From positions 3,782,001 through 3,846,000 of the forward strand of contig NZ_CP108549.1 of NCBI RefSeq assembly GCF_036010325.1: a stretch of 64,000 bases of DNA, read 5' to 3'. The position numbers and the translations under genes are program-made. The stretch is from Streptomyces sp. NBC_01210. Lineage in GTDB: Bacteria; Actinomycetota; Actinomycetes; Streptomycetales; Streptomycetaceae. The notes beneath the pieces were generated by a model. The model did no database searches, was not told the DNA's origin, and saw only the letters and a list, made by a program, of their open reading frames with translations. This document shows, in pieces, positions 1 through 64,000 of the stretch. How positions within the stretch are numbered: the stretch's first letter is position 1; every line of letters starts with the position of its first letter.

Positions 1-950
1 GCGATGCAGAACGGAACGGAGGAGGTGAAGGACGAGCCCGGGTTGCAGTCCGTGGACAGCGCGACGGTCACACCCGCGTCGAGCAGGCGGCGGGCGTCGG
101 GCCACTGCGCGCGGGTGGAGAACTCCGCGCCGGGGAGGAGCGTGGCGACGGTCGCGCCGTTGGCGAGCGCGTCGACGTCCGCGTCGGTGAGGTGCGTGCA
201 GTGGTCGGCGGAGGCGGCGTCGAGCTCGACGGCGAGCTGCACGCCGGGGCCGTAGCTGAGCTGGTTGGCGTGGACGCGCGGGTGCAGGCCCTTCGCCTTG
301 CCGGCGGTGAGGATCGCACGGGCCTGGTCGCCGTCGAAGGCGCCCTTCTCGCAGAAGACGTCCACCCAACGGGCGTACGGAGCACAGGCGTCGAGCATCT
401 CGCCGGTGACGAGGGCGACATACGCGGCGGGGTCGTCGGCGTAGTCGGGCGAGACGATGTGCGCGCCGAGGTAGGTGACCTCGTCGGTGTGGAGCGCGGC
501 GATTCGAAGGGCGCGCGCCTCGTCCTCGACGGTGAGCCCGTAGCCGGACTTGGTCTCGAAGGTGGTGGTGCCCTGGCGGAGGGCCTCGTCGAGGTAGCGC
601 GTGAGGTTGGCTTCGAGCGCCTCGTCGGTGGCCGCGCGGGTCGCGGCGACGGTGGTGCGGATGCCGCCGGCGGAGTAGGCGCGGCCGGACATCCGGGCGT
701 TGAACTCCTGGGTGCGGTCGCCGGCGAAGAGGAGGTGGGAGTGGGAGTCGACGAAGCCGGGGATGACGGCGCGGCCGCCGGCGTCGTACGCCTCGTCGGC
801 GTCGGGCGCGCTTGCGGCGGGGCCGGTCCAGGCGATGCGGTCGCCGTCGATGACGACGGCGGCGTCCTGGAGGAGACCGATGGGGCCTTCGCCGAGGGCG
901 GGGTCGTTGGTGACGAGGCTGCCGATGTTGGTGATGACGGTGGTGGTCAT
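1..950 (-). CDS. hutI: Imidazolonepropionase HutI (3' end cut by window edge)
   Basis: Hydrolyses 4-imidazolone-5-propionate to N-formimino-L-glutamate, the third step of histidine breakdown; cytosolic metal-dependent amidohydrolase. The reading frame opens at an ATG at 948-950 and stays open to base 1, so about 316 residues are visible and the C-terminus lies outside the window. The metal-binding [12 protein letters not shown] motif has its His pair near residues 70 and 72, followed by [12 protein letters not shown], typical of the family. It begins 30 bp after the hutF stop and is the last visible gene of a minus-strand hut operon (hutU, M20 hydrolase, hutF, hutI). Identity is clear from motifs and context. 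Confidence 0.93.
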
Positions 951-979
951 GGGTTCCTCTCGGTGGGGGACACGCAGCG

Positions 980-2329
980 TCAGGAGCGCAGGGCCGCGAT
1001 CGACTCGGCCAGCGCCCGCGCGACATCCGGGATCAGCGTGTGCACCCCGTCCCGCACCACATGGCGGCCTGCCACCACCGTGTGGCGCACATCCGCCGCC
1101 GTCGCCGCGAAGACCGCTGTCTCCGCCGCCAGGCGCGGCACCGGACCCGCCGTGCGGACCGAGTCCAGGGCCACCGTCGCGAAGTCCGCCGACGCGCCCG
1201 GCTCGAGGCGGCCCGCGTCGTGCCATCCCAGTGCGGCGTGGCCGTCTTCGGTCGCGGCCCGCAGGAGAGCCGCGGCCGTCCAGTGGCCGCGTGTCCGGGT
1301 GCGCAGGCGTTCGTCCAGCTCCATGGCGCGGGCCTCTTCGAGCAGGTCGATGACCGCGTGGCTGTCGCTGCCGAGCGACAGCGGTGAGCCCTCCCGCTGC
1401 AGCGTCGCCGCCGGGCCGATGCCGTCCGCCAGGTCGCGTTCCGTCGTCGGGCACATGCAGGTGCCGGTGACGGAGGAGCCCAGCAGCGCGATGTCCTCGT
1501 TCGTCAGGTGCGTGTTGTGGACGCCCGTCGTGCGTGGGCCCAGTACGCCGTGGTCGGCGAGCAGGCGCGTGGGCGTACAGCCGTATGCCGCCCGGCACGC
1601 GTCGTTCTCCGCCGTCTGCTCGGAGAGGTGAACATGGAGCGGGGCCCGGCGGGCCTCCGCCCACTGAGCCACCGTGCTCAGCTGCGCGGCCGGCACCGCG
1701 CGTACGGAGTGGATCGCCGCGCCGATCAGCGCATGGTCACTGCTCTTCAGCGCGGAGGCCCGTTCCGCCCATGCCTCTGCCGTGCCGTCGGAGAAGCGCA
1801 ACTGGTGCTTGTTCGGCGCCTCGCCACTGTGCTTGTTCCTGATGGCGGACGACAGATATGCCGTGTCCAGCAGCGTGATCCGGATACCCGCGTCCGCCGC
1901 CGCCGCGATCAGTGCCTCGCCCATCGCGTTCGGGTCGGAGTACGCGACACCGCCCGGCGCGTGGTGCAGATAGTGGAACTCGCCGACCGCCGTGATCCCG
2001 GCCAGCGCCATCTCCGCGTAGACCGCCCGGGCGAGCGAGAAGTACGTCTCGGGCGTCAGCTGCGACGCGACCTGGTACATGACCTCGCGCCAGGTCCAGA
2101 AGGTCCCCGAGCCCACCTGTACCGTGCCCCGCAGGGCGCGGTGGAAGGCGTGCGAGTGTGCGTTCGCGAGGCCCGGGATGGTCAGGCCGCGCAGCACCAC
2201 GGCGCCCGGCGGCGGGGCCTCGGCCCCCTTGCGTACCGCCGTGATCCGGCCGTCCGTCACCTCGAGCGCCACGCCCGGCTCGACGTTCGTGTCCAGCCAG
2301 GCGTGTTCCGCCCAGTACGTCACCTGCAC
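980..2329 (-). CDS. hutF: Formimidoylglutamate deiminase HutF
   Basis: Deaminates N-formimino-L-glutamate to N-formyl-L-glutamate and ammonia, the branch of histidine catabolism that does not use HutG directly on FIGLU. The 449-residue protein is of usual length. The amidohydrolase motif NAHSHAFHR is at about residues 57-64 with metal ligands H58 and H60; a late GSDSHAV motif fits the metal/active-site Asp. The GTG start overlaps the end of the upstream M20 hydrolase gene by 10 bp, so translation is probably coupled. HutI follows 29 bp downstream. Confidence 0.92.
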
Positions 2330-3570
2330 GCCAGGCCCTCCAGTACGTCGGCGAGTGCGATCACCCCGGCCACGCAGTCGTCCTCGGCGGCGAACTCCGC
2401 CGGGGAGTGCGAGACGCCGGTGGGATTGCGTACGAACAGCATGGCGGTCGGGATCGAACCGGACAAAATACCCGCGTCATGTCCCGCGCCCGTACCGAGC
2501 ACGGGGACGGAGCCGCCGAGGATCTTGTTCAGCTCGTCGCGCAGCGCGTGCTCGAACTCGATCACCGGGGTGAAGGATTCGCGCACGACACGCAGGTCGA
2601 CGCCGTCCCGCTCGGCCCGCTCCTGCGCCGCCCGCTCGATCGCGGAGACGACCGTGTCGAGCGTGGTCTGGTCGGCGGCGCGCGAGTCCAGCCAGCCGCG
2701 CACCAGCGACGGGATCGCGTTGACGCCGTTCGGCTCGACGGAGATCTTGCCGAACGTGGCGACCGCGCCCGCGAGCTCGGCCTCGCGGCGGGCGGCGAGG
2801 ACCGTCTCGGCGTACGTCAGCATCGGGTCGCGGCGGTCGACGAGCCGCGTCGTGCCGGCGTGGTTGGCCTCGCCGTGGAAGTCGAACCGCCAGCGGCCGT
2901 GCGGCCAGATCGCGGATGCGATGCCGACGCGGTCGCCGGACAGGTCCAGCGCCCGGCCCTGCTCGACATGGAGCTCGACGAACGCGCCGATACGGGCCAG
3001 CCGTTCCGGGTCCGGTCCGATGGCGGACGGGTCGTACCCGGCCGCCTCCATGGCCTGCGGGAGCGACACCCCGTCGCCGTCGCGCAGCGCGTACGCCGCT
3101 TCGGGCGTCAGCTGTCCGGAGGCGAGACGGGAGCCCACGCAGGCGAGACCGAAGCGGGCGCCCTCCTCGTCACCGAAGTTGGTGATGGCGAGGGGCCGGG
3201 TGAACTGTGCTCCCCTGCCGCGAAGTTCGTCGAGCGCGGCGAAGGAGGAGACCACGCCGAGCGGGCCGTCGAAGGCGCCGCCGTCGGGGACCGAGTCCAG
3301 GTGGGAGCCGGTGACGACGGCACCCTCGGCGAGCGGATCGCCGAGCCAGGCCCACTGGTTGCCGTTGCGGTCGAGCTCGTACGTCAGGCCGCGGGTTTCG
3401 GCCTGTGCCTTGAACCAGGCGCGGCAGTCGGCGTCGGCGCCGGTCCAGGCGTAGCGGCGGTAGCCGCGGCTGCCGGCGTCGCGGCCGATGGGTGCGAGGT
3501 CCCGCCACATCTCGTGGAAGGAGGCCCCCGCCGGTCCGGCGGGGGGGCCGCTGGGAGCGTTCACGGTCAC
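2320..3570 (-). CDS. M20/allantoate amidohydrolase-type hydrolase in the hut operon
   Basis: A 416-residue dinuclear-metal hydrolase of the allantoate amidohydrolase / N-carbamoyl amino acid hydrolase family. Visible metal-ligand motifs are [11 protein letters not shown] (H90, D92), a further Asp at about 101, the GDEEGARFG pair E135/E136, and NHAGTTRL. Homologues are often named allantoate amidohydrolase, but this gene lies between hutU and hutF, overlapping both (GTGA with hutU, 10 bp with hutF). The pathway made by its neighbours ends at N-formylglutamate and no HutG deformylase gene is visible, so I infer it acts on N-formyl-L-glutamate. Family assignment is firm; the substrate is not. 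Confidence 0.85.
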
Positions 3571-5231
3571 GCCGGGTCGCCCTCGCGCATCGGGACGCGC
3601 ACGCCGCGCTCGTCCGCGACCGACTCGGCGATGTCGTAGCCCGCGTCCACATGGCGGATGACACCCATGCCCGGGTCGTTGGTCAGTACGCGGCGGATCT
3701 TCTCGCCCGCGAGCTTGGTGCCGTCCGCCACCGAGACCTGCCCGGCGTGGATGGAGCGGCCCATGCCGACGCCGCCGCCGTGGTGGATCGACACCCAGCT
3801 CGCGCCCGAGGCCACGTTGACCATGGCGTTGAGCAGCGGCCAGTCGGCGATCGCGTCCGACCCGTCCAGCATGGCCTCGGTCTCGCGGTACGGGGATGCG
3901 ACGGAGCCGCAGTCCAGGTGGTCGCGGCCGATCGCCAGCGGGGCGGCCAGCTCGCCGGACGCCACCATGTCGTTGAAGCGCTCGCCCGCCTTGTCGCGCT
4001 CGCCGTAGCCGAGCCAGCAGATACGCGCCGGCAGGCCCTGGAAGTGGACGCGCTCGCCGGCCATCTTGATCCAGCGGTGCAGCGACTCGTTCTCCGGGAA
4101 GAGCTCGAGCATCGCCTTGTCGGTCTTGTGGATGTCCGAGGCCTCGCCGGACAGGGCCGCCCAGCGGAACGGGCCCTTGCCCTCGCAGAAGAGCGGCCGG
4201 ATATAGGCGGGGACGAAGCCGGGGAAGGCGAACGACCGCTCATAACCTGCCAGTTGGGCCTCGCCGCGGATGGAGTTGCCGTAGTCGAAGACCTCGGCAC
4301 CGGCGTCCATGAAGCCGACCATCGCCTCGACATGCTTGGCCATCGACTCACGCGCGCGCTGGGTGAAGTCCGCGGGCTTCTCCGCCGCGTACGACGCCAT
4401 GTCGTCGAAGTCGACGCCGATCGGCAGGTAGGCGAGCGGGTCGTGGGCCGAGGTCTGGTCGGTCACGATGTCGATGGGCGCGCCCTCGGCGAGCATCCGC
4501 GGCAGCAGCTCCGCGGCGTTGCCGAGCAGGCCGATGGAGAGCGGCTTGCGGGCGTCGCGGGCCTCGACGGCGAGCTGGAGCGCGTGCTCCAGCGAGTTCG
4601 CGCGCACATCCAGGTAGCGGTGCTCGATACGGCGCTCGATCGCGCGCGGGTCGACGTCGATACAGATCGCAACGCCGTCGTTCATCGTCACGGCGAGCGG
4701 CTGCGCGCCGCCCATGCCGCCCAGACCGGCCGTCAGGGTGATCGTCCCGGCGAGCGTGCCGCCGAACTTCTTCGCGGCGACGGCGGCGAACGTCTCGTAG
4801 GTGCCCTGCAGGATGCCCTGCGTGCCGATGTAGATCCAGGAGCCGGCCGTCATCTGGCCGTACATGGTCAGGCCGAGGGCCTCCAGGCGCCGGAACTCCT
4901 CCCAGTTCGCCCAGTCGCCGACCAGGTTGGAGTTGGCGATGAGCACCCGCGGCGCCCACTCGTGCGTCTGCATCACGCCGACGGGACGGCCGGACTGGAC
5001 GAGCATCGTCTCGTCCTGCCTCAGGGTCTGCAGCGTGCGCACCATCGCGTCGTAGGAGCGCCAGTCGCGGGCCGCCTTGCCGGTGCCGCCGTAGACGACG
5101 AGCTTGTCGGGGTGTTCGGCGACCTCGGGGTCGAGGTTGTTCTGGAGCATGCGGAGGGCGGCTTCCTGCTGCCATCCCAGGGCGCTCAGTTCCGTACCGC
5201 GCGGTGCCCGTACGGGGCGGGGTCCTGACAT
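3567..5231 (-). CDS. hutU: Urocanate hydratase HutU
   Basis: Converts urocanate to 4-imidazolone-5-propionate using tightly bound NAD+; second step of histidine degradation. The 554-residue length is normal. The NAD-binding glycine cluster [10 protein letters not shown] is at about 169-178, DYGNSIR at about 316-322, and the catalytic-cysteine segment [12 protein letters not shown] at about 400-411 (C406, corresponding to Cys410 of the Pseudomonas enzyme). The ATG at 5229-5231 follows a strong GAGGAGGC ribosome site. First gene of the hut operon; its stop overlaps the GTG start of the M20 hydrolase. A palindrome lies just upstream at 5274-5300. Confidence 0.96.
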
Positions 5232-5273
5232 GGCAATGCCTCCTCGCGACTGCGACCATGACTGTTGGGTTAT

Positions 5274-5300
5274 CTATTCACATCTTGTCGGTCTGAATAG
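5274..5300. promoter_or_regulatory. Inverted repeat in the divergent hutU/decarboxylase promoter region
   Basis: CTATTCA at 5274-5280 and TGAATAG at 5294-5300 form perfect 7-bp arms with centres 20 bp apart, about two helical turns. The site lies in the 118-bp gap between divergent hutU and the PLP decarboxylase and is AT-rich compared with its surroundings. It could be an operator for a dimeric repressor controlling one or both genes; the regulator is not known from sequence. Confidence 0.45.
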
Positions 5301-5349
5301 TCTTAGTCAACAGCTGCGGCCCGGCCCACCGGGTGATTGGCTGGCGCAC

Positions 5350-6669
5350 ATGGCTAAGGACCGTCGGGATCAGGCCGTACGAGCGGCAGTGGAGCAGGGT
5401 CTTCTCAGCGAGGCGCAGCCGGTGGCCGCGCTCCTCGACGTGGCCGGTATCCGCGCCTCGGCGGCCGCGCTGCGGGACGCCTTCGCCGCCGTCACCGACG
5501 CCCCCGTACTGCACGCCTTCGCCGTGAAAGCCGCGCCGCTGGTCCCGGTACTCGCGCTGCTGCACGCCGAAGGCATCGGCGCGGAGGTCGCCAGCCCGGG
5601 TGAGCTGGCGCTGGCCCGCGCCGCCGGTGTGCCCACCGACCACACGGTGCTCGACTCTCCCGCCAAGACGCCCGCCGAACTGCGCGAGGCCCTCACCCTC
5701 GGGATCGCCGTCAACGCCGACAATCCGCAGGAGCTCGCGCGTATCGACGCCCTCGTCCACTCCGCCGCCACCCGGTCCCCGCTCGGCCTGCGCGTCAATC
5801 CGCAGGTCGGCGGCGGCGCCATCGGAGCCCTGTCGACGGCCACCGCGACCTCCAAATTCGGTGTCGCGCTGCGCGACGAAGGCGCCCGCGACCGGGTCGT
5901 ACGCGCATATCTCGACCGCCCGTGGCTGACCCGGCTGCATGCCCACTCCGGCTCCCAGGGCATGCCGCTCACTCTCATGGCACAGGGCATCCGGGCCGTG
6001 TACGAGCTGGCCGAGGAGATCAACGTCGCGGCGGGCCGGCAGCAGATCGACACGGTCGACATCGGCGGCGGCCTCCCGGTCAACTTCGCCTCCGACGAGG
6101 AGTCGCCCACCTTCGCCGAGTACGCCCGACTGCTGAAGGAGCTGGTCCCCGGGCTGCTCGACGGCCGCTACGGCCTCGTCACCGAGTTCGGCCGGTCCCT
6201 GCTCGCCAAGAACGGCGCCGTCCTCGCCCGCGTCGAGTACGCCAAGACCTCCGGGTCCCGCCCCATCGCGGTCACCCACGCCGGCGTCCAGATCGCCACC
6301 CGTACGGTGTACGACCCCGTCTCGTGGCCGCTGCGCATCGCCGCGTACGACGCCGAGGGCCGTCCCAAGGACGGTGCCGCCGTCGCCCAGGACATCGCGG
6401 GACCCGCCTGCTTCGCGGGCGACCTGCTCGCCGAGGCGCGCCCGCTGCCGCTGCTGGAGCAGGGCGATGTGATCGCTGCGCTGGACACCGGCGCGTACTA
6501 CTTCTCGAACCACTACGGCTACAACAGCCTGCCCCGGCCCGGCGTCCACGGCTTTGCCACCGCTGTGGACGGGTCGGTGCGGTTCACCACCGTCCGGACC
6601 CCGCAGAGCCTCGCGGAGATCGTCGCCGAGTCGGGCGGCGCGCACGCGGACGCGCTGACCGCCCACTGA
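5350..6669 (+). CDS. Fold-type III PLP decarboxylase (Orn/DAP/Arg decarboxylase 2 family)
   Basis: A 439-residue alanine-racemase-fold decarboxylase related to diaminopimelate decarboxylase. The PLP lysine is in HAFAVKAAP (K60), followed by an HAHSGSQG segment, the GGGLP phosphate-binding loop, and a C-terminal domain with CFAGDLL and the GAYYFSNHYGYN stretch near the active site of the other subunit. The ATG at 5350 is used because the ORF upstream of it has no protein-like sequence. No strong ribosome site precedes it. It is divergent from the hut operon, with no lysine-pathway genes next to it, so I do not call it lysA; the amino acid substrate is open. Confidence 0.75.
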   Translation: MAKDRRDQAVRAAVEQGLLSEAQPVAALLDVAGIRASAAALRDAFAAVTDAPVLHAFAVKAAPLVPVLALLHAEGIGAEVASPGELALARAAGVPTDHTVLDSPAKTPAELREALTLGIAVNADNPQELARIDALVHSAATRSPLGLRVNPQVGGGAIGALSTATATSKFGVALRDEGARDRVVRAYLDRPWLTRLHAHSGSQGMPLTLMAQGIRAVYELAEEINVAAGRQQIDTVDIGGGLPVNFASDEESPTFAEYARLLKELVPGLLDGRYGLVTEFGRSLLAKNGAVLARVEYAKTSGSRPIAVTHAGVQIATRTVYDPVSWPLRIAAYDAEGRPKDGAAVAQDIAGPACFAGDLLAEARPLPLLEQGDVIAALDTGAYYFSNHYGYNSLPRPGVHGFATAVDGSVRFTTVRTPQSLAEIVAESGGAHADALTAH

Positions 6670-6872
6670 GCCGACCGCCCGCATCCGCGCATGCCGGACG
6701 GCCCGGCCTCAAAACATCAGAAACGGGCGATGCCGGCGGACCCTACCGGGCCAGGGGCATGTTCCGATGGAAAATGCCCCAACTCCCCCCAGCGGCAGCA
6801 ACGTTGCGTAACTTGTTCGTCACTGCCGCACATCAGTGCGCGCGGCGCGCCGTGGCGGAGAGGGGAATCCGC

Positions 6873-7310
6873 GTGCCCGGAATCGACGAGTGTCTGCTGG
6901 AAGCCATGCTGGTGCCGGGCGCGCGCGGAGCATCCATCGTGGACTGGATCAGCGGGCTCGCGCTCGGCGCGGTCGGTGAGTCGCCGGGCAGCGACCACGA
7001 GGCCACCGCCGCGGAGACGGCGGAACTGGCCAGGATGGCGACCGAGTACACGACGTTCGCGCCCAAGGAGCCCACGGCGTACGGGAGTGAAGGCCCGGAC
7101 CGGGAAGGCGAGGCTGAGGACAAGGTCGAGGGGCCGCCCGTCGAGGACCTCATCGTCACCACCCGCACCGGCTATCACGTGGTGCGTTTCGTGGAGACCA
7201 CCTTCGACAGCAGCGTGTTCCTGCATCTGTGGCTCGACCGGGACCTGGGCAATCTCGCACTGGCCCGGCTGCGCCTCCAGAACCTCGCCGAAAGACTGGT
7301 GCTCGGATGA
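6873..7310 (+). CDS. Roadblock/LC7-like protein, first gene of the cluster
   Basis: A 145-residue protein with the layout of Roadblock/LC7 proteins: an N-terminal helix, the ASIVDWISGLALGAV strand turn, a charged insert, and a C-terminal LIVTTRTGYHVVRFV...LWLDRDLGNLALARLRL half. Such proteins are often GTPase regulators or scaffolds in Streptomyces conservons. I chose the GTG at 6873-6875 because it follows GAGAGGGGA at the right distance. Its stop overlaps the next start (ATGA), showing translational coupling to the DUF4388-like gene. No histidine kinase or small GTPase of a full conservon is present here. Confidence 0.7.
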   Translation: MPGIDECLLEAMLVPGARGASIVDWISGLALGAVGESPGSDHEATAAETAELARMATEYTTFAPKEPTAYGSEGPDREGEAEDKVEGPPVEDLIVTTRTGYHVVRFVETTFDSSVFLHLWLDRDLGNLALARLRLQNLAERLVLG

Positions 7311-8143
7311 GAGCGGCCGTCTCCCCGATGCTCGTCAGACTCGCGGACGAGCGCGCCACCGGCGTGCTGGTACGCGACCACGGAGCCCTCTATCTGGCCG
7401 ACGGCCAGGTCGTCCACGCCGAGAGCCCCGATGCACCCGGACTCGACGTCCTGCTGACCGCGCGCGGCCGGCTGGAGCCCGGCAGCTGGGCGGACGCGGT
7501 CGCGCGGGCCGGCTCGCGCGGCGAGGTCGCCCGCTTCCTCGTCGACAGCGGCCAAGTGGCGGGCGGCGAGCTGGAGATCTGCCATCTCGGCGCGCTGTTC
7601 GACGCCGCCTTCTTCGCCTTGGCGCCCGCCAGTGGTCCGACCCGCTTCCGCTACGGCGTCGTCCACTGGATCGGCCGGGTGCGTCCGGTGCCCACCCAAG
7701 TTGTCGAGCGCGAGGCCCAGCGCCGCAGCCGGCTGCTGGATGCCGTGTGGCCCTACCCCGCGGTCGACACCGCGCCGCTGGTGCGCTGCCCGCGCACCGC
7801 GGGACGGGCGGTCGGGCCCCGCCGGCAGTCGCTGCTGGACCTCGCCGACGGCGTACGTACGCCGGCTGTGGTCGCCCGGGAACTGGGACGCCCCGCCTTC
7901 AACACCCTGATCGAGGTGCGCAGGCTGGCCGCCGAGGGGCTCATCGCGACGCCCGTCGGGTCCTCCGCGCCCAGCGAGCCCGCCGCCGTTCCTGAGACCG
8001 CGGCGCCGAGTGAGCCCGCTGCCTTGCCCGAGACCACGGCTCCCCGCGAGCGCGCTGCCTTTCGGGACACCGCCGAGCCCCCGTCCGTCCTGGACTCCGC
8101 CCTGCTCCGCCGGCTCCGCGACGCCCTGGAGGCAAACCTGTGA
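7307..8143 (+). CDS. DUF4388-like protein with a C-terminal acidic/Ala-Pro tail
   Basis: A 278-residue protein. Residues 8-60 (LVRLADERATGVLVRDHG, then ALYLADGQVVHAES) match the pattern of DUF4388/PATAN-type domains seen in bacterial signalling proteins. The middle resembles a winged-helix segment (LLDLADGVRTPAVVARELG) that could read out the N-terminal domain. The last 50 residues are a low-complexity tail of repeated EPAA/ETA units, then a short helix. The start overlaps the previous stop by ATGA. Probably works with the adjacent Roadblock proteins; a specific role cannot be given. Confidence 0.65.
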   Translation: MRAAVSPMLVRLADERATGVLVRDHGALYLADGQVVHAESPDAPGLDVLLTARGRLEPGSWADAVARAGSRGEVARFLVDSGQVAGGELEICHLGALFDAAFFALAPASGPTRFRYGVVHWIGRVRPVPTQVVEREAQRRSRLLDAVWPYPAVDTAPLVRCPRTAGRAVGPRRQSLLDLADGVRTPAVVARELGRPAFNTLIEVRRLAAEGLIATPVGSSAPSEPAAVPETAAPSEPAALPETTAPRERAAFRDTAEPPSVLDSALLRRLRDALEANL

Positions 8144-8222
8144 CGCACCGCTCCGTACACCAGGTCCATTGCGCACCGTCATGAGACGCGCGCTGAGGCT
8201 GCGCGCCGAGAGGAGACAGCTC

Positions 8223-8609
8223 ATGACGGCCGAGGCCGACGTGCTCGCTGAACTGAAGAAGCTGCGCGTGCGCGTGCCGCAGGTGACCGGCGCACTCGCC
8301 GCCAGCACCGACGGCCTCGCGCTGGCGGCCGACACCACGGAAGCGGAGAGCGTTGCCGCGCTGACCGCCGCCGCCCTCGGCGTCGCACTGCGGCTGACCG
8401 AGGCCACCGGGCAGGGGGGCTTCCGCGAGCTGCTGGTCAAGGGCGAGCGGGGATACGTCGCGACCTACGCGGCGGGTTCCTCGGCCGTCCTCACCCTCCT
8501 GGCCGAGCCACGCATCAACGTGGGACGGCTCCACCTCGAGGCCCGCCGCTCCGGCGCCCGCATCGGCGAGCTGGTCGACGGCGCACTCGAACGACCGGAG
8601 AACACCTGA
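8223..8609 (+). CDS. Roadblock/LC7-like protein, second copy
   Basis: A 128-residue protein starting MTAEADVLAELKKLRVRVPQ, with Roadblock-like spacing: VTGALAASTDGLALA, an alanine-rich helix, then [34 protein letters not shown] split over two strands. The ATG at 8223 is preferred over the ATG at 8178 because GAGAGGAGA sits just before it. The gene ends at 8609, exactly at the left border of the IscB element. Rejoining the flanks would give a stop overlapping a downstream ATG (TGATG), so the element appears to have split this operon from the next Roadblock gene at 10415. Confidence 0.72.
   Translation: MTAEADVLAELKKLRVRVPQVTGALAASTDGLALAADTTEAESVAALTAAALGVALRLTEATGQGGFRELLVKGERGYVATYAAGSSAVLTLLAEPRINVGRLHLEARRSGARIGELVDGALERPENT
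8602..8609. repeat. Left copy of 8-bp flanking direct repeat
   Basis: ACACCTGA, containing the stop codon of the Roadblock gene. The same 8 bp recur at 10354-10361 right after the terminal hairpin of the IscB element. Confidence 0.7.
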
Positions 8610-8945
8610 CCCGTAACGGGATCCCCCGCCTGGGGGCGGGGGCTTTCAGCCCGGCCGGCTGAGAGCCCGCCATTACCAGCACCAGCCAACACCCATGGGA
8701 GGTGACCCAAGTTGGCTACGTTCCACGCAGGACAGAAGACCCACCCACCTGTGCTTCCTCAGCAGTTGGCCCTGGAATTCGAGTCAGCAGACAACCCCGG
8801 GATCAGGGACGAAACGGGGCTCGGACGCCGCAAGGCACCCGGCGTGGAACATGTGCGAGGGGAGACCACCAGCAGCGTGCCTGCTGCCGGTGGCGTCACC
8901 CCGGACCACCAGGTCCGGGAGTCCGGCCGTGAGGCCGACCCCGCC
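8610..8945 (+). ncRNA. Candidate omega-RNA of the IscB element
   Basis: IscB guide RNAs are made from the region upstream of the nuclease gene, the guide coming from sequence flanking the left end. Here four consecutive stems are visible: CCCG/CGGG (8610-8620); CCCCCGCC/GGCGGGGG (8623-8642); GCTTTCAGCC/GGCTGAGAGC with one G-T pair (8642-8666); and CCCGGACC/GGTCCGGG with a 4-base loop (8900-8919). The last stem ends 26 bp before the conserved IscB core begins at 8946. If the model holds, the guide would be read from the end of the Roadblock gene (before 8610). Ends are approximate. Confidence 0.5.
8698..8705 (+). promoter_or_regulatory. Strong Shine-Dalgarno deciding the iscB start
   Basis: GGAGGTGA, a near-perfect match to the 16S rRNA tail, lies 6 bases before a TTG at 8712-8714. 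It supports a long IscB with about 78 extra N-terminal residues, although that extension overlaps the candidate omega-RNA and the conserved core could instead start at the GTG at 8946. Confidence 0.55.
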
Positions 8946-10236
8946 GTGTTCGTCCTGGACAAGCACGGCACCCCGCTCCAGCCCACCACCCCGGCCAGGG
9001 CCCGCAGGCTCCTGGCATCCGGCCGGGCAGTCGTGGCCCGGCACACACCGTTCGTGATCCGCCTGAAGGACCGCACCGCCACCCACTCGGAGGTCGACGG
9101 TGTCGAGATCGGTATCGACCCCGGCAGCAAGCACACCGGCATCGCCGTCTTCACCACCGTCACCGGGGAGCGCCGGGGCCGGTACAGCATCCAGCTCGAC
9201 CACCGAGGCGCCACGATCCGCAAAAAGCTGGAGCAGCGCGCCGCCTGCCGGCGGGCCCGCCGCAGCCGGAACCTGCGCTACCGCGCCCCCCGTTTCCTCA
9301 ACCGCACCCGCCCGAAGAAATGGCTACCGCCGAGCCTGCGCCACCGCGTTAACACCACCACCTCATGGATGGACCGTCTCGCCCGCTGGGCACCCGTCAA
9401 GGCCGTGCACGTCGAGCGGGTCGCGTTCGACACCCACGCCATCAGCGCCGGGAAGCCGCTCGAGGGCGCCGAGTACCAGCACGGCACCCTGCACGGCAAG
9501 GAGATCCGCGAGTACCTCCTCGCGAAGTTCGGCCGCGCCTGCATCTACTGCGGCGCGACGGGTGTGCCGCTGAACACCGACCACGTCCACCCCCGCAGCC
9601 GGGGCGGATCCGACCGGGTCTCGAACCTGGTCCTGGCGTGCATCCCCTGCAACCAGGCCAAGGGCAGTCGGCCCGTCGAGGAGTTCACACCCAAGCGCGC
9701 TGCCGAGATTCTGAAACGAGCGAAGGCCCCGCTGAGGGATGCCGCCGCTGTCAACGCCACCCGGTGGGCCTTGTGGCGGGCCCTGGACACGCGGTTCCCC
9801 ACCCACACCGCCTCCGGCGGCCGCACCAAGTGGAACCGCACCCGCACCGGCCTGCCCAAGACCCACACCCTCGATGCCCTGGCCGTCGGCACCCTCGACA
9901 CCGTCACCGCCGTGCCCCGCACCGTGCTGGTCGTCGGATCCACCGGGCGCGGCCAGTACGCCCGCACCCGCACCGACAAGCACGGCTTCCCCCGCCTGCG
10001 CCTGCCACGGCAGAAGCAATTCTTCGGCTTCGCCACCGGCGACCCTCGTCCGCGCCGTCGTCCCGTCGGGGAAGAACGCGGGCACCCACACCGGCCGGGT
10101 CGCGGTCCGCTCCTCCGGGAACTTCGCCGTCCGTACCGCGAGCGGCCTCTACACGGCCCGGCACAAGCGCTTCCGTCTACTCCAGCGGGCCGACGGATAC
10201 GCCTACGCCCGCCAACCCGAAGAAGCAACGCCTTGA
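8712..10236 (+). pseudogene. iscB: IscB RNA-guided nuclease gene, frameshifted near the 3' end
   Basis: All IscB core parts are present, numbered from the TTG at 8712: PLMP-type segment (about 79-118, VFVLDKHGTPLQP), RuvC-I with GIDPGSKHTG (D136), Arg-rich bridge helix (about 170-200), RuvC-II with VHVERVAFD (E235), an HNH domain with two CxxC pairs (from C277) and TDHVHPRS (D290/H291), and RuvC-III THTLDALAVG (D388). After FGFATGD (codon at 10041-10043) the family's LVRAVVPSGKNAGTHTGRV continuation is found only in the +1 frame, because CCC at 10043-10045 has one extra C. The true tail (63 residues, target-interaction region) ends at 10236. The unshifted frame instead runs to 10361 with unrelated sequence. 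Catalytic residues are intact; the C-terminus is not. Confidence 0.85.
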
Positions 10237-10310
10237 CCCAAAGCCGAGGTTCATACGACGGCGGTCCGCCTGACGGCGAATCACCTACCCGCTGTCCTGT
10301 TCCGCAAGAG

Positions 10311-10352
10311 CTTCGTTTCCTCCCCGGCCTGACAGCCGGGGTATCCACGAAG
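10311..10352 (+). other. Right-end hairpin of the IscB element
   Basis: Outer arms CTTCGT (10311-10316) and ACGAAG (10347-10352) enclose an inner perfect stem CCCCGGC/GCCGGGG (10322-10328/10335-10341) with loop CTGACA. Subterminal hairpins of this kind mark IS200/IS605-family ends and are recognised by their HUH transposases. Confidence 0.65.
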
Positions 10353-10353
10353 G

Positions 10354-10361
10354 ACACCTGA
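10354..10361. repeat. Right copy of 8-bp flanking direct repeat
   Basis: ACACCTGA, identical to 8602-8609, immediately following the right-end hairpin of the IscB element. Confidence 0.7.
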
Positions 10362-10414
10362 TGACCGGCACACCATCGCGAACACCCAGCAGACGGAAAG
10401 GAAGTGCGCATCTC

Positions 10415-10789
10415 ATGGCCACTACCGAAAGCGCCCTCAAGGAAGCCATCACTGTCATCGAGGGCGCCATCGGCGCCGCACTCGTCGACTACAGCAGCGG
10501 AATGGCCCTCGGCACTGTCGGCGGCGGAAAGGACCTGGACCTGTCGGTCGCCGCGGCGGGCAACACCGATGTGGTGCGCGCCAAGGTGCGCACCATGGAG
10601 CAGCTCGGGCTCAAGGACAGCATCGAGGACATCCTGATCACGCTCGGCTCCCAGTACCACCTGATCCGGCTGATGAAGGGCCGCGGGGCCAACGGTCTGT
10701 TCCTCTATCTGGCGCTCGACAAGGACCGGGCGAACCTCGCCATGGCCAGGCACCAGTTGAAGAAGATCGAGGCCGAGCTGGAGGTCTGA
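10415..10789 (+). CDS. Roadblock/LC7-like protein, third copy
   Basis: A 124-residue protein ([17 protein letters not shown] start) with a clear Roadblock fold pattern: [16 protein letters not shown], a helix, [17 protein letters not shown], and [21 protein letters not shown]. The ATG at 10415 follows GGAAAGGA; an in-frame ATG at 10361 would add 18 poorly conserved residues. It was probably co-transcribed with the Roadblock gene ending at 8609 before the IscB element inserted between them. Last gene of the unit; a strong terminator follows. Confidence 0.75.
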
Positions 10790-10806
10790 CCGCCTCCGGT
10801 GTCCTC

Positions 10807-10846
10807 AGTCGCCGGCGGGGCTCCGCACGGAACCCCGCCGGCGACT
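10807..10846. terminator. Bidirectional terminator
   Basis: Perfect 14-bp arms (AGTCGCCGGCGGGG at 10807-10820 and its complement at 10833-10846) lie between the converging Roadblock and RpiR genes. Confidence 0.75.
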
Positions 10847-10873
10847 GGGATCGGGGTCCGCGGCGGAGCCCCG

Positions 10874-11710
10874 CTACTCCACGAACAGTCCCCGCGCCGC
10901 CGCTCTCGTGTCGAACTCCTCCAGGCGCGCCTGCGCGTCCGGCAGGTCGTCGCACATCGCCTCCAGCAGTACCCGGCCCAGCAGCATCGGCGCGCACGCC
11001 GTGTCGAAGGCCAGGCCCGTGCCGACCGCCGCCGGGATCAGCAGGTCGCTGTGGCGCGCCACCGGTGCGAACGCCGAGTCCGCGACCGTCACCACCTTCA
11101 GGCCCGCCGAGCGCGCGTACGCCAGCGCCTCCACGACCTCCTTGGGGTGGCGCGGCAGCGCGAAGCAGAGCAGCGCGCTCGCGCCCGCCCGTCGGGCCGT
11201 GTCGATGCGGTCGGCGAGCAGCGTGCCGCCCTCGTCGAGCAGGCGCACGTCCGGATGCACCTTGGCCGCGAAGTACGCGAAGCCGCGCGCCTGCGAGGAC
11301 GCGGCGCGCAGACCGAGCACCGGGAGCGGGCGGGACGCGGCGAGCAGCCGGCCCGCGCGCTCGACCGGGGCCGGGTCGGCGAGCAGTTCGGCCAGATGGC
11401 GCAGGTTCTCGATCTCGGCCTGCACCGCCTGCTGGTACTCGTTGTACGTGTCCTTCCCGGCCTCGCTCTCCTCGGGCGCGACCTCCCGCAGATACTTGCG
11501 CAGCGCCGGATAGCCGTCGAAGCCCAGCGCGACGGCGAAGCGGGTGACGGACGGCTGGCTGACCCCCGCCAGTTCGGCGAGTTCCACGCTGGACAGGAAC
11601 GGCGCATCGGCGGCCCGGCGCACCATGCTGTGTGCGATACGCCGCTGGGTGGGGGTGAGCCGGTGCCCCTCGAAGAGCTGCTGCAGCCGTGCGGCAGGGC
11701 TGTCGCTCAT
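10874..11710 (-). CDS. MurR/RpiR-family transcriptional regulator
   Basis: A 278-residue regulator: N-terminal helix-turn-helix (about residues 15-75; SSVELAELAGVSQPSVTRFA is the recognition region) joined to a SIS sugar-phosphate-binding-type domain (about 110-255; LLCFALPRHPKEVVEALAYA). SIS domains in this family sense phosphosugars or other small metabolites. Its start overlaps the stop of the upstream ammonia-lyase homologue by ATGA, so the two are co-expressed and the regulator probably controls this pair. Effector unknown. Confidence 0.88.
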   Translation of the reverse strand: MSDSPAARLQQLFEGHRLTPTQRRIAHSMVRRAADAPFLSSVELAELAGVSQPSVTRFAVALGFDGYPALRKYLREVAPEESEAGKDTYNEYQQAVQAEIENLRHLAELLADPAPVERAGRLLAASRPLPVLGLRAASSQARGFAYFAAKVHPDVRLLDEGGTLLADRIDTARRAGASALLCFALPRHPKEVVEALAYARSAGLKVVTVADSAFAPVARHSDLLIPAAVGTGLAFDTACAPMLLGRVLLEAMCDDLPDAQARLEEFDTRAAARGLFVE

Positions 11711-13221
11711 GCCATCCCCCTCATCAGGTCGGTCGTCTCCGTCATCAGATCCGTGAACCGGTCGAGCAGCGCCGCCGCCCCCGTCACATCATCGGTCAGC
11801 GGCCGGTCGGCGAGCTCGTCGTTCAGTACGGTCTCGGCCAGCTCGAAGGCCCTGCCCACCGGGAGCTCCGGATCCGGCCGCAACCCGCGCTGGCGCAACG
11901 CCCGTACCGCGGCGACGAGTTCGCAGCCGACGACGAGCCGGTACGCGCCGCCCGCCCGCAGTGTCTGGCGCGCCGCGAGCGAGGCGAAGCCGGCCTGCTC
12001 CTCGACGCCTCGGGACAGTACCGCGTGGCCGAGCGAGGCGGGGGCGGAAAAGGCCCGCAGATCACCGAGGGCCGCGCCGGCCGCGTACTCGAGGATCATC
12101 ACGCCGGAGCTCGCCGCCTCCGCGTCCGCGAGGAAGGGCCGCAGCCGGGTGAAGGCGGGCTCGTTCAGGGCGGAGAGCCGGGAGGTGGACAGCCGCGCGG
12201 TCTGGATTATTGCGAGCCTGAAGTGGTCCAGGTCCAGGGCCAGTTGGGCCATGTAGAAGCCGCCGTGGTGGTACGCCGCCATGTCGGACGCACGGATCAG
12301 CGGGTTCTCGGCGGCCGCGTTGATCTCGACGGCGAGGGTCCGCTCCAGCGCGTCCGCAGCGTCCTGGGCGGGCCCGTGGATCTGCGGCAGACAGCGGAAT
12401 CCGTACGGATCCTGGATCCGGCCGAGCGGCGGTGTGGGCCGCTCGGGCGCACCGAGCAGCCGCCGCATCCTGGTGGCGACGGCGTACGTGCCGGGATGCG
12501 GGCGGGCCGCGTGCACGGGTTCGGCGTACGCCTCGTAGGAGCCGTCGACCGCGAGCAGCGAGAGCGCGGCGACCAGCTCGGTGGCCGAGACGAGGGCGCG
12601 CAGCTCGTCCAGGGCGAGCGCGGCCTGCCCGAGAGTGAGGGCGTTGGAGCTGATCAGGGCCAGGGCGTCGTTGTTGTCGAGGGCCTGCGCCTCGGGCGGC
12701 GGGCCGCCCTCCCAAGGGTGCTCACCGGCCAGCGCGAGGCCCAGCTGCGCCAGGGCCGCGATATCGCCGGTGCCGACCGAGCCGAACTCGTTGACGACGG
12801 GATACGCACCGCTCTCCAGCGCCTCGCAGAGCGCGGTGACGACGCCGGGCCGCAGCCCGGCACCGCCCGCGAGCAGCTGGTTGGCCCGTACGGCGAGCAT
12901 GGCCCGGACCTGTCGGGCCGGCAGCGGATCGCCGATCGCGCCGGCGTGCGAGCGCAGCAGCCGCAGCCCGTGGTCGGCGGCGGCCTCGGTCGGTACATCC
13001 TCGTTCCGGTTGGCACCGACGCCGGTGGAGCGCCCGTACACCCGGCCCGAGGCGGCGAGCTCCCGCGCGGCGTCCCAGGAGATCTCGACGCGCTTGACCG
13101 CTTCGGATCCGGGTACGGGACGGGCCGCGCCATCGGCCAGTCGGACGATGTCCGCGACCGGGAGGCTCTGTCCGTCGAGGACCACGATGCCGGTGGGCGA
13201 GTCCACCATGCGGGACGACAT
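11707..13221 (-). CDS. Aromatic amino acid/histidine ammonia-lyase homologue with altered MIO triad
   Basis: A 504-residue member of the HAL/PAL family: GRSTGVGANRNED near residues 65-75, the LRSHAGAIGDPLP segment, and family features to the C-terminus. The position of the Ala-Ser-Gly triad that self-cyclises to the MIO cofactor (normally GSVGASGDL) reads GSVGTGDIAALA here, one residue shorter and without the serine. It may lack classic lyase chemistry or form a variant cofactor. I prefer the ATG at 13219-13221 after AGGGAGGGGG; a TTG at 13228-13230 is too close to that site. It is coupled to the RpiR gene and is not in the hut operon. Confidence 0.85.
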   Translation of the reverse strand: MSSRMVDSPTGIVVLDGQSLPVADIVRLADGAARPVPGSEAVKRVEISWDAARELAASGRVYGRSTGVGANRNEDVPTEAAADHGLRLLRSHAGAIGDPLPARQVRAMLAVRANQLLAGGAGLRPGVVTALCEALESGAYPVVNEFGSVGTGDIAALAQLGLALAGEHPWEGGPPPEAQALDNNDALALISSNALTLGQAALALDELRALVSATELVAALSLLAVDGSYEAYAEPVHAARPHPGTYAVATRMRRLLGAPERPTPPLGRIQDPYGFRCLPQIHGPAQDAADALERTLAVEINAAAENPLIRASDMAAYHHGGFYMAQLALDLDHFRLAIIQTARLSTSRLSALNEPAFTRLRPFLADAEAASSGVMILEYAAGAALGDLRAFSAPASLGHAVLSRGVEEQAGFASLAARQTLRAGGAYRLVVGCELVAAVRALRQRGLRPDPELPVGRAFELAETVLNDELADRPLTDDVTGAAALLDRFTDLMTETTDLMRGMA

Positions 13222-13296
13222 CACGCGCAACCCCCTCCCTTTCGGACGGCTTGTCTTGCTCCCCGAGCATCCGTAACCAGTGATTACCCCGGGGCA

Positions 13297-13341
13297 TTGA
13301 CATTTTATTCAGACACCGAGAACTCTGCATGACGATATGCA
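13297..13341 (+). promoter_or_regulatory. Possible promoter and palindromic operator
   Basis: A consensus -35 box TTGACA (13297-13302) precedes the inverted repeat TGCAT-GACGAT-ATGCA (13326-13341). The palindrome resembles ARG-box-type operators only loosely. The site would have driven the decayed ATPase gene at 13362; it may instead control the divergent lyase gene. Confidence 0.35.
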
Positions 13342-13361
13342 GGCCGGGCAAGGGACGACTG

Positions 13362-13620
13362 ATGATCAAATTCGAAGCAGTGCTGCGTCTCTCCGGGGGA
13401 CACCCCCGGACCCCCGGAGCGCTTCCCAACGGCACCACGGCAGCCCACGACCTCACCTGGAGATGGACCAGGGCGGTATCACCGTCCTGGTCGGTCCCTC
13501 CGGATGCGGTAGGACGACCGCGCTCCACATGATCAACCGGCAGGGTCGCCCCATCTCGGGCGGATCCACGCCGAACAGATGGACATCCGGGAGGCCAAAG
13601 CAGCGTGGCTGAGTTGGCGC
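13362..13620 (+). pseudogene. Remnant of a betaine/proline-type ABC ATPase gene
   Basis: Pieces of an OpuCA/ProV-type ATPase N-terminus are spread over three frames: MIKFEAV and NGTTAAHDLT (frame of 13362), then GGITVLVGPSGCGRTTALHM (a Walker A with Lys changed to Arg) one frame on, then MDIREAKAA in the third. The rest of the gene (Q-loop, signature, Walker B) is absent. Frameshifts and truncation make it a dead fragment. Confidence 0.7.
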
Positions 13621-13677
13621 TGGCCCGGCTCGGCGCCGTACTGACGACGGAGCAGCCGTGTAGGACGCCTGCACCGG

Positions 13678-13775
13678 CTGCCCCCACCCGGGGGGCGGGA
13701 GCAACTCCCGACCGGGTGGGGGCAGGACCGCCCCCCAGGTACCCCCAAGGGAAAACAGTGGGGCTAACCCCACTG
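13678..13775. repeat. Two strong stem-loops upstream of the 13810 gene
   Basis: First: 14-bp perfect arms (CTGCCCCCACCCGG at 13678-13691; complement at 13712-13725) with a smaller inner GC stem. Second: CAGTGGGG-CTAA-CCCCACTG at 13756-13775, a perfect 8-bp-arm palindrome 35 bp before the start at 13810. The first may be a terminator; the second is placed like an operator or 5'-leader stem. Confidence 0.55.
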
Positions 13776-13809
13776 ACGCGACGGCCGGTCGCACGTAGCG
13801 TGAACGACT

Positions 13810-14229
13810 ATGGAAGCCCGCGACCCTGAGCTCAAAAAGGAGCTCGACGCCACCCTGCACGCCCGCCGCGAGCTGGGGGAGGAGTACGAGTCCGCACTCG
13901 TCGAATCGTTCCTGGAGAAGGTCGAGCAGCGGCTCGACGGCACGGTGGACCGCCGTGTCCGCCGCCAGCTTGCCGAGCAGCAGATGGTGGTCGCCCGTGG
14001 CGCCCGCCCGCCGCACTCCTCGGAGTCGAATTTCGGGGAGCGCTTCGGCTTCGGCATCGTCTCGATGATCCTGGCCATCCCGCTGTCGGCGATCGGCGTG
14101 GTGAACGCCAACCTCGAGGGCCTGGTGGTGACCTGGCTCGGCATCGTCGGCGTGAACGCGGTCCACGCGGCCAGGGGTTGGCCGTGGTTCCGCCGGCAGC
14201 AGCGCGAGAAGTCCGACTGGGAGGACTAA
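13810..14229 (+). CDS. Small membrane protein of unknown function
   Basis: A 139-residue protein. The first 80 residues are charged and helical (ELKKELDATLHARRELGEEY, then a VEQRLDGTVDRRVRRQL stretch), probably coiled-coil. Two hydrophobic segments follow (about 85-100, GIVSMILAIPLSAIGVV; about 107-122, LVVTWLGIVGVNAVHAA), then a basic tail. This suggests a peripheral cytoplasmic domain anchored by a hairpin of two membrane helices. It ends tail-to-tail with the CdiI-like gene, overlapping it by 4 bp. I do not recognise a named family. Confidence 0.7.
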   Translation: MEARDPELKKELDATLHARRELGEEYESALVESFLEKVEQRLDGTVDRRVRRQLAEQQMVVARGARPPHSSESNFGERFGFGIVSMILAIPLSAIGVVNANLEGLVVTWLGIVGVNAVHAARGWPWFRRQQREKSDWED

Positions 14230-14921
14230 TTAGGCCGCCGATCCGGTCCGCCGTAGTCGGGCCGGAAGGCGCTCAGCCGGTCCGCGACGTGTGTCAGCCA
14301 GTCGGACGTCGCATGCGGTTCCGGCGGCTCCACCTCCATACCCAGTTCCGCCGCACCGACGACGTAGTCGGGTTCGTCCAGAGCGAGAGCGACCAGCTCG
14401 CGCAGCTCACCGACAAGCCGGGCCACAAGCGTACGGTCCGTCGTGGCGGCGTAGTCGTCGATCGCCGCGTCGTGGTCGGCGAACTCGTCCGGCATGTCCT
14501 GCGAGAACCATCCACCGAGGAACTGCGTCAGTTCGGGGAAGCGGGCGTGCCATTCCCAGTGGGTGTCGGGGACCGGCGACGGCGGCGGAACTTCGCCCTC
14601 CTCGATGCTGCGCCGGGTGTGGCCAGCGAGGGCGAGCAGCCACTCCCTGACCTCGGCATCGGGCACCCCGGTGTCCGGCAGCGGGTGGAACTCACCCAGC
14701 CGAAGTCGCAGTCGACCGGGGGGATGCTCGGCGTACTCGCGGAGCTGCTGCTCCGCCACCGCCAGGGCCCATGGGCGGCTGTGCCAGGTGTGTCGGAGAT
14801 AGGCGGTGAGCGCCGAGCTGGGCCGCTCCGGCGTGTCGTCGGCAAGCTGGCCGACGTACGCACTGAAGACGTGGTCCAGCTCGCCGTAACGGCGGTCGAA
14901 CTCCAGGGGCTTCAAGGACAT
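14226..14921 (-). CDS. Contact-dependent inhibition immunity protein, CdiI_2-like
   Basis: A 231-residue protein. The segment FPELTQFLGGWFSQDM, followed by FADHDAAIDDYA (about residues 128-158), matches the pattern of CdiI_2-type immunity proteins seen beside CDI and RNase-type toxin tips. The N-terminal 110 residues are helical and acidic and may be a second immunity-type module. It lies 12 bp after an orphan RNase A-like toxin tip (14934-15233), the usual toxin-then-immunity order, so it probably binds that tip or its full-length source. Cytoplasmic, no signal peptide. Confidence 0.7.
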   Translation of the reverse strand: MSLKPLEFDRRYGELDHVFSAYVGQLADDTPERPSSALTAYLRHTWHSRPWALAVAEQQLREYAEHPPGRLRLRLGEFHPLPDTGVPDAEVREWLLALAGHTRRSIEEGEVPPPSPVPDTHWEWHARFPELTQFLGGWFSQDMPDEFADHDAAIDDYAATTDRTLVARLVGELRELVALALDEPDYVVGAAELGMEVEPPEPHATSDWLTHVADRLSAFRPDYGGPDRRPN

Positions 14922-14933
14922 GGGCGCGCGCCT

Positions 14934-15233
14934 CTACACGTAGATGGGGAAGGTGGAGTGCACGACGAAGCCCTGCGGCCCGGCCGGCTCTCGCCGGAGC
15001 ACCACCCGAGCGGCCCGCACGTCCACCGGCCCACGGCCGGCGAAGACCATGGCCTGGAGCAGCACACGGCCAACCGGATCCGTGCGGGACGGCCAGGCCG
15101 CCTCGATGGTGAGGCGCGGGCGGGTGCCCTGGGCGAGCCAGCGATGAATGGCCTGTTCGTTACGGTTGACGACCTCCTGGGTGGCCCATTGAGCTGCTTC
15201 CCGGTCGGGGTAGGTGGCGGAGCGGGTGAGCAC
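14934..15233 (-). CDS. Orphan RNase A-like toxin tip, N-terminally incomplete
   Basis: The 99 residues match the second part of the bacterial RNase A-like toxin domain: YPDREAAQWATQEVVNRNE, AIHRWLAQG, PVGRVL, VRAARVVLRREPAGPQGF, ending VVHSTFPIYV. The early GGHTL...HVGKT element with the first catalytic His, present in the toxin encoded at 15840-17540, is missing. A GTG start follows AAGGGGA 23 bp after the gene upstream, so it can be translated, but it is probably inactive unless joined to a full toxin by recombination. It is followed by its likely immunity gene. Confidence 0.65.
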   Translation of the reverse strand: MLTRSATYPDREAAQWATQEVVNRNEQAIHRWLAQGTRPRLTIEAAWPSRTDPVGRVLLQAMVFAGRGPVDVRAARVVLRREPAGPQGFVVHSTFPIYV

Positions 15234-15255
15234 GGGTTCCCCTTCAGGCGGTGGT

Positions 15256-15828
15256 TCAGATGGGCATGAATGCCCAGATCAGGGCGACTTCGGCGTCGTT
15301 CACGGCGATCAGGCCGGCATCCCAGCCGTATCGGCTGAACGGATTCATTCCTGTGACGGGTTGTTCGTAGAAGTCCGGCTCCTTCCCCGTCCAGCCGATG
15401 TTGGAGTAGAAGCGGGTGCCTTCGGCGAAGCGTGCCATGATCACTTCCGCCCGGCGTTCCATCTCTGACCGACGCTCCTCCCACCGGTACGTCTTCCGGA
15501 CGTCCCAGCCGACGATTCCGAGCAGGACTAGCAGTGAGGGGACCGAAACCCGCGGAAGCTCCTTCACGGGTGAACGGTGATGTTCCGTTTCCTCCCGTGT
15601 CGAGGGGGGCGCCAGCCAGGGGAACAGCGGATCTTCCAGGCGCTCCGGTTCCTCCTCGTCCGGATCGATCGACCGCCAGCCGCGCGCGTCCTGCGCCTCG
15701 CCACGAATGATCGCGGTGACGTCGAGCCACCACTCGGCATGCTCGCGCGGTGCGACCCGGACGAAGGTGTAGCTGTCATCGTAAAGTTCGAGCGCATCGG
15801 CCCATTCCTCAGCGCTGAGGTCTTCCAT
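15256..15828 (-). CDS. Probable immunity protein for the adjacent RNase A-like toxin
   Basis: A 190-residue acidic protein (MEDLSAEEWADALELYDD start) with one hydrophobic segment near residues 92-106 (VSVPSLLVLLGIVGWDV). No family is recognised. It starts 12 bp after the stop of the RNase A-like toxin gene in the same operon, exactly where polymorphic toxin loci place the cognate immunity gene, which is the basis for the call. The single hydrophobic stretch could be a membrane anchor or a buried helix. Confidence 0.5.
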   Translation of the reverse strand: MEDLSAEEWADALELYDDSYTFVRVAPREHAEWWLDVTAIIRGEAQDARGWRSIDPDEEEPERLEDPLFPWLAPPSTREETEHHRSPVKELPRVSVPSLLVLLGIVGWDVRKTYRWEERRSEMERRAEVIMARFAEGTRFYSNIGWTGKEPDFYEQPVTGMNPFSRYGWDAGLIAVNDAEVALIWAFMPI

Positions 15829-15839
15829 GGTCCACTCCT

Positions 15840-17540
15840 CTACTCAGGCGCTGATGTGAAGACGACGAAGGGCGGGTCGAGGTTCGGGTCGTACTTCAGA
15901 CGGGTGGTCACCCCATGGGCGTCCTCGACGGGGCCGGGGGTGGTCCTGTCCAGCTGCCCTGATGTCCGTCCCGTCACGGTGGGTCCGGCGAGCGGCCCTT
16001 CGTTCGGGACCGAGGCGACCTGGAACGATTTCGATGGCGGGTCCGGGGGCGGATTCTTCAGCCAATCCTGGATCTCTGCCGTGTTCTGGCGGATGCAGTA
16101 CTGCGTGTACTTCTGGGCCGACTCCAGGTCCCGGAAGCTCGACGTCGCGGGAAGCTCCAGCTTGCCCGACGACTCCTTGGACTGGTCCCGGTGGCGCTGC
16201 AGCAGCTGATCGTCGGTCTTGCCGACGTGCTTGTCGAGCGTGTGCCCTCCACTGAGCTCCTCGTTCGTCGCGAGGTCCAGCGAGTACATGAATGGGATGG
16301 GGCTCTCCCCGCCGCGCTGCCAGCTGTGCTCCCGCTTGAACTCGTTGAGAGCTCGCCCGCCGAAACCCTGGGCCCGTGCCGTCTCGGCCTGGTAGGTCGG
16401 CGCACTGAGTACGGCCTCTTCCAGCTCCGGGAGGAGGTTGTTGAGTTTGGCGGCCGCCTCGGTGAACTCGCGGTGGTAGTTCTCGACTGCGGCGTCCATC
16501 CCGGCCTTGTCCATGTGGGACCGGAAACTGAGCACGACCTGGGTGACGATCCCGCCCACCGCGAGCTTGGTCAACTTACCGAGGTCGATGTCCGTCAGGT
16601 CCTTGACCATCGCCTTCGCGGCTTCGGTCCCAAGGCGGCGGGTGGTCTCGGTGGTCCGGTCACCGACGTCGGCCATGTGCTCGAGGATCCCCGGCACGGC
16701 GTCGGCGGTCTTCTTCAGCACGTCGAGGATGGGCCGCTTGGGACCACGCTGGTTGCGGTCGGTCCGCCAGCTGCGTCCGGCCCGGTTCCGCTTGCCGTCC
16801 TCACCCAGCGGCCGTCCCCATTCGGTGGTGCCCCAGATCGACTGGCAGAACGCCTTCATCGCGCCCTGCCACTCACCGTTGCCTTTCGGGTCGGTGATGT
16901 AGGCGATGGCCGCCGTGAGTTCGTCACCCGCCTTCGTTACGTCGCCGGCGAGGTTCCGCCACGCCGTGGCCATATCCCGGACCTCGTCCTCGCGCATGCC
17001 CGGGGTGATCTCGTGGACCTTGCCGAGGCGCAGGCCCTTTTCAATCCCAGGCCTGATGGCGTCCGCGAGGAAGTCCGGGACCTCGCCGATTGCGCCGGAG
17101 ATCCACCAGGAATCGACGTCCTCGCCGGTGCCCGACCACTTGACGGTGTTGACCGGGCCATAGCGCGGCGGCTTGTTGATGACGACCGGCTCCGGCCGGC
17201 TGGCGGGCTGCGGGCCCTTGCGGCCGTCGGCCTCCCAGTCGGCCAGTACGTAGTGGTTGGCGGTGAGGGTCAGTCCGACGGCCACTCCGCCGACACTCAC
17301 CACCGACCTGCCCCAGGCCTCCAGGAACTTCTCGGTCACCTTCATGTAGGCATCGGCGAAGGCATCCGCGCCGTGGCCGGTGCCCGCGGACTGGTTGTAC
17401 TTGTTCAGGACGTCGACCAGCACGAAGGCACGCTCGGCATGCCCGAACTGTGCTTCCTTCACCAGGCCCGAAGCGTGGTAGACGTGCGGCGGCTGGACGT
17501 CGAACCCTCCGGGCTGTGCGGGGGGAGGCGGCGTGCTCAT
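15840..17540 (-). CDS. ESX-associated polymorphic toxin with C-terminal RNase A-like domain
   Basis: A 566-residue protein starting MSTPPPPAQPGGF at an ATG overlapping the upstream WXG100 stop (TGATG). Residues 1-420 form a helical LXG/WXG-like delivery region with membrane-prone stretches (SVGGVAVGLTLTA; LAVGGIVTQVV). The last 125 residues form an RNase A-like toxin: GGHTLDKHVGKTDDQLL (catalytic His), SSFRDLESAQKYTQ, NTAEIQDWL, and a terminal FVVFTSAPE in place of the usual TAYP ending. Predicted RNase injected into or acting on neighbouring cells through a type VII-like route. Two WXG100 genes lie upstream and an immunity candidate downstream. Confidence 0.78.
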   Translation of the reverse strand: MSTPPPPAQPGGFDVQPPHVYHASGLVKEAQFGHAERAFVLVDVLNKYNQSAGTGHGADAFADAYMKVTEKFLEAWGRSVVSVGGVAVGLTLTANHYVLADWEADGRKGPQPASRPEPVVINKPPRYGPVNTVKWSGTGEDVDSWWISGAIGEVPDFLADAIRPGIEKGLRLGKVHEITPGMREDEVRDMATAWRNLAGDVTKAGDELTAAIAYITDPKGNGEWQGAMKAFCQSIWGTTEWGRPLGEDGKRNRAGRSWRTDRNQRGPKRPILDVLKKTADAVPGILEHMADVGDRTTETTRRLGTEAAKAMVKDLTDIDLGKLTKLAVGGIVTQVVLSFRSHMDKAGMDAAVENYHREFTEAAAKLNNLLPELEEAVLSAPTYQAETARAQGFGGRALNEFKREHSWQRGGESPIPFMYSLDLATNEELSGGHTLDKHVGKTDDQLLQRHRDQSKESSGKLELPATSSFRDLESAQKYTQYCIRQNTAEIQDWLKNPPPDPPSKSFQVASVPNEGPLAGPTVTGRTSGQLDRTTPGPVEDAHGVTTRLKYDPNLDPPFVVFTSAPE

Positions 17541-17845
17541 CAGGCCGCCCCCCAGCCGCGCAGCACAGCCCGGTGGGCGGCCGCGTAGGTGACGTGGCCG
17601 CTTACCACGCGTTCGTGGAGCCAGGTCTGGAGCGCCTCCAAATCCTGGGCGGACACATCCCACCGGTCGAGTTCGTCGACGAACGCGTGGCGAGTCTCGC
17701 CCTCCCACGTCAGGACGACCTTCTCCACCCGGTCGTACAGAATCTCCAGCTGTTCGTTCGTCGTCCTGGCGATGTCCTCAAGTTCGGCGGCGAGCTCGGA
17801 CAGGCTTGGGAAGTCGACGGCTATGTCGTCGTCGCCCGATGGCAC
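17540..17845 (-). CDS. WXG100-family protein, second of pair
   Basis: A 101-residue helical-hairpin protein. The WXG turn is WEGETRHAF at about residues 46-54, between two amphipathic helices (LAAELEDIARTTNEQLEIL and DLEALQTWLHERVV). The start is the GTG at 17845 because AGGGGGA precedes it; the longer frame upstream has no protein-like character. Its stop overlaps the toxin's ATG. Such proteins pair with LXG-type toxins for ESX/type VII export. Confidence 0.75.
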   Translation of the reverse strand: MPSGDDDIAVDFPSLSELAAELEDIARTTNEQLEILYDRVEKVVLTWEGETRHAFVDELDRWDVSAQDLEALQTWLHERVVSGHVTYAAAHRAVLRGWGAA

Positions 17846-17861
17846 GCTGGTCCCCCTGGAT

Positions 17862-18272
17862 TCACAAGTCGTGGATTCGACTGATCGGCGCGGCTGTCGG
17901 CGCGGATGCCGTGTGGCGTGTGGAAAGGGCGGCTGCCTCCGCCTCGACATCCAGGTTGACCTGGACCCGCCTGAACTGCCGCAGCGTGTCGAGCTCTTGC
18001 GCCGTGAAGCCACCCTCACTCAGGCGCACGGCCTGCGCCAGCACCTTCATCACTTCCCGAATCCGCACCGCGTCTTCCGCCGCCCCGCGGTGACGGCTGC
18101 GGTAGGCCTCCGCTGCCGGACCGCGCCAGTGCGCCTCGATCCGGTCGACGATCTCGTCCATGCGCCGCACTTGCCGGTTGAGGTATTCCTGCATGGTGTC
18201 GAGGTCATTGGCGAGCTTCTTCAGCTTCTCGGGCTGCACGGCGAGATCTGCTTTACCCGCACCTTCCCCCAT
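17862..18272 (-). CDS. WXG100-family protein, first of pair
   Basis: A 136-residue protein with a central HWRGPAAEAYRSRH turn (WXG motif at about 49-51) between helices. The ATG at 18272 follows a good AGGGGGA site. It is the first gene of the toxin operon, 16 bp before the next WXG100 gene. It probably acts as a secretion chaperone or partner of the RNase A-like toxin. The C-terminal 20 residues are a loose tail. Confidence 0.75.
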   Translation of the reverse strand: MGEGAGKADLAVQPEKLKKLANDLDTMQEYLNRQVRRMDEIVDRIEAHWRGPAAEAYRSRHRGAAEDAVRIREVMKVLAQAVRLSEGGFTAQELDTLRQFRRVQVNLDVEAEAAALSTRHTASAPTAAPISRIHDL

Positions 18273-18399
18273 TGGGTTCCCCCTGTGTGAACTCCGGCTC
18301 CACCCTTGGTCCCTGCGTTAACCGTAGCAATCCGCACCGCCCGCACCTCGTAGGGGAGTCGCACCCTGGCGCGTCTCCACGTGGCCGCTCAGGACGCCG

Positions 18400-18525
18400 G
18401 ACGGACTACGGCGACTTCTCGCCGGGACCCGGTGGGATCCCGAGGAGTTCCGCGACGATCTGCAGGGATACGTCGCGGGGAGACTCGACCGGCCCGACGG
18501 TGTGCTGATCATCGACGACACCGGG
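18400..18525 (+). pseudogene. IS701-type transposase fragment
   Basis: In one frame, DGLRRLLAGTRWDPEEFRDD continues as LQGYVAGRLDRPDGVLIIDDTG, the start of an IS701-family DDE transposase up to and including its DDTG catalytic motif. After DDTG the frame loses similarity and stops within about 20 codons. No ends of the element or remaining catalytic residues can be found, so this is a small relic. Confidence 0.7.
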
Positions 18526-19098
18526 TGTGCGCCACGAGGCGCTGAGGAATCGTGCGGGAGGGAGAACCCCCCGCTGGCCATCGCAGTGGCCGGTTGAAGC
18601 TGGAGGCAGGCGGAACCCCCCGCGATGCTGCCGGACCAAGTACATCCAGTACGAGAACGATCCTCCGCCTTGCGATTGCACGCATCAGACGCCGCAGGGC
18701 CCGCCCTGCGGGCGGACAGCGCTACTTCCAAAACCCGCCCCAGCACCTGGCTCGGCCACGGGGCCGGCAAAAAAGTCTTGGCGGGGACCGCCGCACCCCC
18801 GGCGAACCGGAGGGCGGGACGACGGCGGTCCCCGCGTGGGACACGGTCCCGGGTCAGGGCCGGTCTCCGCGTCCAGGGCGTCTTGGGAGGTCCGGGAGCC
18901 GCTCCGGAGGTCCTAGACGCCGCTGTGGGTGTCGGCCGGGTTACCTGCCCGGTCGCCCTGCCGACATCCACCACTGTGCCGGACGCGTGTTAAGCGGGTG
19001 CTGCGTGAACGTGACGCGCTCGTACCTTTTTCGCGGCCGGGAGGTCCGGGAGGTTGCCCCCGGACCGGGCGCGACGGAAAACACGCATGCTTCCGCCG
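18526..19098. other. Gene-poor region next to the IS701 relic
   Basis: I find no supportable gene here. The only clear structure is the inverted repeat listed separately at 18781-18835. Open frames are overlapping GC-rich shadows without motifs or ribosome sites. Confidence 0.5.
18781..18835. repeat. 13-bp perfect inverted repeat
   Basis: GCGGGGACCGCCG (18781-18793) and CGGCGGTCCCCGC (18823-18835) enclose 29 bp and follow a short A-run (AAAAAAG at 18771-18777), which would give a U-tract for minus-strand transcripts. It could be a terminator for the leftward transcript or an element end left behind with the transposase relic. Confidence 0.5.
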
Positions 19099-20487
19099 CT
19101 AGTTGCCACCCTTCGCCAGGAACGCCAGCAGGTCCTGACGGCTCACCACACCGGTGGGCTTCCCCTCGACCAGCACGATCGCCGCGTCGGCCTCGCCGAG
19201 CACCTTCATCAGGTCGCCGACCGGCTCGCCCGAGCCGACCTGCGGCAGCGGCGAGGACATGTGCTTCTCCAGCGGGTCGGACAGCGAGGCGCGCTGCGTG
19301 AACAGCGCGTCCAGCAGCTCCCGTTCGACGACGGAGCCGATGACCTCCGCCGCCATCACGTCCGGGTGTCCCGCTCCCGGCTTCACGATCGGCATCTGCG
19401 AGACGCCGTACTCCCGCAGCACCTCGATCGCCTCGCCGACGGTCTCCTCCGGGTGCATGTGCACCAGGCTCGGGATCTTGCCGCCCTCCTTGTCCTTGAG
19501 CACGTCGTTGACGCTCGCGGACGGGCCCTCGCCCTCCAGGAAGCCGTAGTCGGCCATCCACTCGTCGTTGAAGATCTTGCTGAGGTAGCCGCGGCCGCCG
19601 TCCGGCAGCAGGACGACCACGACGTCGTCGGGGCCGAGCCGCTCGGCCACGCGCAGCGCGGCGACCACCGCCATGCCGCACGAGCCGCCGACGAGCAGCC
19701 CCTCCTCCTTGGCGAGGCGGCGCGTCATCTGGAAGGAGTCCTTGTCGGAGACGGCGACGATCTCGTCGGTCACCGTCCGGTCGTACGCACTCGGCCAGAA
19801 GTCCTCGCCGACACCCTCGACGAGGTACGGCCGGCCGGAGCCGCCGGAGTACACGGAGCCCTCCGGATCCGCGCCGATGACCGCGACCTTCCCGTCGCTG
19901 ACCTCCTTGAGGTAGCGGCCGGTCCCGGAAATGGTGCCGCCGGTGCCGACGCCCGCGACGAAGTGGGTGATCCGCCCGTCCGTCTGGTCCCAGAGCTCAG
20001 GACCGGTGGTCTCGTAGTGCGAACGGGGGTTGTTGGGGTTGGAGTACTGGTCGGGCTTCCAGGCGCCCGGAGTCTCCCGCACCAGCCGGTCCGAGACGTT
20101 GTAGTACGAGTCGGGGTGCTCGGGGTCGACGGCCGTCGGGCAGACGACGACCTCGGCGCCGTACGCACGGAGCACATTGATCTTGTCCGTGGACACCTTG
20201 TCCGGGCAGACGAAGATGCACTTGTAGCCCTTCTGCTGGGCCACGATGGCAAGTCCGACACCAGTGTTTCCGCTGGTCGGCTCGACGATCGTGCCGCCGG
20301 GCTGCAGCGCGCCGCTCTGCTCGGCCGCCTCGATCATGCGCAGGGCGATCCGGTCCTTCACCGAGCCGCCGGGGTTGAAGTACTCGACCTTGGCCAGGAC
20401 GGTCGCCTGGATGCCTGCGGTCACGCTGTTCAGCTTCACCAGCGGGGTATTGCCGACAAGACTGATCATCGAGTGGTGGATGCGCAC
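19099..20487 (-). CDS. Cystathionine beta-synthase
   Basis: PLP enzyme joining serine (or O-acetylserine) with homocysteine to cystathionine in transsulfuration. The 462 residues comprise a fold-type II catalytic domain (about 1-320), with the PLP lysine in GGSVKDRIAL, the substrate loop EPTSGNTGVG and the phosphate loop GVGTGGTISGTG, then two CBS domains (about 335-460; VSQMPIVKPG and TGVVSRQDLLAFL). The GTG at 20487 follows GGAGA. Streptomyces-type CBS has the tandem CBS pair but no heme domain; CBS domains may bind adenosyl ligands. Confidence 0.92.
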   Translation of the reverse strand: MRIHHSMISLVGNTPLVKLNSVTAGIQATVLAKVEYFNPGGSVKDRIALRMIEAAEQSGALQPGGTIVEPTSGNTGVGLAIVAQQKGYKCIFVCPDKVSTDKINVLRAYGAEVVVCPTAVDPEHPDSYYNVSDRLVRETPGAWKPDQYSNPNNPRSHYETTGPELWDQTDGRITHFVAGVGTGGTISGTGRYLKEVSDGKVAVIGADPEGSVYSGGSGRPYLVEGVGEDFWPSAYDRTVTDEIVAVSDKDSFQMTRRLAKEEGLLVGGSCGMAVVAALRVAERLGPDDVVVVLLPDGGRGYLSKIFNDEWMADYGFLEGEGPSASVNDVLKDKEGGKIPSLVHMHPEETVGEAIEVLREYGVSQMPIVKPGAGHPDVMAAEVIGSVVERELLDALFTQRASLSDPLEKHMSSPLPQVGSGEPVGDLMKVLGEADAAIVLVEGKPTGVVSRQDLLAFLAKGGN

Positions 20488-20634
20488 AATGTTTCTCCGG
20501 GATCTCCGTAGTGGTGCGGCCAGCGTAAGCCGACGAGCACGGGATTGGGCGACGGTAGCTACGGGGCAGTTAGCTGATGACTGCCGTTGGCTGACGTACG
20601 GCCACGAGGTGGCTACGAGGAGGTGGCTCGGACC

Positions 20635-21714
20635 GTGTCGAGGGCGAGGGTGGCACGACGCATCGCCGCAGGTGCGGCCTACGGCGGCGGCAGCATCGGG
20701 CTGCTCGGGGCGGCGGCCGTAGGGGTGGTGCTGGCCGAGGTGCAGCTGGCGAAGCGCTCGGTGGGCGGGGGCAAGGCTCCGGTCCCGCCGCGCGGGGACG
20801 GCATGTACGGGCTGGCCTTCGGGCGCACCGATCCGCTGCTCCTGGTGGTACTCGGCGACTCGACGGCGGCGGGGCAGGGCGTGCGCCGGGCCGGTCAGAC
20901 GCCGGGGGCACTGCTCGCGTCGGGCCTGGCGGCGGTGGCGGAGCGGCCGGTGGAGGTGCTCAACATCGCGCTTCCGGGCGCGATGTCGGACGATCTGGAG
21001 CGCCAGGTCACGCTGCTGCTCGCGGACCGGACCCGTACGCCCGACGTCTGCGTGATCATGATTGGCGCGAATGACGTCACGCACCGGATGCCACCCACGC
21101 AGTCCGTCCGGTATCTCTCCTCCGCGGTGCGCAGGCTGCGTACAGCGGGCGCGGAGGTGGTGGTCGGCACATGCCCTGATCTGGGCACGATCGAGCCGGT
21201 GTACCAGCCGCTGCGCTGGCTGGCCCGCCGGGTCTCGCGGCAGCTGGCCGCGGCCCAGACGATCGTGGTGGTGGAGCAGGGCGGCCGTACGGTCTCGCTG
21301 GGCGATCTGCTGGGCCCGGAGTTCGCGGCGAATCCTCGCGAGATGTTCGGCGCGGACAACTACCACCCGTCGGCGGAGGGGTACGCGACGGCGGCGATGG
21401 CGATGCTGCCGACGCTCTGCGCGGTGCTGGGGCTGTGGCCGGAGTCGGACCACCCGGAGGCGGACCGCAACGAAGGCGTGCTGCCCGTGGCCAGGGCGGC
21501 GGCGACCGCGGCGGCGGAGGCGGGCACGGAGGTCACGGCCGCGAGGGCGCCCTGGGCACTGCTCAAGCACCGCAGGCGTCGGCGTCTTCCAGCACCTTCG
21601 CCGACGACGGAGCCGGCAGCTTCGGAGGCACACCAGGCGTACACAGGCACGGGAACGTCCGGTGGCGCACCGGGCGCAACCGGTCGCAACCGGTCACGGG
21701 AACGTCCGGACTGA
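20635..21714 (+). CDS. SGNH/GDSL-family hydrolase with N-terminal membrane anchor
   Basis: A 359-residue lipase/esterase-type protein. A hydrophobic N-terminal segment (about 8-35, AYGGGSIGLLGAAAVGVVLA) is a signal or anchor. SGNH blocks are visible: GDSTAAGQG (nucleophile Ser, block I), GANDVT (block III Asn), and DNYHPSAEGY (block V Asp/His). The C-terminal 60 residues are an Ala/Pro-rich tail ending in basic patches. The GTG at 20635 lies 10 bases after GAGGAGGT; an upstream TTG lacks a ribosome site. Substrate unknown; probably an extracytoplasmic esterase. Confidence 0.82.
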   Translation: MSRARVARRIAAGAAYGGGSIGLLGAAAVGVVLAEVQLAKRSVGGGKAPVPPRGDGMYGLAFGRTDPLLLVVLGDSTAAGQGVRRAGQTPGALLASGLAAVAERPVEVLNIALPGAMSDDLERQVTLLLADRTRTPDVCVIMIGANDVTHRMPPTQSVRYLSSAVRRLRTAGAEVVVGTCPDLGTIEPVYQPLRWLARRVSRQLAAAQTIVVVEQGGRTVSLGDLLGPEFAANPREMFGADNYHPSAEGYATAAMAMLPTLCAVLGLWPESDHPEADRNEGVLPVARAAATAAAEAGTEVTAARAPWALLKHRRRRRLPAPSPTTEPAASEAHQAYTGTGTSGGAPGATGRNRSRERPD

Positions 21715-21825
21715 GCGGACGCTTAGAAAAGAGGCCCGCATCACACGGCTCGCACGGTGACCTACGCGATACGTACGGGTAACTTCCCAGTCAGTCCTGC
21801 GTACTCTCGCCCTCCTGGAGCCGTG

Positions 21826-23046
21826 ATGCCCGAAGCCGTGATCGTCTCTGCTGCCCGCTCCCCCATCGGCCGGGCCTTCAAGGGCTCCCTGAAGGATCTG
21901 CGCGCCGACGATCTGACCGCCACGATCATCCAGACCGCGCTCGCCAAGGTCCCCGAGCTCGACCCCAAGGACATCGACGACCTGATGCTCGGCTGCGGCC
22001 TGCCCGGCGGTGAGCAGGGCCACAACCTCGGCCGGATCGTCGCCGTGCAGATGGGAATGGACCACCTCCCCGGCTGCACCGTCACCCGCTACTGTTCCTC
22101 CTCGCTCCAGACCTCCCGCATGGCGCTGCACGCCATCAAGGCCGGCGAGGGCGATGTCTTCATCTCGGCCGGTGTCGAGATGGTGTCCCGCTTCGTGAAG
22201 GGCAACTCCGACACCCTGCCGGACACGCACAACCCGCTCTTCGCCGAGGCCCAGGCCCGCACCGCCGCCGTCGCCGAGAACGGCGCCGCCGACTGGCACG
22301 ACCCGCGCGAGGACGGCCTGGTCCCGGACGCGTACATCGCCATGGGCCAGACCGCCGAGAACCTGGCGCGCCTCAAGGGCGTCACCCGCCAGGACATGGA
22401 CGAGTTCGGCGTACGGTCCCAGAACCTCGCCGAGGAAGCCCTCAAGAACGGCTTCTGGGAGCGCGAGATCACCCCGGTGACGACCCCGGACGGCACGGTC
22501 GTCTCCAAGGACGACGGCCCGCGTGCGGGCGTCACCCTGGAGGGCGTGCAGGGCCTGAAGCCGGTCTTCCGCCCCGACGGCTTCGTCACCGCCGCCAACT
22601 GCTGCCCGCTCAACGACGGCGCCGCCGCGCTCGTGATCATGAGCGACACCAAGGCGCGCGAGCTCGGCCTGACCCCGCTGGCCCGGATCGTCTCCACCGG
22701 CGTTTCCGGCCTCTCCCCCGAGATCATGGGCTACGGCCCGGTCGAGGCCTCCAAGCAGGCGCTCAAGCGCGCCGGCCTGACCATCGGCGACATCGACCTG
22801 GCCGAGATCAACGAAGCCTTCGCGGCCCAGGTCATCCCGTCCTACCGGGACCTCGGCCTGGACGTGGACAAGGTCAACGTCAACGGTGGCGCCATCGCCG
22901 TCGGCCACCCCTTCGGCATGACGGGCGCGCGGATCACCGGCACGCTCATCAACGGCCTGCAGTTCCACGACAAGCAGTTCGGTCTGGAGACCATGTGCGT
23001 GGGCGGCGGTCAGGGCATGGCGATGGTCATCGAGCGCCTGAGCTGA
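21826..23046 (+). CDS. Acetyl-CoA C-acyltransferase (thiolase)
   Basis: A 406-residue thiolase. The nucleophilic Cys is in [14 protein letters not shown] (about residue 89), with later catalytic segments [23 protein letters not shown] (His) and [10 protein letters not shown] (second Cys). Catalyses thiolytic cleavage in beta-oxidation or condensation of acyl-CoAs. The ATG at 21826 follows CTGGAG. It is a single-gene unit ending in a good terminator, so direction of the reaction cannot be deduced from context. Confidence 0.9.
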
Positions 23047-23087
23047 CGCACTTCTCGGGCCCTTCGGAGCTCAAGTCGTGACTGAAT

Positions 23088-23120
23088 CTCCCCCAGGATG
23101 TGACCTATGCCCTGGGGGAG
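23088..23120 (+). terminator. Terminator after thiolase gene
   Basis: Perfect 10-bp arms CTCCCCCAGG (23088-23097) and CCTGGGGGAG (23111-23120), 41 bp after the thiolase stop. Confidence 0.7.
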
Positions 23121-23270
23121 AGCTGTTTCCCCAGGTCAGAGTGGTTTTCCCGCTAAACACCGGGGCCAAAGTTCTGTCCAATTCGTGACGTAATGCACTG
23201 ACAGGACGAGCGGGTTCACCGCAAGCTGATGTAGGAAGTCGGGGGGATCGATGAAACAGGGAGTACGTCA

Positions 23271-24095
23271 GTGAGCGCCATGCCTCTTGCCCTGCTGCTG
23301 ACCGCGGCCACCGCCACGGCCGTGGGCGCCGCTGCCCTGCACGCCGCCTACCGTCTGCGCAAGCAGGTCACCGCCCTGCGCACCGAGCTGGCCAGGACGC
23401 ACGGCACCGGCCGCCTCGCGGTCGTACCGCAGGCCCGCGCCACCCCGGCCGCCGAGATACGCGCCGCCGTCGCGGAGGCGCTCGCCGAGGAGCGGGAGCG
23501 CGAGCTGGCCGAGGCGCGCGCCTTCTGGGCCGCGCAGGAGACCCGCGACGCGGCGGACGCCCCCTCGCTGCTCGGTGGCCTAGCCGCCCCCGGCGAGGAG
23601 CTCCCGTTCTACGTACCGCGCCAGTCCGATTTCGTGGGTCTGGAGGCGATGGACTTCGACGCGATCGAGGCGTTCGACGACATGGCGGACCTGCCCGAGG
23701 TGACGGAGTTCGCCGAGGACTCCCCCGAGCTGGCCGCCGCCCGCCGCCGCCACCCCTCGCACCCCGACTTCGTGCCGGTCCAGACCCCGGTGGTCACCGA
23801 CCATGAGCGCACCGTGGCCCGCCTCGAGCAGCTCGCGGAGACGGGTACGGAGCTCACGGACGTACGCCCCGGCCCGCTCGGCACACTCGATGTCTATGCC
23901 TTCGCCGACGGCACGACGCTCTGTCTGACCCCCGGCCACCGGGAGACGGCGGAGCGGCTCGCCGAGGCGGTGCGCGCGGGCGACAGCCCGGTGCTGCTGG
24001 GCGGCTCCGGTGTCTCCGGCGCGTACGCCCTGACCTTCGCGTGCGGCGAGGAGAGCGTGTACATCCTCGCGGACCGCGTGATCGCGTCGCTCTAG
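23271..24095 (+). CDS. Conserved membrane-anchored protein of unknown function
   Basis: A 274-residue protein. One N-terminal transmembrane helix (about 3-28) is followed by a charged helical region rich in Glu/Ala (40-95), an acidic middle (about 115-150), and a compact alpha/beta C-terminal domain (160-274; YAFADGTTLCLTPGHRET, and ALTFACGEESVYILADRV). The GTG at 23271 is 8 bases after GGGAG. Topology suggests a cytoplasmic domain tethered to the membrane. No family is recognised. Confidence 0.7.
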   Translation: MSAMPLALLLTAATATAVGAAALHAAYRLRKQVTALRTELARTHGTGRLAVVPQARATPAAEIRAAVAEALAEERERELAEARAFWAAQETRDAADAPSLLGGLAAPGEELPFYVPRQSDFVGLEAMDFDAIEAFDDMADLPEVTEFAEDSPELAAARRRHPSHPDFVPVQTPVVTDHERTVARLEQLAETGTELTDVRPGPLGTLDVYAFADGTTLCLTPGHRETAERLAEAVRAGDSPVLLGGSGVSGAYALTFACGEESVYILADRVIASL

Positions 24096-24177
24096 CCCGC
24101 CCCCCGGGTGCCGGCCCGGCCCTTGCACGCACCGTCCCACGGGTGACAGCCCGGCCCCCCGCACGTCAGGCCCCGGG

Positions 24178-24504
24178 CTACAGCCCCGCCCGGCCCATCG
24201 CCGCCCGCACCAGACTCACGGCCTCGTCGACCTCCTCCAGGGAACCGGACGGGGCCGCTCGCAATGCCTCGGCCAAATCCCGCCCGGCCACCATCAGTTG
24301 ATCAGCAACCGCGAACGGACCCGCGTCGGGCATGATCCGCGGCGCCCTGTCCGGTACCTCGATCCGCTGGGCCCGCAGCGCCAATTCCCTGGCCAGCCCC
24401 AGCCCTTCGGCGGCCGCACCACGCTGCAGCCGGCTCTGCGGCGCGGCCCGCAACCGGTCGGCGAAGCGGTCCACGGCGGCCGTCAGCTCAGTGGTATCAA
24501 ACAC
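24178..24504 (-). CDS. Small conserved hypothetical protein
   Basis: A 108-residue, mainly helical, alanine/arginine-rich protein (FDTTELTAAVDRFADRLRA start; VDEAVSLVRAAMGRAGL end). No membrane segment or known motif. Coding support comes from steady GC-rich third positions and a defined start before a divergent promoter region shared with the DUF4287 gene. Function unknown. Confidence 0.6.
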   Translation of the reverse strand: MFDTTELTAAVDRFADRLRAAPQSRLQRGAAAEGLGLARELALRAQRIEVPDRAPRIMPDAGPFAVADQLMVAGRDLAEALRAAPSGSLEEVDEAVSLVRAAMGRAGL

Positions 24505-24603
24505 GCCGCGACCCTACGCGCCGCCCCCGGCCTGTTGCCAATACGCGAGCGCTCAGGCACGGTGGCGGGAAGGAGCACACGCGCAACGCGTCCGGAGGCG
24601 CCG

Positions 24604-24834
24604 ATGTCCCAAGTCTTCTCCGAAGAGACCCATCGAAATCTGCTCTCGCGAATCCCCCATTGCACCGGTCGTGAAATCTCCGACTGGCTCCGCACCGTCG
24701 ACGAAGGCCCGTCCCTCTTCCGCTTCGAGGAGAAGGTCAGCTGGCTCCGGAGCGAGCACGACCTCGCCTACGGACACGCCAAAGCGATCATCCATGAGTA
24801 CGACCTGAGGCGGGCAGCGCGCAAACTGCTCTAG
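24604..24834 (+). CDS. DUF4287-domain protein
   Basis: A 76-residue protein. FSEETHRNLLSRIPHCTGRE followed by ISDWLRTVDEG and the LAYGHAKAIIHEYDLRRA tail match the small helical DUF4287 family. The ATG at 24604 is preceded by CGGAGG. Its role is unknown; a shared terminator separates it from the convergent BI-1 gene. Confidence 0.75.
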   Translation: MSQVFSEETHRNLLSRIPHCTGREISDWLRTVDEGPSLFRFEEKVSWLRSEHDLAYGHAKAIIHEYDLRRAARKLL

Positions 24835-24859
24835 CCGCTCCAGGTGTGCCGAAACCGCC

Positions 24860-24893
24860 GAAGGGCCCACAGGCGGTTGCCTGCGGGCCCTTC
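24860..24893. terminator. Bidirectional terminator
   Basis: Arms GAAGGGCCC (24860-24868) and GGGCCCTTC (24885-24893) with an inner CAGGC/GCCTG stem and GGTT loop, between converging DUF4287 and BI-1 genes. Confidence 0.8.
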
Positions 24894-24914
24894 GCACGAC
24901 TACAGCCGACTGCG

Positions 24915-25805
24915 TCAGTCGTCGCCCTGGAGGATCGACAGCAGTCGCAGCATCTCCAGGTAGATCCACACCAGGGTCATGGTGAGGCCGAAGGCCGCCA
25001 GCCAGGACTCCTCGCGCGGGGCGCCGTACGTGACCCCGTCCTCGACCTGCTTGAAGTCGAGGGCCAGGAAGCACGCGCCGAGGATGATGCCGATGACACC
25101 GAAGAGGATGCCGAGGCCACCGCTGCGGAAGCCGAGGCCGTCACCGCCGCCGAACAGGGCGAACAGCAGGTTCACGGCCATGAGGAGCATGAAGCCCATG
25201 GCAGCTGCCATCACGAAGCCGTAGAAGCGGCGGTTGACCCGGATCAGCCGGGTCTTGTACGCGATGAGCACACCGACGAAGACACACATGGTGCCCATGA
25301 CGGCCTGCACCACCGTGCCCGGGCCGATGTAGGTGCTGACGGCGCTGGAGATCACTCCGAGGAAGACACCCTCGAAGGCCGCGTACGCCAGGATGAGCGC
25401 CGGCACCGGCTTGCGCTTGAACGCCTGGATGAGCGAAAGGACCATGGCCACCAGGGCCGCGCCGATCGCGATGCCGTACGACTTGCCGATATTGGCTTCG
25501 TCGACCGGCAGCATGACCCAGGCGAGCACCGCGGTGAGGACGACCGTGCCGAGCGTCATGGCGGTACGCGCCACGACGTCGTCGATGGTCATCACATTGG
25601 CGCGGGCAGGAGCCTGCGGGCCGGCGCCGTACTGCGCGTCCGCCGGTGCGTAAGGGTTGGTCGCGTACGGGTTGCCCGCGCCCTGGGCGTAGGGGTTGGT
25701 TCCTACGGCGGGGCCCCCGGCCTGCGGCTGCTGCGCGTTGAACCCCGCGTAGCCGTTGTCGCGGCTGAACCCCCGTCGCGAGAAGACCGGGTTACTGCTC
25801 CTCAT
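24915..25805 (-). CDS. Bax inhibitor-1/YccA-family membrane protein
   Basis: A 296-residue protein: a Pro/Tyr/Gly/Asn-rich cytoplasmic N-terminus (about 1-70, with repeated NPYA units), then seven hydrophobic helices typical of the BI-1 (TMBIM) family, for example AMTLGTVVLTAVLAWVMLP and LALDFKQVEDGV near the end, whose Asp pair is the conserved pH-sensing position. The ATG at 25805 follows GGAGGAGTG. BI-1 proteins are proton-gated calcium leak channels; the bacterial role is unclear. It lies next to the leucine tRNA gene on the same strand. Confidence 0.85.
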   Translation of the reverse strand: MRSSNPVFSRRGFSRDNGYAGFNAQQPQAGGPAVGTNPYAQGAGNPYATNPYAPADAQYGAGPQAPARANVMTIDDVVARTAMTLGTVVLTAVLAWVMLPVDEANIGKSYGIAIGAALVAMVLSLIQAFKRKPVPALILAYAAFEGVFLGVISSAVSTYIGPGTVVQAVMGTMCVFVGVLIAYKTRLIRVNRRFYGFVMAAAMGFMLLMAVNLLFALFGGGDGLGFRSGGLGILFGVIGIILGACFLALDFKQVEDGVTYGAPREESWLAAFGLTMTLVWIYLEMLRLLSILQGDD

Positions 25806-25971
25806 TTCACTCCTCCATGGCCACCCTGCGCGGCCTTGACGACAAGAGTAATGCGAAGGCAAAAGCAACACTCTAGTGCTCGGGGAGGATCTTTCCAGGA
25901 TCGTGACCGGACCCGCATCCAGGACGGCGCCCCGGCGGGGCGGTCAGCTGCAGGTGGAAGCGGCAATGAAG

Positions 25972-26054
25972 TGCCCGGAGCCGGACTTGAACCGGCACGC
26001 CCCCGAGGGGCAGCGAGGTTTAAGCTCGCCGTGTCTGCATTCCACCATCCGGGC
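25972..26054 (-). tRNA. bldA: tRNA-Leu(UAA), bldA type
   Basis: Read on the minus strand, the 83-nt gene folds as a class II tRNA: acceptor GCCCGGA pairs with TCCGGGC plus discriminator A; anticodon stem GCGAG/CTCGC encloses loop CTTAAAC, giving anticodon TAA; then a long variable arm (CCCCTCGGGG) and the GTTCAAG T-loop. CCA is not encoded. In Streptomyces the only tRNA reading UUA is bldA, which controls development and secondary metabolism. I noticed no in-frame TTA codon in the window's genes by eye. Confidence 0.95.
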
Positions 26055-26405
26055 AAGGCGTGCGGTCCGCTTCGGCCCCTGAGCCTATCCGGGTGGATCT
26101 ACCGGTCTGCGGGCCCTGTGGCCCGATGTTGTCTTATTTTATTGGCTTCTGAGGGTGCGTCAGTGCAGGTAAGGGGGCATTCGTACCCGCACCGCACGGC
26201 CGCCGGCGGCCCTCGCGCCATCACGGGAATGACGGAAAGTCGCCTCCTCGCGTCTCAGGGACGCCGTCATACCAAAGGAGGAGGAACGGGCCGTGCGGTC
26301 CGACCCAAGTGGGCCCCGGGAACGGGCATCCGGACGGACGATCCGCGGCCGGGCGGCGGACAGGATGGGGTGGTCCCCTCAGCCACCTCGACAGGAGCCT
26401 TCCTC
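26055..26405. other. Intergenic region between bldA-type tRNA and ABC exporter genes
   Basis: No gene is supportable. It holds divergent promoter DNA. A run of A/T bases near 26131-26143 (TCTTATTTTATTG) stands out from the GC-rich background and lies upstream of the tRNA gene, where its promoter must be. GGATAGGCT read on the minus strand near 26083-26091 could be a tRNA -10 region. Confidence 0.4.
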
Positions 26406-27176
26406 GTGACCACCACCCCCATCGCTCACCGCGCCACCGCAGTGGCCGCCCGCGCCACGGAACTGTCCAAGGTGTACGGACAGGGCGAGACCCAGGTGGT
26501 CGCGCTGGACCGGGTCACCGTGGACTTCCGGCAGGCGGAGTTCACCGCGATCATGGGCCCCTCGGGCTCCGGCAAGTCCACGCTGATGCACTGCGTGGCC
26601 GGCCTGGACAGCTTCAGCTCCGGGTCCGTACGGATCGGTGAGACCGAGCTCGGGTCCCTCAAGGACAAGCAGCTGACCCAGCTGCGCCGGGACAAGATCG
26701 GCTTCATCTTCCAGGCGTTCAACCTGCTGCCGACGCTGACCGGCCTTGAGAACATCACCCTCCCGATGGACATCGCGGGCCGCAAGCCGGACAAGCAGTG
26801 GCTGCAGCGAGTCATCGACATGGTGGGCCTGCAGGACCGGCTCAGCCACCGCCCCACCGAGCTCTCGGGCGGCCAGCAGCAGCGCGTCGCCGTCGCCCGC
26901 GCCCTGGCCTCCCAGCCGGAGATCATCTTCGGTGACGAGCCGACCGGAAACCTGGACTCGCGCTCCGGCGCGGAGGTGCTGGGCTTCCTGCGCAACTCCG
27001 TACGCGAGATGGGGCAGACCGTCGTCATGGTCACGCACGACCCGGTGGCCGCCTCCTACGCCGACCGGGTGATCTTCCTGGCCGACGGCCGGATCGTCGA
27101 CGAGATGCTGCACCCCACCGCGGACGGCGTCCTCGACCGGATGAAGGAGTTCGACGCCAGGGGCCGGACCAGCTGA
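26406..27176 (+). CDS. ABC transporter ATPase, MacB/LolD type
   Basis: A 256-residue ATPase. Walker A GPSGSGKST at about residues 55-63, Q-loop FIFQAFNLLP, signature LSGGQQQR, Walker B IIFGDEPTGNLDS and the H-loop VTHD are all intact. The GTG at 26406 follows AGGAG. The DEPTGNLDSR sequence is typical of the MacB/LolD group, which powers extrusion of lipoproteins, peptides or drugs without transmembrane substrate channels. The large permease gene follows 51 bp downstream. Confidence 0.93.
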   Translation: MTTTPIAHRATAVAARATELSKVYGQGETQVVALDRVTVDFRQAEFTAIMGPSGSGKSTLMHCVAGLDSFSSGSVRIGETELGSLKDKQLTQLRRDKIGFIFQAFNLLPTLTGLENITLPMDIAGRKPDKQWLQRVIDMVGLQDRLSHRPTELSGGQQQRVAVARALASQPEIIFGDEPTGNLDSRSGAEVLGFLRNSVREMGQTVVMVTHDPVAASYADRVIFLADGRIVDEMLHPTADGVLDRMKEFDARGRTS

Positions 27177-27227
27177 ACGACCGCTGACCCGTAGACCTCC
27201 GGCTCTCACACCAGGACTGACTCAGAC

Positions 27228-29774
27228 ATGTTCCGTACCGCCCTGCGCAATGTGCTCGCGCACAAGGCCAGACTGCTGATGACCGTACTCGCCGTAATGC
27301 TCGGCGTGGCCTTCGTCTCCGGCACCCTGGTCTTCACCGACACCCTCGGCAACGCCTACCGCAAGCAGTCGGCCAAGAGCTACGACAATGTCGCGGTCGC
27401 CGTCACCACGTACACCAACCAGACCGACGGCAAGAAGAACGCCGGGATCGACAACAAGACCCTGGAGAGGATCCGGGGTCTGGACGGGGTCGCCGGCGCC
27501 ACCGGGCGGGTCTCCGGCTTCGCCGGCGTCGCCGACCAGGACGGCAAGCTGATCGGCAACGGCTGGTCCAACACCGGTGCGAACTTCGCCCCCGGCAAGG
27601 ACGGCAAGGACGGCCAGTACAGCTTCACCGACGGCTCGGGCCCGGTGAAGGACAGTCAGGTCGCCCTCGACCAGGACTCCGCGACCAAGGGCAAGTACGA
27701 GGTCGGGGACACCGTGCGGGTCGCGACCAACGGCCCGGTGAAGGAGTACACCCTCTCGGGTGTCTTCACCACCGAGGACGGCGCGGTCAACGCCGGCGGC
27801 AGCCTGGTTCTCTTCGACACCCCGGTCGCGCAGAAGCTGTATCTGCAGCCCGGCTACTTCAAGGACGTCACCGTCACCGCCGCGGCCGGAGCCTCCGACC
27901 AGAAGATCCTGGACACGGTCAAGCCGCTGCTGCCCAAGGACGCCGAGGCGCAGACCGGCAAGCAGCTCGCCGACGACCAGGCCAGGATGATCGAGGAGGG
28001 CCTGAGCAACCTCAACACGATGCTGCTCGCCTTCGCGGCCATCGCGCTCTTCGTCGGCGTCTTCCTGATCGCCAACACCTTCACCATGCTGGTCGCCCAG
28101 CGCACCAGGGAGCTGGCGCTGATGCGCGCCGTCGGCGCCTCGCGCCGCCAGGTCAAGCGCTCGGTGATGCTCGAGGCGCTGGTCGTCGGCGCACTCGCCT
28201 CCGTGATCGGCTTCGTCCTCGGTATCGGGCTGGCGACCGGGCTGCGTTCCGCGATGACCTCCTTTGGCGCGAAGGTGCCGGCGGGTCCGCTGATCATCTC
28301 GCCCACCGCGATCGCTTCCGCCCTCGCGGTCGGTGTGCTGGTCACCGTGCTCGCCGCGTGGCTGCCCGCCCGCCGGGCCGCGAAGATCCCGCCGGTGGCG
28401 GCGATGAGCAGCGTGCACGCGGTGGCGACCACCAAGTCGCTGGTCGTACGGAACTCCATCGGCGGCGTGATCACGCTGCTCGGCGCGGCCGGGATCCTCG
28501 GCGGCGCGGCGGTCGGCAAGGACGGCCGGATGCTCATCGCGGGCGGCGCGTTCCTGACGATGATCGGCATCATCGTGCTGATTCCGCTGCTGTCCCGTCC
28601 CGTGATCGCGCTGGCGCGCCCGCTGCTGCACCGTGTGTTCGGAGTGTCCGGCAAGCTGGCCGGCCAGAACGCGGTCCGTAATCCGCGCCGTACCGGAGCC
28701 ACCGCCTCGGCGCTGGCCATCGGTCTGACTCTGGTCACCGGCCTCTCGGTGCTCGGCGTCACGATGGGCCGTGCCGTGGACAAGATGACCACGGACAACA
28801 TCAGGGCCGACTACATGGTGACGATGGCCGGCGGCGGTGCGCTGGACAAGTCGGCGCTGACCGCGCTGGAGAAGGCGAAGGGTGTCAGCGCGGTCTCCCC
28901 GCAACAGGCCACCTCGCTGGAGATCAAGGGCGAATGGCACTCGGTCTCCGCGGTCACTCCCGGGGACGTGGAGAAGGTCTTCGACCTCAAGACGGTCTCC
29001 GGCTCCATGGCCACCCTCGGACAGGGCCAGATCGCGGTCGCCGAGAAGACCGCCAAGTCCAACGGCTGGAAGCCCGGTGACTCGCTGTCGGTGAAGTTCG
29101 GCGACGACCACGACGGCGGCAAGGCCGAGACGAAGAACCTGACGGTCGGCGCGGTCTACACCGACAACGAGTTCCTCTCGCCGGTGCTGGTGTCCACGGA
29201 CATCGTCGCTCCGTACGAGGCGAAGCCGTACATCCCCGAGGTCTGGGTGAAGATGGACGGCGGCCCGACCAAGGCCAACGAGCAGGCGCTGGTGGACGCG
29301 CTGGGTAACAGCCCGGCGATGAGCGTCATGGACCAGCAGGACATCCGGAACAAGTTCGGCGGCATGATCAACACACTGCTGAACATCATGTACGGACTGC
29401 TGGCGATGGCCCTGATCATCGCGGTCCTCGGCGTCATCAACACCCTCGCGATGTCCGTCTTCGAGCGTCAGCAGGAGATCGGCATGCTGCGGGCGATCGG
29501 CCTGGACCGCCGCAAGGTCAAGCGCATGATCCGCCTGGAGGCGGTGGTGATCTCGGTCTTCGGCGCGGTGATCGGTGTCGGGCTCGGGTCCTTCCTGGCC
29601 TGGGCGATCGGCGAGACGATCAGGAAGCAGATCCCCGGGTACGCGCTGGTCATGCCGTGGGACCGGATCGGGATCTTCCTGCTGCTCGCCGGTGTGGTCG
29701 GGGTGCTGGCCGCGCTGTGGCCGGCGCGCAGTGCCGCGAAGCTGAACATGCTGACGGCGATCAAGACCGAGTAG
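27228..29774 (+). CDS. FtsX-like ABC permease (MacB type), 848 residues
   Basis: The N-terminal helix (about 17-37) is followed by a large extracytoplasmic domain (about 38-255). A three-helix FtsX domain follows at about 263-385, then further helices (about 405-500), a second extracytoplasmic domain (about 510-715), and a second FtsX domain at the C-terminus (INTLLNIMYGLLAMALIIAV; NTLAMSVFERQQEIGMLRAI). This duplicated-FtsX layout is common in actinobacterial exporters. It pairs with the ATPase just upstream. Substrate unknown. The two FtsX halves probably arose by internal duplication. Confidence 0.92.
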   Translation: MFRTALRNVLAHKARLLMTVLAVMLGVAFVSGTLVFTDTLGNAYRKQSAKSYDNVAVAVTTYTNQTDGKKNAGIDNKTLERIRGLDGVAGATGRVSGFAGVADQDGKLIGNGWSNTGANFAPGKDGKDGQYSFTDGSGPVKDSQVALDQDSATKGKYEVGDTVRVATNGPVKEYTLSGVFTTEDGAVNAGGSLVLFDTPVAQKLYLQPGYFKDVTVTAAAGASDQKILDTVKPLLPKDAEAQTGKQLADDQARMIEEGLSNLNTMLLAFAAIALFVGVFLIANTFTMLVAQRTRELALMRAVGASRRQVKRSVMLEALVVGALASVIGFVLGIGLATGLRSAMTSFGAKVPAGPLIISPTAIASALAVGVLVTVLAAWLPARRAAKIPPVAAMSSVHAVATTKSLVVRNSIGGVITLLGAAGILGGAAVGKDGRMLIAGGAFLTMIGIIVLIPLLSRPVIALARPLLHRVFGVSGKLAGQNAVRNPRRTGATASALAIGLTLVTGLSVLGVTMGRAVDKMTTDNIRADYMVTMAGGGALDKSALTALEKAKGVSAVSPQQATSLEIKGEWHSVSAVTPGDVEKVFDLKTVSGSMATLGQGQIAVAEKTAKSNGWKPGDSLSVKFGDDHDGGKAETKNLTVGAVYTDNEFLSPVLVSTDIVAPYEAKPYIPEVWVKMDGGPTKANEQALVDALGNSPAMSVMDQQDIRNKFGGMINTLLNIMYGLLAMALIIAVLGVINTLAMSVFERQQEIGMLRAIGLDRRKVKRMIRLEAVVISVFGAVIGVGLGSFLAWAIGETIRKQIPGYALVMPWDRIGIFLLLAGVVGVLAALWPARSAAKLNMLTAIKTE

Positions 29775-29785
29775 GTCCTGTACGC

Positions 29786-29827
29786 CGCAAGGGCCCCGCG
29801 ACCTGTGCAGGTCGCGGGGCCCTTGCG
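29786..29827. terminator. Very strong bidirectional terminator
   Basis: Perfect 20-bp arms (29786-29805 and 29808-29827; core GGGCCCCGCGACCTG) between the converging permease and cyclopropane synthase genes. Confidence 0.85.
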
Positions 29828-29871
29828 CTTGCGGCCGGATCGCCCGGAACCTCAGTCGGCCCCAGGCCGAC

Positions 29872-31173
29872 TCACCCGGCCCGATTCCATTCGCGCGTAC
29901 GCAGCGGCAGCCCGGAGGTCCCGCTCTCCGGCGACTTCACGGCCAGGATCTGGTTGACCCCGATCCTGTTGTGCTCGAAGGAGAGCGCACAGGCAGCCAT
30001 GTAGAGCCGCCAGACACGGGCGCGGCCAGGAGTGCTGAGCCGCACCGCCTTGCGCCAGTTCGCCTCCAGATTGGCGACCCACTGGCGCAGTGTGAGCGCG
30101 TAGTGCTCGCGGATCGACTCGACGTCACGGACCTCGAAGCCGGCTTCCTCGAGCGTGCCGACAGTACGGCCGAGCGGGGCGAGCTCACCGTCCGGGAAGA
30201 CGTACCGGTCGATGAACTCGTCCACCTGGTAGGCGGATTCGTCCTTCTCGGGACGGCGGGCGATCTGGTGGTTGAGCAGCCGGCCGCCGGGCCTGAGGAG
30301 CGAGAAGAGCTGTTCGGCGTACTCGTGGTAGCGGACCTCACCGACGTGTTCGGCCATACCGATGGAGGAAATGGCGTCGTACGGACCGTCCCTGACGTCC
30401 CGGTAGTCCTGAACGCGGATCTCGATCCGGTCGGTGAGGCCCTCTTCGGCGATGCGCTTGCGGGCGAAGGCGGCTTGCTCACGGGAGAGGGTGACGCCGA
30501 TGACCTGGACGCCGTACTCGCGGGCGGCATGGATGGCCATGGCGCCCCAGCCGCAGCCGACGTCGAGGAGCCGGCTCCCCTCCTTCAGGTCGAGCTTGCG
30601 GCAGATGAGGTCGAGCTTGTCGCGCTGGGCGTCCTCGAGACTGCTGTCCTCGTCCTCCCAGTACGCGCACGAGTAGACCATCGACGGCCCGAGCACCAGC
30701 GCGTAGAAGTCGTTGCCGACGTCGTAGTGGTGGCTGATGGCCCGCTTGTCGCGGAGCTTGGTGTGCAGCGGCCCCAAGCGCCGCCGGACTTCCTCGGCGG
30801 GCGGGGCGGGCGGTGGCAGCACCCCGCCGATCTTCAGCAGCCCGCGGGCGGCGGCGCGCATGCGCGGGTCGCGGACGGGGTGGACGCTGTCCGTGGACTT
30901 GTCGCCGCGCTCCCAGAGGAGCCCGGCGAGCAGGCCGAGCGCGGTGTACAGATCGCCGTCGACATCGATCTCCCCGGCCACCCAGGCCCGGACCAGCCCG
31001 AGCTCCCCGGGCCGCCACAACAGTCGGCGCAGCGCGCGCCGGTGCCGAATGACGAGTACGGGACCGCCCGGCGGCCCGGCCTCGCTGCCGTCCCAGGCCC
31101 GGATTCGGACCGGGAGCGGGTCTCCGAGCAACTCCTCGGCAAGAGTGGTCAGCCGCAGTGCGGCGTCGGCCAT
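29872..31173 (-). CDS. Cyclopropane-fatty-acyl-phospholipid synthase family protein
   Basis: A 433-residue SAM-dependent enzyme that methylenates double bonds of membrane phospholipid acyl chains. The SAM site LLDVGCGWGAMAIHAA is at about 198-213; ISHHYDVGNDFYALVLG and MVYSCAYWEDE before it, and SIGMAEHVG after it, are family landmarks. The N-terminal 120 residues form the usual lipid-binding domain. The ATG at 31173 follows GGAGGTGT. Single-gene unit between two terminators. Confidence 0.92.
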   Translation of the reverse strand: MADAALRLTTLAEELLGDPLPVRIRAWDGSEAGPPGGPVLVIRHRRALRRLLWRPGELGLVRAWVAGEIDVDGDLYTALGLLAGLLWERGDKSTDSVHPVRDPRMRAAARGLLKIGGVLPPPAPPAEEVRRRLGPLHTKLRDKRAISHHYDVGNDFYALVLGPSMVYSCAYWEDEDSSLEDAQRDKLDLICRKLDLKEGSRLLDVGCGWGAMAIHAAREYGVQVIGVTLSREQAAFARKRIAEEGLTDRIEIRVQDYRDVRDGPYDAISSIGMAEHVGEVRYHEYAEQLFSLLRPGGRLLNHQIARRPEKDESAYQVDEFIDRYVFPDGELAPLGRTVGTLEEAGFEVRDVESIREHYALTLRQWVANLEANWRKAVRLSTPGRARVWRLYMAACALSFEHNRIGVNQILAVKSPESGTSGLPLRTREWNRAG

Positions 31174-31389
31174 GGCGCACACCTCCGTGACGGTGGATCC
31201 CAGAAATGCTGCGCACCACGCGCGCTGGCTGCGCGGTGCACTCCAGGGAACAATCCGACCACCCTGCGTGCTTCCCGACATCACGCAATGCCCGAGCAAA
31301 ATACCTGCATGCCACACGTACCCGTCCGGGCGACGGGAACGGGCGCGTGCGGCTGCGCCGTTGACGGAAGAAATGTGCCGGGCACGGCC

Positions 31390-31429
31390 GAAGGGGCCGC
31401 CCGCACCACGGATGGCGGGCGACCCCTTC
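31390..31429 (-). terminator. Terminator downstream of NADH dehydrogenase gene
   Basis: 15-bp arms with one mismatch (31390-31404, 31415-31429; GAAGGGG and CCCCTTC ends). It lies 28 bp after the dehydrogenase stop and within the otherwise empty gap 31174-31456. Confidence 0.7.
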
Positions 31430-31456
31430 GGGGCAGGACGTGCTGTGCTGCTGCGG

Positions 31457-32869
31457 CTAGGAGGCCTTGGCCTTCTCTGCTTCCGCCTTCTGCTCTTCGG
31501 CCTTCTCCGCTGCCGGCTTCGGAGCGGCCGCCGGAGCCGGCTTCGCCGCCTCGTAGAACTCCTCGCGCGGCGACTCCATCGCGCCGAGCGAGACGACCTC
31601 ACGCTTCAGGAACATCGCCAGCGTCCAGTCCGCGAAGACACGGATCTTGCGGTTCCAGGTCGGCATCGCCATGCCGTGGTAGCCACGGTGCATGTACCAG
31701 GCGAGCCGGCCCTTGAGCTTGATCTTCACCTTGCCCATGACGATCATCGCGACGCCCTTGTGCATGCCGAGACCGGCCACCGCACCCTTGTTGGCGTGGC
31801 TGTACTCCTTCTGCGGGAAGCCCCGCATACCGGAGATGACGTTGTCGCCGAGGAGCCGCGCCTGACGCAGCGCGTGCTGGGCGTTCGGCGGGCACCAGGC
31901 GTTCTCCACGCCGGCCTTGCGGGCCGCGACGTCCGGGACCTGGGCGTTGTCGCCGGCGGCCCAGATGTAGTCGGTGCCCTGGACCTGCAGCGTCGTCGTG
32001 GTGTCGACGTGGCCGCGCGGGCCCAGCGGAAGGCCGTAGCGGGCCAGCGCCGGGTTCGGCTTCACACCGGCCGTCCACACGATGGTGCTGGAGTCGACCT
32101 CGAGACCGTTCTTCAGCACCACGTGGCCGTCCACGCAGGAGTCCATCGACGTCGAGAGGTAGATCTCGATGCCGCGGCCCTCGAGGTGCTCCTTGCCGTA
32201 CTTGCCCAGCTTCGGACCGACCTCGGGAAGGATCTTGTCGGCCGCGTCGACCAGGATGAAGCGCATGTCCTCGCGCTTGACGTTCGTGTAGTACTTGGCC
32301 GCGTCGCGCGCCAGGTCCTCCACCTCGCCGATGGTCTCGGCGCCGGCGAAGCCGCCGCCCACGAAGACGAAGGTGAGCGCCTTGCGGCGGACGTCCTCAT
32401 CGGTCGTCGAGTCGGCCTTGTCGAGCTGCTCGAGTACGTGGTTGCGCAGGCCGATGGCCTCTTCGATGCCCTTCATACCGATGCCCTGCTCGGCGAGGCC
32501 GGGGATCGGGAAGGTGCGGGAGATCGCGCCGAGCGCGACGACCAGGTAGTCGAAGGGCACCTCGTACGCCTCGCCGACCAGCGGCGAGATCGTGGCGACC
32601 TTGCGGTCCTGATCAATGGTGGTAACCCGACCGGTGAGCACCTCGGCCTTGGGCAGGACGCGTCGCAGCGGTACGACGACGTGCCTCGGCGAGATGCTGC
32701 CGGCGGCAGCTTCGGGGAGGAAGGGCTGGTACGTCATGTACGAGCGCGGGTCCACGACCGTGACGGTCGCTTCCGCGTAACGCATCTTCTTCAGAATGCG
32801 TCGAGCTGCGTACAGGCCTACGTACCCACCGCCTACAACGAGGATCCTGGGACGCTCCGTGGTGCTCAT
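31457..32869 (-). CDS. ndh: Type II NADH dehydrogenase (NDH-2)
   Basis: A 470-residue membrane-associated FAD enzyme passing electrons from NADH to quinone without proton pumping. FAD-binding GGGYVGLYAARRI at about 13-25; second GGGFAGAETIGEV (NADH site) near 170; WTAGVKPNP and the WAAGDNAQVPD FAD-contact motif. The C-terminal 30 residues are Ala/Lys/Glu/Pro-rich and may be a flexible tail. A match to the Rex operator lies 35 bp upstream, which predicts NADH/NAD+-dependent repression. Confidence 0.9.
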   Translation of the reverse strand: MSTTERPRILVVGGGYVGLYAARRILKKMRYAEATVTVVDPRSYMTYQPFLPEAAAGSISPRHVVVPLRRVLPKAEVLTGRVTTIDQDRKVATISPLVGEAYEVPFDYLVVALGAISRTFPIPGLAEQGIGMKGIEEAIGLRNHVLEQLDKADSTTDEDVRRKALTFVFVGGGFAGAETIGEVEDLARDAAKYYTNVKREDMRFILVDAADKILPEVGPKLGKYGKEHLEGRGIEIYLSTSMDSCVDGHVVLKNGLEVDSSTIVWTAGVKPNPALARYGLPLGPRGHVDTTTTLQVQGTDYIWAAGDNAQVPDVAARKAGVENAWCPPNAQHALRQARLLGDNVISGMRGFPQKEYSHANKGAVAGLGMHKGVAMIVMGKVKIKLKGRLAWYMHRGYHGMAMPTWNRKIRVFADWTLAMFLKREVVSLGAMESPREEFYEAAKPAPAAAPKPAAEKAEEQKAEAEKAKAS

Positions 32870-32903
32870 GCCATCGAGTATCCACCCCCCTCGGAGGGGG
32901 TGC

Positions 32904-32921
32904 TCGTGAGCCCCTTCACAA
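32904..32921. promoter_or_regulatory. Rex-type redox operator upstream of ndh
   Basis: TCGTGAGCCCCTTCACAA matches the Rex operator form TTGTGAAC-NNN-TTCACAA at all but two defined positions. Rex represses respiratory genes in Streptomyces when NADH/NAD+ is low, and an NADH dehydrogenase is an expected target. A second stem, CACCCCC/GGGGGTG (32884-32903), lies between it and the start. Confidence 0.7.
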
Positions 32922-33228
32922 GCTCCTGACCCACCTCTGCTACACTGCGCCGCCCACGTGACCGAGGTCATGGCGGCGGAGGGGAACCACGGTGTAAAGG
33001 CAAACACTGTTCGCCCCCCGTGAGCTGGTCCCTAACGGGCCGCCCGGCGGTGGACCACTGCCCTGATCAACACTCCCGCAACATGCCTGGATCCGTCCCG
33101 AATGCACGCACCCGGCACGGACGGGTGGGCTGCGGGGGGCTTTCCACCCCCCCGCAGCGCCCCACAAGGACGTTTTCCTTGTGAAGAACTTCACGAAGTT
33201 CGTCGCGCCGCAGTCGCGAGACCGGTCC
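32922..33228. other. Non-coding gap between ndh and the Ppx/GppA gene
   Basis: No gene is supported. Near 33181-33194 the palindrome GTGAAG-AA-CTTCAC sits 35 bp after the end of the Ppx/GppA gene on the minus strand and could help end its transcript. Short poly-C and poly-G runs occur; nothing else is recognised. Confidence 0.4.
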
Positions 33229-34143
33229 CTAGGCGATGGACCAGGCGATCCCGTCGAGGATGTCGTGCTCGCTGACGACCACTTCGCGCGCGCCGATCCT
33301 CTCCATGATCTCCCTCAGCACCAGCGCCCCGGCGCCGATGACATCCACGCGCCCCGGGTGCATGACCCGGTACGCGGCGCGCTGCTCGTGCGTGGAGTCC
33401 AGCAGCGTGTCGCTGATCCTCGCCACCTGCTCGTAAGGGATCCGGGCGTGGTGGATCTTCGTCGAGTCGTATGCGTCGAGACCGAGCGCGATCCCCGCGA
33501 CCGTCGTCACCGATCCGGCGAGACCGACCAGGGTGCGCGCCTCCCGCAGCGGGACGGTCTCCTCCGCCAGGTCGAGCGCGGCCCGGATGTCCGCGCGGAT
33601 CGCGGCGATCTCGTCGGCCGCCGGCGGATCGTTGCGGATGTGGCGCTCCGTGAGCCGTACGCAGCCGATGTCGACGGACCGCGCGGCCAGCACGTGCTCC
33701 TCGCCGACGACGAACTCGGTCGAGCCGCCGCCGATGTCCACGACCAGGCGCTCCTCGTGGCCCGGCAGGCCCCCGGTGGCGCCGGTGAAGGAGAACTCCG
33801 CCTCCTGTTCGCCGGTGATCACCTCGGGCTCGACGCCGAGGATGTCGAGGACGCCGAGGACGAACTCGTCGCGGTTCTCGGCATCACGCGAGGCGGAGGT
33901 GGCCACGAAGCGGAGCTTCTCGGCACCGTGCTCCTTGATGACGGCGGCGTACTCGCGGCAGGCCGCGAAGGTCCGCTCCAGCGCCTCGGGCGCGAGCCGT
34001 CCGGTGCGGTCCACGTCCTGACCCAGCCGGACGATGATCATTCGCCGGTCGAGGTCGACCAGCTCGCCGGTCTCGGGGTCCGCGTCGGCGACGAGGAGGC
34101 GGATGGAGTTCGTACCGCAGTCGATGGCGGCGACCCGGGTCAC
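33229..34143 (-). CDS. Ppx/GppA-family exopolyphosphatase/pppGpp phosphohydrolase
   Basis: A 304-residue ASKHA-fold phosphatase. IDCGTNSIRLLVADAD (about 8-23) and VVDIGGGSTEFVVG (about 134-147) are the two phosphate-binding loops. Members degrade polyphosphate or pppGpp; the short single-domain form is the actinobacterial Ppx type. The GTG at 34143 overlaps the DUF501 stop (GTGA). It forms an operon with DUF501, DivIC-like protein and possibly enolase. Confidence 0.9.
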   Translation of the reverse strand: MTRVAAIDCGTNSIRLLVADADPETGELVDLDRRMIIVRLGQDVDRTGRLAPEALERTFAACREYAAVIKEHGAEKLRFVATSASRDAENRDEFVLGVLDILGVEPEVITGEQEAEFSFTGATGGLPGHEERLVVDIGGGSTEFVVGEEHVLAARSVDIGCVRLTERHIRNDPPAADEIAAIRADIRAALDLAEETVPLREARTLVGLAGSVTTVAGIALGLDAYDSTKIHHARIPYEQVARISDTLLDSTHEQRAAYRVMHPGRVDVIGAGALVLREIMERIGAREVVVSEHDILDGIAWSIA

Positions 34144-34709
34144 TCCTTGTCCCCTTCTTCACGGGGCGCGACCGCTTCACGGGGCGCGACTTCTTCACAC
34201 GGCACGACACAGGGGCCCTTGCGCCACCACTCGGGGAGCATGGCGATCGCCTCGTCGCCCAGCGGGTTGACCCCGGGCCCGGCCGCGAGCGAGTGGCCGA
34301 CCAGGACGTGCAGGCACTTCACCCGGTCGGGCATGCCGCCGGCGCTGGGGAAGCCCTCCAGCACCTCGATCGCGTCACGGCGCGCGATGTAGTCCTCGTG
34401 GGCGGCGCGGTACGCGGCGGCCAGCTCCGGGTCGGTCGCCAGGCGCTCGGTCATCTCCTTCATGACGCCGTTCGCCTCGAGCGTGCCGATCGCCGACGCG
34501 GCCCGCGGGCAGGTCAGGTAGTACAGCGTCGGGAACGGGGTGCCGTCGGGGAGTCGCGGAGCGGTCTCGACGACATCCGGCAGGCCGCACGGGCAGCGGT
34601 GCGCGATCGCGCGCAGACCGCGCGGCGGGCGGCCGAGCTGCTCCTTGAACGCGGCGATGTCCGCGTCGGTCGGCGGAGTGGGGTCGGTGGTGGGAGGGGG
34701 CGTTTCCAT
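34140..34709 (-). CDS. DUF501-domain protein
   Basis: A 189-residue protein. IAAFKEQLGRPPRGLRAIAH, CPCGLPDVVETAPRLPDG and PFPTLYYLTCPRAASAIGTL carry the DUF501 pattern, with Cys residues that could bind metal. The C-terminal tail has a short repeat (EEVAPREAVAPREEG). In actinobacteria this gene typically lies between the DivIC-like and Ppx genes, as here. Function unknown. Confidence 0.85.
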   Translation of the reverse strand: METPPPTTDPTPPTDADIAAFKEQLGRPPRGLRAIAHRCPCGLPDVVETAPRLPDGTPFPTLYYLTCPRAASAIGTLEANGVMKEMTERLATDPELAAAYRAAHEDYIARRDAIEVLEGFPSAGGMPDRVKCLHVLVGHSLAAGPGVNPLGDEAIAMLPEWWRKGPCVVPCEEVAPREAVAPREEGDKE

Positions 34710-34733
34710 GCCTGCCTTGGTTCTACTTGGCTG

Positions 34734-35207
34734 CTACTTGCGGTCGGCGTTGTCGACGCCGTCCCAGACGTTCGAGTACCAGGGACGGTCCGCCGCGCCT
34801 TCGTCGGTACGGCGGTGCTCGGCGGCCTCGGGGTCGATCACCGTGTACCCAGTCTCTCCCGGAAGCACGAAGTGCAGGTGCTCGCGGGCCAGCCGCTCGA
34901 TGTACCTGTCGTCCTGGAGGCGCGCCTTCTCGTCCCTGAGCCGCTCGACCTGCTGCTCGGCGTCGTCCATCCGGCGCCGCTGCTCGGCGATGTCGGCGCG
35001 CTGGGAGACGTACTGACGCATCGGGTACGCGAGGGCGACGACCAGCGAGCAGATCACCAGGGTCAGAAACGCCGCCCGGCCGGTGAGCCGGGAGCGGCGG
35101 TCCTGCCGGCGGCTCTGGGAACGGTAGACGCGGGCCGCGGTCTGCTCGCCGAGCAGCCGCAGCCTGGTCGCGGTGGAGAACCGGTCCTGGTCCCCTTTGC
35201 GTGCCAT
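34734..35207 (-). CDS. DivIC/FtsB-like septum formation initiator
   Basis: A 157-residue bitopic membrane protein: basic cytoplasmic N-terminus (1-42), one transmembrane helix (about 44-63, AAFLTLVICSLVVALAYPM), then an extracellular coiled coil (ADIAEQRRRMDDAEQQVERL) and a conserved YIERLAREHLHFVLPGE motif. FtsB/DivIC proteins form a complex with FtsL and FtsQ/DivIB to activate septal wall synthesis. The enolase-DivIC-DUF501-Ppx gene order is conserved in actinobacteria. Confidence 0.9.
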   Translation of the reverse strand: MARKGDQDRFSTATRLRLLGEQTAARVYRSQSRRQDRRSRLTGRAAFLTLVICSLVVALAYPMRQYVSQRADIAEQRRRMDDAEQQVERLRDEKARLQDDRYIERLAREHLHFVLPGETGYTVIDPEAAEHRRTDEGAADRPWYSNVWDGVDNADRK

Positions 35208-35233
35208 GGTCTCGCCTCCCCATTACGCGCGTA

Positions 35234-35270
35234 CGTCCCCGGACACGGTACGGGACCGTGACCGGGGACG
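35234..35270 (-). terminator. Terminator after enolase gene
   Basis: Nested stem: outer CGTCCCCGG (35234-35242)/CCGGGGACG (35262-35270), inner ACGGT/ACCGT, 77 bp after the enolase stop and before the DivIC-like gene. Confidence 0.65.
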
Positions 35271-35346
35271 CTTCGCTTCGCTACGTCTTTGCCACCCATT
35301 CACTTCTCTGGATGCACAGCGCGAATGACAGGGCGTCAGCCGGTGA

Positions 35347-37852
<2,506 letters not shown>

Positions 37853-37900
37853 GGTCAGTGGTGCCCGCGGTGGCGAGCGGTTCAGACCGTAGACACAGCT

Positions 37901-37932
37901 CTCCCCGATGTCCAAAGACGAACATCGGGGAG
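37901..37932 (-). terminator. Terminator after second Rpf-like gene
   Basis: Perfect 11-bp arms CTCCCCGATGT (37901-37911) and ACATCGGGGAG (37922-37932), between the two Rpf-like genes and just upstream of the riboswitch region. Confidence 0.7.
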
Positions 37933-38078
37933 AAATCGCCCATTTCGCTGCTCCGGGAACTCTCGTTTCCGCAGGTGAGAAGCGGAACAACCGGACCCGA
38001 GGGGCGAGATATGCCAGTTGGGACAAAGAGACCCATGTCTCAGTTGAACAAACTCGGACATACTCCAGCGAACTGCCG

Positions 38079-38990
38079 CTACTTCACGTCCAGATCGAGG
38101 CTCTGGCCAGGGAGGATGAGATCCGGATCGGCGCCGACCGTCTCGCGGTTCGCGTCGTAGATCGCGGACCAGCCACCGGGCAGCTTCTGCTCGTCGGCGA
38201 TGGCCCACAGGCTGTCGCCGGGGCGGACGGTGTACTCGCCGGGCAGGGCGTCCGCGTTGTCGCTGTTGCCGGTCCTGTCGACCTCGTCACGTGTCGCACC
38301 GTCACCTCGCGAGGCATGGCGGGCATCTTCACGCGGATTGTCCGTATTGCCCGGCTCGGCCTCCTCCGGGGCGCCACGGTGCTTGCCGGTGCCGCTGTCG
38401 GCGTCGGCGTCCTGCCCGGCACCCGGGTTCGCCGGTGCGGACGGCCGGGTCGACGCCTTGGGGCTCGCCGGCGCGGAGGAGTCCGCGGACGGCTCGGCGG
38501 ACGGCTCCGCGGGTCCGGAGGTCCCGGCGGAGGGCTCCGCGGACACGGCCGGCGGTGCGGGGGCGCTCCGCCCCGGCGATGGCATGGCGCCCGGGTCGAC
38601 GCCGGTCGCGGCGCCGTCGTTCGTCAGCCCCGACAGCAGCGAACAGCTTGCCCACGCCTGGGGACCCTGCGCGTCGAGGACCTTCTCCGCGACCGCGATC
38701 TGCTGGGAGCGGCTCGCGAGGTCGGCGGTGGGCGCGTACGCCGTACCGCCGAAGTCCTGCCAGGTCTCCTGCGAGAGCTGCAGACCGCCGTAGAACCCGT
38801 TGCCGAGGTCGGCGCTCCACATGCCGCCGCTCTCGCACTCCGCGACGCGGTCCCACGTGGAGGCGTCGGCGGCGGAGGCCGATCCGGCGCCGAGCAGCGG
38901 GATGGCGATGGCCGATCCAGTCACCCCTGCCGCGACGACGATGGCCGGAGCCTGGCGGGGTCGGCGGTGTCGTCCGTTCCCGGAGCGCAT
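38079..38990 (-). CDS. Second Rpf-like secreted transglycosylase with LysM
   Basis: A 303-residue paralogue of the protein encoded at 36957-37628. Signal peptide (about 1-40, IVVAAGVTGSAIAIPLLGA), Rpf domain with WDRVAECESGGMWSADLG (catalytic Glu) and FYGGLQLSQETWQDFGG, then a long low-complexity linker of about 110 residues rich in Ser/Pro/Ala/Glu (repeated EPSAEPSA units), and a C-terminal LysM (YTVRPGDSLWAIAD ... ILPGQSLDLDVK). No ydaO-type leader is visible; instead a 12-bp repeat array lies in its leader, so regulation differs from the first copy. Confidence 0.9.
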   Translation of the reverse strand: MRSGNGRHRRPRQAPAIVVAAGVTGSAIAIPLLGAGSASAADASTWDRVAECESGGMWSADLGNGFYGGLQLSQETWQDFGGTAYAPTADLASRSQQIAVAEKVLDAQGPQAWASCSLLSGLTNDGAATGVDPGAMPSPGRSAPAPPAVSAEPSAGTSGPAEPSAEPSADSSAPASPKASTRPSAPANPGAGQDADADSGTGKHRGAPEEAEPGNTDNPREDARHASRGDGATRDEVDRTGNSDNADALPGEYTVRPGDSLWAIADEQKLPGGWSAIYDANRETVGADPDLILPGQSLDLDVK

Positions 38991-39005
38991 GCGGTTGCCT
39001 TTCGC

Positions 39006-39077
39006 GTGACTACAGACGTGACTACAGCCATGACTGCGGATCTGGCCACAGGCCTGACCACAGATGTGACTGGTGGG
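39006..39077. repeat. Array of 12-bp degenerate tandem repeats
   Basis: Six consecutive 12-bp units start at 39006, 39018, 39030, 39042, 39054 and 39066; the first two are GTGACTACAGAC and GTGACTACAGCC, later ones share the TGAC-ACAG skeleton. The array lies 15 bp upstream of the Rpf-like ATG and downstream of its likely promoter, so it is probably transcribed as 5' leader. Confidence 0.75.
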
Positions 39078-39086
39078 ACGACGGTG

Positions 39087-39116
39087 AAGGTAGCGGCATT
39101 CGAACGCGGGTCACAA
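39087..39116 (-). promoter_or_regulatory. Possible promoter of the second Rpf-like gene
   Basis: On the minus strand TTGTGA (39116-39111) and TACCTT (39092-39087) are separated by 18 bp, fitting a housekeeping-type -35/-10 pair. It points at the repeat array and the Rpf gene. Confidence 0.4.
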
Positions 39117-39168
39117 GTCGATGCAGCGGAGATCACGTGAAAGTCACAGTCCTGACGCTTCGTCAGAT

Positions 39169-40422
39169 CTATCGAGGTGTGAACTCAACGGGCAGAGTGC
39201 GCAATCCACGCATAATGAGCCCCCCGCGCCATCGCAAATCGGCCGGATCTCCCGCAAGCCGCAAGTCGGGCATCCTGCGGAGCAGCGTCGCCAGCGCCGT
39301 CTGCCCCTCCAGCCGGGCGAGCGGCGCACCGAGGCAGTAGTGGATGCCGTGCCCGTACCCGAGATGCTGGTTGTCGCGCCGGGAGAGGTCAAGAATGTCC
39401 GGGTCCGTGAACCGCTCCGGGTCCCGGTCGGCCGCGGCGAGTACGACGAGTACGGGATCGCCGGCGGCGATGTCCTGTCCGCCGAGGCTGAGCGGCTGTG
39501 TGGCGAACCGCCAGGTCGCGAGCTCCACCGGCCCGTCGTACCGCAGCAGTTCCTCGACACCTGTCGCGAGCAGCTCGCTCTCCCCGGCCGCGAGCGAGGC
39601 CTGGAGCCGCTCCCGCTGCGCCGGGTTGCGCAACAGCGCGTAGACGCCGTTGCCGATGAGATTGACCGTCGTCTCGAAGCCCGCGAAGAGAAGAATGAAG
39701 GCCATCGCGGCGGCCTCGTTCTCGGTGAGGTGCTCGCCGTGGTCACTGGCGCGAATGAGGCCCGAGATGAGGTCGTCGCCCGGATCTTCCCTTTTGCGGT
39801 GGATGAGTTCGGCGAGATAGCCACGCATCTTCTTCACAGAACGAGCGACACCGCCACGCGGCCCGCCGCCGTGCCGGATCATCATGCCCGCCCAGTCGCG
39901 GAAGTCGTCCTGGTCCTCGCGCGGGACTCCGAGCATGTCGCAGATGGCGTAGATGGGGAGCGGGAACGCGAACTCATGAATGAGGTCCGCCTCCCCCTTC
40001 TTCACGCTGTGCTGATTCTCGAAGATTGTGTCAATGAGACGGTCCGTCAACTCCTGCACCCGCGGCGCGAATTCGGCGACCCGGCGCGGAGTGAACGCCT
40101 TCGACACCAGCCGTCGCAACCGGGTGTGGTCGGGCGGGTCGATGTTCAGCAGATGCGTCATCAGCTCGGCCTTGCGCTCGCCCGGGATCCCCGTCTTCCC
40201 CTTGGCGTGCGCGGGCTCTGCGTGGTGCACCGGGTTCTTGGACAGCCGCTGGTCGGCGAGCGCCTGCTTGGCGTCGGCGTACCGGGTCACCAGCCATGCC
40301 TCGACCCCGCTGGGGAGCCGGGTGCGGTGCACGGGGGCGTGCTCGCGCAGCCAGGCGTAGGCGGGGTAGGGGTCGGTGGCGAACTCCCAGGTGAAGAGTT
40401 CGGGGGCAGGTGTGTTGCTCAC
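39169..40422 (-). CDS. Cytochrome P450
   Basis: A 417-residue soluble actinobacterial P450. Heme-ligand loop YGHGIHYCLGAPLARLEG (Cys near 355), oxygen-binding I-helix LLFAGFETTVNLIG (about 243-256), and ExxR in EELLRYDGP. No ferredoxin or reductase gene adjoins it, so electrons must come from elsewhere. Length and motifs resemble CYP105/107-like groups; the substrate cannot be told. It stands alone between the Rpf gene and mazG on the same strand. Confidence 0.92.
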   Translation of the reverse strand: MSNTPAPELFTWEFATDPYPAYAWLREHAPVHRTRLPSGVEAWLVTRYADAKQALADQRLSKNPVHHAEPAHAKGKTGIPGERKAELMTHLLNIDPPDHTRLRRLVSKAFTPRRVAEFAPRVQELTDRLIDTIFENQHSVKKGEADLIHEFAFPLPIYAICDMLGVPREDQDDFRDWAGMMIRHGGGPRGGVARSVKKMRGYLAELIHRKREDPGDDLISGLIRASDHGEHLTENEAAAMAFILLFAGFETTVNLIGNGVYALLRNPAQRERLQASLAAGESELLATGVEELLRYDGPVELATWRFATQPLSLGGQDIAAGDPVLVVLAAADRDPERFTDPDILDLSRRDNQHLGYGHGIHYCLGAPLARLEGQTALATLLRRMPDLRLAGDPADLRWRGGLIMRGLRTLPVEFTPR

Positions 40423-40482
40423 GCCCCGACGTTATCCGGCTTCCCGTCGAGGGCCTTCCTGGCACCGGGGCACCGAAAGGTA

Positions 40483-41457
40483 CTAACCGGCGTGGCCCTC
40501 CGCCGCGCGGATCGCATCCCGGTAGGCCCGGGCAGCGGCGCGCAGTGCGGCCTCCGGATCCGTGCCCGCCTCCTCGGCACGAGCAGCGAGGGCGAGCAGT
40601 TCGTACCCGATGCCCTCGCCGGCGGGCAGCGGCACGGTAAGTCCCGCGGTACGGACCCGGGAGGCGAGCTTCGCGGCGAGCGCGAGGCCGGGCTGGCCCA
40701 GCGGCACGCCGTCCGTGACCGAGTCGCGCTGCTTCTCGATGGCCTTCGTGCGGAGCCAGTGCTCCTTCACGTCCTCCGGCGTCTCGGCGCTCTCGTCGCC
40801 GAAGACATGTGGATGGCGGTGGATCAGCTTCTCCACGATCGTCCCGGCGACGTCGTCGATGGAGAACGGCTCGTCCTGATCCTCCTCCGCGATGCGCGCG
40901 TGGAAGACGACCTGGAGGAGTACGTCCCCGAGCTCCTCCCGCAGCTCGTCGCGGTCGCCGTCCTCGATGGCCTCGACGAGTTCGTACGCCTCCTCGATGC
41001 CGTACTTGGCGAGGCCCTTGTGGGTCTGCTGCGAGGACCACGGGCACTCGAGCCTGATCCGGTCCATGACCTGGACGAGGTCGATGAGACGGGCGCCGGG
41101 CAGGTCGTACGAGCCGGGGAGCAGCTCCAGATCCGGCATCTGCACCCGTCCGGACCCGGCCAGCCCGGCCAGCCCGTCGGTCAGAGCCCGGTCGCCCTCG
41201 CCGGACGGGACGATCACGACGGTACGGCCGCCGGCGCAGGCGTCGACGAGCTCCTGTGCGCTGGGCGCGGCGATCTCGACGTCGACACCCGCCTCGCGCA
41301 GATACGGCAGCTGCGGATGACCCTCGTCGGCGCACAGCACCCGGTCGGCTGCGTGCAGCGTCTGCCACGCGGGCCAGGACAACAGCCCGGGCGCGACGCG
41401 GTGGCTGGCGGTGAGCAGGACGATACGGCCGGAGGCAACGGGTGCTTCTGTGGTCAC
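40483..41457 (-). CDS. mazG: Nucleoside triphosphate pyrophosphohydrolase MazG
   Basis: A 324-residue protein. The N-terminal 110 residues are a Rossmann-like domain (LLSWPAWQTLHAADRVLCAD; VVIVPSGEGD) resembling the methylase-like module fused to MazG in Gram-positive bacteria. The MazG domain follows (about 120-230): DRIRLECPWSSQQTHKGL, then EEAYELVEAIED and REELGDVLLQVVFHARIAEE, whose Glu/Asp residues bind Mg2+. Hydrolyses (d)NTPs to NMP and PPi, removing abnormal nucleotides. GTG start; downstream of the SurA-like lipoprotein gene. Confidence 0.9.
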   Translation of the reverse strand: MTTEAPVASGRIVLLTASHRVAPGLLSWPAWQTLHAADRVLCADEGHPQLPYLREAGVDVEIAAPSAQELVDACAGGRTVVIVPSGEGDRALTDGLAGLAGSGRVQMPDLELLPGSYDLPGARLIDLVQVMDRIRLECPWSSQQTHKGLAKYGIEEAYELVEAIEDGDRDELREELGDVLLQVVFHARIAEEDQDEPFSIDDVAGTIVEKLIHRHPHVFGDESAETPEDVKEHWLRTKAIEKQRDSVTDGVPLGQPGLALAAKLASRVRTAGLTVPLPAGEGIGYELLALAARAEEAGTDPEAALRAAARAYRDAIRAAEGHAG

Positions 41458-41476
41458 CCGTCGAACCTACCTCGCA

Positions 41477-42127
41477 CTAAGCACCCGTCTCGACGGGCTG
41501 CTCCTCCTTGGTGACCTGGGTGATCCAGGGGGCCTTGTAGCTGCTGAGCTCGAGTTTCCGGTCGTCCCAGGTGCCGTAGCGCGGGTTGACGTCGATGTGC
41601 AGCGCCTTGGCGGCGGCGGTGAAGGCCTGGTTGAGCTTCTGCTGGCCCTCGGGGGTGTTCGTCGCACCGAGGGAGGTGGCGAGCTTGTTCACCAGGATGT
41701 CGCGGCGTACGACGTCATCGAGCTGGGCCGGAGCGACGCCGCGCTGCTGCAGATACATGGCGGAGAGCTGCTCCTCGCCACCGGACTGCTGGACCAGGGC
41801 GGCCCGGCCGTCCTGGACCTCCTTGCGGCTGACCTTGACGCCGGCGTCGTCGGCGGCGCGCTGGACGACCTGGTCGACGATGAGGTCGTAGAGCTTGGCG
41901 CGGCTGAGCTGCCCACTGTCCTTGATGAGCTGCGCGGACTGGGGGGAGCGCTGCTGGGCGGCGCGTACGTCCTTCACCTTCGCCTGGACGGTGGACACAT
42001 CGATCCGCTCGCCACCGACGACGGCGGCGGCCCCTGGGTGCGCGTCACTGCCGCAGGCGGAGAGGAGGGGCGCGGCGGTGAGGAGCGCGGCGGAGACGAT
42101 GAGCGCGGTGCGACGGCGGCGGTGCAA
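41477..42127 (-). CDS. SurA N-domain-like lipoprotein
   Basis: A 216-residue exported protein. A TTG start at 42127 is chosen because GGGAGG lies 5 bases upstream and a lipoprotein signal peptide begins directly (RRRRTALIVSAALLTAA, lipobox LLSAC, Cys near 23). The mature part resembles the SurA/PrsA N-terminal chaperone domain (VVGGERIDVSTVQAKV; LYDLIVDQVVQRAADDAGV), without a PPIase domain. Probably a chaperone outside the membrane. Located 19 bp upstream of mazG, likely co-transcribed. Confidence 0.78.
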   Translation of the reverse strand: MHRRRRTALIVSAALLTAAPLLSACGSDAHPGAAAVVGGERIDVSTVQAKVKDVRAAQQRSPQSAQLIKDSGQLSRAKLYDLIVDQVVQRAADDAGVKVSRKEVQDGRAALVQQSGGEEQLSAMYLQQRGVAPAQLDDVVRRDILVNKLATSLGATNTPEGQQKLNQAFTAAAKALHIDVNPRYGTWDDRKLELSSYKAPWITQVTKEEQPVETGA

Positions 42128-42415
42128 AGGAGCCTCCCGGCGTGATTGTGCTTCGGTGCACAAGACCCTGCGGTGATCGATGGTAGGCAGTCCCAGGGGT
42201 CTGGGCCACTGATTCGCCAAACGATTCGCCTGCGGTTGCGGATGCGCGGAGCGACGGACCGCCGCCGCTACGACTGGTGTCGCCCAAGCCCTTCAGCAAG
42301 TACCCCCTGGCCGCCTCGCCCCTGCCTCCTCGATCGGGCCGATGCGCCCCTCCACGACGGCTCGCTCAGCCTTGTCCGCGATGCGGAGGTGGAGCGGCCC
42401 CAGTCCGTTCCTGTG

Positions 42416-42835
42416 TCAGGTCTGAGGGACCCGCTCCGGCTCCGGCTCCTGCTCGCGCGGGACCGGATCCGGTCGCAGCATGATCGTCCGGGAGACCACA
42501 AAAGTGATCGGGATCGCCGCGCCCGCCGCTATCAGCGGCGCATAGCGGCTGCCGAAGTGCAGTACGTCCACCAGCAGATAGACGCCGGTCGTGGTGACGA
42601 CGAAGTTCGCGGCGTTGGTGAGCGGGAAGAGCAGGAACTTCCGCCAGGTCGGGCGGGTCCTGTAGGTGAAGTACGAGGTCAGGAAGAAGGATCCGACCAT
42701 GCTGAGCGCGAAGGCGATGACATGCGCCGCGACATACGGCAGCCAGGTCAGCAGGGCCAGATACATCCCGTAGTACGTCCCGGTGTTCACCACCCCTACC
42801 AGGGCGAATCTGACCATCTGGACCCGGACTGTCAT
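42416..42835 (-). CDS. GtrA-family membrane protein
   Basis: A 139-residue protein with four transmembrane helices (FALVGVVNTGTYYGMYLALL; VIAFALSMVGSFFLTSYFTY; FPLTNAANFVVTTTGVYLLV; LIAAGAAIPITFVVSRTIML). GtrA/GtcA proteins are thought to flip undecaprenyl-phosphate sugars across the membrane. The ATG overlaps the stop of the upstream GT2 gene (ATGA), and the YfhO-type gene is divergent next to it, making a three-part glycosylation set. Confidence 0.88.
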   Translation of the reverse strand: MTVRVQMVRFALVGVVNTGTYYGMYLALLTWLPYVAAHVIAFALSMVGSFFLTSYFTYRTRPTWRKFLLFPLTNAANFVVTTTGVYLLVDVLHFGSRYAPLIAAGAAIPITFVVSRTIMLRPDPVPREQEPEPERVPQT

Positions 42836-43809
42836 CGTCTTACGAGCTCCCCCGTGCGTGTACGCCGTTCTCCTTCCTGCTGGTGCGGAAGGTCGGCGTC
42901 GGTGGCCTTCACCAGGAAGTGCGGTCGCCGCTTCACCTCGTAGTAGATACGGCCGACGTACTCGCCGACCACCCCCAGCATCAGCATCTGTACGCCGGCG
43001 AGTGCGGTGACCGCCACCAGAAGGGTGACATACCCGGGAGTGTCCACGCCGTTCACCAGGGCGACACCGACAATCCAGGCGGCATAGGCCATGGCGAGCG
43101 TGACAAGCAGAAGTCCGAGATAGACCGCGGCCCGCAACGGCTTGTTGTTGAAAGAGAGCAGTCCGTCGAGGCCGTAGTTGAGCAGTTTTCCGAAACTCCA
43201 TTTGGAGCGGCCCTGCTCACGCAGCGCATTCTCGTACTCGAAGGTCGTGGTGCGGAATCCGACCCAGGCGAAGAGACCCTTGGAGAACCGGTTGTACTCG
43301 GTGAGTTCGAGGACCGCGTCCACGGTACGGCGCGACAGCAGCCGGAAATCGCCCACGCCGTCGACCAGTTCCACGTCGACGAGGCGGTTGATCAGCCAGT
43401 AGTAGGCGCGGGCGGTGACGGTGCGGGTGACCCGGTCGCCCTTGCGGGTGCGCCGGGCGATGACCTGGTCGAAGCCCTCCTGGTGCAGCTGCAGCATGCG
43501 CCGGACCAGCTCCGGCGGGTGCTGGAGGTCGGCATCCATGATGACGACCGCGTCGCCCTCGGCATGCTGGAGGCCGGCGAGCATCGCCGCTTCCTTGCCG
43601 AAGTTTCGACTGAAGGAGACATAGCGGGCACGAGGGTCGGCCGCGGCGATCTCCTCGAGGAGAGGGAGCGTACGGTCCTGGCTTCCGTCGTCCACATAGA
43701 CCAACTCGAATTCCTGCCCGAGCAGGGAGATTTCCGCGGTCACATGTTCATGGAAGCGGCCGATGATCTCCTCTTCGTTGAAGCACGGAACAACTATCGA
43801 GATCAGCAC
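42832..43809 (-). CDS. Membrane GT2 glycosyltransferase (CsbB/GtrB type)
   Basis: A 325-residue enzyme predicted to make a polyprenyl-phosphate-linked sugar. The cytosolic GT-A domain (1-225) has SIVVPCFNEEE, YVDDGSQDRT, and the metal-binding MDADLQHPPE; SKWSFGKLLNYGLDGL leads into two C-terminal transmembrane helices (AVYLGLLLVTLAMAYAAWIV; YVTLLVAVTALAGVQMLML), typical of CsbB/GtrB/ArnC. The GTG at 43809 gives a natural N-terminus, though its ribosome site is weak. Coupled to the GtrA gene. Confidence 0.88.
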   Translation of the reverse strand: MLISIVVPCFNEEEIIGRFHEHVTAEISLLGQEFELVYVDDGSQDRTLPLLEEIAAADPRARYVSFSRNFGKEAAMLAGLQHAEGDAVVIMDADLQHPPELVRRMLQLHQEGFDQVIARRTRKGDRVTRTVTARAYYWLINRLVDVELVDGVGDFRLLSRRTVDAVLELTEYNRFSKGLFAWVGFRTTTFEYENALREQGRSKWSFGKLLNYGLDGLLSFNNKPLRAAVYLGLLLVTLAMAYAAWIVGVALVNGVDTPGYVTLLVAVTALAGVQMLMLGVVGEYVGRIYYEVKRRPHFLVKATDADLPHQQEGERRTRTGELVRR

Positions 43810-43933
43810 GGAAGAACAACATCCCACCCGAATGTCCCGTGCGGATTCCCTACATGTCGCGTAGGCGACCATTCCGTGAACTGGGCTTCCCGCGGGATGT
43901 TTTCACGATCGGCGCTGGCATATTCGAGGAATC

Positions 43934-46321
43934 ATGTCGACTCTGCAATCCGCGCGCGGCCGCGCCGCCGCCCTCGCCGCACTGATCACCGCGGGGGCCG
44001 TGTGCGCCGGTGACGCCGTCGCCCGCAGCTTCCCCTTCGGACCGCACACCCGCAGCGTGAACGACCTCGGCAATCAGTTTGTGCCGTTCCATGCGCATCT
44101 GTGGGATCTGCTGCACGGCCGGGCGGACGGCGGACTGCTGCTCAACTGGCAGTCCGGTTACGGAACCAGCTTTCTGCCCGACCTCGGGACCTATCTGACC
44201 AGCCCGTTCTCGATGCTGGTCGGGCTCTTCCCGCGGGACGGGATCGATCTCGCCGTCTATGTGGTCACGCTGCTGAAGATGGCGACCGCTGCCGCGGCCA
44301 TGACGTGGCTGCTGCTGTCGCTGCGCAAGGACACGGGCGGGCGCTGGTGGATGGCGGCGGTGCTCGGCGCCTCGTACGCGCTGTGCGGCTGGTCGGTCGT
44401 CGAGGCCTCGTACAACCCGATGTGGATGGACGGCCTCGTCGCCTTCCCGCTGCTGTGCCTGGTCGGCGAGTGGGCGTGCACGGCACGCCGGCCGGTGCTC
44501 GGCCCCGTGGTCGTCGCGGTGGCGTGGATCGCCAACTTCTACACCGCCTACATGGCGACCATCGGGGCCGCGCTGGTGCTTCTCGTGCGGCTGGAGGAGA
44601 CGGCGGCAGGCGACCGGCTGCGGGCGCTGCTGCGGGCCGCCCGGGCCGTACTGCTCGGCATCGCGCTGGCCGCGCCCGTACTGATCCCCGTCTTTCTCGG
44701 CTCCAAGCACGCCTATCCGGGGTGGACGAAGGAGTTCGCACCGGCCGGCTGGGCCGATGTGTTCGCCCGTACGCTGCCGGCGACGTACAGCTTCTTCACG
44801 CCCGCGGTCTTCCTCGGCAGCGGTGCGCTGCTGCTGGCCGCCGCGCTCGCCTTCAACAGCGCGGTGCCGCGCCGTGAGCGGTGGGTGTGGACGGGGCTGG
44901 CGGCGGCCGTCGCCGTATCGCTGCAGTGGGGGCCGACACACCTGGTGTGGCATGTTTTCGCGACGCCCAACGGCAGCCCGTACCGGCAGACTTTCGTCTT
45001 CGCCGGGATCCTGGTGATCGCCGGCTGGATCTGCCTCTCGCACGGCTGGCCGGGGCGGCGCGCCCTGCTCGGCGGCGGGGCTGTGGTGGCGGTGATCGCG
45101 CTCGGGGCCTCCTTCAGCGACCTGGTCACCGCCTGGACGTTCCCGCTGTTCGCGGCCGGGATCGCGGCGGTCCTGGCCGGTCTGGTGCTGGCCAGGCGCG
45201 GAAAGTACGCCGTGCTGGCCGCACTGCTGCTCAGCGGCGCGCTGGTCGGGCAGGCCGCGGCGACCACCGCGTACGCCGACCGGCAGCGGCTCGGCAGGCT
45301 CGACGACTATCCGGCCTGGGGCGAGCCGCAGAGCGAGCGGGCCGCAGCGGTGGCAAAGGCCGACGGCTGGCCCGGCTACCGCACCGATCCGGGCCGCGAC
45401 CAGATCACCGGGAACGATCCGATCCTGCTGGGCGGCCAGGGCGGCTCGTACTACAGCAGCCACACACCCGATGTGTACACACGCACACTGGCCGCGCTCG
45501 GCGCGGGCTGGACGTCCAACGGCCGCAGTGTGCAGTCCCTGGACAACCCGGTCACCGACGCGATCTTCTCCGTCGGTGCGCGGGTCCGCACCAGGCAGGG
45601 ACAGCACCCGGAGGTGACCCGGTCGGCGACCGGGCCGCTGCTGACCGTACGGCCGCCGGGGCCCCAACCGCGGTACGGCGACTCGCCGTTCCGCAACCAG
45701 GAGATGATGCTCGGCGCGCAGGTCTACAGCTCCCCGGTCGCGGGCGCCTGTCCGGTCGGCAGCGAGGTCTTCCTCTGGGCGCCGGACTTCACCGGGACCG
45801 CCGGACTCGGCGGCGGAAAGCCGGTGAAACTGCGCGGCGGGCAGCCCAAGCGGCGTGCCGCACTGACCCCGCTCGGGACGGTCACCGCGCCGGACACCAC
45901 GATCGGCTACGGCCGCGCGGCACCGCGCCGGGCGAGCGTCGGCTGTCTGGACCGGGCGAAGCTCGCCGCGGCCGTGGACCGGCTGAAGTCGACGGGCGCG
46001 GTGTCCGTCAAGGTCACCGACAGCGGTGTACGGGCCCAGCTCCCGCCCGGCACACGGGGGACGGCGGTCCTCGCCGCGCCCCGGATCGCGGGCTGGAGCT
46101 GCGACGGCAGGCCCGCGGACACCTACCTGGGTCTCGTCGCCGTTCCTCTGGACGGAAAGTCGACGAGCGTGGACTGCTCCTTCCGGCCGCCCGGCCTGAA
46201 GGCCGGTGCGGCGATCGGGGCGGCAGGCCTGCTGGCGCTCGGAGTGCTCGCTCTGCTGCCGCTGCTGCGGTCACGTCTCCGGCGCCGCAACGGCCGTGTG
46301 CAAGGGGACGCCCGGATGTGA
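43934..46321 (+). CDS. YfhO-family polytopic membrane glycosyltransferase
   Basis: A 795-residue protein: about a dozen transmembrane helices in the first 450 residues, with NDLGNQFVPFHAHLWDLL in the first extracytoplasmic loop (GT-C-type acidic position) and repeated VFATPNGSPYRQTF-like segments; then an extracytoplasmic region and a final helix before a basic tail. YfhO proteins use undecaprenyl-phosphate sugars made by CsbB-type GT2 enzymes to decorate wall polymers such as teichoic acids. The GT2 and GtrA genes are divergent from it by 124 bp. Target polymer unknown. Confidence 0.85.
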   Translation: MSTLQSARGRAAALAALITAGAVCAGDAVARSFPFGPHTRSVNDLGNQFVPFHAHLWDLLHGRADGGLLLNWQSGYGTSFLPDLGTYLTSPFSMLVGLFPRDGIDLAVYVVTLLKMATAAAAMTWLLLSLRKDTGGRWWMAAVLGASYALCGWSVVEASYNPMWMDGLVAFPLLCLVGEWACTARRPVLGPVVVAVAWIANFYTAYMATIGAALVLLVRLEETAAGDRLRALLRAARAVLLGIALAAPVLIPVFLGSKHAYPGWTKEFAPAGWADVFARTLPATYSFFTPAVFLGSGALLLAAALAFNSAVPRRERWVWTGLAAAVAVSLQWGPTHLVWHVFATPNGSPYRQTFVFAGILVIAGWICLSHGWPGRRALLGGGAVVAVIALGASFSDLVTAWTFPLFAAGIAAVLAGLVLARRGKYAVLAALLLSGALVGQAAATTAYADRQRLGRLDDYPAWGEPQSERAAAVAKADGWPGYRTDPGRDQITGNDPILLGGQGGSYYSSHTPDVYTRTLAALGAGWTSNGRSVQSLDNPVTDAIFSVGARVRTRQGQHPEVTRSATGPLLTVRPPGPQPRYGDSPFRNQEMMLGAQVYSSPVAGACPVGSEVFLWAPDFTGTAGLGGGKPVKLRGGQPKRRAALTPLGTVTAPDTTIGYGRAAPRRASVGCLDRAKLAAAVDRLKSTGAVSVKVTDSGVRAQLPPGTRGTAVLAAPRIAGWSCDGRPADTYLGLVAVPLDGKSTSVDCSFRPPGLKAGAAIGAAGLLALGVLALLPLLRSRLRRRNGRVQGDARM

Positions 46322-46334
46322 CCGACCGGCCCGG

Positions 46335-47852
46335 TCAGCCGCTGTGGAACTGCCGCTGCCGGTCGAGCGCACGACGCAGCTCGACCGGCAGCTGGTGGTA
46401 GGGCCCGTACGCCCGTTCCGCGTCGTACAGCAGGCCCTGCAGCTGCTGCCGCGCCGCCGTATGGTCGCCGACCGCGAGCAGCAGATGGCCGATGCGGTGG
46501 CGGACGTCGAAGGCGCGGGCCGGGTCGGGGGCCTGAGGGTTCTCGTAGTACGGCAGCACTGCCCGGTACTCCGCGAGCGCGGCGGCCGGCTCGCCCAGCT
46601 GCTCCAGGCACTGGGCGGCGTCGTAGCGGAACTGCAGCGTCTGCGGATCGGCCGGGCCCGCCTCGGCGGCCCGGTCGTCGGCCAGCCGCCGCAGCTCAGG
46701 GAGCGCACGGCGGTACTGCCCGTCGTCCATCAGCGTCGTGGCGTACTGCTTGCGCAGGATCCGTACGACCGGCGAGTGCTCGCCGTGCTCGGCGGCGGCC
46801 GCCGGGAGGATCCCGCCGAGGATGTCGACGGCCTGGGTGATGCTGCCCTCGCCGAGGAGGCGCTTGACCTCGTCGACTGCGGCCGCCACATCCGGCCGGG
46901 GCGCCACCGGGGCGGCGGAGCGGGAGTCCGGGGGCGGGCTGGTGACCCGGTCCGGCCACGGCGCGTGCGGGCGCAGGAAGGGGCGGGTCGGGTCGAGCGG
47001 ACCGCCGGGCGCACCGCGGCTGGGCAGCAGCGGCGCGAGCGTCTCGTAGACATCCTGTGCACCGGACGGACGGTGCTGCGGGTCCTTGGCGAGCAGGCGC
47101 AGCACGAGCGCTTCGAGCGGCTCGGGTATCTCGGGGCGCAGCTGGCGGACCGGGAGCGGCGGCTCGTAGAGATGGCGGTGCAGCACGCCGAGGGCGGTGG
47201 AGCCCGCGAACGGGACGTTGCCGCTGAGGAGTTCGTGCAGCAGCACACCGAGGGCATAGAGATCGGTGTACGGGCCGACCGCGCCGCCCATCGCCTGCTC
47301 GGGGGCCATATAGGCGGGACTGCCGATGGGCGATCCGGTGTGGGTGAGGCGGGTGGTGTCGGTGTCGATGACGGAGGCGACACCGAGGTCGAGAACGGTG
47401 ACCGTGCCGTCGGGCTTCACCATCACATTCCGAGGCTTGAGGTCGCGGTGCACGATCGGCACGGCGTGCACGGCGGCGAGCACGGCACAGAGCTGGGCGG
47501 CGACCGAGACGGCCCACGGCCAGGGGTACGGCTCGTGCTCGGCGAGATGATCGGCGAGGTCCGCGCCCTCGACGTACTGCATGACGAGATAGAGGTCGTC
47601 GTCGTCGCTGCCCGCGTCATGAACGGTGACCAGGCCGGGATGGGAGACCTGCGCGGTGACCCGGCACTCGCGGACGAAGCGGCGGCGCATCTCGTCGGCG
47701 GCGGTGGCCGCGGCCATGTGGTCGGGGCGGAGCAGCTTGACGGCGACGCGGCGGTCGAGGCGGCCGTCGTACGCCGTCCAGACCTGTCCCATGCCGCCCT
47801 GGCCGATGACGGCCGAGAGCTCGTAACGGCCCGCGATGACGCGTCCGTTCAC
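46335..47852 (-). CDS. Soluble Ser/Thr protein kinase with C-terminal TPR-like region
   Basis: A 505-residue Hanks-type kinase without a transmembrane helix. Gly loop IGQGGMGQVW (about 16-25), VAVKLL (Lys), catalytic HRDLKPRNVMV, DLGVAS in place of DFG, SPAYMAPEQ, DLYALGVLLHELL. After a Pro-rich linker (about 275-330) come helical repeats (330-505; LLGEGSITQAVDILGGILPA; YAALPELRR-like units) resembling TPRs. The GTG at 47852 overlaps the previous stop (GTGA). Cytosolic; substrates unknown. Confidence 0.9.
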   Translation of the reverse strand: MNGRVIAGRYELSAVIGQGGMGQVWTAYDGRLDRRVAVKLLRPDHMAAATAADEMRRRFVRECRVTAQVSHPGLVTVHDAGSDDDDLYLVMQYVEGADLADHLAEHEPYPWPWAVSVAAQLCAVLAAVHAVPIVHRDLKPRNVMVKPDGTVTVLDLGVASVIDTDTTRLTHTGSPIGSPAYMAPEQAMGGAVGPYTDLYALGVLLHELLSGNVPFAGSTALGVLHRHLYEPPLPVRQLRPEIPEPLEALVLRLLAKDPQHRPSGAQDVYETLAPLLPSRGAPGGPLDPTRPFLRPHAPWPDRVTSPPPDSRSAAPVAPRPDVAAAVDEVKRLLGEGSITQAVDILGGILPAAAAEHGEHSPVVRILRKQYATTLMDDGQYRRALPELRRLADDRAAEAGPADPQTLQFRYDAAQCLEQLGEPAAALAEYRAVLPYYENPQAPDPARAFDVRHRIGHLLLAVGDHTAARQQLQGLLYDAERAYGPYHQLPVELRRALDRQRQFHSG

Positions 47853-48469
47853 CGGCCCTGCTCCCGGCCCTGCTCCTTGCGGAGGTAGTCGCTGAGCTCG
47901 TCGAGCTCGGCGCGGACCTGGTCGATACGGGGTTTGTCGGGCTGAGGCTGTTGTGGTGGGACGGGCGGGTAGCCGGAGGTGGAACTCTGGGACGCGTGAG
48001 GCATCTGCGTCGGCTGGGGCGGCAGGCCGTACGGGGCGGTCGGCGCGGCGTACGGGGCGGTCCGGGCGGCGTACGGCGGGGGCGGCGGGCCCCAGGTCGC
48101 CCTGGGCTCCTGGTAGTGACGGATGTCGGCCACCAGATAGTGCGTGGGCACCCCGATGGCGAGCCCGAGCAGAAGCGGCAGGAACACATAGTCGAGGGCG
48201 GTCATCTCGTCCTGCTTGGCCGCATCGGTCTCGGCCTCGGAACCGAATTCGCCGATGACGACGAACGCGGTGATCGCGAGGGCGAGGCTGACCCAGAACA
48301 GCAGCCAGTCGAGCCGTCGGCGGCGCATGATCGCTATTCGCAGCATCGTGCCCCAGGCGAGCATGCCGAAGCTGAGCAGCGCGAGCGCCACGAAGAGCAC
48401 GCGCATGGCGACGAGCAGCGCGGTGGGCGGTCGCTTGGGCTGCGGCGGCGCATAGCCGTGGCCGTGCAT
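47849..48469 (-). CDS. Membrane protein with Pro/Tyr-rich tail, coupled to kinase
   Basis: A 206-residue protein with three hydrophobic helices (about 16-40, 54-73 and 92-112) and a cytoplasmic C-terminus rich in Pro/Ala/Tyr (PYAARTAPYAAPTAPYG), ending in a charged helix (DQVRAELDELSDYLRKEQG). The ATG at 48469 follows AGGAG. It is translationally coupled to the kinase gene, so it may recruit or be phosphorylated by that kinase. No family recognised. Confidence 0.7.
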   Translation of the reverse strand: MHGHGYAPPQPKRPPTALLVAMRVLFVALALLSFGMLAWGTMLRIAIMRRRRLDWLLFWVSLALAITAFVVIGEFGSEAETDAAKQDEMTALDYVFLPLLLGLAIGVPTHYLVADIRHYQEPRATWGPPPPPYAARTAPYAAPTAPYGLPPQPTQMPHASQSSTSGYPPVPPQQPQPDKPRIDQVRAELDELSDYLRKEQGREQGR

Positions 48470-48525
48470 TACTGCTCCTGATGGCCTGGGGACGAGGCAG
48501 ATGGGGACGAGCGTATACATCGACA

Positions 48526-48563
48526 CGGACAACGGGTCCCGGGTTGTACGGACCCGTTGTCCG
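48526..48563 (-). terminator. Terminator after methylase gene
   Basis: Perfect 14-bp arms CGGACAACGGGTCC (48526-48539) and complement (48550-48563), 20 bp after the methylase stop. Confidence 0.75.
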
Positions 48564-48582
48564 ATGCGTCACGCTCCGGCTC

Positions 48583-50742
48583 TCACTCCGGCGTGACCGA
48601 GCCGTCGGTCAGCCCGTCGTACAGCCCCTGGACGAGCTGCTCGCCGAGCCGCCCGGCCTGCCTGAGCGCGTCCTCGAATTCGGCGAGCGCGCGGAAGCGT
48701 TCGCCGTAGCGCCGCTGATCGTCGAGCGGCAGCCGGGGCAACTGGAGTCGGCGCACATCGAGCCGGGTCGCCGTGGAGGCGTAGCTGCTGGCCTGCCGGT
48801 TGTTGGCGGTGCCACGCAGGAAACCGGCGAGGAACCAGGGGTCGAGCGCGGCCGGATCGGGGTGCAGCAGCTGGAGATTGCGGCCCAGGGCCGCTCCTGC
48901 GGTGGCCTCGTCGATGACGCGGACGATGGATCCGCCGCCGAGCACGGGCACGACGACATCGCCCACTTCGACGCGCACGGGCTCCTCGTCGGGGCCTTCG
49001 GGAAGCATGCCCGAGGGCGCGGTGCCGGAGAGCACGTCCTGTTCGGTGAGTACGGGCTCGGGCTCGGTGCCCGTACCGCCCGTACTGCCCGTTCCGCCAG
49101 TGCCGCCCGTTCCGCCAGTGCCGCCCGTTCCGCCCGCGCTGATCACCAGCGCTCCCGCGCGGGCCAGTTCGCCGACGGTCGTGGCGGGCCAGGGGGCGGG
49201 CTGCGCCTGCCCGGCGGGCGCCGGGGTGAGCTCCCCGGTCAGCCGCAGGGTCTCGGCGAGCCGGTCCCGTACGCGCAGCAGCTCGTCCGCACCGCCGCCC
49301 GCGGCGGGGGGCGGCAGGTGCCGGGCGGGCGCCAGGTCCACGTCGTCGTCGAGGAGTTCGATGACGGGAACCGAGCGGCTGACGCCCGGCTGCTCCTCGA
49401 CCGTGCCGTGCTTCTCGAAGGGCTGCCAGGCGTCGAGTACGGCGCTGTGGACGGCCTGCCAGTCGAGCTTGTCGCGGCCGCCGCCCGCCCCGGCGAGCTC
49501 CGCGGTGTCCACGAACAGCAGCTCGGGCGGGGCCGCCCGGCCCGGGTCCGGCTTGCGCAGCACCCAGATGTGCAGGGGGATGCCGTACGGGGGCGCGGCG
49601 CCGGCGGGCAGGGCGACGACGGCCCGCAGCGCACCGCGGCGCAGCAGCCCGGCGCGGATACGGCGGCCGGAGCGGCGGGACGCGGCGGCGGGCGGCATCA
49701 GCAGGACGGCGGCGCCGCCGGGGCGCAGCCGGGCGAGCGCGTGCTGGACCCAGGCCAGTTCGGACTCGGTACGGGCCGGGAAGCCGTACTCCCAGCGGGG
49801 GTCGTAGGCGAGTTCGTCGTGGCCCCAGTTGCGCTCGTTGAACGGCGGGTGGCAGAGCACAGCGTCGAACGCGGGCTTCGGGAACGCGTCACCGCGCAGG
49901 GTGTCGCCCGCGCGGGCGCGCACCGTGGCGTCGGAGTGCAGGGCGAGGCGCAGACCGGTGAGCGCGGCGAGGTTCGGGTCGGCGTCCTGTGCATACAGGG
50001 CGGTGGGGCGTTCGACGGCGCGCAGCAGCGTGCCGGTGCCGGAGGCGGGATCGAGCACGGCGCGGGCGCCGGCCCCGGCAAGCGCGGCCATGAGCGCGGC
50101 GGGCCCGGGCGGGGTGAGGGTGTACTGCCGGGGGTTGGCATCCAGGTACCGCCCGAGCAGAAACTCGAAGGCCTGGCGTGCGCCGAGTTCGGCAGCCAGC
50201 TCGGCGACACCGCGCAGGAGAGGGACGGATGCCGGCAGCGAGGCTTCCGGTCCGGACGAGGAGCCCGCGGCCTCTGTGAACAGTTCCGGGCGCGTCACCG
50301 AGCCCGGGTGCGCTGTGAACACAGCCGTGAAGAGCCCCACCGCATCCTCGCCGAAGCGCGCTGTGAGCACCTGCTCCAGCGCGCCGGGCAGCAGCTCCGC
50401 GAGCCGCTGGTCCGAGACCGCCGTCAGCTCCAGCCAGGCCGGGTGACGGTCCCTCACGAGCAGCAGTGTGCAGCCCGCCTGCACCAACGCCGGTACCGGG
50501 CCCGCGAGATGGCCCGACAGCTGTTGCCAAACCCTTTCGCGGAGCGGGACTTCGGCGAGTTTCCCCTGGTGGCGGAGCCATTGCTCGACCTCGGTGAGCG
50601 CGAAAGACGGGCTCGCCTCCGTGCCGCCGACCGGCTTCGGGAAGTCGGCGTGACGGCGCCGCCAGTTGCTGACCGCGGCGCGTCCGACTCCCGCCAGCCG
50701 GGCGATATCGGCCGCCGTCACCTCGCTCGATTTCTCCGGCAC
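48583..50742 (-). CDS. HTH - N6-adenine methylase - specificity-domain fusion
   Basis: A 719-residue protein. Residues 5-50 form a helix-turn-helix (VTAADIARLAGVGRAAVSNW). The HsdM-like core has SAM motif I LDPASGTGTLL (about 225-235) and motif IV written CHPPFNERNWG, with His where NPPF is usual. A Gly/Thr repeat (GGTGGTGGTGGTG...) near 535-560 links to a C-terminal region resembling a type I specificity half-subunit (FLRGTANNRQASS; LPLDDQRRYGERFRAL). No restriction subunit is nearby. The GTG at 50742 is chosen after GAGGGAG. Could be an orphan methylase or a DNA-binding regulator derived from one. Confidence 0.8.
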   Translation of the reverse strand: MPEKSSEVTAADIARLAGVGRAAVSNWRRRHADFPKPVGGTEASPSFALTEVEQWLRHQGKLAEVPLRERVWQQLSGHLAGPVPALVQAGCTLLLVRDRHPAWLELTAVSDQRLAELLPGALEQVLTARFGEDAVGLFTAVFTAHPGSVTRPELFTEAAGSSSGPEASLPASVPLLRGVAELAAELGARQAFEFLLGRYLDANPRQYTLTPPGPAALMAALAGAGARAVLDPASGTGTLLRAVERPTALYAQDADPNLAALTGLRLALHSDATVRARAGDTLRGDAFPKPAFDAVLCHPPFNERNWGHDELAYDPRWEYGFPARTESELAWVQHALARLRPGGAAVLLMPPAAASRRSGRRIRAGLLRRGALRAVVALPAGAAPPYGIPLHIWVLRKPDPGRAAPPELLFVDTAELAGAGGGRDKLDWQAVHSAVLDAWQPFEKHGTVEEQPGVSRSVPVIELLDDDVDLAPARHLPPPAAGGGADELLRVRDRLAETLRLTGELTPAPAGQAQPAPWPATTVGELARAGALVISAGGTGGTGGTGGTGGTGSTGGTGTEPEPVLTEQDVLSGTAPSGMLPEGPDEEPVRVEVGDVVVPVLGGGSIVRVIDEATAGAALGRNLQLLHPDPAALDPWFLAGFLRGTANNRQASSYASTATRLDVRRLQLPRLPLDDQRRYGERFRALAEFEDALRQAGRLGEQLVQGLYDGLTDGSVTPE

Positions 50743-50966
50743 CTGGCTGACTCCCTCGTAAGCGCTGATCCGCACCTGCCTGTTGTGTCGCCGAGCATAG
50801 CGGCGCACCTAGGAGAAACCTCTTCACAGCGTGAGCAAATCACGATTCCGTGAACCTCGTTGACTCGGTTCACAGCGTCTGCTCTTATTGACCCGGCCGC
50901 CGCACGGCGCGCTGAACGGGGCTCACCACAAGGTCCCGACCACACTCCACGTCCGGGAGGGCATCC

Positions 50967-51821
50967 ATGTCCCACTCCACGCAGCAGCCCCAGTACGACC
51001 CGCAGCAGCCGCCCGCCGCGGGCCCCTACGCCCCGGCCCCGCAGCAGCTGCGCAACGGGCTCGGCACGGCCGCACTGGTGCTCGGGATCATCGGCACCAT
51101 CTCCGGCCTGATCCCCTTCTTCTTCTGGCTGGCCGGCATCCTCGGCCTGATCGCCCTGATCCTGGGCCTGTCGGGCCGCGGCCGGGTCAAGCGCGGCGAG
51201 GCCGCCAACAAGGGCGTGACCACCACCGGCGCCATCCTCGGACTGGTCGCGCTGATCCTCTCGATCGTCGGCGCGGTGATCACGTTCAAGGCCGTGGGCG
51301 ACGCGGTGGACGAGATCAACAAGGCCACCTCGGGCACCACGGCGTCGAAGGCGCCGGCCGCCGGGAAGGGCGACAAAGGCAAGGGCGGCACGGCCGACAA
51401 GGCCAAGAGCGACGACAAGACCGACTCGGCCGACACCCTCGCCGCGGGCGACACGTCCATCTACGACGACGACCTCAAGGTCACCGTCTCCGCACCCAAG
51501 GACTTCACCCCCAGCGAGTTCGCCGCCGGGCACACCAAGGGCCACAAGGCCTACGTGGTGACCGTCGTCATCGAGAACGCCGGCAAGGAGAAGTTCGACG
51601 CTGCCCTGCTGACCGCCGAGGCCCGCGCAGGCAAGGACGGCGTCAAGGCCGAGCAGATCTTCGACGAAGGGGTCGGCGACGGCTTCAGCGGCAAGATCCT
51701 GCCCGGAAAGAAGACCACGGTGAAGTACGCCTTCGACGCCCCGGCCGACGCCAAGATCCTCACGGTCGAGGTCAGCCCCGGCATCTCGTACGACGCCTCG
51801 CAGTGGGAGCTCAAGCTCTGA
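50967..51821 (+). CDS. DUF4190/DUF4352-type membrane protein
   Basis: A 284-residue protein: Gln/Pro-rich N-terminus, two transmembrane helices (about 33-70, GTAALVLGIIGTISGLIPFF and LAGILGLIALILGLSG; 88-113, GAILGLVALILSIVGAVITF) as in DUF4190, a Lys/Asp/Gly-rich linker, then an extracytoplasmic beta-sandwich domain (160-284, KAYVVTVVIENAGKEKFDAA) like DUF4352/telokinin-type proteins. The ATG follows GGGAGGG. Probably surface-exposed; function unknown. Confidence 0.82.
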   Translation: MSHSTQQPQYDPQQPPAAGPYAPAPQQLRNGLGTAALVLGIIGTISGLIPFFFWLAGILGLIALILGLSGRGRVKRGEAANKGVTTTGAILGLVALILSIVGAVITFKAVGDAVDEINKATSGTTASKAPAAGKGDKGKGGTADKAKSDDKTDSADTLAAGDTSIYDDDLKVTVSAPKDFTPSEFAAGHTKGHKAYVVTVVIENAGKEKFDAALLTAEARAGKDGVKAEQIFDEGVGDGFSGKILPGKKTTVKYAFDAPADAKILTVEVSPGISYDASQWELKL

Positions 51822-51841
51822 CCCGCCGCCGCCCCTCGGGC

Positions 51842-51870
51842 GAAGAGGCCGCCTCCGGGGCGGCCTCTTC
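51842..51870. terminator. Bidirectional terminator
   Basis: Perfect 12-bp arms GAAGAGGCCGCC (51842-51853) and GGCGGCCTCTTC (51859-51870), loop TCCGG, between converging genes. Confidence 0.8.
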
Positions 51871-51893
51871 TCGTTCCCCCGGCACGTCCTGGT

Positions 51894-52682
51894 TCAGCCG
51901 CCGCACTGCGCCAGCATCGTCTGCTTGTCCGCCGCGGTCACGGGCAGTTCGTACTTGAGGGACACCTGCGAGAAGCGCACCGAGTACGAGCAGCGGATCT
52001 GTTTGTTCGGCGGGAGCCAGGATGCCGGGCCCGAGTCGCTCTTGGAGCCGTTGGTCGAGCCCGATACCGGCAGAAGGTTCAAGGGATCGTTTGCTATCTG
52101 CTCGCGTTTGTCCTTTGGCCACCGCGAGGCACCCATCTGCCAGTCGTAGGACAACGGCATCACGTGGTCGATTTGCACCTTGGTCGCCTGCGCTTTGCGC
52201 CACTCGATCGTCGTGCCGGTATACGGATCGTCCAAGGTCATGGAGACGACGACGCAGTCGGAACCGTCCCGGAAGCGGAGGTCTTGACCATCGCGTTTTA
52301 TAAGATCATTTCGAGTGTCGCAGCCATTGTGCGCAAGCGGGACACCGTCGGCCGAGTCCATCCAGGCGTAGCCGAAGCGGTCCCGGGCGTAACCGGTCTT
52401 CGGGCCCCGGCCTTTGGTGGACACCTTCCCTATCAGCCGACGGGCGGCCGCCCTGTCCTGCTCGGAGGTGAGAGGGGCGAGGCCCGGCTTTGTCCCCTCG
52501 GGGTTGGCGAGCGGGCTGGTGCCGACGCCCGAGCCTCCTGCGGAGGGCGCGGATGCGGAGTCCGAGGGCTTGGCGTCCCCGGTGAGCCCGCCTCCTTCGC
52601 AGCCTGCGAGCAGTGTCCCTGCGACGACAGCCGTCAGTCCGCCTGCGAGCACGCGCGATATTCGAACCCCGAGTCTTTTCAC
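51894..52682 (-). CDS. Lipoprotein with HNH nuclease domain (DUF1524-like)
   Basis: A 262-residue exported protein. Lipoprotein signal with lipobox LLAGC (Cys near 28), Ser/Gly/Pro spacer, then a GmrSD/DUF1524-type HNH domain: GYAWMDSADGVPLAHNGCDTRN, QIDHVMPLSYDWQMG (catalytic DH), and NDPLNLLPVSGSTNGSKSD. Such secreted or anchored nucleases in Streptomyces may serve DNA scavenging. GTG start at 52682. The lipid anchor is predicted; a cleaved secreted form is possible. Confidence 0.85.
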   Translation of the reverse strand: MKRLGVRISRVLAGGLTAVVAGTLLAGCEGGGLTGDAKPSDSASAPSAGGSGVGTSPLANPEGTKPGLAPLTSEQDRAAARRLIGKVSTKGRGPKTGYARDRFGYAWMDSADGVPLAHNGCDTRNDLIKRDGQDLRFRDGSDCVVVSMTLDDPYTGTTIEWRKAQATKVQIDHVMPLSYDWQMGASRWPKDKREQIANDPLNLLPVSGSTNGSKSDSGPASWLPPNKQIRCSYSVRFSQVSLKYELPVTAADKQTMLAQCGG

Positions 52683-53029
52683 GCTCGCACCCTACTCAAG
52701 TCCTGCACGAGGCAAGGCAGTTCGGGAGCATTGTGGAGGGTATGTTCGCTATCCACCACTATGGAACGTTCCGCGACGCGCTTCGACGCGCGGATGGCGG
52801 AGGGGGCGCGTAGCGTCGAAAGCACCAAGTCTGCAATCCACCTGTCCGGAGGAGAGCAACAGCGATACGCACACAGAGATACACATCCGCACACCCACCG
52901 CCCGCGGAGCCGAGCCGGCCACCGCGGGCGGTGTGTCGTGCCGGATCCCGCGCCGCCACGAACCTGCGCCGCCACGAACCCGTACAGCAGCGGCCCCGTA
53001 CGGCCGCGGCCCCGCGCCGGCCCGCGGCC
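52683..53029. other. Intergenic region upstream of the HNH lipoprotein gene
   Basis: A short open frame ATG 52742 - TAG 52813 (MFAIHHYGTFRDAL...) follows GTGGAGGG and could be translated, but at 23 codons there is no support beyond that. The remainder holds a terminator (52897-52932) and nothing else recognised. Confidence 0.35.
52897..52932 (-). terminator. Stem-loop downstream of the truncated gene at 53030
   Basis: Perfect 11-bp arms ACCGCCCGCGG (52897-52907) and CCGCGGGCGGT (52922-52932). Confidence 0.6.
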
Positions 53030-53452
53030 TCACACCTTGCCGATGCCGAGCGTGGTCACCCCGGGCAGCAGGCCCGTGCCCAGTACCTCGACCCAGAGCG
53101 GCCCGAGCAGCTCGACAAGGCGGTCGCGGTCCTCGTCCGCGAGAGCAGCCCAGGGCGCGGCGGCCAGTTCGTCCGTACGCCGCTCGACCTCGGCCCGCAA
53201 CTCCCGCCCGGCCTCGGTCGCCGCACCGTCCACGTCCAACAGCCCGCGCGCCACGAGCCGTTCACGCGCCGCGCTCCACTCCTCCTCGCTCCAGCCGCGG
53301 CTCGTGAAGGTCTCCACCGGGGCCGCACCGATGCCCGCGAAGGAGACCAGCGCCTCGACGGGGCCGAGACCGGCCGTCAGCAGTGCGGCGAGATGGCCGT
53401 CCCCGCGGTGCTCACGCAGGATCGTCGCGGCCTGCCCGCGTACGGAGCTCAC
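53030..53452 (-). pseudogene. Truncated SCO6745-family-like protein gene
   Basis: About 140 residues remain from an in-frame GTG at 53452: AATILREHRGDGHLAALLTA, GPVEAL, TSRGWSEEEWSAARERL, GLLDVDGAATEAGRELR, ERRTDELAAAPWAAL. This is the C-terminal half of a two-domain helical family (usual length about 280) known in actinobacteria as SCO6745-like. The N-terminal half is missing: just beyond 53440 the sequence on the opposite strand becomes a MepB gene lacking its own N-terminus. It may still be translated, but it is a fragment. Confidence 0.6.
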
Positions 53453-53914
53453 GAATTCACTCTGGACGGCGCCTCCGTCAGGTTCCGTGCAGCCAGAACA
53501 ACCCCGACGAAGGTCGGCCAATTCGTCACCGTATGGAAGAGGTCCGCGGGCGGGCCGATCCAGCCCTTCGACGCCGAGGACCCCGTCGACCTCTTCGCCA
53601 TCAGCACCCGTGACAGTCACTATTTCGGACAGTTCGTCTTTCCGCGAGACGTGCTGTGCGAACGGGACGTCGTCTCAAGGAACGGTTCCGGCGGGAAGCG
53701 GGCGTTCCGCGTCTACCCGCCGTGGGTGACGACGACCAATCGCCAAGCCCGCAGTTCACAGGCGTGGCAGCTGAACTATTTCCTGCATATACCTGAGGAC
53801 GGTCCGGTCGACTCTGCCCGTGCCCAAGCGCTCTACCGCCCAGGACACCCGCTCCAGGGTCGCGCTCCGTCGAATTGCCCCATGGGGACCGTCACGACCC
53901 CAGAATTGTCGTGA
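53438..53914 (+). pseudogene. MepB-family gene lacking its 5' end
   Basis: From AYGAHEFTLDGASVRFRAAR onward the frame matches the MepB family (KVGQFVTVWKRS, GPIQPFDAEDPVDLF, QFVFPRDVLCERDVVS, GKRAFRVYPPWVTT, SQAWQLNYFLHI). The first 40 or so residues expected for MepB, and any start codon with a ribosome site, are missing. The frame runs on past the usual end into the 3' end of mfd. It is fused head to head with the SCO6745-like stump. Confidence 0.65.
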
Positions 53915-56900
53915 GGAACTCGCCCGTCCACCCCAGCAGTTCGCGCCCCACCACCGGCTTGCCGCCGATCTTGCCCGCCGTCGGGCGGGGCACCAGGATC
54001 TGGTGGACCGCCGGCTTGATCACCGTACGCGGATAGAGACGCTTCAGCCGCAGCTCCTGCGACTCCCTCAACTCCACCGGCGCGAAGCGGATGTTCGAGC
54101 CCTGGAGCACGATTTCGCCGACCCCGCACGCCCGGGCCAGCATCCGCAGGCCCGCCACCAGGAGCAGGTTCTCGACCGGTTCCGGGAGCTTGCCGTAGCG
54201 GTCGGTGAGTTCGTCACGGACCGCCTTGATGTCCTCCTCGGTGTTCGCCGAGGCGATCGCGCGGTACGCCTGCAGACGCAGCCGCTCGCCCGGTGCGTAG
54301 TCGTGCGGGACATGCGCGTCGACCGGGAGCTCGATCTTGACCTCGAGCGGGGGCTCCTCCTCCACACCACCGTCGACCGCGGCGCGGTAGTCCGCCACCG
54401 CCTCGCCCACCATGCGGATGTACAGGTCGAAGCCGACGCCCGCGATATGGCCGGACTGCTCGCCGCCCAGCAGATTGCCCGCGCCGCGGATCTCCAGGTC
54501 CTTCATCGCGACATACATTCCCGCGCCCATCTCGGTGTGCTGGGCGATCGTCGCAAGGCGCTCGTGGGCGGTCTCGGTGAGCGGCTTCTCCGGCGGGTAG
54601 AGGAAGTAGGCGTAACCGCGCTCGCGGCCCCGGCCCACGCGGCCGCGCAGCTGATGCAGCTGCGAGAGACCGAAGTTGTCGCCGCGCTCGACGATCAGAG
54701 TGTTCGCGTTGGAGATGTCGATACCGGACTCGACGATCGTCGTGGAGACAAGCACGTCGAACTTCTTCTCCCAGAAGTCCACCACGACCTGCTCGAGCGC
54801 CGACTCGGGCATCTGGCCGTGGGCGGTCGCGATACGGGCCTCGGGCACGATGTCACGCAGCCGGGCCGCCGCCCGGTCGATCGACTCCACGCGGTTGTGG
54901 ATGTAGAAGACCTGGCCCTCACGCAGCAGTTCACGGCGGATCGCCGCGCCGAGCTGCTTCTCCTCATAAGGCCCCACGAAGGTGAGCACAGGGTGGCGCT
55001 CCTCCGGCGGGGTGGTGATCGTCGACATCTCGCGGATGCCGGTGACCGCCATCTCCAACGTACGGGGGATCGGTGTCGCGGACATCGTCAGTACGTCGAC
55101 GTTGGCGCGCAGTTTCTTCAGCTGCTCCTTGTGCTCGACGCCGAAGCGCTGCTCCTCGTCGACGATGACCAGTCCCAGGTCCTTGAACCTGGTCTCGGCC
55201 GAGAACAGCCGGTGCGTGCCGATGACGATGTCGACCGTGCCGTCCCGCAGGCCCTCCAGCGCGGCCTTCGCCTCCGCGTCCGACTGGAACCGGCTCAACG
55301 CCCGTACATTCACCGGGAATTGGGAGTAGCGCTCGGAGAACGTGCCGAAGTGCTGCTGCACCAGCAGTGTCGTCGGCACCAGAACCGCGACCTGCTTGCC
55401 GTCCTGCACCGCCTTGAAGGCCGCCCGTACCGCGATCTCCGTCTTTCCGTAACCGACGTCGCCGCAGATCAGCCGGTCCATCGGGACCGTCTTCTCCATG
55501 TCCTCCTTGACCTCGGCGATCGTGGAGAGCTGGTCGGGCGTCTCCACATACGCGAAGGCGTCCTCCAGCTCCCGCTGCCACGGGGTGTCCGGACCGAAGG
55601 CGTGGCCGGGCGCCGCCATCCGCGCCGAGTAGAGCTTGATCAGGTCGGCGGCGATCTCCTTGACCGCCTTCTTCGCGCGCGCCTTGGTCTTCGTCCAGTC
55701 CGCGCCGCCGAGCCGGTGCAGGGTCGGGGCCTCGCCGCCGACGTACTTGGTGACCTGCTCCAGCTGGTCGGTGGGAATGTAGAGCCGGTCGCCGGGCTGG
55801 CCGCGCTTGGCCGGGGCGTACTCGACGAGCAGATACTCGCGGGTCGCGTTCTGCACGGTCCGCTGCACCATCTCGATGTACCGGCCCACGCCGTGCTGCT
55901 CGTGAACGATGTAGTCGCCCGCCTCCAGAGTGAGCGGGTCGATCGTCTTGCGACGGCGGGTGGGCATCCGCTGGCCGTCCTTGCCGGCCGCCTTCTGACC
56001 CGACAGGTCGGTCTCCGTCAGCACGGCGAGCTTGAGGCCCGGGTCGATGAAGCCGTAGTCGATCGAGCCGCACGACACATGGACGACGGACGGGGTGATC
56101 TCCCGGAGGTCGGCGTCGAGGCGGGCCGCGATGCCTTCGCCGCTGAGCACCTCGACGGTACGGGAGGCGGGGCCGTGCGCCTCCGTCACGTACGCCGTGC
56201 GCCAGCCGTCCGCCAGCCAGCCCTTGGTGTCGGCGAGCGCCCGCGCGGTGTCGCCGCGGTACGTCTCCGGGGCGTGCATCCCCAGCTTGAGGGTCTCGTC
56301 CGACAGCTCTTCGTCGGCCGCGAACGGCGAGACGGACCACCACATCATCCCGAGCTCGCGAGCCCGGTCCCGAACATCCGCGAGCCCCCACAGCGAGGCC
56401 GCGCCGACATCGATCGGGGCCTCGCCACCGCCGGCCGTCGCCGCCCAGGAGGCCTGCAGGAACTCCTGGCTCGTCGCCACCAGGTCCGCGGCCCGCGTCC
56501 GTACCCGCTCCGGGTCGCAGACCACGGCCATCGAGCCCTTGGGCAGGACATCGAGCAGCAGCTCCATCTCGTCGACGAGGACCGGCGCGAGGGACTCCAT
56601 GCCCTCGACCGCGATGCCCTCGGCGATCTTGCCGAGCAGCTCACCCAGCTCCGGGTGCTGTTCGGCGAGGGCCGCGGCCCTTTGCCGTACGTCGTCGGTG
56701 AGCAGCAGCTCGCGGCAGGGCGGCGCCCACAGCCCGTGCTCCGCGACCTCGAGCGAACGCTGGTCCGCGATCTTGAAGTACCGGATCTCCTCGACGTCGT
56801 CGCCCCAGAACTCCACCCGCAGGGGGTGTTCCTCGGTCGGCGGGAAGACGTCCAGGATGCCGCCGCGGACCGCGAACTCGCCGCGCTTCTCGACCAGTTC

Positions 56901-57422
56901 GACCCGGGAGTACGCGGCGGCGGCCAGCGCCTCCGTGACCTCGCCGAGGTCGGCGGACTGCCCCGAGCGCAGAGCCACCGGCTCCAGGTCACCGAGCCCC
57001 TTGACCTGCGGCTGCAGTACGGAGCGGATGGGCGCGACCACGACCGACACCGGTCCGGTGGCCGGGTCGTCCTGCGTCGGGTGGGCCAGCCTGCGCAACA
57101 CCGCGAGCCTGCGGCCCACGGTGTCGGAGCGGGGCGAGAGCCGCTCGTGCGGCAGGGTCTCCCAGGAGGGGTATTCGGCGATGCCCTCCTCGGGCAGCAG
57201 CGAGCGCAGCGCGGCCGCCAGGTCCTCGGCCTCCCGCCCGGTCGCCGTGACGGCCAGCACCGGCCGCCCGGCCTCCCGGGCGAGCGCGGCCACCGCGAAG
57301 GGACGCGCGGCGGGCGGGCCGACCAGGTCGACGTGCATACGGTGACCGTCCGCGGCAGCCTTCACCGCTTCGGCGAGCGCCGGGTCACGTACGACGGCAT
57401 CGAGCAGACCGTGCAGGCTCAT
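53892..57422 (-). CDS. mfd: Transcription-repair coupling factor Mfd
   Basis: A 1176-residue DNA translocase that removes stalled RNA polymerase and recruits UvrA. N-terminal UvrB-like region (about 30-340), RNA polymerase-interaction domain (GDYIVHEQHGVGRY, about 505-518), helicase motifs: Walker A-type GDVGYGKTEIA, DEEQRFGV (motif II), TMSATPIPRTL (motif III), SGIDISNANTLI, LHQLRGRVGRG (motif VI), and a C-terminal TRCF domain. Length is normal. ATG at 57422. Single-gene unit; the MepB stump overlaps its 3' end on the other strand. Confidence 0.96.
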   Translation of the reverse strand: MSLHGLLDAVVRDPALAEAVKAAADGHRMHVDLVGPPAARPFAVAALAREAGRPVLAVTATGREAEDLAAALRSLLPEEGIAEYPSWETLPHERLSPRSDTVGRRLAVLRRLAHPTQDDPATGPVSVVVAPIRSVLQPQVKGLGDLEPVALRSGQSADLGEVTEALAAAAYSRVELVEKRGEFAVRGGILDVFPPTEEHPLRVEFWGDDVEEIRYFKIADQRSLEVAEHGLWAPPCRELLLTDDVRQRAAALAEQHPELGELLGKIAEGIAVEGMESLAPVLVDEMELLLDVLPKGSMAVVCDPERVRTRAADLVATSQEFLQASWAATAGGGEAPIDVGAASLWGLADVRDRARELGMMWWSVSPFAADEELSDETLKLGMHAPETYRGDTARALADTKGWLADGWRTAYVTEAHGPASRTVEVLSGEGIAARLDADLREITPSVVHVSCGSIDYGFIDPGLKLAVLTETDLSGQKAAGKDGQRMPTRRRKTIDPLTLEAGDYIVHEQHGVGRYIEMVQRTVQNATREYLLVEYAPAKRGQPGDRLYIPTDQLEQVTKYVGGEAPTLHRLGGADWTKTKARAKKAVKEIAADLIKLYSARMAAPGHAFGPDTPWQRELEDAFAYVETPDQLSTIAEVKEDMEKTVPMDRLICGDVGYGKTEIAVRAAFKAVQDGKQVAVLVPTTLLVQQHFGTFSERYSQFPVNVRALSRFQSDAEAKAALEGLRDGTVDIVIGTHRLFSAETRFKDLGLVIVDEEQRFGVEHKEQLKKLRANVDVLTMSATPIPRTLEMAVTGIREMSTITTPPEERHPVLTFVGPYEEKQLGAAIRRELLREGQVFYIHNRVESIDRAAARLRDIVPEARIATAHGQMPESALEQVVVDFWEKKFDVLVSTTIVESGIDISNANTLIVERGDNFGLSQLHQLRGRVGRGRERGYAYFLYPPEKPLTETAHERLATIAQHTEMGAGMYVAMKDLEIRGAGNLLGGEQSGHIAGVGFDLYIRMVGEAVADYRAAVDGGVEEEPPLEVKIELPVDAHVPHDYAPGERLRLQAYRAIASANTEEDIKAVRDELTDRYGKLPEPVENLLLVAGLRMLARACGVGEIVLQGSNIRFAPVELRESQELRLKRLYPRTVIKPAVHQILVPRPTAGKIGGKPVVGRELLGWTGEFLTTILGS

Positions 57423-57690
57423 GAAGGGCTTCCATCCGGGGAGTGGGCAACGCGAACCGCCCGACACGTCGAACGGGCCGGGGTGCTTCCAGCCTACGGC
57501 TGCCGACTGACAGCCGCGTCCGGAATCGTCGCGGCGCGGATTGCGGCCCGCCGACGTACGGCCGCGGCCGTGTCCCTTGGCTGTGTCCTGGCCATGACGG
57601 GGGCGGTGGAGGCGCTGCGGCTCACCGGGTTTCCCGGGGCCACCGCGCCCGCCTGGAGCGGGACGCCGGACCCGAGACCTGGATCAGGAC
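57423..57690 (+). other. Possible 5' remnant of a lipoprotein gene
   Basis: A frame through 57505-57660 reads AASGIVAARIAARRRTAAAV then SLGCVLAMTGAVEALRLTGF. A basic stretch followed by a hydrophobic segment resembles a lipoprotein signal, but the lipobox Cys is absent (TGA before V in place of TGC). It runs into the 25-bp repeats. I treat it as a weak remnant only. Confidence 0.3.
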
Positions 57691-57763
57691 CGTCGCCAGG
57701 CGGCTCGCGCACGACCGTCGCCAGGCGGCTCGCGCACGACCGTCGCCAGGCGGCTCGCGCACA
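57691..57763. repeat. 25-bp tandem repeat, almost three copies
   Basis: Units start at 57691, 57716 and 57741; each begins CGTCGCCAGGCGGCTCGCGC. The third copy is cut after 23 bp where the terminator's A-run starts. A unit length of 25 bp is not a multiple of three, so this is unlikely to encode a protein repeat. Confidence 0.85.
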
Positions 57764-57812
57764 AAAAAGACGCCGGCCCCGGGTGCGCTTGGAGGAGTGC
57801 ACCCGGGGCCGG
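57764..57812 (-). terminator. Intrinsic terminator of the phospholipase gene
   Basis: 14-bp perfect arms CCGGCCCCGGGTGC (57773-57786) and complement (57799-57812), followed on the minus strand by CTTTTTT. It lies 27 bp after the phospholipase stop. Confidence 0.85.
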
Positions 57813-57838
57813 TCCCCTATCTTAACCGCGCCGAATGA

Positions 57839-58387
57839 CTAAGGGCGGAGTTCCCCGAACGTCCTCACTGCCTGGTAGTACTTCTTGGCAACGTTCCGGC
57901 ACGCCGCACGCTGTGCAGGCGTGTAAGGACCCCACTGGCCATTGCACACCTTGGTCATGTCACTCAGGAACGCCTGGTCGATACGCAGCTTGTTCGCAGC
58001 GCTGAATACGCTCAGCTTCTTGTGGTTGCGGTAGCCGAAGTCGTGCCGATGACACGCTGAATAGAAATGGAATCCGAGCGGGCTGTCCGACACCTTGGAG
58101 CAGCCGTCGGTCGACCAGTCGAAGCGGTAGTAGTTCGAGCCTTCCTGGTTGAGGGCGAGGTAGTCGAACCACTGGTTCTGGGAGGCCTGATCGTTGCCGG
58201 TCAGGGCGCGAAGCTTATTGAGTCGCACCTGATGACCGACCATCGGGGCGACTTCCCCGGCCTGCGAGACGGAAGGCCCGGTCTTGGTCTTCACATCCAC
58301 GGGATCCGCGGCGGCGGGAGTCACCGACGCGAAACCGACGACGCCGGCCAGTGCGATGCCACTAAAGGCAGCCTGAACCTTATTCAT
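57839..58387 (-). CDS. Secreted phospholipase A2
   Basis: A 182-residue exported enzyme: signal peptide about 1-27 (AAFSGIALAGVVGFASVTPA, cut after AAA), then the bacterial PLA2 fold with the catalytic His-Asp dyad in ACHRHDFGYRN and WSTDGCSKV before it; four Cys residues can form two disulfides as in Streptomyces PLA2. The ATG at 58387 is preferred because GGGGAAAGG precedes it; an ATG at 58411 is in frame. Hydrolyses the sn-2 ester of phospholipids, usually Ca2+-dependent. Single-gene unit. Confidence 0.92.
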   Translation of the reverse strand: MNKVQAAFSGIALAGVVGFASVTPAAADPVDVKTKTGPSVSQAGEVAPMVGHQVRLNKLRALTGNDQASQNQWFDYLALNQEGSNYYRFDWSTDGCSKVSDSPLGFHFYSACHRHDFGYRNHKKLSVFSAANKLRIDQAFLSDMTKVCNGQWGPYTPAQRAACRNVAKKYYQAVRTFGELRP

Positions 58388-58897
58388 CTGTAAACCTTTC
58401 CCCGAATTCATGCGTTGCCGGCGAGCTGGTCAGTGCCGCCGACTCCGGGAAGAAAATTAGCGCAGCCGAATCGATCAGTGAAGGGATTTCCAGGAAACCG
58501 CCGGGGAACGGACAGCGCACCCTCAAAGGAACCTCAAATTCCACAACCGGGGCAGAGTGAATCCCCAGTCGAATTCATGGGCAATCCTGACAATCGCGAA
58601 CGAAAAGTCACGCAAAATTGCGCGCACCCCCGGGCCCACGCCGTCGTGTGAACCACCTCACACATGCCTCAACTCCCGGGCGCGCGTGGGCAGTCGGCAC
58701 GCAGCGGGTGACCCCCGGGAGCACGGAGGTTCTCACCGGAACCGGTCATCATCGGCCGGGCGGACCTGCACCCGGTGCGCCTGCACCCTCCCCCTGCGTG
58801 AGGCTCGAGTGAGAAGGTGTCCGGGGAAATACGTGCAGGGGGAAGGGATCCTGGGGTGAGCGCGGAGGGAAGCACGGACGATCCGGAGGGCATAGGG
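58388..58897. other. Long intergenic region between phospholipase and MFS genes
   Basis: About 510 bp without a supportable gene. The part at 58440-58640 is richer in A/T than its surroundings and should hold the phospholipase promoter. In-frame GTG codons at 58817 and 58856 could extend the MFS protein but have weaker ribosome sites. Confidence 0.4.
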
Positions 58898-60637
58898 ATG
58901 AGGCCTGCGGCGGACGCGGGGCGCGGGGGCCGCGCCCGAGCGGGGAGCACGACGCCCGCCGACGGCGTCCGGCGCGGGGCGGATGCCGCCCCGGGGAGCC
59001 GCGGCCCCGCCGCCGAGGCCAGGCCTGCGGCCGGAGACGCCTCCGCAGCCGACGCCACGGCGGCCCCTGGTGCCGCCACCGGGGCGGGAACCGACACCCG
59101 GCCCGCGGCCCGCACGAGATCTGCGCCCGACGCACCCGAGGCCCCCGGCTCCGACGCCGACGCCCCGCGCCGTGGGCCCGTCGTTGCCGCGCTCATGCTC
59201 GGGATGGCGCTCGCCGCGCTGGACGGGACCATCGTCTCCACCGTCGTCCCCCAAATCGTGGGCGACCTCGGCGGCTTCTCGGTCTTCTCCTGGCTCTTCT
59301 CCGGCTATCTGCTCGCCGTGACGGTGACCCTGCCGGTGTACGGGAAGCTCTCCGACACCTTCGGCCGCAAGCCCGTCCTGATCGCCGGCATCATCCTCTT
59401 CCTCCTCGGTTCAATGCTGTGCGCCGCAGCGTGGAGCATGGCCGCGCTGATCGCCTTCCGGGTTGTGCAGGGACTGGGCGGCGGAGCCCTCCAGGGCACG
59501 GTGCAGACCATCGCCGCCGACCTCTACCCGCTCAAGGAACGCCCCAAGATCCAGGCGAAGTTGTCGACGGTGTGGGCGAGTGCGGCGGTGGCCGGGCCCG
59601 CGATCGGCGGCCTGCTGGCCTCGTACGCGCACTGGCGCTGGATCTTCCTGATCAACCTGCCCGTCGGCGCGGTCGCCCTCTGGCTGGTCGCCCGCCATCT
59701 GCGCGAACCGTCCCGTACGCGACCGGCCGCCCGCCCCCGGATCGACTGGCCCGGCGCCCTGGCCGTCTTCGCCGCCGGAACCCTCATGCTCACCGCACTC
59801 GTCCAGGGCGGCATCGCCTGGCCCTGGCTCTCCGTACCCTCGCTCGCCCTGATCGGCGCAAGCGCGGTCCTCGTCGCCATCACCGTCGTCATCGAACGCC
59901 GGGCCGCGGAGCCGATCATCCCGGGCTGGGTCTGGCGGCGGCGCACCATCGCCGCGGTGAACCTCGCCCTGGGAGCGCTGGGGCTCCTCATGGTCGCCCC
60001 CACGGTCTTCCTCCCCACCTACGCGCAGTCCGTCCTCGGCCTCGGCCCGATCGCCGCGGGCTTCGTGCTCTCCGTGATGACCCTGAGCTGGCCGGTCAGC
60101 GCCGCCCTGTCCAACCACGTCTACAACCGCATCGGCTTCCGGCAGACCGCGATCATCGGCATCTCCCTCGCCGGCTTGATCCTTGCCGCCTTCCCCCTCC
60201 TCCCCTACCCGGGCGCACCCTGGCAGCCGGCCCTGATCATGCTGCTGCTCGGCGCGGCGCTCGGCCTCTTCCAGCTCCCGCTGATCGTCGGCGTCCAGTC
60301 GACAGTGGGCTGGTCGGAACGGGGCACCACCACGGCCTCCGTCCTCTTCTGCCGCCAGGTCGGCCAGAGCATGGGCGCCGCGCTCTTCGGCGCCGTCGCC
60401 AACACGGTCCTCGCCGCCCGCCTGGACGGCACGGGCGACCTGGACTCGGTCGCGCACGCACTCGCGGACCCGTCGTCGATGACGGCCGAGGCGGCCGACC
60501 ACCTCCGGCGGGCGGTGGACGCGGCGGTGGACTACGTGTACGTGGGGGCTGCCGCGGCGGCCGGAGTCGCCCTGCTGATCCTGGTGTTCGTCGCCCCGCG
60601 CCGCTTCCCGGTCATCGCCGACAAGCCGGAGGATTAA
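58898..60637 (+). CDS. MFS exporter, DHA2 (14-helix) type
   Basis: A 579-residue proton-driven efflux protein. About 95 residues of Ala/Gly/Pro/Arg-rich cytoplasmic leader precede 14 helices. Motif C-like LDGTIVSTVVPQIV is in helix 1, motif A GKLSDTFGRKPVLIAG in loop 2-3, and AGPAIGGLLA in helix 5, which are DHA2 landmarks. The ATG at 58898 lies 7 bases after GGAGGG and is preferred over earlier GTGs. Probably a drug or metabolite exporter; substrate unknown. Confidence 0.88.
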   Translation: MRPAADAGRGGRARAGSTTPADGVRRGADAAPGSRGPAAEARPAAGDASAADATAAPGAATGAGTDTRPAARTRSAPDAPEAPGSDADAPRRGPVVAALMLGMALAALDGTIVSTVVPQIVGDLGGFSVFSWLFSGYLLAVTVTLPVYGKLSDTFGRKPVLIAGIILFLLGSMLCAAAWSMAALIAFRVVQGLGGGALQGTVQTIAADLYPLKERPKIQAKLSTVWASAAVAGPAIGGLLASYAHWRWIFLINLPVGAVALWLVARHLREPSRTRPAARPRIDWPGALAVFAAGTLMLTALVQGGIAWPWLSVPSLALIGASAVLVAITVVIERRAAEPIIPGWVWRRRTIAAVNLALGALGLLMVAPTVFLPTYAQSVLGLGPIAAGFVLSVMTLSWPVSAALSNHVYNRIGFRQTAIIGISLAGLILAAFPLLPYPGAPWQPALIMLLLGAALGLFQLPLIVGVQSTVGWSERGTTTASVLFCRQVGQSMGAALFGAVANTVLAARLDGTGDLDSVAHALADPSSMTAEAADHLRRAVDAAVDYVYVGAAAAAGVALLILVFVAPRRFPVIADKPED

Positions 60638-60901
60638 GCGGTGTGCGATCTTCGTGAAGGTCTCGCCGCTCGGGGCCTGCCCCGCCCGAGGCTGGTGACC
60701 ATGAGAAGGCATCTCACGGCCGCCGGCCTCCTGCCAGGTGCAGGCGCTTGCACAACCGACAAGGACGAGAAGAGCCTCAGCCCTCCGCCGCCGCGCGGCC
60801 TCGTCAGTACCTCAGGGCTGTGGCGAGTGGACTCCTGCGCCGCCGCGAAGGTGCGATCAGAAGCACGGCCGGCGCACTGCCCGGCCGCGCAGGGGCCTCC
60901 G
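60638..60901 (+). other. Region with a decayed lipoprotein-like start
   Basis: From 60701 a frame reads MRRHLTAAGLLPGAGACTTD, which looks like a lipoprotein signal (lipobox ending AC), then loses protein-like character and overlaps the gene on the other strand. No good ribosome site. Possibly a remnant; no functional gene is supported. Confidence 0.3.
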
Positions 60902-61213
60902 TCAGCCGAGATGCCAGAGCGCGCCGCCCGCGAGCACCATCACCAGGCCCGCGAAGGCCATGAACGCCCCCATCAGCCGTTGGTACCACGGCTGAGCCCA
61001 CATCGTGGGCGACCGGTCCAGCTGCCCCAGCTGCGCCCCGCCCAGCAGGTAGCGCTGCCTGATGTTCTCGGCCCGCCGTGTAGCGATCCCCCGCACATTG
61101 AACGCCCAGCTCGCACCGCACCACACCGCGATCAGGCCGCCCAGCACGAAAACGGCGATGAGCACCGGCGACGGCGCGTGCGCCCCGGCGGCAAGGTTCA
61201 TTCCCTCAGTCAC
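60902..61213 (-). CDS. Small two-helix membrane protein
   Basis: A 103-residue protein with two hydrophobic helices (PVLIAVFVLGGLIAVWCGAS and LMGAFMAFAGLVMVLAGGAL) joined by a basic loop (VRGIATRRAENIRQRYL). The GTG at 61213 follows GGGGA; an ATG at 61201 lacks a spaced ribosome site. It lies just downstream of the RHS toxin/immunity genes. No known family. Confidence 0.6.
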   Translation of the reverse strand: MTEGMNLAAGAHAPSPVLIAVFVLGGLIAVWCGASWAFNVRGIATRRAENIRQRYLLGGAQLGQLDRSPTMWAQPWYQRLMGAFMAFAGLVMVLAGGALWHLG

Positions 61214-61236
61214 AATTCATTCCCCATGGGGTGCAT

Positions 61237-61458
61237 TTAGCTATCGGACCAATCAACAACCCACTTCCCTTCGGCGAACAACCCCTCCAGGGATTCACAA
61301 TCCTCAACCCAGTAGTCTCCGTACCCGTTCTTGAACTCTCGATCGCATGCCATCGGAATTAGATAGATCTGCGGAGAATCCGGAAGTTCGAAGTGCACGT
61401 GTGGAACATCGGGCCAGTGCTCTCCCTGCCCCGGCGTCTGCCGGGGCAGGGAGAGCAC
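61237..61458 (-). CDS. Small protein, probably a 5'-truncated immunity-type gene
   Basis: 73 residues: after PDVPHVHFELPDSPQIYLIP come REFKNGYGDYWVEDCESLEGL and WVVDWSDS. The acidic, Trp/Tyr-rich character fits immunity proteins, but I cannot name a family. Its first 15 codons lie inside the large palindrome at 61413-61462, so the natural 5' end may have been replaced. It follows the Imm31 gene in a toxin-immunity array, where extra or remnant immunity genes are common. Base composition is less GC-rich than the core genes. Confidence 0.45.
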   Translation of the reverse strand: MLSLPRQTPGQGEHWPDVPHVHFELPDSPQIYLIPMACDREFKNGYGDYWVEDCESLEGLFAEGKWVVDWSDS

Positions 61459-61462
61459 TGGC
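61413..61462. repeat. Perfect palindrome with 23-bp arms
   Basis: Arms 61413-61435 and 61440-61462 are exact complements with a 4-base loop GTCT. It lies 18 bp after the Imm31 stop. It may be a terminator, a recombination relic, or a fold-back duplication; its perfection suggests recent origin. Confidence 0.9.
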
Positions 61463-61479
61463 GTCCTCCGCCAGCGTCT

Positions 61480-61719
61480 CTAGTAGTAGTCCTCATGTCG
61501 CCGATCCCGCCCCGTCGGCAAGATCTGCTCCTTATCGAAGTTCACCACTCGATCATATTCATCCAGCATCACTCCATAACTAGGAGGGGTATCGGCATCC
61601 TTAGGTTCGGAAATCCCAAGGATCGCGCCCAGCACCCCTTCCAATTCCGGTCGCTCAGGAAAACTGATAACCCGGACTTCCGCATAGAAGTGGAACTCAT
61701 CTTCCATCATCCGCTCCAT
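61480..61719 (-). CDS. Imm31-family immunity protein
   Basis: A 79-residue acidic protein. FHFYAEVRVISFPERPELEG, GAILGIS, YGVMLDEYDRVVNFDKEQIL and PTGRDRRHEDYY carry the Imm31 pattern (an FYEEVR-like start and a PTG-x-EDYY end). It starts 18 bp after the RHS toxin gene's stop and so is the predicted antidote of its C-terminal tip. Confidence 0.8.
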   Translation of the reverse strand: MERMMEDEFHFYAEVRVISFPERPELEGVLGAILGISEPKDADTPPSYGVMLDEYDRVVNFDKEQILPTGRDRRHEDYY

Positions 61720-61737
61720 GCCAACGATCCCGATACT

Positions 61738-64000
61738 CTACTTGTGGGTAATTTCCCCGTCGAGGGAAACATTCAAGTGACTTCCATCCCGGCTCAGCCA
61801 GCCAAGTTTTGCTCTCCCTGTCTTACTGAGCTGAACATCCCATTCAAAAGGCTGCCCCGCAGTCCGCGATGGGCCCTTGATCCATTCATTACCAAAACGG
61901 TCGATGTAACCCTTTCGCGGGCCGCGCAACAGTCCTGAATTCAGCGACGTATTATCCGGTGGGACGAACCGAATCCTTCCGGAATGCGGTAGTTGGGCAT
62001 CCTTGAGGAGCCCCTTCACGCCGGTTCGCGGCTTCGGAACGGGCTCTTCGCATTTCAGGCCAAGCGGATCGACCCACGTCAGCGGGGCACCGACGTAGGC
62101 GTAGGGGTCAGGAGCAGGATCGAGCCCGAGCGGATCAGGGCTCACATAACGTGCGATTTCAGAGTCGTAGTAGCGGAAGTAGTTGTAGTTGAGGCCGGAT
62201 TCGAGATCGTGATACTGGCCCGGGAAACGAAGCGGGCAGTCCACGGACGACGCAGCATCTGTCCCAGCAGGGAACCGAGTACCCCACAGTGTCGTACGGC
62301 GCTGCCATGTCACATCGCCTTCCATGGAAACCAGTTCGGTCGGCGTCCCGACAGTGTCGGCGACGACTGCATGGAAGCGGGTTCCGTACGTAGACCCAGC
62401 ATCGCCGGCAAGCGCGGAGAGAAGAGATTCACCCGCCTTCCGGAACATCGGCCTGTGGTCGGTCTGAGTGAGCGGACGGTGGGTTCCTGGCGCGTAGTCC
62501 CAGGTTGTGACCTTGTCGTCGGGCCCCTTCTGCTCTGCCAACCGGGTGTCGTCCCAGGTGAAGTCCGTGCATTCGGCGACCGAGCCGTCGTCCGCCAGGC
62601 ACTGCTTGGATATTCGGCGGCCGAGCGGGTCGTACATGTACCGCCAGCGTTCGCCGTCCGGCGTCACCACCTCGACCAAGCGGTCCTCCGCATTCCAGGC
62701 GTACGTCCAGGTGCGTTGCTGACCGTTGAGGAGCTTGCGGGTCTTGCGGACCAGACGGCCCTGCGCGTCGTGCTCGTACAGTGTGCGCCCGGCGCGACGG
62801 ATCAGGGTGCCGTCGAATGCACGATCGCCGGAGGACTCGTGCGCAGGGGCGGTGGCATGGGTGAGGTTGCCCGCCGTGTCGTAGGCGTACGTCTCAGTCC
62901 AGCCATGGGCCTGCACACCCGTGACGCGCCCCACACGATCGAGGTCGAACCGGCGTGTGCCCGAAGTCAGTTCGCGGATCTCGGTGAGGTAGCCGTCCTC
63001 GCGGTATGCGTAGGTGCGGTGCTGGACGAGCCGGTCCGCCTCACTTCGGTGTGCTCGGGTCAGCGACTGGGTGGTCAACCGGTCGGCCTCGTCCCAGGTT
63101 TGATCGAGGGTGACGCCATACCCGAGGCGGCGCTCGGTCTCGCGGCCTGCGGCGTCGTAGGCGAAGGTCAGCACCCCGGCGTCACTGCCCAGTTCGGTGG
63201 CCCGGCCCGCCTGGTCGTACGTCCACTGCGAGGAGAGCGCTGACGGGGTAGTCCTCCGGATTCGCCGACCGAGAACGTCGTACGTATAGGTCGTGGTACG
63301 ACCGTTGACAGTTTCCGCGAGGATATGGGCGAGCGCGTCCCGCTCGATTGCGACCACCGCATGGGAATTGGCCGTATGGATCAGATGGCCCGACGCACCG
63401 TAGGTGTACGTAGTGGTATCGCCAGTATCGGTGCGCTGCTCCGTCAGACGTCCGACAGCGTCCCGTGTGAAGCGCAAGGTCTCGCCCGCGCCGTTCGTGC
63501 GGGATGCGAGGTCACCCGTCGCGTCGTGCGCGTACCCGAGCGTCCGGCCGTCGAAGTCGGTCTCCGCAATCAGGCGGCCCGCCTCATCGTACTCATACAA
63601 CCAGGTCAGGCCCTGCGGGTTAGTGACCTTGGTCAGCCGCAGCTCGGTGTCGTAGGCAAAGGAGTATGCCGTTCCGTCCGGTTCAGTCCGGGTCGCGGGC
63701 ATGTCGAAGTGCGTCACCGAGTGGCGGGTCACATTGCCCGCGGGGTCGGTATGCGTGAGGAGGTTGCCTTCACCGTCCCAGGTCCAGGCTTCTCGCGTGC
63801 CGTCCGCGTACGCGCGCCAGTCCGGCTTGCCCTCGGTCGTCCAGCCCATGCGGGTGGCACGGCCCAACGGGTCGATCACTTCGACGATGCGGCCGAAGGC
63901 GTCGCGGCGCGCCACCGTGGTGTGCCCGAGTTCATCGATGACAGTGACACCGAGCCCGGCCGCGTTCAATGTGATCTCGCGCCTGTGGCCGAGGGCATCC
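61738..64000 (-). CDS. RHS-repeat toxin with polymorphic toxin type 17 tip (5' end outside window)
   Basis: At least 754 residues are visible; the frame is open through base 64000. YD/RHS repeats run from the right edge (GRTLGYAHDATGDL, TYTYGASGHLI, YDVLGRRIRR, YDQAGRATEL) to the core end FPGQYHDLESGLNYNYFRYY ... DPLGLDPAPDPYAYV ... WVDPLGL. The last 100 residues are the variable tip: SGRIRFVPPDN, PRKGYIDRFGNEWIKGPSRT, FEWDVQLSKTGRAKLGWLS, LNVSLDGEITHK, which match the type 17 toxin domain (Ntox17, predicted nuclease). The RHS shell would encase the toxin until delivery. Imm31 immunity follows. Confidence 0.9.
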   Translation of the reverse strand, partial: DALGHRREITLNAAGLGVTVIDELGHTTVARRDAFGRIVEVIDPLGRATRMGWTTEGKPDWRAYADGTREAWTWDGEGNLLTHTDPAGNVTRHSVTHFDMPATRTEPDGTAYSFAYDTELRLTKVTNPQGLTWLYEYDEAGRLIAETDFDGRTLGYAHDATGDLASRTNGAGETLRFTRDAVGRLTEQRTDTGDTTTYTYGASGHLIHTANSHAVVAIERDALAHILAETVNGRTTTYTYDVLGRRIRRTTPSALSSQWTYDQAGRATELGSDAGVLTFAYDAAGRETERRLGYGVTLDQTWDEADRLTTQSLTRAHRSEADRLVQHRTYAYREDGYLTEIRELTSGTRRFDLDRVGRVTGVQAHGWTETYAYDTAGNLTHATAPAHESSGDRAFDGTLIRRAGRTLYEHDAQGRLVRKTRKLLNGQQRTWTYAWNAEDRLVEVVTPDGERWRYMYDPLGRRISKQCLADDGSVAECTDFTWDDTRLAEQKGPDDKVTTWDYAPGTHRPLTQTDHRPMFRKAGESLLSALAGDAGSTYGTRFHAVVADTVGTPTELVSMEGDVTWQRRTTLWGTRFPAGTDAASSVDCPLRFPGQYHDLESGLNYNYFRYYDSEIARYVSPDPLGLDPAPDPYAYVGAPLTWVDPLGLKCEEPVPKPRTGVKGLLKDAQLPHSGRIRFVPPDNTSLNSGLLRGPRKGYIDRFGNEWIKGPSRTAGQPFEWDVQLSKTGRAKLGWLSRDGSHLNVSLDGEITHK

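Follow-up and report, generated by a model that had tools for sequence, protein, structure and literature searches.

HEARO elements insert next to ATGA, and intact IscB relatives are expected to act as RNA-guided nucleases whose C-terminal region reads the target motif. For TnpB, the RNA and the open reading frame overlap at the 3' end of the frame. Published work places the guide at the 5' end of the omegaRNA (available text of PMC9755519) and describes TnpB as processing its own mRNA into omegaRNA (accessible portion of PMC10278001). For DtIsrB, the available part of PMC9581776 describes a terminal omegaRNA hairpin that carries a Shine-Dalgarno sequence right before the coding region, and its authors suggest that this hairpin could help regulate expression.

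The locus described here lies in a window of 64,000 nucleotides (the whole stretch of DNA that was analysed) from Streptomyces sp. NBC_01210. It is probably a single-copy IscB element at an ATGA site that shares with most actinobacterial copies a start codon internal to the omegaRNA, and whose protein has recently been broken in this genome. The element has the protein domains of HEARO/IscB OMEGA elements, a HEARO-type RNA at its left end and an insertion beside ATGA. It differs from them in that a Shine-Dalgarno sequence and a start codon sit inside a mid-RNA hairpin and in that the C-terminus of this copy is out of frame. The ribosome binding site belongs to the omegaRNA both here and in DtIsrB as far as the available text describes it, but there the coding region comes after the RNA, whereas here the start codon lies in a helix and ~160 nt of scaffold appear to be translated. 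Similarly, one transcript would serve as mRNA and guide RNA here, as in the accessible account of TnpB; the overlap in the present element is at the 5' end of the reading frame, start codon included, rather than at the 3' end. The features are as follows.

8597 to 8612, forward strand: putative guide segment of ~16 nt, 5' end of the omegaRNA, adjoining the 5' end of the RNA scaffold
8613 to 10360, forward strand: whole IscB element, 1748 bp
8613 to 8869, forward strand: HEARO-like omegaRNA scaffold (Rfam RF02033)
8684 to 8717, forward strand: predicted start-codon hairpin of the omegaRNA, an inverted repeat with arms 8684-8690 and 8711-8717 (alignment columns 79-85 with 119-125)
8698 to 8704, forward strand: Shine-Dalgarno sequence GGAGGTG in the hairpin loop
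8712 to 8714, forward strand: putative TTG start codon, within the hairpin's 3' arm
8712 to 8945, forward strand: putative leader of 78 codons, shared with the omegaRNA over 8712-8869; its frame is conserved and its residues are not
8946 to 10043, forward strand: IscB core with PLMP, RuvC, bridge helix and HNH
10043 to 10045, forward strand: break in the reading frame where core and tail join, seen in this copy alone
10045 to 10236, forward strand: C-terminal tail in a different frame, 63 residues and a stop codon, the end of the family's target-motif-reading region
10311 to 10352, forward strand: right-end hairpin, an inverted repeat with 18-nt arms that are 72% complementary, with similar sequence in relatives

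The IscB open reading frame matches the RNA-guided endonuclease IscB family (NCBIfam guided_IscB, NF040563) at 417 bits against a cut-off of 175, and Pfam finds RRXRR and HNH domains in it. Across 30 relatives, D136, E235, D290, H385 and D388 are invariant and H291 nearly so; all six, which we take to be the catalytic residues of RuvC and HNH, are present in the window copy. Family match, domains and catalytic columns agree with the original prediction that the landmarks PLMP, RuvC, bridge helix and HNH are intact. The top fold matches of the protein are IscB and IsrB, with alignments extending through the C-terminus; a structure model from 30 close homologues (pLDDT 42.8) was too poor and was set aside. 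Within the 9.21-Mb genome (two contigs) there is a single full IscB match, two others spanning fewer than 60 residues. A survey of 295 sampled genomes of the genus, this one counted and with at most six candidates scored per genome, finds an IscB match at E 2.5e-77 or better in 32; many further matches near 1e-8 span only ~60 residues. A Y1 transposase (PF01797), whose presence in the element or genome would characterize an autonomous IS200/IS605 element, has no match in this genome, in a search whose control was positive in 5 of 14 reference genomes. Among phages, only two records match, each by a short HNH stretch. Elsewhere in the window, on the reverse strand, are a c-di-AMP riboswitch (RF00379, 37632-37813, 67 bits against a gathering score of 38) and a tRNA-Leu with anticodon TAA (25971-26054), presumably of the kind called bldA in Streptomyces; the IscB open reading frame and its tail are without a TTA codon.

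The limits of the element rest on end alignments with 18 of the 77 homologous loci and on empty sites in 53 genomes. Homology to relatives begins at GTAAC or a variant of it (8613) and ends just before ATGA (10361), and the element sits exactly between TGACCC (ending at 8612) and ATGACC (from 10361), which corrects the span of 8610 to 10361 originally assigned to it to 8613-10360. ATGA is found directly 3' of the right end in 16 of the 18 relatives, the exceptions being L012 and L053. The flanking genes are 39-194 bp apart in all 29 relative loci of a first set and 51-243 bp apart in 27 of the 29 loci of a second, the upstream gene not being found in the other two. Because three genomes are common to both sets, these measurements represent 53 distinct genomes, and in all 53 there is no room for the element between the two genes. 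The closest empty junctions read TGACCC then ATG (L141, L146, L148 and L167), with other close ones reading GAGCCC then ATGACC (L149 and L169), and they therefore fix the insertion point between 8612 and 10361. The insertion is precise and adjoins an ATGA-type site, as for HEARO/IscB elements. The upstream flanking gene (8010-8609, forward strand) encodes a Roadblock/LC7 domain (Pfam), and the downstream one (10361-10789, forward strand) has no Pfam match at the limit used; relatives align with the downstream flank from an ATG equivalent to 10415.

Positions 8613-8869 score 56.7 bits with the Rfam HEARO model (RF02033; E 2.6e-10 in 2.1 kb), short of the gathering score of 83 bits. Seven actinobacterial relatives likewise fall under 83, at 54-72 bits, in contrast to the 93-144 bits of copies from Paraprochloron (L066, 93), Bacillota (L074, 110) and Kouleothrix (L080, 144). 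RNAalifold, run on 26 non-redundant copies kept from 33 after near duplicates had been removed, predicts 70 pairs, 42 of them with compensatory changes, and judged by this covariation the omegaRNA is real as a conserved structure. The original prediction had proposed an omegaRNA upstream of the core, visible as a chain of hairpins reaching 8945. Its position is roughly borne out, but the RNA overlaps the gene by 158 nt instead of preceding it, and the hairpins beyond 8869 are assigned to a translated linker because the RNA model stops there. The guide, which we take to be ~16 nt long, would occupy 8597-8612. Matches to guide plus motif in the organism's own genome, the element's own left flank apart, carry at least two mismatches (three for those keeping ATGA), and self-targeting was rejected on these grounds. 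HgcC and other weak Rfam matches from the same search were treated as chance.

Initiation signals lie within this RNA. Only copies with 330 nt or more of sequence upstream were considered, 99 in all; in 78 of them an exact GGAGGTG is followed by ATG (38), TTG (38) or GTG (2), the first base of the start lying 10-15 nt past the first base of the motif. The start was chosen blind to reading frame. From start to core the distance is divisible by three in 77 of the 78 copies, over 18 values from 228 to 300, and changes 34 times on a tree of 66 copies; the sole exception, L046, is broken elsewhere too. When the distance is split at the RNA 3' motif, the start-to-motif part is divisible by three in 76 of 77 copies and the motif-to-core part in 77 of 77, L041 being left out since its RNA end motif is missing. 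The 99 copies include two duplicates, and removing these changes the counts to 76 of 77 (start to core) and 75 of 76. As a control, the untranslated distance from the left end to the Shine-Dalgarno sequence gives remainders of 21, 10 and 7 by copy (38 copies, as 40 of the 78 were dropped for an unmatched left end) and of 6, 5 and 2 by distinct length (13 lengths), a distribution that is not flat and runs freely off three.

The start codon also takes part in the RNA structure. Alignment column 120, its first base, is paired to column 84 in every one of the 26 copies, as A-U, U-A or U-G; the invariance of the Shine-Dalgarno sequence in the same alignment reflects the selection of its copies from among those carrying it. 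In 66 copies (12 of the 78 were dropped, their partner base not being found by pattern), the start base and its partner form A-T in 34, T-A in 27, G-C in one and other combinations in four. On the tree the start base changes 10 times, the partner 11 times and their joint state 12 times, against a mean of 30.9 joint changes (lowest 25) after shuffling of partners, a procedure that also removes relatedness. On this comparison, ATG and TTG starts covary with their pairing partner, a pattern hard to explain otherwise, so that the same nucleotides would serve both initiation and RNA pairing. Translation thus appears to begin within the omegaRNA in most actinobacterial copies, with ~160 nt of scaffold translated.

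The arrangement has exceptions. Six of the 21 copies without an exact GGAGGTG plus start are non-actinobacterial and 15 are actinobacterial; at the same RNA box, nine of these 15 carry an ATG or TTG in frame, and six (L047, L054, L093, L094, L095 and L104) have no such start, the frame of L093 closing after 8 codons. The arrangement is therefore widespread in the sample and not universal. Among 19 non-actinobacterial controls, distances from the shared RNA box to the core leave remainders of 4, 5 and 2 in the 11 copies in which the box was found, the other eight being dropped. The upstream frame closes within 45 codons in 15 of the 19 and stays open for 72-93 codons in four (L065, L217, L218 and L223), and a Shine-Dalgarno sequence and start stand immediately 5' of the core in three of six non-actinobacterial loci read base by base (L065, L218 and L221). 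The Cupriavidus plasmid copies L221, L223 and L226 have no IscB coding sequence in their gene tables, which for L223 and L226 contain just two features and one feature, respectively.

An ordinary 5' leader, with translation starting at the core GTG (8946) and the upstream open frame an accident of high GC, would account for several of these observations and is nonetheless improbable in our estimate. It would agree with the residues of the leader, which carry no mark of protein selection: observed and expected synonymous fractions are 0.273 and 0.260 in the translated RNA part and 0.344 and 0.269 in the linker, compared with 0.729 and 0.263 in the core. Frame 0 is not even the frame of largest synonymous excess in the RNA part, where shifts of +1 and +2 give 0.227 against 0.246 and 0.384 against 0.281. 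A selected protein domain in the leader was rejected for this reason. Annotation points the same way in part, since the best 120 proteins include lengths of ~428-434 aa beside ~505-522 aa and intermediate values, and the annotated coding sequence of one Streptomyces plasmid copy begins only at the core; the four non-actinobacterial copies with long open frames would fit as well. An accidental frame is hard to square, however, with 77 of 78 distances being multiples of three over 18 lengths while both sets of control distances take all three remainders, or with the early closure of the frame in most non-actinobacterial copies and the initiation signals right before the core in half of those read. 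Translation from within the omegaRNA is thus the preferred reading, and the case for a translated leader is one of frame-keeping, Shine-Dalgarno sequence and start codon rather than of residues. Because the leader residues show no protein selection, the reading frame seems to be selected and the encoded peptide not.

These observations can be assembled into a proposed mechanism. A single-copy IscB (OMEGA) element would have inserted 5' of ATGA between a roadblock-type gene upstream and a second gene downstream. Its omegaRNA guide would copy host DNA left of the element, and the IscB complex, by analogy with the family, would recognise the empty site beside ATGA, cut it and so favour retention or restoration of the element. 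For most actinobacterial members, ribosome binding site and start codon would both lie within an omegaRNA hairpin, so a translating ribosome must cross the 3' part of the scaffold. Translation and omegaRNA folding would then be mutually exclusive on one transcript, which could serve as mRNA or as guide RNA and never as both simultaneously, and IscB, once bound to its RNA, may act as a repressor of its own translation. A possible, still tentative, interpretation is that the actinobacterial omegaRNA is a translation switch: the start codon would be locked in a helix with the Shine-Dalgarno sequence in the loop, bound IscB would block its own translation, and the ribosome would unfold the scaffold, leaving each transcript as either message or guide. 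In the present genome the omegaRNA and catalytic residues would have been kept and the end of the target-motif-recognising domain lost.

That loss stems from the frame break. The core is in frame to 10043 and the tail runs from 10045 to 10233 with a stop at 10234-10236; third-position GC falls from 0.92 in the core to 0.86 for the tail read in its own frame, and to 0.59 when frame 0 is simply continued. The tail follows the frame of the adjoining core segment in 77 of 77 homologous loci (the contig of L080 holds just 18 tail residues), so the break is private to this copy, and the frame 0 that runs on to 10361 seems to reflect read-through by chance. Homologue frames and third-position GC both agree with the original prediction of an out-of-frame C-terminal tail after 10043-10045, and a comparison of where the tail continues finds no homologue among the 77 that ends in the unshifted frame. 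Another structure model places the break in a strand of the C-terminal beta region, and a complete C-terminal target-motif domain in frame is absent from this copy. Compared with L004, dN and dS are 0.033 and 0.357 in the tail and 0.064 and 0.237 in the core. Polarised changes number 32 synonymous and 31 non-synonymous on this branch and 22 and 13 on the L004 branch, a small non-synonymous excess that would indicate at most mild relaxation; the break is therefore young or an error. Different breaks inside the core occur in five of the 77 loci (L046, L057, L072, L077 and L079). L046 (2700-4290), the second Actinacidiphila oryziradicis copy, has a one-base loss in the omegaRNA besides its core break and, from these lesions, is apparently a decaying sister copy.

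The private break is most likely a recent inactivation of the target-motif end, and possibly an assembly error. A sequencing or assembly error, with the gene intact in the organism, is rather unlikely in our view, even though it would suit both a tail with low dN relative to dS and a break found in this copy alone. Across 400 kb compared with a relative (G378), 177 homologous genes (216,661 bp) of this genome show 8 raw frame breaks, and 168 genes in the reverse comparison show 4; by these raw counts the present assembly is poorer than the relative's by a factor of about two and not riddled with breaks. Five of the 8 breaks here and two of the 4 in reverse were read individually. Of the five, two turn out to be gene boundaries, marked by a stop at the junction; the remaining three have none there and may be either real breaks or errors. 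Another possible frame break of this genome lies outside the window (G000:C1 near 3699592, L174). The five IscB loci with breaks of their own indicate that true decay is also common. A truncated product that is expressed and has a use, such as RNA-guided binding, would accord with catalytic motifs and an omegaRNA that look intact by sequence, but the break strikes the family's target-motif-reading region and no locus among the 77 shares the form; this reading, very improbable, was rejected. Programmed ribosomal frameshifting linking core to tail would explain the continued conservation of the tail in a frame of its own. It is scarcely credible, and was likewise rejected, given that the arrangement occurs in 0 of 77 loci, that no in-frame slippery codon is seen by eye and that frame 0 is open to 10361 without a nearby stop. 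Of the three options that the original prediction had offered, decay accordingly fits best, the break being absent in 77 of 77 loci and five of them having their own; the truncated form found no support, and an artefact keeps the modest chance given above.

Recent inactivation being preferred, this copy is most likely a recently dead nuclease in an element unable to move by itself, because the genome has no Y1 match and the C-terminus is out of frame. Taken alone, the frame break would be a commonplace case of mobile-gene decay, or else an error. Since the copy is probably immobile and inactive, the interest lies in the arrangement found across the branch. No report of an IscB start codon within the omegaRNA was found in the literature searched, a search that lay outside the founding OMEGA and HEARO papers, and an earlier mention may exist. 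The arrangement also bears on tool building: the available text of PMC13180657 describes an IscB curation in which proteins with an N-terminal insertion of at least 10 aa and a suitable later start have their start moved downstream, and such curation, as described there, would remove this leader. More broadly, a guide-RNA scaffold would here also be protein-coding, its frame kept while the encoded peptide drifts, and the balance of effector and guide in OMEGA elements would become directly testable.
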